DNA from: Microcaldota archaeon
GTDB lineage: Archaea > Micrarchaeota > Micrarchaeia > Burarchaeales > JACRGF01
Length of the DNA stretch: 33,892 nt
Assembly: GCA_016212395.1 (NCBI GenBank)
Contig: JACRGF010000044.1
Span: forward strand, 1 to 33,892
Reading direction: 5' to 3'
Below are positions 1-33,892 of this stretch, piece after piece. Under the pieces are notes generated by a model. The model had not been told where the DNA came from, made no database searches, and was given only the letters and a program-made list of their open reading frames with translations. Both the position numbers and the translations under genes were made by a program. Positions within the stretch are counted from its first letter, which is position 1; each line of letters opens with the position of its first letter.

Positions 1-517
1 ACACCAACCGTTCCGCCAAAGTTGTTCTTAGAGTTTCTGCTGTTTTCTTCAACAGTAAAAACAGCAAACCACTTGCCTGAAGACTCACGCTTCAAAACAA
101 GAGTCTTAATTTTACCCTCGATTTCACGGTGCTTCCTAATAGAAATTCTTCCGAAAGGAGTCACTTCCAACTTGCTTTCAAGACGAAAGCCGAACTGCGG
201 GTAGTAAAGGCTCTTCATCCTGCCAAGAGACTTGAACCTCGGAAAACCACACTTCAAACCCTTCTTTCTCAACCTAAAAATCCGAATCACTGAATAATAA
301 ACTCTGTGAGCTACTTCCTGCTGAACCTGCGAATACAACCTGTAATCCTTAACCATTAACTGAAGCGCGTCCTTCGAAGGAAAAAAACCGAAATCATCGT
401 AAAATTTTTCGAATGCCCTAAAAGCTCGTTCCACAAACTCTTCGCTAACCACAAATGCTTAAGCATTTCCACCTCCTGCTGCTTAGATGGATACAGCCTA
501 AACTTATACGCCCTCAT
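1..517 (-). pseudogene. tnpB: IS605-family TnpB (OrfB) N-terminal part, truncated by window edge, apparent frameshift near 430-440
   Basis: Reverse translation gives MRAYKFRLYPSKQQEVEMLKHLWLAKSLWNEL then, in another frame, AFEKFYDDFGFFPSKDALQLMVKDYRLYSQVQQEVAHRVYYSVIRIFRLRKKGLKCGFPRFKSLGRMKSLYYPQFGFRLESKLEVTPFGRISIRKHREIEGKIKTLVLKRESSGKWFAVFTVEEN, typical of the TnpB N-terminal region. Confidence 0.85.
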
Positions 518-692
518 CACACACTCATGCTGTTTACTTCGTATAAAAACTTTTAGAGGGGGGTGACAGTCGATGCGACCGCCTTATCCACCCGCACGAC
601 GTGACGCTTGACTATCGCCATGCGGAGTTATTTACTACAAGCGTCACGCCGTGTTAAAATAGGTAGAGTTGGCGACCGCGAACAGTTTTAAA
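515..692 (-). mobile_element. Upstream end (LE) of the tnpB element, copy 1, containing a large hairpin insertion
   Basis: Shares catcacacactcatgctgttt, tataaaaact, gggggtgacag, atgcgaccgccttatccaccc, taaaat..ggtagagttggcgaccgcgaa and agttttaaa with 23611-23728. Confidence 0.75.
595..653. repeat. Inverted repeat CACGACGTGACGCTTG / CAAGCGTCACGCCGTG inside copy 1 LE
   Basis: 16-nt arms (595-610, 638-653) complementary with one mismatch, 27-nt loop. Confidence 0.85.
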
Positions 693-738
693 GACGGCAG
701 AAACGCATGAGTATAACAAGCCATAGCAAAGTCCAAGC

Positions 739-838
739 TTCAATTTCTTTTCTCCTCTTTACAGCAAATTCACTGCTTCAATCCCTTTTCTCGCCTTCAC
801 AGCAAATTCACGAGTTCAATTCCTTTTCCAACCTTTCC
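739..838. repeat. 38-bp tandem repeat, about 2.6 copies, formed from the 3' end of thiD
   Basis: Units start at 739, 777 and 815: ttcaat..cttttc...cttt/cacagcaaattcac; the thiD stop codon lies in the rightmost complete unit. Confidence 0.8.
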
Positions 839-1606
839 TCCTCTTTCAATCGCTTGCGAAACAAATTTTTCCGCGAGCGCAACGCTTTCCTTCACGCTTT
901 TTCCTTTAGTGAGAAAAGCGGCTATTGCTGAAGCGAACGCGCACCCTCCGCCCTTCGTGCCTTTCTTTATCCTTTTCTTTTCGAACAAGACAAACTCGCC
1001 GTTTTCAAGCAGTAAAACGTCAACGATTTTTTCTTCTCCAACCCGCATTCCTTTATTTTCTTCTCCGACCTTCATTCCTTTCAACACGACGTTTTTCGCC
1101 CCGAGTTGCTGGAGTTGAATGCACGCGAGCTTTGCTTGTTGAATCGTGGATATTTTTTGTTTTGACTGAAGCAAGCACTGGGCTTCGAGAGCATTGGGGG
1201 TAATTATCGTCGCGAGAGGAAGAAGAAGGGAACGAATCGCTTTCACTGCTTTCCGCTCGACCAGACTCCCGCCCATTTGCGCGCTCATCACTGGATCAAC
1301 AATCACAAAACGAGTTTTGCTTTTCCTTATTGCATGCGCGACGGCATTTATTGTTTCAACAGTGGGAAGCATGCCGGTTTTTATTGTTTTTACGTTGAAG
1401 TCTTCGAGAATAATTCTGAGTTGTTGCTGCACGAGCGATGAAGGAAGAGGATTTGTTTTTTTGAGTGCGATAGTGTTTTGGATAGTAATTGCAGTTATTG
1501 CAGTTGCAGTGTAAACACCGAGCTTTGAAAAAACTTTCAAGTCTGCTTGAATGCCTGCGCCTGCGCTCGGGTCTGAACCGCCGATGGCTAAAGCAACTGC
1601 TTGCAT
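797..1606 (-). CDS. thiD: Hydroxymethylpyrimidine/phosphomethylpyrimidine kinase (ThiD)
   Basis: MQAVALAIGGSDPSAGAGIQADLKVFSKLGVYTATAITAITIQNT, VDPVMSAQMGG, ITPNALEAQCLL: ThiD/ribokinase family. Confidence 0.92.
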   Translation of the reverse strand: MQAVALAIGGSDPSAGAGIQADLKVFSKLGVYTATAITAITIQNTIALKKTNPLPSSLVQQQLRIILEDFNVKTIKTGMLPTVETINAVAHAIRKSKTRFVIVDPVMSAQMGGSLVERKAVKAIRSLLLPLATIITPNALEAQCLLQSKQKISTIQQAKLACIQLQQLGAKNVVLKGMKVGEENKGMRVGEEKIVDVLLLENGEFVLFEKKRIKKGTKGGGCAFASAIAAFLTKGKSVKESVALAEKFVSQAIERGGKVGKGIELVNLL

Positions 1607-1672
1607 GGGTTTTTGTTGCTTCGAGAAAGTATTTAATATGCGCGCGAGACAAAAAGGTTAGAGGCGGTTTTG

Positions 1673-1960
1673 ATGAATGAGTTGAGTGAAGAAAACTTGG
1701 TGGAAATTGATAATGTTACTAAGCAAAAGGTGGACGCTACTATAGACTCGATTGAATACGCGTTGCAAGGGTGGGAGAAGGAAAAAAAAACAGGCGCGCA
1801 GTTGTCAGAGAAAATGGAGAAGCTTCAAAAATGGCGTGACGCATTGAAAAAATGGAATGAGACGCACGTGTTCAAAAAAGACGACGAAGCAAGAACTCGG
1901 TTGGAACGCTTGAAAGCGTTTTATGACATTTGCAGGGAATTGGGGGCAGGAGAGAATTAG
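1673..1960 (+). CDS. Small charged helical protein, unknown function
   Basis: ORF MNELSEENLVEIDNVTKQKVDATIDSIEYALQGWEKEKKTG..., adjacent to and co-oriented with the next ORF. Confidence 0.6.
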   Translation: MNELSEENLVEIDNVTKQKVDATIDSIEYALQGWEKEKKTGAQLSEKMEKLQKWRDALKKWNETHVFKKDDEARTRLERLKAFYDICRELGAGEN

Positions 1961-1962
1961 CT

Positions 1963-4900
1963 ATGTGCCCAGTGTTTAAAGGAGCAGAAGAAGCGGAGAA
2001 GCGCGTGAGCGACTTGCAGAGGCTAGTGCAAACTCCGGCGTTCCAGCAGTTGGGGCTTCCGCTTGAAGAAAAAAAAGAAGCGAAAGGGGTAGGGCCTGCG
2101 TCAAGAGCTTCAAATGCTGAAGCGCAAGTGCGAGCATTGGTCGGGCATGCGGGTTCTGCTGTAAAGCCAGTGTTGATCCAAGCTGCAATCCAGCAAGTTG
2201 ATGCAGGCTTGCGCGCTGTCGCGGAAGTAAGGCAAGCTACAGAAACAACGATGGTTGTAGACCGTGAAGTTCTGGGTTATTTTGAAAGACTGCTTCAAGA
2301 CACGAGGGAGAGGCTGCAGGAAGGGGATGCTGGCGCGATAGACGTAGCAATGCTTTACACCGGGTTGTTGAAAGGCTATGTTGAAGCAAGCGCGTCTGTT
2401 CAGGATGCAGGGAGAATAGAACGCGAGGCAGGCTTGCTGCACGGCTCGAAAGCGCGCGAGGCTATTGCAGGGCTTGCTTCAAGCGCGAGAAAACAATTTT
2501 ACGAGTACCAAGAGAGAGTGCGAATGTTTTTGAGAACTCCTGGAAACTCTGAACAACTGGAAGGATTGCTTGAGTTGAACGCTCTTGCTAGTAAAGCAGG
2601 CGTTTCACTTGCGAGGGCCGACGTTTACTTGCAAAAATCGAAGCAGTTTGAGGAAATGTGCGAACAAGCGTCAATTGAATTGAGCAGGCAATCGTCAGAG
2701 TATATTGGAGTGCTTGAAAGAATGAGGAAGAGCGCGCCTGCAGATGAAGATCATGCGGAACTGACGCGTGGACGGTACGAGTACGCGAGCGGTTTTGTTG
2801 ATTTGGTGCGCGATGCAGATGCACAGCTCTCTGCAGCAGTAGAGGGTTACGACCCTTCAAAGTTTTTCAATGCTGACGGCTCGTTCAACGAAGCAAACGA
2901 GCAAATGACAGTATTGAGAAAAGCAGGCGCGATAGTTGAAAGCAGTACTGGAGTGCGCGCGAGTTTTGAAGAGAAAACGTGGCAGGAATTGTTCCAGACA
3001 GAACAAAGAGAAGCGCTTGGTGGATTAACTGCAAGCGCAGTGAGGGGAACGCGCAAGGCGCTTGAAGGAGTGGACAAAGTGCTTGTCCCGAAACTGGGGG
3101 AAGACGGAAAGTTTGAAGGAATGGTTTCAGTTTTTGAAGCAACAGGAAAACAGGAGCTCGCTCGAGAGATTAGGGGAAAGTATGAGGAAGTGCTTGAAGA
3201 ATTAAGCGCGGCGCAAACAGCTTTAGCGCAAGGAAACGAGAGGGAAGCAAGAAGGCACTTGGAGAAAGCGCGCGAACTAGACGGAGAAGCGCAAGCGCTT
3301 TTTAGGGAAGCGAGCTCGAAATACCTGCAGGCTTACAGGGAAGAACGCGGGTACAGAGAGTTAAGCGCTGGAGAGAAAGGCGCGTACTTGTTTTCAAAAT
3401 ATGGGAGTTACGCATGCGACGGGATAGTGATTGGTGCAGGGATTGCTGCTGAAGTTTCAAGCAGCGGGACTGCAACACCGCTTGTGCTCGGCTTGGAAGC
3501 AGCTTACTGGAGCATGCGCGCGGGAAAAGACGTGTACGAAGATTATCAGCGCACAGGAGAACTCTCATGGGCAAAAGTAGGCGAGGGCGCGTTGTTTGCA
3601 GTGCCTGCAGTTGGAAGGTTCGCGAAAGCATACTTTGAATTGTCGAAAGGAGTGCAACTGACGATAAGCATTGCAACAGGAGTTACAAGCTTCGGGCTTG
3701 CAGGATTGGGCGTGTACGGGATAGGAACTGCTGTTGCAAGCGGAATGCGCACAGGGTTTACGAACGAAGAACTAGCAGGCTTGATTGCAGGAGTCGCGCC
3801 AATGGGCTTGGCTTTCAGGGGAGCAGTGCCTGTGATTGCAAAGTGGGGCAAAGAAAAAGTTGCAACGATTGAAATTTACCCAAGGCAGGAAACCCCGACA
3901 GTCAGGGCAGTGGCTGAACCTGCAGGAGCGCAAGTCATTCCATTTCCAAAAACGAGAAGATGGGTTGAAACAGGAAACGCGAGTGGAGAACCGAGAATGC
4001 AAAGACAGGAAGCCGGAGCCGGACCAGTGAGGATGAATGGATGGGAGCGTGGAGCTCAAGTCATTCCATTGAGAACGCCGCGAGAGCAAGTTGAAATGCC
4101 AGTAGTGCGCGAGGCAACGACTGGGCAATCGATAGAAATGCCTGGCGCGCGAGGAGGCAATGCAGAAGCGAGACGCCCTGCATTGAGAGCAGTAGAACCA
4201 ACAGCAAGGAGAAGCACTGCTGAATCCATGAAGCCAGTGGCTGAAGCAGTGCGCAAGGCTACAGGCGTGGAATCCCCTGAGTTGATGAGAGCGCTTGAAG
4301 GGTTCGTGGACGGCGCGGTGAGGGAAGTAAAAGTGTTGAACCCGCGCGAGGGGGGCGGAGTGCTGCGCGTGACGACTGAGAGCGGGCGGAGAGTTTACGT
4401 TAAAATGGTTCAAGGGCAAAAGCAAGCGCAGCAATTGCGGAACGAAGCACTGTTTCAAATAATGGGTGAAAAGGCAGGAGGAAACACGGTGAGAACGCGC
4501 ATTGTCGAGGAGGGAAGGACGACGTTTGCAGTGATGGAAGACGCTGGGACTCCAGTGTCAAGAATGTCAGAGCAGGAGATTGCAAGGCTCTCGCCACGGC
4601 AAAAGCAAGAGCTAGCAAGGCAGATGGGGGAAGACATCGCGCGTTCTTTCATACTAGGTGGAACGGACGTGCACGCGGAACAATTCATGCTCGGCAGGGC
4701 TCCGGGCGGGGGATTGCAGCTTTCGCACGTTGACAACGCGTGCTTAGCGTTCGAGCGAAGGCAAGGCAGGCTGATGGAAAAAACCCCAGCTGAAACACTT
4801 GGCCAAATGTATTCTGAAGTATCACAAGCACTCGGGCTGACAGACGAGGCAGCGCAGTCTGCAATGCGACAAGGGTTCACTGAAGGAATGAACGCAATGC

Positions 4901-5061
4901 GCGAAAGCTTTTCTTCAGGAGCGCTTGAAGCAAGGGCGAGGCTCGGAGAAGAATTTTACAGGCAAAACGAACAAATGCTTCGCGAACTCTACAGCAGGGC
5001 GCAGACAGAGCCTGAAACGGCGTGGAGCAGAATGTACGGATTGACGCTTTCAATGGACTAA
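1963..5061 (+). CDS. Very large helical/membrane-associated protein with C-terminal kinase-like domain
   Basis: ORF of ~1030 aa; long coiled-coil region, hydrophobic central region (GIVIGAGIAAEV..., VTSFGLAGLGVYGIG), C-terminal YVKMV...NEALF...FAVMEDAG...GGTDVHAEQFMLG...LSHVDNACLAF resembling HipA/PI3K-like kinase motifs. Confidence 0.75.
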   Translation: MCPVFKGAEEAEKRVSDLQRLVQTPAFQQLGLPLEEKKEAKGVGPASRASNAEAQVRALVGHAGSAVKPVLIQAAIQQVDAGLRAVAEVRQATETTMVVDREVLGYFERLLQDTRERLQEGDAGAIDVAMLYTGLLKGYVEASASVQDAGRIEREAGLLHGSKAREAIAGLASSARKQFYEYQERVRMFLRTPGNSEQLEGLLELNALASKAGVSLARADVYLQKSKQFEEMCEQASIELSRQSSEYIGVLERMRKSAPADEDHAELTRGRYEYASGFVDLVRDADAQLSAAVEGYDPSKFFNADGSFNEANEQMTVLRKAGAIVESSTGVRASFEEKTWQELFQTEQREALGGLTASAVRGTRKALEGVDKVLVPKLGEDGKFEGMVSVFEATGKQELAREIRGKYEEVLEELSAAQTALAQGNEREARRHLEKARELDGEAQALFREASSKYLQAYREERGYRELSAGEKGAYLFSKYGSYACDGIVIGAGIAAEVSSSGTATPLVLGLEAAYWSMRAGKDVYEDYQRTGELSWAKVGEGALFAVPAVGRFAKAYFELSKGVQLTISIATGVTSFGLAGLGVYGIGTAVASGMRTGFTNEELAGLIAGVAPMGLAFRGAVPVIAKWGKEKVATIEIYPRQETPTVRAVAEPAGAQVIPFPKTRRWVETGNASGEPRMQRQEAGAGPVRMNGWERGAQVIPLRTPREQVEMPVVREATTGQSIEMPGARGGNAEARRPALRAVEPTARRSTAESMKPVAEAVRKATGVESPELMRALEGFVDGAVREVKVLNPREGGGVLRVTTESGRRVYVKMVQGQKQAQQLRNEALFQIMGEKAGGNTVRTRIVEEGRTTFAVMEDAGTPVSRMSEQEIARLSPRQKQELARQMGEDIARSFILGGTDVHAEQFMLGRAPGGGLQLSHVDNACLAFERRQGRLMEKTPAETLGQMYSEVSQALGLTDEAAQSAMRQGFTEGMNAMRESFSSGALEARARLGEEFYRQNEQMLRELYSRAQTEPETAWSRMYGLTLSMD

Positions 5062-5077
5062 ACGTGGAGGTTAAAAC

Positions 5078-5686
5078 GTGAAACAACTCGCGCAAACAAT
5101 TAGACCGCTTGCAGAAAAAAACGTCAGGCCTATGTTTACAGCCGTAGCACAAAGAGTTTTTGAAGCAGGCGAAGGCAGGTTTGCATTAGCAAGAACCCCA
5201 GCAGATTTATTGGCGCAACTCAAGCAGTTCGGCGAGTTTGACAGAGTGCTTGCGCTCGACGCGTTAAAGCGCTCTCCGGACAAGGAAAGCAGGCGCGTTG
5301 CACTGCTTATGACTGAAGATGAAAATGCAGGAGTGGCAAAAAGCGCTGTTCTAGTATGCGGGCAACTCGCTGGAAGCGCTCAAGCACTAAATGAAAAAAA
5401 AGAGTTTCTTGAAGCGCTGGCGAAAGCTTCAGAGAGCGGGATCAGTGAAATTCGCGAGGCAACCGCGCAAGCAATGGCATGGGTTGGCGCTGAAGGCTTG
5501 GAATTGCTGAAAAAACTTTCAAGAGACGCTGAAGACGAAGTGCGAAAACAAGTTGCAACATCATGCAGCGCGATAAAAACGCGCGAATCGCTTGAATTGC
5601 TTAAAGCGATGAAGAACGATAGTGTTGAAGAAGTGCGACAACTAGCAGGAAGACTTGCGACAAGGCTTGAAAAAGAATTGCGCTGA
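5078..5686 (+). CDS. HEAT-repeat protein
   Basis: Repeated helical units SGISEIREATAQAMAWVGAEGLELLKKLSRDAEDEVRKQVATSCSAIKTRESLELLKAMKNDSVEEVRQLAGRLATRLEKEL. Confidence 0.75.
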   Translation: MKQLAQTIRPLAEKNVRPMFTAVAQRVFEAGEGRFALARTPADLLAQLKQFGEFDRVLALDALKRSPDKESRRVALLMTEDENAGVAKSAVLVCGQLAGSAQALNEKKEFLEALAKASESGISEIREATAQAMAWVGAEGLELLKKLSRDAEDEVRKQVATSCSAIKTRESLELLKAMKNDSVEEVRQLAGRLATRLEKELR

Positions 5687-5688
5687 AA

Positions 5689-7098
5689 TTAGACTTGTTT
5701 TAATCCTGAAAGCAACAACTGCATGCTTGCATCTGTTTCCAAGCTGACTTCAACAAATGCGCGGCCACCTGGGTTGGAAGCATGCGTTTGAAGAGTAAGC
5801 GCGAGTCTTGAAAAAGTCGCGTACCCTGTCTTTCCGCATTTGCTGTGCCCTCTTATTAAAACAGTTGAATGCGTGCCTGCAAGAAAAGCGCGCAACACGT
5901 CAGCCCCGAAAAAACGAAAAGCGCCGCGAGTTTCATTTAACGCAAAACCACTCAAACCCTTTTTAGGCTCGTTCCAAACCAGTTGCGCTAGTTTTTCTCC
6001 GTCTAGCGAGGCGAGTTCGGCCAAAGTGAAAACTCCCTGCGGAACTCCACCGTGAAGCACGAGCACGCCGGAACCAGTATGTAACGCGAAAGGAAGGCGG
6101 TCGAACACGCGCTTGTTTACAAGCGAGTACAACCGCTTTCCACCCCTTGCTTTAAACTTTCGTGTTAACTCTTGATCAAATTCTCCGTATTTGTTGGTCG
6201 CTTCTACTTCATGGTCACCGCGCAAGAGAAAAACGTTTTCAGGAAATGCTCGCTTCAAATCGAGAAGCAACGCGAGCACCCCAACGCTTGAATCACCCCG
6301 GTCGATATAATCGCCAAGCGCAACCAGCGAGATTTTTTCTCCGCTTGAAACTCTCTCTACGAAATTTGTTTCAGAAAGCACGCGAAAAAGAGAATCAAAA
6401 TCTCCGTGCAAGTCGCCCACGAAAACAGCTTTGCCTTCACGCGACAATGAAACTAGGCTGCATTCTACTCTGGCGCCAGAATACCCGCGAGTTTTTTGTT
6501 CGTTGGCTAAAATAGATTCCACATCTAAAACCAAATCTTCAAACTGGCGAGCGTCGATTGTCTTGGCAAAGGAAAAAAAATCACTCAGAGTTTTAGGAGT
6601 GTGAGTTATGCTCCGGTAAGTTGGCTTCGCGTCAAATGCAATTCTAGGAAAAACCTCTTGTTCAGCATCATCCAACTCGCGCAGTGAACGGCTACGTGCG
6701 CCTAACAATTTCGCGAAAAAAGCGCCCCCATCTTCCACTGCCGCGCCGCCCGTGTACGAAACACGCAAGTCCTCTCCTACAAGAAAAATAGATCCAACAT
6801 TAGTAGGACTTGACAGAACTGGCCCGGAATACCGAACGTGGTCCAACGTGCCATTCTTCAAGACGATTAAAGCATCTTTGAAAGGAAGCTCGCTGAAAGA
6901 AATGTGAGTGTAAATTCCCCTGCGAACAGTTTTTTGAGCGCCTTGAATTTGCCCGGATTTGTACATGGCGCGCACTGCCCCAAGAAAATCTTTCACTTGC
7001 GCCAACGTTATATTGCCGTTTCGCACCACCCTCCATAATTCTAGCTCGCGTGAGTAATTGCGAGGTTGCAAATCGCGAGGTAGCGCTTGTTTCGACAT
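5689..7098 (-). CDS. PPP-family (eukaryote-like) Ser/Thr protein phosphatase with a ~200-aa uncharacterised N-terminal extension
   Basis: Motifs VFVGDLHGDFD, ALGDYIDRGDSS, LLRGDHEVEATN, LVLHGGVP, VLIRGHSK. Confidence 0.88.
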   Translation of the reverse strand: MSKQALPRDLQPRNYSRELELWRVVRNGNITLAQVKDFLGAVRAMYKSGQIQGAQKTVRRGIYTHISFSELPFKDALIVLKNGTLDHVRYSGPVLSSPTNVGSIFLVGEDLRVSYTGGAAVEDGGAFFAKLLGARSRSLRELDDAEQEVFPRIAFDAKPTYRSITHTPKTLSDFFSFAKTIDARQFEDLVLDVESILANEQKTRGYSGARVECSLVSLSREGKAVFVGDLHGDFDSLFRVLSETNFVERVSSGEKISLVALGDYIDRGDSSVGVLALLLDLKRAFPENVFLLRGDHEVEATNKYGEFDQELTRKFKARGGKRLYSLVNKRVFDRLPFALHTGSGVLVLHGGVPQGVFTLAELASLDGEKLAQLVWNEPKKGLSGFALNETRGAFRFFGADVLRAFLAGTHSTVLIRGHSKCGKTGYATFSRLALTLQTHASNPGGRAFVEVSLETDASMQLLLSGLKQV

Positions 7099-7154
7099 GA
7101 ATTAATTATGAACTCGCGGGAATTTAAATGAGTAGGTGGCATAGGATTAGCATT

Positions 7155-8447
7155 ATGCGCGTTGCAATCATTGGAGGCGCCGGGGACTTCGGCGCGCTCT
7201 ACGCACAACTCTTGAAGGAAGACGGCTTCGACGTAACGATTACGAGCAGGAGCGAAGAGAGAGGAAGAAAAAAAGCTAAAGAGTTGGGAGTAGAATCTGC
7301 GAGAGAGGAAGAAGCGTGCGCGAACTCTGAAGTCGTGATAGTTTCAGTTTCTATTCGCGCTACTGCAGAGACGATAAAGAGAATTCTTCCGTTCTTGAAG
7401 AAGGAATGCTTGTTGATGGACTTTACTTCGATAAAAACACTGGCAGTGAATGAAATGAAGAAAGCAAAATGCGAAGAGATAGTGGGCTGCCACCCCATGC
7501 ACGGCCCGAGAATAACAAGCTTGGAAGGCCAGACGATAGTGTTCACGCCGGTAAGAAAGGGAGAGCGGTTTGCGAAAATAAAGCATTTTTTCGAGAAGAG
7601 GAAGGCGCGCGTTCTTGAAACCACTGCAGACGAGCATGACGAGGCGATGGCAGTAGTGCAGGCGCTCACGCACTTTACTTACTTGTCAGCTGCAGGAACA
7701 ATAAAGGCGCTTGGAGTGGACTTGAAGCGCTCGCGCGTGTTCGCTTCCTCGCTCTACGAACTGACTATGGATTTCGTCGCGCGCATTATAGGCCAGAACC
7801 CGCAGTTGTACGCTGAAATCCAAATGTTCAACCCGAAAGCAAAGAGAGTGCGCGACGAGTTCGTAAAACAAGCGAGAGAACTGAAGAAAATAATAGACGA
7901 GAAGAATGAGGATGCGTTCATCAAATTCATGAACGAAGCAGCCAAGCACTACGGAAACTTGGAGGAAGGAATGGCGAAAAGCGACAAGGCAATAGCAGCG
8001 CTCAACGAGGAAGTGCGAAGGCTGAAAGCAGCAACTGGAAAAAAAATAGCTGTAGAAAACATTTACTCCCATGTAGTCCACTTCGGAGAGCTTGCAGAGC
8101 TTGATGCTGAAAACATAACTTTGAAAACAAAAAGCAAAACGCAGAAGCTGAAAACATCGAACGTAAAATTATTGGGCTGGAGCGAGCTGAGAGAGTGGAA
8201 AAAGAAAAACAGCGTGAAGAGAGACTACTCGTTCGTATTCTCGAAATGCGAGCCTGAAACAGTAAAGAATGCAGGCGAAGGAATAGACGAAGACGTGGTG
8301 AGCGTGGAAAAAATAGACGTGTACGAAATGGGGGAAAAAGGAACGAGCGTAACACTGCGCTTCACTATTTTCGCAGAAGCAAACCTGAAAGAAATAGACG
8401 GGAAAATAAAAAAACGGTTTGAAGGATTAGGAGCAAAAATACGGTGA
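7155..8447 (+). CDS. tyrA: Prephenate dehydrogenase-like (TyrA) with C-terminal extension
   Basis: MRVAIIGGAGDFGALYAQLLKEDGFDVTITSRS Rossmann start, LMDFTSIK, GCHPMHGPRITSLEGQTIVFTP. Confidence 0.85.
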   Translation: MRVAIIGGAGDFGALYAQLLKEDGFDVTITSRSEERGRKKAKELGVESAREEEACANSEVVIVSVSIRATAETIKRILPFLKKECLLMDFTSIKTLAVNEMKKAKCEEIVGCHPMHGPRITSLEGQTIVFTPVRKGERFAKIKHFFEKRKARVLETTADEHDEAMAVVQALTHFTYLSAAGTIKALGVDLKRSRVFASSLYELTMDFVARIIGQNPQLYAEIQMFNPKAKRVRDEFVKQARELKKIIDEKNEDAFIKFMNEAAKHYGNLEEGMAKSDKAIAALNEEVRRLKAATGKKIAVENIYSHVVHFGELAELDAENITLKTKSKTQKLKTSNVKLLGWSELREWKKKNSVKRDYSFVFSKCEPETVKNAGEGIDEDVVSVEKIDVYEMGEKGTSVTLRFTIFAEANLKEIDGKIKKRFEGLGAKIR

Positions 8448-8570
8448 ACGAGCAGAAGAAAGAGAAAAACAATGGAGAAAAATATGCGAAAAAATAAGAC
8501 GAAAACGAGTTGAATGACTACACATGAAAATAAGATGAGAGTGAATCTGAGGATTAGGAGCAAAAATACG
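8424..8570. repeat. 20-bp direct repeat ggattaggagcaaaaatacg at 8424-8443 and 8551-8570
   Basis: Exact repeat of the tyrA 3' end located downstream of its stop codon. Confidence 0.85.
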
Positions 8571-8594
8571 ACGAAGCTTTTTCTTTATTTTTTT

Positions 8595-9902
8595 TTATTT
8601 AATGAATCTCTTGTGGAGCGCCTGCGCCGCCTGGACTGCCTTGTCTCCTTCCACTACTACGGAAATGCTTCGCTCGCTCGCGCTCTGCGCGATGGCGACT
8701 ACGTTAATTTTTTCTTTCGCGAGGCAGTCGAACACTGAAGCTGCAATGCCGATCTTGCCTTTCATTGAACTGCCGACTACGGACACCATCGCCAGGCCTT
8801 TTTCTACGACGATTTTCCTGCCTTTCATGAGCGGAGCGGCAATGCGTTCTATTTTTTCCGCGCTCTTCTCGTCCACGACTATTGAAACTTCACCGCACGC
8901 GGAAGATTCAGTGATGAGCAGAGGGTAAATGTTTTTCTTGCCGAGTTGGTCGACGATTGAAGAGAAGACAGTCATCATTCCAGTATAGCCTAAAAGTTCG
9001 ACGATGGCAACGTTTTTAGCGAGCGGGACAACCACTGAACTGCCTTGCTCTGCGCTGATGACAGTGCCTCCGTTGTCTTTCTCAAAGCTTTTCACTCGAA
9101 TGGGAATGCGCGCAAGCATGGCAGGCATTACTGCCTTCACGAACACTACTTTCGAACCGTAGTGCGCAAGCTCCATGGCATCAAGGTAATCAACGTTCTT
9201 CACAATCTTCGCGTCAGGAACTACCTTCGGGTCTGCAGTCATCAACCCGTCAACGTCCTTGAGAAGCACGCACTCGCACGAGAGCGCGGCAGCAATGAAA
9301 GTTGCAGTGTAGTCAGAACCGCCCCTGCCGAGAGTAGTAATCAAGCCCTGCTCGTTCAACCCAACAAAACCAGGAACAATAGGAATGCCTTTCGCTTTCT
9401 TCAACGCCTGCACTATCAACGCCTTGCTCTCCTCAATAACGAGCGCGTCGCTGAAATTGCTGTCAGTGCGAATGCCGGTTTCTTCAACTTTCAAGGCAGT
9501 TGCTTCAACGCCGGAATCACGCAAGTAGGCAGCCATTATCTCGACGACAATCCGCTCTCCGAAAGAAACAATCTTGTCGTGAGTCTGGGGCGAAAATTCC
9601 TTCAAGTAACTAATGCCAGTCAAAGTAGTCTTCAAATCATTAAGCAACGCGCGCACTTTCCGCTCGCACTCAGCCTTGTTCTTTTTCAAGCCAGCAACAA
9701 CTTCAAAATGCTTTTTCTCCAACTCGCTCAAATCAAACGAGCCGGTCTTCGCAGAATGCTCGAGCGCAATCAAAGAATCAGTAACGCCCTTCAACGCCGA
9801 AAGCACTATGACACAGTCGCCACTCTTCTGAATGATGGCAACAGTACGCTCGACGTCCGCCTTTGAATTAAGGCAACTGCCCCCGAATTTCAAAACCTTC
9901 AT
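8595..9902 (-). CDS. Aspartate kinase with C-terminal ACT domains
   Basis: MKVLKFGGSCLNSKADVERTV, TTLGRGGSDYTATFIAAAL, DVDGLMTADPKVVPDAK, ACT-like C-terminus. Confidence 0.92.
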   Translation of the reverse strand: MKVLKFGGSCLNSKADVERTVAIIQKSGDCVIVLSALKGVTDSLIALEHSAKTGSFDLSELEKKHFEVVAGLKKNKAECERKVRALLNDLKTTLTGISYLKEFSPQTHDKIVSFGERIVVEIMAAYLRDSGVEATALKVEETGIRTDSNFSDALVIEESKALIVQALKKAKGIPIVPGFVGLNEQGLITTLGRGGSDYTATFIAAALSCECVLLKDVDGLMTADPKVVPDAKIVKNVDYLDAMELAHYGSKVVFVKAVMPAMLARIPIRVKSFEKDNGGTVISAEQGSSVVVPLAKNVAIVELLGYTGMMTVFSSIVDQLGKKNIYPLLITESSACGEVSIVVDEKSAEKIERIAAPLMKGRKIVVEKGLAMVSVVGSSMKGKIGIAASVFDCLAKEKINVVAIAQSASERSISVVVEGDKAVQAAQALHKRFIK

Positions 9903-9920
9903 AAAAAACACTCTTCCCCA

Positions 9921-10081
9921 AGGACAAAATCGAAATTTTGTCCTGTTTGTAAATGAAAACCGCAGTTTGAATTTACAATACAACAAAAAAGGCTTTCCAA
10001 TCGTGAAGTCGGCAAGTTAAATGCAGTAGTGCAGACTTCACGAGTATTCGTTCGAATAGGCGCGAACGCCTTCGAACGAAT
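9921..10081. promoter_or_regulatory. Run of four hairpins between lrp-like gene and aspartate kinase
   Basis: AGGACAAAAT-CGAA-ATTTTGTCCT (9921-9944); GTAAAT..ATTTAC (9949-9976); CGTGAAGTC..GACTTCACG (10002-10042); ATTCGTTCGA-AT-AGGCG-CGAA-CGCCT-TCGAACGAAT (10046-10081). Confidence 0.65.
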
Positions 10082-10204
10082 CTGATATTGTATAAGAAAA
10101 AGCTTAAAAATTGTAAAAAACGCCTGAAAACACTAAAAAAACAAAAAACAAGGGAAAAAATAGGACAGATAACCCCAAAATTGAGAACTCGCCGTCACAC
10201 AACC

Positions 10205-10233
10205 AAAACTCAAAACTACAAAACTGAAAACTC
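10205..10233. repeat. 7-nt periodic AAAACTN tract, copy A
   Basis: aaaactc aaaactac aaaactg aaaactc. Confidence 0.55.
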
Positions 10234-10428
10234 GCTTTCTGGAGGGGGTCTGGGAGCAAGAAAGGTTCACGGCAAAGTGCTTCAAGCCCGTTGCGTATCC
10301 CGTTTCTCTCCCCGACACCCGAACACTCGAGCGTCGTCTCCTCCCACGAGCCCTCCGAGAAAACCTTTAAAGCGAGAGGTTTAAAAAACTATCGAATACT
10401 TGGTATGAAGAAGTATTACTGGACATAA

Positions 10429-11409
10429 TCATGGTTTGGAGCTTGGGCAGAAGTTGTACTTTTCCATTTTGTAGAGGTTAAGCGTCGAGTAGTCTTTGAC
10501 AGCGCCTGCGAACTCGCGCTTGAACTCGCGCATTATCGAACGGTATTCCTCCACTCCGCGCGCTTCAATGTTGAGTTCGTACTCCCACGGGCCTATCGCC
10601 TTCACAGCGTAAACAATGTTGGGGTGCGCCTTGCAGTAGGCGAGGAGGCGCGCTTCCTCTTCATCAGGCAGGTTTTGCAGGCGCAACAGCACTTTGTAAT
10701 GCAGCTGCCCGAGAGCTGCATGATTGAGCAACAGCACGTAGCCTTGAATCACTCCAGCGCGCTCGAGCTTGCGCACGCGCGTTGAAACAGAGTCTGGCGA
10801 AATTTTTACAGCTCGCGCGATTTCAACAAACTGCTTTCGGCCGTTTTCGCCGAGTTGCGCGAGAATGAGCAAATCCAAATCGTCAACTTTTTCTTCGGAA
10901 GGCACGGCGCCGAAAAGCATTTCCCTCTCCGTGCCAGCGCTTTTCCCCCCCAAATAGTCTCTCACGAAATACTGGCCTTGCACGATGGAAGCAATCTGCC
11001 TCTCTGAAATGAAAGAGTTGAACCTGTTGAGGAACGAATGCAGAAAATCGTTGTACTCCTGCACGTTGCGCGCCCAAGCCCCGAAAACCAAGTCGAACGC
11101 GCCATCACAACGCTCGACGTAAACCACTGACGAATGGCGCGTTAGCCACGCGACAATTTCATCCTCTTCTTTCTCAGTAGTGCCCTGAAACCGCACGAAC
11201 GCCTTTGTGACATAACACCCGAGCTTGCTCACGTCAATAATGCAGTAGTACTTGGAAATTACTTGCTCGCGCTCAAGGCGCGCGATGCGGTTGCGCACTG
11301 CCTCCTTGCTTAGGCGCACTTTCTTCGCGAGCGAAGAGAGCGTGGCGCGCGCGTTTCGGTCAAGCTCCCACAGCAAACGCGCATCTATTTTGTCAAGTTT
11401 TAATTGCAT
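10429..11409 (-). CDS. Duplicated Lrp/AsnC-family transcriptional regulator (two HTH + two RAM-like domains)
   Basis: LDKIDARLLWELDRNARATLSSLAKKVRLSKEAVRNRIARLE and second copy VDDLDLLILAQLGENGRKQFVEIARAVKISPDSVSTRVRKLE. Confidence 0.88.
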   Translation of the reverse strand: MQLKLDKIDARLLWELDRNARATLSSLAKKVRLSKEAVRNRIARLEREQVISKYYCIIDVSKLGCYVTKAFVRFQGTTEKEEDEIVAWLTRHSSVVYVERCDGAFDLVFGAWARNVQEYNDFLHSFLNRFNSFISERQIASIVQGQYFVRDYLGGKSAGTEREMLFGAVPSEEKVDDLDLLILAQLGENGRKQFVEIARAVKISPDSVSTRVRKLERAGVIQGYVLLLNHAALGQLHYKVLLRLQNLPDEEEARLLAYCKAHPNIVYAVKAIGPWEYELNIEARGVEEYRSIMREFKREFAGAVKDYSTLNLYKMEKYNFCPSSKP

Positions 11410-11465
11410 GATAATTGATTTAAATGATTTTATTTATAATTACTGCGTTTTAATCCTGAAAACTC

Positions 11466-12680
11466 GTGCGAGGGGATAAGAAGCGGTTTCGGCATAATGA
11501 AATCATGCAAGCGCAAAGAATGAAAGTATTGGCGGGAACTCCGAAGCACTTGGGAGTAAGCAGAGGAGTGGAGAAAGAAAGGATAGATTATTTGATGCTG
11601 AACTTGCCTTTCAAATGCAACTATAAGTGCATCATGTGCTGCAACGGAAAGAAAGAAACAAAAAGCGGACAGCAAGCGCAAAAAGAAAACAAGCATGAGA
11701 GAAATGAAGCAGGCAAAATGCAAACACGCGAGACTCGTGAACAGCAAGCGCAAAAAGAAAAAAGGCACGGAAGGGAAGAGGCAAGCACACTTCAACCAGC
11801 AAACAGCGCGCTTTCAGTTTCTGAAATAGAGAGAGTGCTTGTTGAAGCGAAGAGTTTGGGTGCGAGAGCGATTGTTGTTGCCGGGGAGGGCGAGCCGTTT
11901 TTGATGAAGGAAGCAAAAAAAGTTATTAGTCACGCGCACTCGCTTGGAATGGCGTCCATTGTTTTCACGAACGCGAGCTTTCCTCTTGATGGGAGTGAGA
12001 GGGAAGTGAGGGAAACTACAGAGTTTTTGCTTGCGAGCAACGCAACAGTAATAGCAAGCTTTCATGGGTTTACTCCTGAAACTTATGAAAGAATTGTTGG
12101 GAGGAAAAATAGTTTTGAAAGAGCGAAAAGAAATCTTGAAGTATTGCGCGATGTTTTCAAAGCAAGCGTAGTGCAGGAAGAAGGGAGGATTGTGGTTAGG
12201 CTGGCAGTGAATTTCGTGTTGAACAAGTTGAATTTGAATGAAGTGCAGAGCATGAAAGCATTTTGTGCAGACGACGTAATGTTCGTGTGCAATCACGTGA
12301 TGCCCAGCGGTTCTGCATTGGGCGAGTGGGGCGAGCTTGTGGGAACGCGCGAGGAGTATGAGAGAATGAAAGAAATGGCTGCGCGTGAAAGCGACAATAA
12401 CGGCTTGAGCGGCTTGACTGTTGACGAAACACGGTGCGCGTACTGGGCGCGCGGAATAAGCATTGGAAGCACTGGAGAAGTTTTAACGTGCGCTTACACT
12501 GGAGAAAGCGCAGGCGCGTTCGGAAACGTGAGGGAAGACGGGCTGAAGGAATTAAAGAAAAGAGTGGATGAAAGCGTGAGGAGATTTGAGGGGGAGCACG
12601 GAGCGCATTTTTGCATTAAGAGGCACGCGCAATTTCAAGAGTACGTGCATTTAGTGAAGAGAACAAAAACTGAAAAATAG
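11466..12680 (+). CDS. Radical SAM protein with low-complexity insertion after the Fe-S motif
   Basis: CNYKCIMCC (CX3CX2C) followed by VVAGEGEPFLMKE; C-terminal cysteines C..C. Start codon uncertain. Confidence 0.85.
   Translation: MRGDKKRFRHNEIMQAQRMKVLAGTPKHLGVSRGVEKERIDYLMLNLPFKCNYKCIMCCNGKKETKSGQQAQKENKHERNEAGKMQTRETREQQAQKEKRHGREEASTLQPANSALSVSEIERVLVEAKSLGARAIVVAGEGEPFLMKEAKKVISHAHSLGMASIVFTNASFPLDGSEREVRETTEFLLASNATVIASFHGFTPETYERIVGRKNSFERAKRNLEVLRDVFKASVVQEEGRIVVRLAVNFVLNKLNLNEVQSMKAFCADDVMFVCNHVMPSGSALGEWGELVGTREEYERMKEMAARESDNNGLSGLTVDETRCAYWARGISIGSTGEVLTCAYTGESAGAFGNVREDGLKELKKRVDESVRRFEGEHGAHFCIKRHAQFQEYVHLVKRTKTEK
11670..11761 (+). repeat. Intragenic duplication encoding QQAQKE(N/K)
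   Basis: cagcaagcgcaaaaagaaaa at 11670-11689 and 11742-11761, offset 72 bp (in frame). Confidence 0.8.
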
Positions 12681-12711
12681 CAGGGCAACGCTGGATATAG
12701 AAAGAAAAAAA

Positions 12712-13413
12712 TCAAGCTTCAAGCGATTCATTCCTGTTGCCAACAGTTACTGGCACTGAAACACGCGCACGGGTTTTCTCTCTTATTTTCTGCCACAAGC
12801 CTTTCACCCAGTCTTTAGCCCTCTCGCGCATGCCGTTGCTGGAAGAAGCAAGGTAAGCGGCAATAGAGATGGAAGCCAATTCGACACAGACAGTGAGAGT
12901 AGTGTAAACTTCGTAGAACTTGTCATAATTAATGGTTGCTGGTGCAAATGCAACGAATGCCAATCCAAACAAGCGAAGCTTTTTTAGGAATTTCTCGGCA
13001 TCGTGCTGCATCAAGGTTTTAACGTCGCCGAGGTCTTCAGTTATAATGTCGTAGACTTTTTTTAAAGCCCAACCAACACCAAAAACTTTGATTGCGACTA
13101 ATCCTGCAAGCCAACACAACCCGCCGCTTATCCCGTGCCCGTCAAATAAGGCGACAGCAGTCGTGGAAGCAACAGTGCCTATTGCGAGAGTTGGAACAAT
13201 GAGTTTTCTTTTCGTAAGCTGGACTTTTCCCTTCGTGACTTTGCTCGCGCGCACTATCGTCCAGTCCGCTGCCTTGTGAACGCGTCTGTGAATAATGTCG
13301 TCAACAAGCAACATGCTTCTGCAAGCGAGAATGAACGGGTTTGCAGAGCGCCACCTGTCGTCGTTGCGCTGTTGCCTTCCTCTTGGGCTGTTTTTGAACA
13401 CTGGTGGTTGCAT
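12712..13413 (-). CDS. Predicted membrane protein, unknown function
   Basis: From MQPPVFKNSPRG; hydrophobic stretches LIVPTLAIGTVASTTAVALF, GGLCWLAGLVAIKVFGVGWAL, FGLAFVAFAPATINY. Confidence 0.6.
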   Translation of the reverse strand: MQPPVFKNSPRGRQQRNDDRWRSANPFILACRSMLLVDDIIHRRVHKAADWTIVRASKVTKGKVQLTKRKLIVPTLAIGTVASTTAVALFDGHGISGGLCWLAGLVAIKVFGVGWALKKVYDIITEDLGDVKTLMQHDAEKFLKKLRLFGLAFVAFAPATINYDKFYEVYTTLTVCVELASISIAAYLASSSNGMRERAKDWVKGLWQKIREKTRARVSVPVTVGNRNESLEA

Positions 13414-13550
13414 GAGTAGTATTGCGCGTTTCAAGTATTTAAACCACAAGTTTAGAGTGGGTTTATTGCTTGAAAGAGTCCAAGCGCAGCAACAAGAGAA
13501 AGTTATTTCGAGAAATAACAAAAGCAGTGTTTAAACATATTATTTAAATA

Positions 13551-13949
13551 GTGTATTCGCGAATATTGCTTTGTTTTCAGGTGTTGGTTTTCGTGGTGGC
13601 TGAAAGTTTTCTGGCCGAATTGGCTGCAATAAATATTTTGAAAGGCATTCTCGCAGCTTTGAGCTTGGTGTTCCTCGCAGCGTTCTACGCGCACTGGATT
13701 GCGTTCAAGTACTCGCACAACACGATGGAGTATATCGCGAAGAGGAAGATAGTAGAGCACAACAAAGGGCTTGCAGTTGGCTTGCTCGTGCTTTCAATTG
13801 GGCTGATAGTTGACTCTCTGAACGAGTTGGGAGTGCTGAATGGCAGCGAGTACGTGCTTGCAGTCGACGTGCTGTTAGTAATCGCAGTCGCGTGCATGGG
13901 CTACTGGTATTACAAGCTCTCGCGCGAGGGAAGAAAGAAAAACAAGTGA
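13551..13949 (+). CDS. Small multi-pass membrane protein
   Basis: Hydrophobic segments ILKGILAALSLVFLAAFYAHWIAF, GLAVGLLVLSIGLIVDSL, VLAVDVLLVIAVACMGYWYY; exact start uncertain. Confidence 0.65.
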   Translation: MYSRILLCFQVLVFVVAESFLAELAAINILKGILAALSLVFLAAFYAHWIAFKYSHNTMEYIAKRKIVEHNKGLAVGLLVLSIGLIVDSLNELGVLNGSEYVLAVDVLLVIAVACMGYWYYKLSREGRKKNK

Positions 13950-13961
13950 GAGGTGGTGTGA

Positions 13962-14378
13962 ATGGGTTTGCTTGACATGTTCGGAAAAAAAGACGTGAGC
14001 GATGAACTCGGAAAAACTCCGTACTCAGTGAAAGCGCGCTTCAACCCCATAAGGCTTGCAGTAAAGAAAGGGGAACGCGTTGACTTGTACATAGACGTGA
14101 AAAACCTTCGCTCTGAACAACTCATGACTTCGCTCGTGCTGAAAGTGCCGAAGCAACTCGGGTTCGACGCGACAGGCATTAACGACACGCGCGAAATGCG
14201 CCTCGGATTCCTAAAGCCAGGCGAAGACAGGAGCCTCATAGTGCAAGTGTACGAAAACGCGCGCACAGAGCCAGGCGACTACGACGTGACGATCACTGCG
14301 TACTGCCACTACCGCGACTACGCGCACTACTTGAGCTCAGTGGCGAAAACACTCACGCTCCGCGCAGTGAAAGGTTGA
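13962..14378 (+). CDS. Beta-sandwich-like archaeal conserved protein, unknown function
   Basis: MGLLDMFGKKDVSDELGKTPYSVKARFNPIRLAVKKGERVDLYIDVKNLRSEQLMTSLVLKVP...; Ig-like pattern. Confidence 0.65.
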   Translation: MGLLDMFGKKDVSDELGKTPYSVKARFNPIRLAVKKGERVDLYIDVKNLRSEQLMTSLVLKVPKQLGFDATGINDTREMRLGFLKPGEDRSLIVQVYENARTEPGDYDVTITAYCHYRDYAHYLSSVAKTLTLRAVKG

Positions 14379-15127
14379 AAGCAATGCAGAATTTCTTGGA
14401 AGAAATCCTTCCGCTAGCCAAGAAAACAATTTCAACAGGCTACTACTCGAAAGAAAAAAAGAGCGGAAAAAAGAAGAAGTCGCTCGCGCAAGCAATACGC
14501 AAAGCAAAAACGCCAGTGATAGCTGAAGTAAAGCCTCGCTCTCCATCTAAAGGCGAGTTGATTGAAGGAAGAAACGCAGAAGGAATAATGAGGGAGTATG
14601 CAGCGAACGGAGCTTGCGCGATTTCTGTCTTGACTGAACCAGTGAAGTTTGGCGGGAAATTGAAATTGCTTGAAAAAGACTACGGAATTCCGCTGCTTCA
14701 GAAAGACTTTATTATTGACGAGAAGCAGATGAGCGCGAATGCAGATGCAGTGCTGTTGATTGCTGAATTCTGCAAGCTCGCAGGCGTGAATGTGAATGAA
14801 TTGGTTGAGAAAGCGCACGCGAAAGGATTGGAAGTGCTATTGGAAGTTCACTCGCTTGAAGAATTCGAGAAAGCAATGAAAACAAAAGCAGACGTGATTG
14901 GAATAAACAATAGGAACTTGGAAACTCTTGAAACAAGCATTCAAACAACAATAGACGTTTTAAAACAAGCGAAAAAGAAGGGGAAACTAGTTGTGAGCGA
15001 GAGCGGAATTTATTCCCGCGCTGACGTTGAGAAAGTGTTGAAAGCAGGAGCAGACTCTGTGCTCGTGGGAACAAGCTTGATGCAAAGCACGAAGCCTGAA
15101 GAAAAACTAAAGGAACTGGTTGGCTAA
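14375..15127 (+). CDS. trpC: Indole-3-glycerol phosphate synthase
   Basis: PVIAEVKPRSPSKG, LTEPVKFGGKLKLLE, PLLQKDFIIDEKQ, IGINNRNLETLE, VSESGIYSRADVEKVLKAGADSVLVGTSLM. Confidence 0.95.
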   Translation: MKAMQNFLEEILPLAKKTISTGYYSKEKKSGKKKKSLAQAIRKAKTPVIAEVKPRSPSKGELIEGRNAEGIMREYAANGACAISVLTEPVKFGGKLKLLEKDYGIPLLQKDFIIDEKQMSANADAVLLIAEFCKLAGVNVNELVEKAHAKGLEVLLEVHSLEEFEKAMKTKADVIGINNRNLETLETSIQTTIDVLKQAKKKGKLVVSESGIYSRADVEKVLKAGADSVLVGTSLMQSTKPEEKLKELVG

Positions 15128-15245
15128 AAAAAAAAAATAAGCGCAAACAGAAAACAAAAGCGTTGAAAACAAATCTCGCACGAGTTTTGTTATTGGCTGT
15201 TCGTGGGAGAAAGCGATTATTTTTCGTTGATGTTCAGAGCAGGAG

Positions 15246-15815
15246 TTGTTTTTCTTGTGGAGAAAGCAAGTTGAGGAAGCAGCAAGGCATTTGCACACTG
15301 ATTCTACTCACGACTGGGAGCACGTGCTCAGAGTTTTGAAAACCGCGAAAAAAATAACGCGAGAGGAAGAAGGAGATGCGGAAGTAGTTGAAGCAGCTTG
15401 CTTGCTTCATGATTGCGGGTACGCTGAAGACTGGGAACAGCACGAGAAAACAAGCGCGAAAAAAACGCGGGAAATATTGAAGCAGACGAGTTTTCCTGAA
15501 GAAAAAATAAGCCTGGTAGTTTCATGCATTGAAAGCCACCGTTTCAGCGTGAAGGGAACAGACGACTCGCTTGAAGCGAAAGTACTGCGCGACGCGGACA
15601 AGCTCGACGCTATCGGGGCAGTTGGAATAGCACGGTGCTTCCTGTGGACTGGAGAACACAAAACGACTTTCCAAATTGCAGTAAGGCATTTTCACGAGAA
15701 ACTGTTGAAAGTAAAGGACTCGATGCAAACGAAAGCTGGAAAAAAAATTGCCGGGGAAAGGCACGAGTTCATGAAAAAGTTTCTTGAAGAACTGAAGAAG
15801 GAAGTAGGCGAATAA
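15246..15815 (+). CDS. HD-domain phosphohydrolase
   Basis: HDWEHVLRVLKTAKKI, AACLLHDCGY, VLRDADKLDAIG; true start could be slightly downstream. Confidence 0.85.
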   Translation: MFFLWRKQVEEAARHLHTDSTHDWEHVLRVLKTAKKITREEEGDAEVVEAACLLHDCGYAEDWEQHEKTSAKKTREILKQTSFPEEKISLVVSCIESHRFSVKGTDDSLEAKVLRDADKLDAIGAVGIARCFLWTGEHKTTFQIAVRHFHEKLLKVKDSMQTKAGKKIAGERHEFMKKFLEELKKEVGE

Positions 15816-15830
15816 ACAGCAAAACAATGC

Positions 15831-15881
15831 AAAACTGAAAACTCAAAACAGAAAACTCTTTTTCCCACCGGCTGCCACCCC
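15831..15881 (-). repeat. 7-nt periodic tract (copy B, 15831-15858) plus GGGGTGGCAGCCGGTG motif (15866-15881, minus)
   Basis: aaaactg aaaactc aaaacag aaaactc then ctttttcccaccggctgccacccc. Confidence 0.65.
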
Positions 15882-15921
15882 TCGAAAAAAGTTTATTAAG
15901 CGCGCGAATGCTTTTTTTCTC

Positions 15922-17031
15922 ATGAGAACAGGAACTGCGGACTTGCCGTTGCACGGGGGGAAAGCGCCTCCTTGGCTGTTCAAGCGAATGGTGAAACTTT
16001 CAGGAGCGATAGTTGAAGCGCTCGAGTTCGAGTACGGAGTGAACGAAGTTTTGAAGAGGCTGAGCGACCCTTACTGGTTTCAAGCATTCGCGTGCGCGAT
16101 AGGGTTTGATTGGCACTCAAGCGGGACTACCACGACTGCCTGCGGGGCTTTAAAGCTCGCGTTGAACGGGAAAGAAGAGGAGTACGGCGTGAGCGTTGGA
16201 GGCGGGAAAGGAAAAGCAAGCAGAAAAACTCCTGAAGAAATAAGGAAAGTAGGAGGAGAAGTTTTCGGGTTGAGTGAAGCAAGCGTGGAAGGATTAGTGA
16301 AAGCAAGCGTGCTTTCAGCCAAAGTGGACAACTCGTGCGTGCAAGACGACTACCAGCTCTACCACCACTGCTTGTTCTTCACTGAAAAAGGAGAATGGTG
16401 CGTGGTGCAACAAGGAATGAACGAGGAGAATAGATACGCGCGCAGGTACCACTGGCTCGGCGAGAAAGTTGAATCGTTCGTGAACGAGCCACACTCCGCC
16501 ATTTGCTGTGATGAGAGGAAGAAGCAAGCGTTGAACATGGTTGCGAGGGAAAGCAGTGAAGCGCGCAAGGCAAGCGTTGACTTGGTGAAAGACAATCCTG
16601 AACACTTGAAAAAATATTTCATGAAAGGACAGAGTTGCTTGAATGATTTTGATAGTCTGGTAATGCCAGCACACCACCCCGTGTTGCCTTGTGATTTGAG
16701 CGAGAAAGATTTTGCAGTGTTGAAGAGCGCGTACGAACTCCAGCCTGAAAATTATGAAGAGCTATTCTGCTTGAAGGGAATAGGCGCAAAGAAGATACGC
16801 GCGCTCGCGTTGTTGAGTGATTTATTGTTCGGAGTGAAAGCAAGCTGGAACGACCCAGTGAAGTATTCTTTCGCGCACGGAGGAAAAGACGGCTATCCAT
16901 ACCCAGTGGACAGGCAGGCGTACGACTATTCTATTGAAACTCTCAAGCAAGCAGTGGAAAACGCGAAACTCGGGGAAAAAGAAAAGTATGAAGCAGTGAA
17001 AAGGCTGAAGGAATGCTTGCTCGTTGTCTGA
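15922..17031 (+). CDS. DUF763 domain protein
   Basis: MRTGTADLPLHGGKAPPWLFKRMVKLSGAIVEALEFEYG..., HSSGTTTTACGALKLAL, VDNSCVQDDYQLYHHCLFF. Confidence 0.85.
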   Translation: MRTGTADLPLHGGKAPPWLFKRMVKLSGAIVEALEFEYGVNEVLKRLSDPYWFQAFACAIGFDWHSSGTTTTACGALKLALNGKEEEYGVSVGGGKGKASRKTPEEIRKVGGEVFGLSEASVEGLVKASVLSAKVDNSCVQDDYQLYHHCLFFTEKGEWCVVQQGMNEENRYARRYHWLGEKVESFVNEPHSAICCDERKKQALNMVARESSEARKASVDLVKDNPEHLKKYFMKGQSCLNDFDSLVMPAHHPVLPCDLSEKDFAVLKSAYELQPENYEELFCLKGIGAKKIRALALLSDLLFGVKASWNDPVKYSFAHGGKDGYPYPVDRQAYDYSIETLKQAVENAKLGEKEKYEAVKRLKECLLVV

Positions 17032-17047
17032 AGCTATTGGTGGCGGA

Positions 17048-17311
17048 TTAATCAGCAGAGTATTGCGCGTACCCGTCTTCCCGGTTTAAAATGTCGAACA
17101 AAATTACAGAGTTTCCTTCGACTTTGTAGATTACCATGAAGTTTTTCAAGTAAACGCGATAGTAGTTGTGAGCGTGGTGCATTCTGTGTTCGCTTGAAAT
17201 AGGGTTGGCTTGGATGTGCTCGAGCTTTTTCTCAAGCTGCAAGACAATGCTCTTGTCCAGTTTCTTGAGCCGTGCAAGAAAAAGCTTGGATGGAACAAGC
17301 GAAAACGCCAT
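17048..17311 (-). CDS. RelE/ParE-like toxin
   Basis: MAFSLVPSKLFLARLKKLDKSIVLQLEKKLEHIQANPI...HAHNYYRVYLKNFMVIYKVEGNSVILFDILNREDGY. Confidence 0.85.
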   Translation of the reverse strand: MAFSLVPSKLFLARLKKLDKSIVLQLEKKLEHIQANPISSEHRMHHAHNYYRVYLKNFMVIYKVEGNSVILFDILNREDGYAQYSAD

Positions 17312-17572
17312 TCAATCACCAGACTTTTTCTTCCGCAACAAACTCTTGAGCTCGGATTCAGTGCCCAACTCAAGTTCCCCGGACTTTACGCGCCTGTCGA
17401 ACTCTTTGGCATACGCAAAGTCAGACTGCAGCTCTTCAAGCAAATGGTACTCCTTCCCCAAACCCAGCACTCCAGCGCGAATCGCTTCAGACTTAGTCTT
17501 GAAAAAACCCCGCTGAACCAACTCGCCCAAAATAGTTTCAACAACTCCACTCAAACGAACAACCGTTTCCAT
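17312..17572 (-). CDS. Cognate antitoxin (RHH-like), directly upstream of the RelE-like toxin
   Basis: METVVRLSGVVETILGELVQRGFFKTKSEAIRAGVLGLGKEYHLLEELQSDFAYAKEFDRRVKSGELELGTESELKSLLRKKKSGD. Confidence 0.8.
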   Translation of the reverse strand: METVVRLSGVVETILGELVQRGFFKTKSEAIRAGVLGLGKEYHLLEELQSDFAYAKEFDRRVKSGELELGTESELKSLLRKKKSGD

Positions 17573-17648
17573 ACAAACACCCAGTAATTTGATACCGAAA
17601 AGATATAAAAACATTGGGTTTTGCATGGAAAGAGTATATGCACACATG

Positions 17649-17921
17649 TCAGTCTTCGTGCTCGTGCCACAACTGCCTTTTCTGGTTGATGAGTTCTTTA
17701 GCGATTTGAAGCAGTTGAGTGCTCACGCGCAACGCTTCATCAGGCGAGAGTTTTATCGCCTGCTGGCTCACGCTGTTCAGCAACCGCAAAGTAATAATTC
17801 CATCGCGCGGAAAGCCGTTGTTGAGGGAAGGAACGTCTGTTTCCAGCCTCAAAGCATTCCTGTGGTTTTCGCCTTTCTCGTCTTTCCACCAGTGAATAAT
17901 TTCCTCTTCAACCAAACTCAT
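17649..17921 (-). CDS. Small conserved-looking protein, unknown
   Basis: From MSLVEEEIIHWWKDEKGENHRNALRLETDVPS. Confidence 0.5.
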   Translation of the reverse strand: MSLVEEEIIHWWKDEKGENHRNALRLETDVPSLNNGFPRDGIITLRLLNSVSQQAIKLSPDEALRVSTQLLQIAKELINQKRQLWHEHED

Positions 17922-18013
17922 AGCATAACACCAGGTGAATTTCTGCACCCTTTCCCAAAACCCTCGCCTTCAAGTAAAACAAGCACCATTCCAAGTATAT
18001 AAATGAACCGAGG

Positions 18014-18029
18014 GGGGTGGCAGCCGGTG
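18014..18029 (+). repeat. GGGGTGGCAGCCGGTG motif copy
   Basis: Exact 16-nt match to 18716-18731 and the reverse complement of 15866-15881. Confidence 0.8.
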
Positions 18030-18051
18030 CGCTTTTTCCTTTTTCTTTTCT

Positions 18052-18366
18052 TTAAATTAGCAGTTTTATTTCGCGTGGAGCGAGTTTTATCGTCAGAACC
18101 TTTTGGCTCAAGTCAAGCGCGTCAACAATTTCTTTCGGAATGCGCACAGAATAAGAGTTTCCGATTTTAGTCACTTTCGCAGTCAGTTTTTCTCTCTCGC
18201 TTTTCTTCATCAGCAAAAGCCATTCGGCGTCCGCAGGGTGCAGGTATTCCTCCCCGCACTTGCACTTCCACCCGCGGATTTCAGCCCCGTCTATGCGCAG
18301 CTTCGCAGGCGTAGCGAAACGAGTGCACCTGACGCATTTGAGGTTATCTTCTTCAAACTTTTTCAT
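18052..18366 (-). CDS. Zn-ribbon + SpoVT/AbrB-like DNA-binding protein (putative antitoxin)
   Basis: CVRCTRFATPA...GWKCKCGEEYL zinc ribbon; TAKVTKIGNSYSVRIPKEIVDALDL AbrB-type. Confidence 0.8.
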   Translation of the reverse strand: MKKFEEDNLKCVRCTRFATPAKLRIDGAEIRGWKCKCGEEYLHPADAEWLLLMKKSEREKLTAKVTKIGNSYSVRIPKEIVDALDLSQKVLTIKLAPREIKLLI

Positions 18367-18668
18367 CTCTTCACTCTCGCGACGTGAATGACCACGAAAA
18401 CGTTCTGCTTCGTACTCTCTTGGAATGACTCGGCCACGACGACTTTGAGCGTTTCGCTTCCAGCATCAAGGCACTTTTCGAAAACGCCTTCAACGCGCTT
18501 TCTCGGAAAATCGCGCCCCTCCTCCAAAACTTTCAACACATCCTCCAGACCCAAACCCAAATCCATTAATTCTCCGTAAGCAGATTTTGTTGGAATAAGA
18601 CGCTTGCCTTTCCACGCAGGAAAACAATCAAATTGTATAAACTTGAGTATAAACAGGTTAATAAACAT
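18363..18668 (-). CDS. Putative toxin partner (DUF4258-like), overlapping the AbrB-like gene by 4 bp
   Basis: GLGLEDVLKVLEEG...TLKVVVAESFQESTKQNVFVVIHVARVKR; start codon uncertain. Confidence 0.5.
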   Translation of the reverse strand: MFINLFILKFIQFDCFPAWKGKRLIPTKSAYGELMDLGLGLEDVLKVLEEGRDFPRKRVEGVFEKCLDAGSETLKVVVAESFQESTKQNVFVVIHVARVKR

Positions 18669-18715
18669 TCACATCATCAGAAAAAAGTGGAAGCTGCTGC
18701 TTAAAAAGAAAGGCA

Positions 18716-18781
18716 GGGGTGGCAGCCGGTGGGAAAAAACGTTTTCGGTCTTCAGTTTACAGTTTTCAGTCTTGAGTCTTG
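18716..18781 (+). repeat. GGGGTGGCAGCCGGTG motif (18716-18731) plus 7-nt periodic tract (copy C, 18741-18781)
   Basis: ggggtggcagccggtgggaaaaaacgttttcggtcttcagtttacagttttcagtcttgagtctt; mirrors 15831-15881. Confidence 0.65.
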
Positions 18782-18833
18782 ATAGTGGCAGCGGGAAAAA
18801 AGAATTTTTATTGTTTGCGCGAGAAGGTTGCTT

Positions 18834-19289
18834 ATGCAGTGCCCTTATTGTTCGAGCGCGGACTTGAAGGTTTTGGACTCGCGTGATGTTGAAGAAACTA
18901 ATTCCGTGCGCAGGAGGCGCGAGTGCGACAAATGCGGAAAGCGTTTTACCACTTACGAGCGCGTTGAAGAAGTTGAAGTGTGGGTAGTGAAAAAAAACGG
19001 CACTCGGCAAAGGTTTGACAGGGCGAAACTGCGAGGCGGGATAGAAAAATCCTGCGAGAAAACAAGCGTTCCCCACGAAAAAATAGAGCAAATCGTCGAG
19101 GAAGTGGAGAGGGAACTGCGCGCGAAAGAAAAAACTGAAGTGAAAAGCAAGGAAATAGGCGAAATGGTGATGGGAAAACTCGCTTCAGTCGACAAAGTCG
19201 CGTACATCAGGTTTGCTTCAGTCTACCGCTCGTTCGCAGACGTCAGCTCGTTCAAAAAAGAACTCGAAAAGTTATTAAAGAAAAAGTGA
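18834..19289 (+). CDS. nrdR: NrdR-family transcriptional repressor (zinc ribbon + ATP-cone)
   Basis: MQCPYCSSADLKVLDSRDVEETNSVRRRRECDKCGKRFTTYERVE...YIRFASVYRSFADVSSF. Confidence 0.95.
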   Translation: MQCPYCSSADLKVLDSRDVEETNSVRRRRECDKCGKRFTTYERVEEVEVWVVKKNGTRQRFDRAKLRGGIEKSCEKTSVPHEKIEQIVEEVERELRAKEKTEVKSKEIGEMVMGKLASVDKVAYIRFASVYRSFADVSSFKKELEKLLKKK

Positions 19290-22200
19290 GTAGTAACTCC
19301 AAGCAAAAAACCAAGGGAGTTGAACGAAAAGTGGGAGGAGAACTAGCAACAGTGAGCGCAAAGCACGTGCAAACAACTCGACCCACGCGACAAGCCGCGC
19401 TTCCTCAACAAATGCAACAACCATTAGCAGAAGCAAGAGCAACGCAAACAGAACACGCACTTCAACTCGAACCAACAGCAAGCACAGGAACACGCGAAAC
19501 GCCTGGCGCGCAAACCCAGCAGGCAGCATCAGAAGAATTCAAAGCTAAAGCACTAGAAGCAGCAGAAAAAAACCCTGCTTTTGAAGACAGTGAAAAACTC
19601 GAGAGGGCAGTCAGGCACGCGGAACGCGCTGTGAATTACTACGACATTGAAAAAGTACTTGAAGAACTGGAAAAAGGAACTTTAGCAGGCATTGCGGCAA
19701 AAGCAAGAGTAAGCACAATGCACGAAAGAACCAATAAAGGCAAGAAGAGGATATCAAAAAAAGAATTCGAGCAACAAGCACGCGAACTGGCTGAAAACAA
19801 CCCTGACTTGAAAGGCGACGAGGAGAGGATAAGCAGGGCGTTGGATTACGCGAGGGAAATCGCCGAAGCAACAGGCAATCGGAAAGCGCTTGAAGCATTA
19901 AGCAAAACGCTCCAGCAAATAGGCGCGGTTGCAGGAGCAGCGCGCACGAACAAGCGAGGCTATTATCGTGAAAAACATTACGGCTTGCGTGAAATCCTTG
20001 AGTTCAAGCCAGGATTTTCGCCTGAAGAATACGAAGAAGCAAGGAGATTGCTCGAGTATCTTGAATTGAATTACCCAGAGGAAGCGAACGGGGAAGCGTT
20101 AGAGGTTTTGAGAGCGTGTGAAACGCTTGCAGAATTCCGGCTTGCAGTCAAGGAAGAGCTTGGCGCGAGAGAAAGCAGAGTGCAAGCAGGGGACGCGGGA
20201 GTGGAAGCAAAACAACGCACGTGGAGGGAACGGACAGGGCGCGTGTTGTTCGACCTGGTGCAAGCAAAGTTTGGAATGCACGCGAAAGGAATTTACGCTG
20301 CAAAAAGCGCGCTGGAGAACACGGTGAACGCGTGCAACGGGAACTGGAAACAGCTTGAGGCAGTGTTCGAGCTTGTTGACGAAGCGCGCGGGCCGTACTC
20401 GCTCATGTACAAGCTGAACGAAATGCCGGGCGGAAGCCAAGCGCTTGAAGAACACGAGCCAGCAAAGCGAGGCAAAGCACTGCAAGGCGACGAGGCAAGC
20501 GGTTCGCTGGAAACTGGTGAGAAAGCATTCTTGATTCGCACCCTGCGCCTTTCGAGAGAAGAAGCGAAAGAATTTGCTGAAGGCGACGAGGAAGCGAAGA
20601 GAACTGTTTTTAAGAGGCTGGAGCGAATGCGTTCAAGCGCTGCAGGAGACTCGAAAGCGCTGGAATGCATTGCCTTGCTTAAAGAAAGGTTTTCAATCGG
20701 AAGGCACAAAACAATCACTCGACTGGCTCGAGAAAGAAAAATACGAGTCCATGAAGCGAACCGCTTGCTTTCACTCACAGTTTACTACTTGCAGGATTAC
20801 AAGCTGAACGAAGAAGGAGAAGAACGAAAATTCAAGCAGACAGACAAAGCAATGGACATACTCGCGAAACTCATTAAAGAAGAAAGAAAAGCGCAGAGAG
20901 CGAAAGGAGGCCGAAGCAGATGCTTCGCCACTGACAAGGCGACGACTGGAAAAAACCATCCTGTGAGAAGGCTTGGCAGATGGGGCAGAGTGAGAACGGA
21001 ATATGAAGAAGGGAGAGATGAAAATGGGCGGAGGGAACTCGGTGCGAAAACGCCGAGGCAACAAGCACGCGCGAGAACGCCAGTACAAACTTTGACAAGC
21101 AGGCGACAACCTCCAACAACTGCACAACAACCGCAAGTGCAACAACAAGCAGAAGTTCAACCACTCGCTCAACAAACAAAATCTGCACAACAACCTGCAA
21201 CAACACGCGACCACGCGCAAGCTAATGCACAACAACAAGCAGAACGGGAACCTGAAGAACTCGCGACAGCTGCACTGCAACCACTTGTACAACAACAAGC
21301 AGAACGAGAACAACCAACAGCAGAAGCAACTGACGCGCGACAACCAACACGTGAAACGCAAGGCGAACGCAGAACACTGCATACGCAGGCACTGTAGTAA
21401 GAAGAACAGTTGCAACTGCACAATCAGCAACACTCGAACAACCAACTGCAGAAACAACGCAAGCGCGACTTCCAGCTCAACGCGAAAGCGCGCAGCCAGA
21501 ACAAGAGCCAACAAAAACCAGAGTAGAACCACAAGCACAACCTCGAGCAGAACGAGAACCTGAAGAACTCGCGCAAGGGGGTATAGCACATGCAGCACTT
21601 CAAACAGCAGAGTTGCATGAACGCGCGCCAGTTGCAGTTGAAGCAGAACCTGCAATCCAGGCACGAGTTGGAGCAGAAGCAGCGTTGGTAGCTGTTGCGC
21701 CAGTTGAGTTGGAAGCACAATGGGTAGAAGCATTTATGCGAGAAGCAGCGCGAACGCTGAAAGCTAAAGGGATGGCTGGATACAAGCTGATGGAAGCGCT
21801 ATGCGTGGCTGGACAATTGCTGAAATTACAGGAACGAAAAAATCGCTTGAAGTAGTTGGAAGAGCAGCGAACGTAAGAAGCCTGCGGAAAATGCTGGGGA
21901 ACATTAGAAAACAAAACGAACGGGAACGCACAGGCAAACAGTTTCCAGCGCCGGAACCCACAAGAGCATTGCCCGCACCGACGGCAATAGAAAGAACTGC
22001 TTCAAGAGAAATTCAAGCAGAAGGGCTGATGAAAGGAACGCGAACGGTTGAAGAACAAGAAAGAAAAAGCAGGGGAACAACAAGCACAAAAGAAGAAGAT
22101 TCAACTCCTAAAAAAAGCGGGCTTGAAAGAAAAAGCACGGGAAACGAGAGTTCCCTGCCAACAGCACGCGAGCCTGAAAAAGAAAACGCTGGAGCAAAAA

Positions 22201-22838
22201 GCGCGAGAGAAAAAGTTTCAGTTCTTGAGCGTGAACCTGAAAGAAAAAATCTTGAAGTTGCAGTTGAAAGTTTTTCGCTTGAAAGAGTGCTTGAAGCGTT
22301 GAGCTTGAACGGAAGCGGGAACGACGCAATATTGGCAGAGGCAGTGCGGCGCGTGAAAAGCGAAACAGGCGCGTTCGATTTACTGGCTGGAACGCACGAA
22401 TCGGAAGCGAAAGCGTTAGAGCACGTGTTCGGCTTGAACACGGAAAAGAAAACAGTTCCGGAAGCGTGCGACGCGTTGAGCAACGAAGGCGAACGCGCAA
22501 CTCCGAAAGAGTTGGTTGAAAAAGGGTTGCAAGTGTTGCGCGAGGCATTAGTGTTCGACGCGCTCACGTGCGACGACAGTATAAACGGAAGCTTGGAGCG
22601 CAGGCGCGAAGCACTGCAAGTCATGCGAGCGCGTGGCGCGATGCAGAAGTTGAGGAAGACAGACGCGCTCGCGTTCGAAGTGCTGGCGCGCAGGTACTTA
22701 GGCGCAGGCGAAGTTCTTTCACTCCAGCAAGTCGCGAAACAGCTTCACGAAGAAAGCGTTACTAAAAGGCTCGCGGGAACGCAGTACGTTAGAATAATTG
22801 AAAAGAGAGGCGTGGACGAACTGCTGGACAGCACGTAG
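19286..22838 (+). CDS. Giant Q/E/A/R-rich protein encoded in three successive frames (19286-21397, ~21352-21855, 21801-22838); HTH-like segments and sigma-70 r4-like C-terminus
   Basis: Same composition and repeated phrases (AEREPEELA...AALQ) across the frame 2 to frame 1 junction; frame 1 reads through to KGMAGYKLMEALCV, continued in frame 3 by RGWTIAEITGTKKSLEVVGRAANVRSLRKML. Confidence 0.6.
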
Positions 22839-22903
22839 AAAACGCGTTGCCATGCTTGCGTATTGTTAAAGTATTTAAACGAGTTTGAAGAAAACTTTTT
22901 AGC

Positions 22904-23485
22904 ATGCATGAAGCAGCTGAAAAAGCAAGCGTGAGGCATGCGGCGAGAGTTGAAAGGGCTAGTTTTGCAAGGAAGATTCCTTTAGTTGGGCGCTTGATGC
23001 GCGGGATTCTCGCGCGCAAGGCGAATAGAAGGTATAAAGTGATTGCACTGCTCAGAAAAAAGGAAGGGAAGGAACTGTTCGAAGCTTTAGAGTTTTTTTT
23101 GAAGAGCAGGAACGAGTTCGAGCGCGCAGGCGCGTGCCACTATCTAGTAGCGTTCGGCGGGAAGGAAATAATTCCAGTGTTGAGAGAGCTTGTTGAAAGC
23201 AAGGATGACGTGACGCGCGGTTTTTACGAGTTGTTCTTGTGCAGGCTGTTCATGCTTGGAGACTTCAGCTTGGAAGTTCTCGAGAGAGCTCGGCAGATTC
23301 TCACTGCAAACGAGCAGGAAAACGCGTTCAGGCATGAAATGCTGAGAATACTATCAGAAATAGAAAGCGCGCGCGCAGGGCAATTCCGAATCATGCTGGC
23401 AGGAGGCACTTCGAGAGAAGAAAACGCTCAGGAATTAAGGCGAGTTGGAGCGTTGATGATATCAAACGCCTTGGCAAGAAGATAA
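22904..23485 (+). CDS. Helical (HEAT-like) protein, unknown
   Basis: MHEAAEKASVRHAARVERASFARKIPLVGRLMRG...NEFERAGACHYLVAFGGKEIIPVLRELVESKDDVTRGFYELFLCRLF; TATA-like aagtatttaaacg upstream. Confidence 0.65.
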   Translation: MHEAAEKASVRHAARVERASFARKIPLVGRLMRGILARKANRRYKVIALLRKKEGKELFEALEFFLKSRNEFERAGACHYLVAFGGKEIIPVLRELVESKDDVTRGFYELFLCRLFMLGDFSLEVLERARQILTANEQENAFRHEMLRILSEIESARAGQFRIMLAGGTSREENAQELRRVGALMISNALARR

Positions 23486-23527
23486 GTGGGCAGCAGCGTT
23501 TTCTTGAATAAAAGTTAATTGTGAACT

Positions 23528-23602
23528 ACCACCCGATAAATCGGGCGCTATTTTGCTTTTGCAAAATGCGCCACATTTGCCTTCGGGCAAATTGTGGTGG
23601 CG
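23528..23602. repeat. Compact multi-hairpin element (three stem-loops, closing CCACC/GGTGG)
   Basis: CCCGATAAATCGGG; GGCGC-T-ATTTTGC-TTTT-GCAAAAT-GCGCC; CCACA-TTTGCC-TTCG-GGCAAA-T-TGTGG. Confidence 0.75.
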
Positions 23603-23610
23603 TCTTCTTT

Positions 23611-23728
23611 CATCACACACTCATGCTGTTTGATTCATATAAAAACTCTTATGGGGGGTGACAGCCAATGCGACCGCCTTATCCACCCATTAAAATGGGT
23701 AGAGTTGGCGACCGCGAATAGTTTTAAA
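23611..23728 (-). mobile_element. Solo copy 2 of the tnpB-element upstream end (no tnpB ORF)
   Basis: Near-identical blocks to 515-692; hairpin ACCCAT-TAAA-ATGGGT replaces the large hairpin of copy 1. Confidence 0.75.
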
Positions 23729-23763
23729 TTGGTGGCAGCCGAATTCTTTTCAAGGGTTTGCTC

Positions 23764-25872
23764 ATGGTTAAAACGTCTATCCGCGAGATTAGGAAGCGCG
23801 ACGGCAGGGTTGCTCCGTTCGAGCCTGAAAAGATAGGAACAGCAGTGGGAAAGGCGTTTGAAGCAGCGAGAGTGAAGGACGCGCGGAAAGTGGAAAAGAT
23901 AGTTGCTGAAGTACTGCGAGTTTTGGAAAAGCGTTTCGGGGGCAGCGTGCCTTCAGTTGAGAATGTTCAAGATGTTGTGGAGAACGTGTTGATGGAGGCT
24001 AAAGAAGCAAAGGCAGCGAAAGCGTACATTTTGTACAGGAGAAAGAGGAATGAAGTGCGCGAGGCGAAAAAGTTTTTGGGAGTGGAGGACGAGCTGAAAG
24101 TGAGCATTAATGCTGCTGCAGTGCTTGAGAGAAGGTATTTGCTGAAGGATGATGAGGGGAGAGTGGTTGAAAGCCCGCAGGAATTGTTCGAGCGAGTTGC
24201 AAGAACAGTTGCAGGCGCTGAAAAAAAGCATGACGCGCACGCGGACGTGAAAAAAATCGAGGAAAAGTTTTTCAAGCTCATGAGCTCGTTCAAGTTTCTG
24301 CCTAATTCGCCTACTTTAATGAATGCTGGAACGAACATCGGGCAGTTGTCCGCTTGCTTCGTGTTGCCTGTTGAAGACTCTATCAAAAGCATTTTCTCTG
24401 CAGTAATGAATTCTGCGGAAATACAGCAAAGCGGGGGGGGAGTTGGCTTTAGTTTTTCGAGGCTCAGGCCTAAAGGCGATGTTGTAAAGAGCACGCACGG
24501 CGCTGCAAGCGGGCCTGTAAGCTTCATGAAAGTGTTCGACGTTTCAACAGATGTTGTAAAGCAAGGAGGCAAGCGCAGGGGCGCGAACATGGCAGTGCTG
24601 CGAGTGGACCACTCGGACGTGCTTGATTTTGTCACTGCAAAGTACAAGGAGAAAGGGTTTGAAAACTTTAACTTGAGCGTTGCAGTAACAGACGAGTTCA
24701 TGCGCGCTGCTGAAAGAGGAGCAGAATACGCGCTTGTGAATCCGAGGACTGGAAAGCCAATGAAAACAATGAGGGCGAATGACGTGCTTGATTTGATTGC
24801 TGCAATGGCTTGGGAAGTCGGGGACCCGGGAGTTATTTTCATAGACGAAGTGAACAAGCACAATCCAACCCCTGGACTGGGTGAAATTGAAAGCACGAAC
24901 CCGTGCGGCGAACAGCCGTTGCTTCCGTTCGAAAGCTGCAACTTGGGTTCTATTGATGTTGGAAAGTTTGCAGGAAAAGGGAAAGTAGAGTGGGAGGAAT
25001 TGAGGGAAGCGATTTCAACTGCAGTGCGTTTTCTAGACGACGTGATTGATGTTAACAAGTTTCCTCTCGCTGAAACAGAGAAAATCACGAAAGCGAACAG
25101 GAAAATCGGGTTGGGAGTAATGGGGTTTGCGGACTTGCTCGTGTCGCTTGGAATAAGCTACAATTCAAAGCAAGCGCTGGAGTTTGCTGAGAAACTCGCG
25201 TCGTTCGTGCAGAAAAACGCGCGCGAAGCAAGCAAGCAACTCGCTGAAGAAAGAGGAGTGTTCCCGAACTTTGAGCAGAGCGCGTGGAAAGTGAAAGGCG
25301 AAAGAGTGAGGAACGCGACGATAACAACCATTGCGCCTACTGGAAGCATTTCAATAATTGCAGACTGTTCGAGCGGAATAGAGCCGTTGTTCGCAGTGTC
25401 GTTCGTGCGCAGCGTAATGGAAGGGACGAAACTATTGGAAACAAACAGGCAATTCGAGCAGATTGCGAAAGAAAGAGGTTTTTACTCGAGAGCGCTCATG
25501 CACAAGATTGCGAAAACTGGAAGCGTGCAAAACTTGAAGGAAGTGCCTGCGGACGTGAAGGAACTGTTCGTGACTGCCTTGGACGTGCCAGTGGAACAGC
25601 ACGTGAAAATGCAGGCTGCATTCCAAAAACACGTTGACAATGCAGTAAGCAAAACTGTAAACATGCCTCACGATGCGACTATTGAAGACGTGAGGAAAGC
25701 GTTCCTGCTCGCGTTCAAGCTCAAATGCAAAGGCATTACGGTTTACAGGTACGGAAGCAAAGGAGAACAAGTGCTCTCGCTCGGGGACGGAAAGCAAGAG
25801 GAAGAGCTGAACTACGCAGCAGCAGACTCGGATTATTCAGGAGGATGCCCAACACCGGCGTGCAATTATTGA
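23764..25872 (+). CDS. nrdJ: Ribonucleoside-diphosphate reductase, class II (adenosylcobalamin-dependent), with N-terminal ATP-cone
   Basis: VRKRDGR-type ATP cone IREIRKRDGRVAPFEPEKI; FLPNSPTLMNAG, QSGGGVGFSFSRLRPKGD, STNPCGEQPLLPFESCNLGSI, ATITTIAPTGSISIIADCSSGIEPLF, KCKGITVYRYGS. Confidence 0.93.
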   Translation: MVKTSIREIRKRDGRVAPFEPEKIGTAVGKAFEAARVKDARKVEKIVAEVLRVLEKRFGGSVPSVENVQDVVENVLMEAKEAKAAKAYILYRRKRNEVREAKKFLGVEDELKVSINAAAVLERRYLLKDDEGRVVESPQELFERVARTVAGAEKKHDAHADVKKIEEKFFKLMSSFKFLPNSPTLMNAGTNIGQLSACFVLPVEDSIKSIFSAVMNSAEIQQSGGGVGFSFSRLRPKGDVVKSTHGAASGPVSFMKVFDVSTDVVKQGGKRRGANMAVLRVDHSDVLDFVTAKYKEKGFENFNLSVAVTDEFMRAAERGAEYALVNPRTGKPMKTMRANDVLDLIAAMAWEVGDPGVIFIDEVNKHNPTPGLGEIESTNPCGEQPLLPFESCNLGSIDVGKFAGKGKVEWEELREAISTAVRFLDDVIDVNKFPLAETEKITKANRKIGLGVMGFADLLVSLGISYNSKQALEFAEKLASFVQKNAREASKQLAEERGVFPNFEQSAWKVKGERVRNATITTIAPTGSISIIADCSSGIEPLFAVSFVRSVMEGTKLLETNRQFEQIAKERGFYSRALMHKIAKTGSVQNLKEVPADVKELFVTALDVPVEQHVKMQAAFQKHVDNAVSKTVNMPHDATIEDVRKAFLLAFKLKCKGITVYRYGSKGEQVLSLGDGKQEEELNYAAADSDYSGGCPTPACNY

Positions 25873-26495
25873 AGCTGTTTTAATTCCGCAAGCAAAAGTT
25901 TTTTCCATTTCTTGAATTCAGTGAAGCTCATTCCCAAGTATTCAATATCGTCGTCCGGAAAATCGCGCAAAACCCGCAACAGTTCAGAAGGATATAAATG
26001 CTTGCCGTGCTTCGACAGGATTTCTGCGTATTTCTTCCAATCAATCCCAGCACGCGAAATTATCGTTAGAATGTCTATCGCGTCCTTCTGCCCTTTCACG
26101 CTGTTTCTCCTCTCGATTTCAGCGCCTTGCTTCAAAACAAGCAAAGCTTCTGCTGAAACAGTTTTTATTCCTTGAATTTTGACAGAGTAGCGCTCGAGTT
26201 GCTCTACTGGAATTGAAAGCTGGGAGTAATGGGGAACGTAAACGTCAATGTCAAACTTGTCCCGCTTCACTTCGTATTTCTTGAGGCGCTCGTTCTTCTC
26301 CAAGCGATACTGCCTTCGCAGCGCGTCCAGCGTCTCGTAATCAACGACGATGTCGATATCCTTGCTTTTGTGCAAGCTAGTGTGCAGAAAGGCAGCCCAG
26401 CCGCCGATTAAAATAAAATCGAATTCTTTAGCCAGCTTCAGCAATTCAAGCCAACTGTCTTGCGTGAGCAACTCGCTCCAAAACTCTTTAGCCAT
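25866..26495 (-). CDS. Nucleotidyltransferase, AbiEii/MNT-like (putative toxin)
   Basis: DFILIGGWAAFLHTSLHKSKDIDIVVDYE nucleotidyltransferase motif; start MAKEFWSELL. Confidence 0.75.
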   Translation of the reverse strand: MAKEFWSELLTQDSWLELLKLAKEFDFILIGGWAAFLHTSLHKSKDIDIVVDYETLDALRRQYRLEKNERLKKYEVKRDKFDIDVYVPHYSQLSIPVEQLERYSVKIQGIKTVSAEALLVLKQGAEIERRNSVKGQKDAIDILTIISRAGIDWKKYAEILSKHGKHLYPSELLRVLRDFPDDDIEYLGMSFTEFKKWKKLLLAELKQLQ

Positions 26496-26496
26496 C

Positions 26497-27102
26497 CTAA
26501 ACACCCATTTTTTTATCCAACTCTGCCAAAAACTCTTTCGCCTGCCAATCGCGCAAGTTCCACAAGTCAACGAAAAGCAGCGCGTTCGAAGCAACGCTGT
26601 TCTCACAAGCCAATTCGAGCTTTTCAGGTTTTTTTAACACGAACAAATTTGCAGGCGATTGGCGCTTTGTTTCCTGTTGCGGAAAGCGCTTTGCAATCTG
26701 CTTAGCTGCAAAATCACTTGCGTAAACGTACACGCTCGCGTAATCAGCAGGCACGCTCGAGAACTTGAACTTGAAGCCTGTAAAACCAGTGAAAATTACT
26801 TCCGCAGGCAAATGCTTTTCTGCAAACGAAACACCTTCCTCTACGCTGGCGGAAAAGATAACGTCTTTCTTCAAATTCCTCGCGCTCGCCCAATACAAGA
26901 GAATTTTCTTGGCGTCAACAACCCGAAAATTCATTCCGCCAACTACTACCGCACCCATCTTCACCAAAGGCGAGAGCGCGTTGTTCACAGTGCTCGTGGA
27001 AATTCCAAGCTGGCGCGCCAGCTCAAGCTGCGTAAACTTCGCCTGCCGTTGCTCGAAAAAACAATGCAGCACCAGCGCATAAACCAGCTCTTTCTTCTTC
27101 AT
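26497..27102 (-). CDS. Winged-HTH protein, AbiEi-like putative antitoxin
   Basis: FTQLELARQLGISTSTVNNALSPLVKMGAVVVGGMNFRVVDAKKILLYWASARNLKKDVIFSA; directly upstream of the nucleotidyltransferase gene. Confidence 0.7.
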   Translation of the reverse strand: MKKKELVYALVLHCFFEQRQAKFTQLELARQLGISTSTVNNALSPLVKMGAVVVGGMNFRVVDAKKILLYWASARNLKKDVIFSASVEEGVSFAEKHLPAEVIFTGFTGFKFKFSSVPADYASVYVYASDFAAKQIAKRFPQQETKRQSPANLFVLKKPEKLELACENSVASNALLFVDLWNLRDWQAKEFLAELDKKMGV

Positions 27103-27265
27103 GCTTTCGATTTAGAACATAAGCAGTATTTAAAGGTTTCGAAAAACCTCGAAAACTATAAATATGGCAGAAAACAACGTTCAAGAGAGAAGAACTTTGG
27201 TGAACGGATGCTGGAGGCTTTTAATTAGTTTTCTGCGAACGTGTTCTGCTTGAAGGTGTTTCAGC

Positions 27266-27772
27266 TTGGGTTTCGTTTATGTTTACACTGGCGATGGCGC
27301 GGGAAAAACCACTGCAGCACTAGGGCTGGCGTTGCGCGCTGTTGGGCACAAGCACAAAGTAGTGGTAGTGCAGTTCATGAAAGGATGGGAGAATACAGGC
27401 GAGTTTATTATTCAAAAAAACCTCGCGCCTTTCTATGAAATCAAGCAATTCGGAACGCGAGAGTTCGTGGACTTGAAAAACCCAAGTGGCGAGGATAAAG
27501 GGAGAGCGGAAAAAGCAATGAACTTTGCTTTCGAAAAATTAAAGGAAAAGCCGAACGTGCTTATTCTGGACGAAGTGAATTTAGCTTGCGCAATTGGATT
27601 AGTTGAAGTGAAGCAACTGCTCGAGTTGATTGAAAGCGCTGACGAAAAAACAGCAATAGTCTGCACTGGAAGGAACGCGCCGAAAGAATTATGCGAGCGC
27701 GCGGACTTCGTGACTGAAGTGGAAAATATTAAGAGAAAAAAAATAAGCGCGCACGAAGGAATAGAATACTAA
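27266..27772 (+). CDS. cobO: Cob(I)alamin/corrinoid adenosyltransferase (CobA/CobO/BtuR family)
   Basis: VYTGDGAGKTTAALGLALRAVGHKHKVVVVQFMKG, NVLILDEVNLACAIGLV, VCTGRNAPKELCERADFVTEV. Confidence 0.92.
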   Translation: MGFVYVYTGDGAGKTTAALGLALRAVGHKHKVVVVQFMKGWENTGEFIIQKNLAPFYEIKQFGTREFVDLKNPSGEDKGRAEKAMNFAFEKLKEKPNVLILDEVNLACAIGLVEVKQLLELIESADEKTAIVCTGRNAPKELCERADFVTEVENIKRKKISAHEGIEY

Positions 27773-27780
27773 TTCTTTTT

Positions 27781-28527
27781 TTACTCTGCTTCTATTCTTG
27801 GCGCGAGGTAGTACGCGATTTTCGCTTCCCCAATGGCGTACTCTATTTTGAGCGGAGTGTTTGTTTTTAGGTTTAGCACGAGTTGCGCGTCGTCAGGGCA
27901 TGCTTTCACCATGTCGTCCAAGTACTGGAGCGGGAACGTGGCGCGCGCCTTGTTCTTCGCCTGCATTTCCTGAACCACGTCGCCCACGTTGGCGCTTTGC
28001 GCGAGCAAGTCCGCAGAATCGCCTTTCACGTCTATGGTAAACCCGTCGCTTGTTGCTTCAAGCGTCAAGTGCGAGCTTAACAGCGCGGCGTCTTTAAGCA
28101 CTTCCTTGAACGCCGAGGGCTTTAAGAGAATGCGCGCGTCGTGCTCTATCTTCGGCTCTTTCTGCGCGCCTGCTGGGATGTCTATGAGCGGGACTTTGAA
28201 GCTCCTCTTGTTGTTTTCGCTTGAAAACTCGAGCTCGAGCTTGTTTTCCTCGGCGTGCATTGACAGTTTTTCGTTCGAGCGCGAGCGCGCGAGAATTTTC
28301 GAGAGCGAGTCGATGTTCAAGCTGATTTTGCCTGCTGAAGTTACGGAGTAAATGGAAAAGCTCGTTTTTGGAGCAGAAAAGACTACCATCGCGATTTGCG
28401 ACGGGTCCATTGCCTTCAGCTGAATGCAGTCCTCCTTCACTTCAAAAGTGCCCTCGTCAACCAAGTTGGCAATAGCGTCGACACAGTTCTTCCAAAACTT
28501 CGCGTCGTCAACAGTAATCTCAAACAT
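27781..28527 (-). CDS. pcn: DNA polymerase sliding clamp (PCNA)
   Basis: MFEITVDDAKFWKNCVDAIANLVDEGTFEVKEDCIQLKAMDPSQIAMVVFSAPK...TNTPLKIEYAIGEAKIAYYLAPRIE. Confidence 0.95.
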   Translation of the reverse strand: MFEITVDDAKFWKNCVDAIANLVDEGTFEVKEDCIQLKAMDPSQIAMVVFSAPKTSFSIYSVTSAGKISLNIDSLSKILARSRSNEKLSMHAEENKLELEFSSENNKRSFKVPLIDIPAGAQKEPKIEHDARILLKPSAFKEVLKDAALLSSHLTLEATSDGFTIDVKGDSADLLAQSANVGDVVQEMQAKNKARATFPLQYLDDMVKACPDDAQLVLNLKTNTPLKIEYAIGEAKIAYYLAPRIEAE

Positions 28528-28612
28528 GCAAACCACTCTCCACACGATGCGGTTTTATTGGCGTGGAAAGAATTTAAAAATAGTTGTTCACGAATAGAAG
28601 TTCAGAGGCGTC

Positions 28613-29608
28613 TTGATGTTGTTCGCAGTTTACCTTGCATTGGCGGCAATTGGAGTACTGTTTATTGCAAAAGGCTCGGACTGGGCTACGGACAGCCTCG
28701 TGCCAGTGGCGAAAAGGCTTGGAACAAGCCACGTTGCAATAGTAATAATTCTAGTTTCAATAATGATTTCACTGCCAGAAGTAATAGTGGCAGTCTCTGC
28801 AGCGTTGATGGACCACGGGGAAATTGGTTTGGGTGTAGTGCTCGGGTCAGTGATTGCAAACATTGGCTTGATGGTAGGCTTGAGCGCAATGATTCGGCCT
28901 CTTCCAATAACGAAAGGAATTATTTTGCGGGACGGCGTGTTCGCGCTCGCGGTAGTAATAATGATTGCAGTGCTCAGCTTTGACAGGACGATAAGCGCCC
29001 CGCAGGGAGGCGCGCTTTTGCTCATGTTTGTTCCCTACGCCATAAACGTGTGGGAACAGGAAAAATCAAAGTCCCACGACGAAAAACAAAGACAGATGAA
29101 AGCAGTTGAAGTGGAATTGACGCTCATCGGATTTCACATTGGAAAAATGAACGGAGGCATTGGAACGTTCCTTCTCGGAATGGGCGTAATGCTCGCAGGA
29201 GCGGAAATATTCACTCTATCGCTCGTGAAAATGTCTGGAGTTCTCGGAGGAAATTTTGACTTGGTGATTGGCTTGACGCTCGGAGCGCTCGGCCCGACGA
29301 TTCCAAACATTGCGTCGGCAGTGCGCGCGACGGTAAAAGAAATCGACCATGTTGCAATAACAGAAACGCTCGGCTCGAATATTTTCACTCTCCTCGTAAC
29401 ATTCGGCCTGCTCAGCATGCTCAGCCCAACAGTAATAACAATCTCCGCCTACTGGTTCAACCTCGTAATCCCAGCAATGCTTTTAATGAGCTTCATGCTC
29501 ACCTACTTCATGGTGACAGACTACAAAATCACGCGATTGGAAGGAGGAATACTGTTCATTACGTACGCAGCCATATTCGCCTTAAGCGTGTACTCGGCAG
29601 GAGTTTAG
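28613..29608 (+). CDS. Calcium/sodium antiporter (CaCA family, YrbG-like)
   Basis: Two inverted CaCA-like repeats: GSVIANIGLMVGLSAMIRPL and ETLGSNIFTLLVTFGLLSMLSP. Confidence 0.88.
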   Translation: MMLFAVYLALAAIGVLFIAKGSDWATDSLVPVAKRLGTSHVAIVIILVSIMISLPEVIVAVSAALMDHGEIGLGVVLGSVIANIGLMVGLSAMIRPLPITKGIILRDGVFALAVVIMIAVLSFDRTISAPQGGALLLMFVPYAINVWEQEKSKSHDEKQRQMKAVEVELTLIGFHIGKMNGGIGTFLLGMGVMLAGAEIFTLSLVKMSGVLGGNFDLVIGLTLGALGPTIPNIASAVRATVKEIDHVAITETLGSNIFTLLVTFGLLSMLSPTVITISAYWFNLVIPAMLLMSFMLTYFMVTDYKITRLEGGILFITYAAIFALSVYSAGV

Positions 29609-29615
29609 TTGCTGC

Positions 29616-30617
29616 TTATTTTTTTTCTATTTTCGTAACTAGAGGAATTTTCGTTCCACACTCAGGGCACGTTCCTTCCTTAGTAATGCTGTTTTCAACA
29701 ACTGAAAAACCAGCCCGGTCGATAAGCAGTTCTTTGCAGTTAGGGCACCACGTGTTGTTGCCCTCTAAATCCCGAATGTTGCCTGAGTAAACAAAGCGAA
29801 CGCCTTCATCCAAAGCAATTTTCCTCGCCTTCATTACAGTTTCAGGAGGAGTTGGCGGAATAGCCATTTTGTTCGCAGGGTAGTAAGCAGTAAAGTGAAG
29901 CGGAATGTCCTTGCTTAAATCCCGCACCCACTTTGAAAGCGCGCGAATTTCATCAATAGAATCATTAAGCGTTGGAATGAGAAGAACAATCAACTCAACG
30001 TGCTGAAGCTTGTGCAAGAGCTTGATTGAGTTGAGAACATGCTCGAGTTGCGCGCCACCGCAAACAGTTTGGTAAAACTTTTCGCTGAACGCCTTCAAAT
30101 CAATTCGCGACGCGTCAACAAAATCCATCAGCGCAATTGCCTCCCTGCTCATGTAGCCGTTAGTTACAAAAACATTGTACAACCCAAGTTCTCTAGCTAA
30201 TCTTGCAGTGTCATGCGCGTAATCGAAAAAAATCGTCGGCTCAGTGTAAGTGTAAGCAATCCCGCTCGTGCCTTTCGCCAACTCAACCATTTTCTCTGGA
30301 GGAATTTCTTCGCCCGAAATTTGCGTTGGCTGGGAAATCGAAGCGTTCTGGCAGTGCAAGCAAGAAAAATTGCATCCTACTGTTGCGAACGAAAGGCATT
30401 CTGTTCCAGGGAAAAAATGGTAGAACGGCTTTTTCTCTATCGGGTCTATCGCGTAAGAACAGCACTTTCCGTAAACAAGAGAGTAGAGAATGCCGTTCCT
30501 GTTCTCGCGCACTTTGCAAAAACCGCGCGCGCCATTTGGAATAACGCAACCACGGTTGCACAACTTGCATTGCACTTGCTTGCCTTCAAGCTTTTCGTAC
30601 AACATTGCTTCCTTCAT
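29616..30617 (-). CDS. AmmeMemoRadiSam-system-type radical SAM enzyme (PflA-like)
   Basis: CKLCNRGCVIPNGARGFCKVRENRNG, FATVGCNFSCLHCQNASISQ, IAYTYTEPTIFFDYAHDTARLA, C-terminal zinc-ribbon CPNC...CPEC. Confidence 0.88.
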   Translation of the reverse strand: MKEAMLYEKLEGKQVQCKLCNRGCVIPNGARGFCKVRENRNGILYSLVYGKCCSYAIDPIEKKPFYHFFPGTECLSFATVGCNFSCLHCQNASISQPTQISGEEIPPEKMVELAKGTSGIAYTYTEPTIFFDYAHDTARLARELGLYNVFVTNGYMSREAIALMDFVDASRIDLKAFSEKFYQTVCGGAQLEHVLNSIKLLHKLQHVELIVLLIPTLNDSIDEIRALSKWVRDLSKDIPLHFTAYYPANKMAIPPTPPETVMKARKIALDEGVRFVYSGNIRDLEGNNTWCPNCKELLIDRAGFSVVENSITKEGTCPECGTKIPLVTKIEKK

Positions 30618-30645
30618 GAAAATCACGCCGCCATCTGTTAAATAA

Positions 30646-32940
30646 TCAACGTCTTGTTGGCCTATACCTGCGGATTGCGTCGCTTGCACTATCAAGCATG
30701 CCAAGAATTGATTCTTCGAAGGCTTCTGATTCTAAACCTCTGACAGAAACTTCCCCGTTCTCAAAAGTTATTGCTATTTCATCACTTGCACTCATGCGGA
30801 CATGGAATGCATACTCATCGTCTATGTAAAAACTTCTTTGGTATTCCCAATCACCTGGCAAACTCAAAACTACTCGCCCGTTGGTGATTCTATCGTTTAT
30901 GCCCAACTCACCTTCGATCTCACGTTCGATACTTTCAATTCGTAGAGTTTTATTAGTAGTTTCCCCAGGATCATTACCATTCTGGAATGAACTGCTATCC
31001 CAAGTCATTTCTGCGTCTGTGCCTCCTCCTTCCTGCAAGGCATACTGTGCGGATTCAAGCGTTAAGCCGTACCGGGCACCAAGCGCGTATATTGCCAGTG
31101 TGAGAAATGTTCTTCCGCATTGGTTTGAGGGATACATTCGCTCCTCAGGGCTTAAACTGTTCCAATATTGCGTGAAATCCTCAGCAATGTTGTGTAATAG
31201 TGCTAATGCGATTTGTTGGTGTTCTAGGTTATAACTTTCATAATCAAGCGAATTTAGCACTATAAAATGGGTGTGGTATCTGCTTATAATGTGCGCATAA
31301 TCACTGCCCAGCGCTGTTTCCAATAAATCCCGAACATCAAATTCGTGGACGGTTAACACACCAGACCAACTAGCAAGCTTTGAACTATTATAGGACTGCT
31401 CGAGAAATGATGAATCTTCTTGCTGGTTATACCTGTTGCGGAATTGCTTGAGATGCTCGCCATAAATGAGATGCATTGATTCATCGTGCTGGTCTATTAA
31501 TTGCTGGACGTCTACCACACCGTATTGTTCCATTTCTCCTAAAAGGCGAACTGTAAGCAACATTATCATGGCGTCTTGTTGCACGTAATTGAAACCATGT
31601 ATTAATCCGTTCAAGTAATACAGAATCATTTCAGCATATGATCGACCAGTTATGTCTGAAATTTCTTCAGGCATATTCACTTCACCACTCCGGAGTAGGT
31701 AACCAAAGAATTTTTCAGGCCCTAAAACATGCAGCAAAATCATGGATAGGTTTACGTGCGGACCGTATACTATCCCAGGATGTGTTATCTCTCCGTTGGC
31801 TAAACTTATAATTAGCGTTAACATTTCAGTAGAACCTTCAGACAAGATGCCCCCATTCCAGGAGTCTGTTTCTTCAGTTTCTGAATTCAAGCTAGAAACA
31901 GTGGTCAAGAACACGTGCCCAAACTCATGTAAAACAGTGCGTTTCCAATATTCTCTTCCTTCTCGAGTCGCTAGATCCCAATCAGCAATTTTTATGTTTG
32001 GATATACGCCCTGACACCAGGTTCCATCTCTGTGAATAACAACGTGGATATTACTCAACATTTCGTTCAATGCAGTATCGTCTATTAGACCGCGGATGTT
32101 TACTTCAAACCCCATCATCAATAATCCGTCAGTTAACCACGTAATGTAATTCTCTTTCACTTCTGTCAAGAATTCATTTATTGTTCTAGCTTGATCTGAA
32201 ACAGCTGCCAGGTCTATCTCAACGATTCCACCGTATTCTCTGAATTCTACACTTGATTTTTCTGCAATTCTATAAACTCTCGCGATCGGATGAAAACAAT
32301 AAACTTCTTGGGTTTCGGGATTATAGTAGACATGATTAGTAATTACGCGTGGAGTTCGTATCCCGCTGGAAGATCCTTGTTCAACATAAAGCAATTCGCC
32401 GCTTATCTCTCTCACATTGCCGTCTTCATCCACTACACCTAAGGGGTGTGTGGCAGGAACAGTTTCAATTGAAAACGCTATTTTAGAATGTCGGGGAAGT
32501 TCTATTTTTCTTTGCATTCTCACTATTTGCACGCTCACTTCGTCAGTCTTCGTTGGTGTTTCTTCTCTGAAAAAATTGAACAGAATAGAATCGTATTGCA
32601 TAGTCTTTTTGTTTTGATGATTTATTTGCTGGATGCTTCTTTTAACTGAGTCAAGTTTTATCACGGACTTTATAAATACTGTGAGCTTTCTCGCTTCTCG
32701 AGGTTTCTTCGTTTTGTAAATCCGTAAAAGCCCAGAAAGTTCGTTATACTTGTATGCGAATAACTCTGAAATTCTTAGTATTAGCCGTTCTCTTTCAACA
32801 GAAAAATTTCTGCCGTTCAAAAGTGGATCGCCCAGAAATTCTTTTCTGAAAGTTTTTTCGTCATTAGTTAAAATGAGAAGCGTTCTTCTGCTGAAAAGCT
32901 TCTCTAATTCGTCCATTGCGTTACTTTTTCTTTTTAGCAT
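30646..32940 (-). CDS. Large zinc metallopeptidase-like protein (HEXXH), no obvious signal peptide
   Basis: TVLHEFGHVFLTTV with downstream EGSTEML, consistent with a gluzincin-type arrangement; start MLKRKSNAMDELEK. Confidence 0.75.
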   Translation of the reverse strand: MLKRKSNAMDELEKLFSRRTLLILTNDEKTFRKEFLGDPLLNGRNFSVERERLILRISELFAYKYNELSGLLRIYKTKKPREARKLTVFIKSVIKLDSVKRSIQQINHQNKKTMQYDSILFNFFREETPTKTDEVSVQIVRMQRKIELPRHSKIAFSIETVPATHPLGVVDEDGNVREISGELLYVEQGSSSGIRTPRVITNHVYYNPETQEVYCFHPIARVYRIAEKSSVEFREYGGIVEIDLAAVSDQARTINEFLTEVKENYITWLTDGLLMMGFEVNIRGLIDDTALNEMLSNIHVVIHRDGTWCQGVYPNIKIADWDLATREGREYWKRTVLHEFGHVFLTTVSSLNSETEETDSWNGGILSEGSTEMLTLIISLANGEITHPGIVYGPHVNLSMILLHVLGPEKFFGYLLRSGEVNMPEEISDITGRSYAEMILYYLNGLIHGFNYVQQDAMIMLLTVRLLGEMEQYGVVDVQQLIDQHDESMHLIYGEHLKQFRNRYNQQEDSSFLEQSYNSSKLASWSGVLTVHEFDVRDLLETALGSDYAHIISRYHTHFIVLNSLDYESYNLEHQQIALALLHNIAEDFTQYWNSLSPEERMYPSNQCGRTFLTLAIYALGARYGLTLESAQYALQEGGGTDAEMTWDSSSFQNGNDPGETTNKTLRIESIEREIEGELGINDRITNGRVVLSLPGDWEYQRSFYIDDEYAFHVRMSASDEIAITFENGEVSVRGLESEAFEESILGMLDSASDAIRRYRPTRR

Positions 32941-32942
32941 CG

Positions 32943-33716
32943 TCAATTCACCTTGCTCGTCCCATTCGGAAGAACTTGAAGCAGCTCGTCTATTTCGCAC
33001 TCGAATTTTTTCGCTAATTCCTTCGCGAGCTCGCCTTTCTCTTTTCTTCCGCCTGGCGTTAGGGAAACGAATTTGTCGAAGCGCGCGCTTCCTGCTTTCT
33101 CTGGAGCGCATACTACTCCGCTCGCACTCACTCCAACAAGCACGCCCAGCCCAGTTCCCTTGAACCACTTGCGTTCTCCGGCAATCGCGAACGCGCCCCG
33201 CCCAATGAAGCCGCTCATTGATTTCTTGCCAACTTGCTCTTTCTTTACAGCGTAAACGTCAACAGCAGCGTTCCCGATCCTCCACGCGTTCGAGTAGGAA
33301 GCGGCAAACTGCGCTGCTTCCTCAAGAGTCCGCTCTGGCGCAGTAACGCCTTGCTTTATTACAGTGGCAGCGCCTCCTTGAATGTCAGCATGCAAAAACA
33401 AGTCGCCTTCAACGCAGTACTTCGAGAAAACCAAATCGTTCTGGCCGGCATCCCTGCCAGCAATAACGAGGAAACCGTCGCTCGAGAAAAACCAGCGGAA
33501 TTTTTCAAACCACTCGTTATTTCTCTTTACCCTAATTTTTGATTTCTCTTTACCCTCAAATTTCGCAATCTTTTTTTCAAGCTCTGCCAACTGCCTGCGA
33601 GTTTCTTCAAGCGCCTTTTCAGCGCCCTTAGCCTTTTCGCGCAGCTTCTTCGCCTCATCGTAATAAACAGCAGCGTTCTCGTTCAAATCCCTGCGCACGT
33701 CTAATTCGATCTTCAT
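32943..33716 (-). CDS. Stand-alone NFACT-R (DUF814) domain protein related to RqcH/NEMF C-terminus
   Basis: KFRWFFSSDGFLVIAGRDAGQNDLVFSKYCVEGDLFLHADIQGGAATVIK, AAQFAASYSNAWRIG, DVYAVKKEQVGKKSMSGFIGRGAFAIAGERKWF. Confidence 0.85.
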   Translation of the reverse strand: MKIELDVRRDLNENAAVYYDEAKKLREKAKGAEKALEETRRQLAELEKKIAKFEGKEKSKIRVKRNNEWFEKFRWFFSSDGFLVIAGRDAGQNDLVFSKYCVEGDLFLHADIQGGAATVIKQGVTAPERTLEEAAQFAASYSNAWRIGNAAVDVYAVKKEQVGKKSMSGFIGRGAFAIAGERKWFKGTGLGVLVGVSASGVVCAPEKAGSARFDKFVSLTPGGRKEKGELAKELAKKFECEIDELLQVLPNGTSKVN

Positions 33717-33892
33717 GCAAATAATTTGGAGCATAATTAATAAGAAAGAATATGTGTTGTCCTGAATTAAGTTTCTCTCGTTGATTAGATTTGTCAATCA
33801 TCGTATCACCATTTTCATGCTAATCTTTTTCTTCGTTCTCATTTTCCGCACGAAGGCTTGGGCTGGTGTTTCCAGCCCGTTTTTCAGGCTCA

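Follow-up and report, generated by a model that had tools for sequence, protein, structure and literature searches.

Giant proteins have been described in nanohaloarchaea, whose SPEARE proteins combine a Sec signal, Ig-like repeats and a VirB4-like ATPase (PMC10266531). In bacteria, chaperone-effector pairs and polymorphic toxin systems set a small gene beside that of a large protein whose enzymatic domains can be swapped (PMC3482391). Micrarchaeota are host-dependent symbionts (PMC8975820), and the tiny archaeon studied here is probably symbiotic as well. The effects of DPANN archaea on their hosts are largely open. The locus described below belongs to a module that offers concrete, testable candidates for such effects: it is lineage-specific and multiplied, and consists of a small partner protein together with giants bearing kinase-like or phosphatase domains, and also with stand-alone proteases. 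No description of this small/giant module was found in the literature searched, which covered few subscription journals or preprints.

The window, i.e., the whole stretch of DNA that was analyzed (33,892 nucleotides), is an entire contig (C36) of a Micrarchaeota MAG of 1.37 Mb in 67 contigs; the DPANN affiliation assumed in a preliminary description of this DNA is therefore correct. As that description had it, three co-directional ORFs face a convergent phosphatase gene. The first ORF (positions 1670-1960, plus strand) encodes a 95-aa protein from the ATG at 1673 (1673-1960), which belongs to the family described below. The second encodes a giant protein of 1032 aa (1963-5061, plus strand); its likely ATG, at 1963, lies 2 nt past the stop of the small gene, while the frame is open from a TTG at 1930. 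The third encodes a 202-aa HEAT-repeat protein (5078-5686, plus strand), identified as such in the preliminary description and matching Pfam HEAT_2 at E 4.5e-11. The phosphatase gene (5689-7098, minus strand) encodes a 469-aa protein of the PPP family (Pfam Metallophos, E 6.8e-19), and faces the HEAT gene across a gap of 2 nt. Direct reading of the sequence suggests a TATA-like box, TATTTAATA, 5' of the small gene (1630-1638, plus strand), and reveals Shine-Dalgarno-like sequences in front of the small gene (GAGGCGG, 1661-1667, plus strand) and of the HEAT gene (GGAGG). These elements, and the minimal gene spacing, are consistent with the small, giant and HEAT genes forming one operon.

The conserved partner of the giant gene is the small ORF and not the phosphatase gene, a relation that the preliminary description had missed. 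A homologue of the small ORF, found by Blast in the fetched loci, lies directly upstream of the gene for a 5183-aa giant in another genome (G028), overlapping the GTG start of that giant. Using a two-sequence profile, the small family was detected in 43 out of 301 Micrarchaeota genomes at E<=0.1 and in 27 at E<=1e-5, the latter being 26 genomes of family f8 and the window genome; with the window pair set aside, every confident case falls within a single GTDB family. The gene is present in up to 10 copies per genome, and in a single copy in the window genome. A 38-sequence profile that contained no row from the window recovered the window small ORF at E 3.5e-22 among 431 window frames. The protein is predicted by AlphaFold to be a three-helix bundle (pLDDT 87). 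A search with this fold yielded no PDB match at E<=0.001, and Pfam, NCBIfam and PHROGs scans gave no identification.

The small gene and its partner gene are paired, multiplied within genomes, and co-inherited. In 31 of 41 loci, the ORF that follows the small gene is at least 800 aa long (range 800-8600 aa); within the stretches fetched, partners reach as much as 6300 aa, and one measures 8609 aa in full. A ca. 370-aa HExxH metalloprotease follows the small gene in six loci; in the remaining ones, the partner ORF is cut by the sequence end (three loci) or is ca. 400 aa long (one locus). The partner starts no more than 10 nt from the stop of the small gene in 33 of 41 cases. As a control, one uniform rule was applied to the small genes and to 170 other genes encoding 80-200-aa proteins in the fetched loci. 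A next gene of at least 800 aa was observed for 18 of 28 small genes versus none of the 170 others, and one of at least 340 aa for 27 of 28 versus 18 of 170. Similarity among small proteins correlates with similarity among the N-termini of their partners (Mantel 0.305, 0/2000 permutations). When the small proteins are grouped, those that precede proteases fall into a single group, and so do most members from a conserved four-gene locus; the window protein joins the small proteins that accompany two giants with PPP domains (96/96, on long branches).

Several variants of this arrangement were observed. At one locus (L107, G031:C20), several units of small gene plus metalloprotease gene stand in tandem. 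At six loci of genus g19 (L095, L099, L101, L104, L110 and L115), the order is small gene, first giant, GDSL protein and second giant; the GDSL lipase domain was recognized at E 9.5e-25 in L104, and the second giant has a signal-like hydrophobic N-terminus. The window itself encodes, at 30646-33168 on the minus strand, an 840-aa protein with a zinc-metalloprotease motif (HEFGH...SEGSTEM) and no Pfam annotation. It looks similar to the proteases that follow small genes, but the match (E 0.16) was not accepted as evidence of kinship.

PPP and kinase-like domains are passengers of these large proteins. PPP domains are present in giants of five genomes according to Pfam (G043, G041, G031, G032 and G021), and a local profile adds one in the 8609-aa giant of G027, bringing the number of genomes with PPP giants to six; the metal-binding motifs are intact in several of them. 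A kinase-like domain is encoded behind a small gene in G028 and in the window. Two further kinase proteins, those of G007 and G005, have no small gene upstream, and a third, that of G098, starts near a contig end. No giant with both kinase and PPP domains was seen. Since the two kinds of domain are alternative passengers of the giant-protein system in relatives, the link between kinase and phosphatase that the preliminary description had drawn receives indirect support.

The kinase-like passenger of the window giant is encoded at 4297-4920 (plus strand). The motifs listed for this region in the preliminary description, YVKMV, NEALF, GGTDVHAEQFMLG and HVDNACLAF, are all found in the giant ORF. 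No Pfam model matches the C-terminus at E<=10, and the domain has no significant match to Pfam, NCBIfam or PHROGs kinase models. A single-sequence search of the 301 genomes revealed a relative in a 1060-aa frame of G039 (E 3.5e-6), and the giant frame is therefore not a chance one; a search from the G039 sequence revealed a second relative, in the 5183-aa frame of G028 (E 6.4e-36). The single-sequence search also gave other weak matches in the phylum (L004-L013); most of these lie in antisense or unrelated frames, and they were not retained. Elsewhere in the G028 giant, another kinase-like stretch, RLFVKME...DRAPRNTAV...PIDMD, lies around residues 1240-1480 of the 3058 aa that were fetched (L018); a 6317-aa giant of G027 contains a relative of it (L098, E 4.9e-40).

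A fold prediction had been proposed earlier as a check of the C-terminus. AlphaFold, run with the three-sequence alignment, produced the strand and helix order of kinases at low confidence (pLDDT 55, pTM 0.49). Foldseek comparison of this model with the PDB gave 248 matches at E<=0.001 (best E 2.6e-5), and the matches listed were all of the kinase family except one ribosomal particle entry, but TM-scores of about 0.2 indicate poor global agreement. When the three-sequence profile was run against all PDB sequences, 54 out of 55 matches were PI3K catalytic subunits (best E 0.03), with the alignment falling at the catalytic loop (LGIGDRHSDNIMVKKTG..LFHIDFG). A broader profile, A6, matched HipT, HipA/HipA_C, DNA-PKcs, TOR2 and PI3K at the same loop. 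None of the PDB sequence matches, with either profile, is individually significant. A phylum profile search added the C-terminal domains of 1100-1465-aa proteins from G098, which belongs to the same order as the window genome, G007 and G005 (re-scored E about 1e-6). A β3 Lys (FLK, LIK, YLK), a catalytic Asp...Asn and R-I-D are visible in these domains. The catalytic-loop Asp (D133) and the metal-binding Asp (D155) are invariant in all six sequences. We conclude that residues ca. 790-990 of the giant very probably adopt a HipA/PI3K-type kinase fold, as the preliminary description had suspected from the motifs.

Whether the predicted window domain is an active kinase is uncertain, because its catalytic loop, DVHAEQ, carries Gln in place of Asn. 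This substitution, already pointed out in the preliminary description, is real; Asn occupies the position in all five relatives of alignment A6. The window copy keeps the Lys (YVKMV), the loop Asp and His, and the metal Asp (HVDN). The β3 Lys is present in the window, G098, G007 and G005 domains, and is missing from the G039 domain and the main G028 domain. Given the window Gln and the absence of the β3 Lys in G039 and the main G028 domain, some copies of the domain may be pseudokinases.

The rest of the window giant consists of a long helical N-terminal region of ca. 470 aa (1963-3370, plus strand), with no match in the 301 genomes, and of a hydrophobic middle segment (3388-3879, plus strand). 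Hydropathy suggests that the latter may be a membrane region, with a TM-like window at residues 618-637 of the giant frame; several other giants have comparable hydrophobic segments. Similarity of the N-terminus and hydrophobic middle to other giants was no better than that obtained with reversed or shuffled sequences, and was rejected as homology. No Sec signal, Ig-like repeats or VirB4/TraG-like ATPase were found in the window giant or in the relatives scanned (with Pfam for the domains), and no export signal, secretion gene or secretion apparatus was identified. Relatives of the locus that carry a name in genome_contigs belong to Candidatus Micrarchaeota: a single-sequence scan of this collection gave no match, and a scan with an alignment gave two already known Micrarchaeota loci and nothing else. 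Scans of viral_contigs and phages gave no match.

The motifs reported earlier for the phosphatase, GDLHGD, GDYIDRG, LRGDHE and HGG, were likewise found in the PPP ORF. Its catalytic core aligns to PP1-type enzymes, which are the nearest PDB chains (E 5.6e-23). The GDHE element, an Asn to Asp variant of GNHE, is common to the window protein and two relatives (L037 and L041), and the three may represent a sub-family in which a metal ligand is altered. The N-terminal extension of ca. 205 aa has no detected relative. In 15 genomes with relatives of the phosphatase, neither HEAT nor giant genes adjoin these relatives within the fetched stretches. A search of 16 genomes from the order returned no match to the HEAT gene, and ca. 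220-aa genes downstream of the G098, G007 and G005 kinase genes, considered as candidates, are not relatives of the window HEAT protein. The window encodes a second HEAT-like protein (22904-23485, plus strand; HEAT_2 1.5e-5, just below the cut-off); upstream of it lie two low-complexity ORFs (19286-21397 and 21801-22838), for which no Pfam domain exceeded the cut-off.

We favor, with a probability of about one half, the view that the locus is a compact two-gene Micrarchaeota module, in which a small chaperone or adaptor accompanies a giant with swappable catalytic domains. The gene of the three-helix protein would be translationally coupled to that of the very large multidomain protein, and the small protein would bind its own giant at the N-terminal part as this emerges. 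The hydrophobic middle may then place the giant in or across a membrane, and the enzymatic domain could phosphorylate, or otherwise nucleotidyl-modify, proteins or lipids, possibly in a partner archaeon. The window passenger would be the PI3K/HipA-like domain, and the separate neighboring PPP, a kind of domain fused into giants elsewhere, could reverse the modification. Export of the putative effector to a host is plausible, and delivery is attractive as a candidate reading because of the host-dependent lifestyle of Micrarchaeota. The stronger proposal, that a dedicated system of small chaperones and giant effectors, unrelated to the secretion-associated pairs described so far, delivers PI3K-like kinases, PPP phosphatases and metalloproteases into the host archaeon to manipulate its phospho-signaling, is tentative and doubtful.

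Three other explanations were weighed. The preliminary description had envisaged a kinase/phosphatase switch with HEAT scaffolding. In such a switch, operating inside the cell, a target would be phosphorylated by the giant, the PPP enzyme would reverse the reaction, and the small protein would be incidental. The four genes are adjacent, the assignments as kinase-like and as PPP stand, members of this giant family also carry PPP domains, and the small protein of the window clusters, on the long branches noted above, with partners of PPP-bearing giants. However, inspection of gene neighborhoods, suggested earlier as a test, showed that it is the small ORF and the large gene that stay together, but not the kinase/HEAT/PPP island: PPP relatives occur apart from giant and HEAT genes, and the HEAT gene was not found elsewhere in the order. 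The PPP gene is also convergent and outside the operon, and the switch leaves the small-giant pairing unexplained. A conserved switch is not supported by the neighborhoods, and we consider this explanation quite improbable.

Alternatively, the giants could be envelope or cytoskeleton-like scaffolds, with the small protein as a structural subunit and the catalytic domains decorative and in some cases dead. This would agree with the paucity of Pfam hits and the hydrophobic segments of giants, with the GDSL hydrolase and the second giant, with its signal-like N-terminus, at the conserved locus of one genus, and with the degenerate kinase residues of some copies; stand-alone metalloproteases of ca. 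370 aa that share the small partner are, however, ill-suited to a purely structural role, and several giants retain PPP domains with intact metal-binding motifs. We regard this explanation as unlikely. Very unlikely, in our opinion, is a system of polymorphic toxins with the small helical protein as immunity protein or antitoxin. The fast variation of C-terminal domains, the multiple copies per genome and the tandem small/protease units would fit it. Against it, the small gene is upstream, and one family serves unrelated partner domains (kinase, PPP and metalloprotease), whereas an immunity protein as a rule corresponds to the domain of its toxin. The similarity of small proteins tracks the N-terminus of the partner.

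The catalytic domains of the module can be placed among known enzymes. Like members of the HipA/PI3K-PIKK superfamily, the kinase domain has the loop D-x-H-x-x-(N) followed by I-D, the kinase fold order and, in some copies (window, G098, G007 and G005), a β3 Lys (FLK, LIK, YLK or YVK); unlike them, it stands at the C-terminus of large proteins, and the window copy has the Gln substitution in its loop. HipA/PI3K-like kinase folds would thereby be extended to archaeal giants that current family models miss. The window PPP resembles PP1-like enzymes across the catalytic core, and departs from them in its GDHE element and N-terminal extension. With SPEARE, which are proposed to act on the host, the giants share their size and their occurrence in DPANN symbionts, but they have a small partner gene upstream and showed none of the SPEARE hallmarks (PMC10266531). 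Compared with bacterial chaperone-effector pairs and polymorphic toxin systems, the Micrarchaeota sequences are unrelated, no secretion apparatus was found, and the small partner is a predicted three-helix bundle without a PDB or Pfam relative; yet here, too, a small gene, adjacent and co-inherited, accompanies a large protein whose enzymatic domains are exchanged (PMC3482391), an arrangement that hints at a dedicated handling or delivery route for signaling enzymes.
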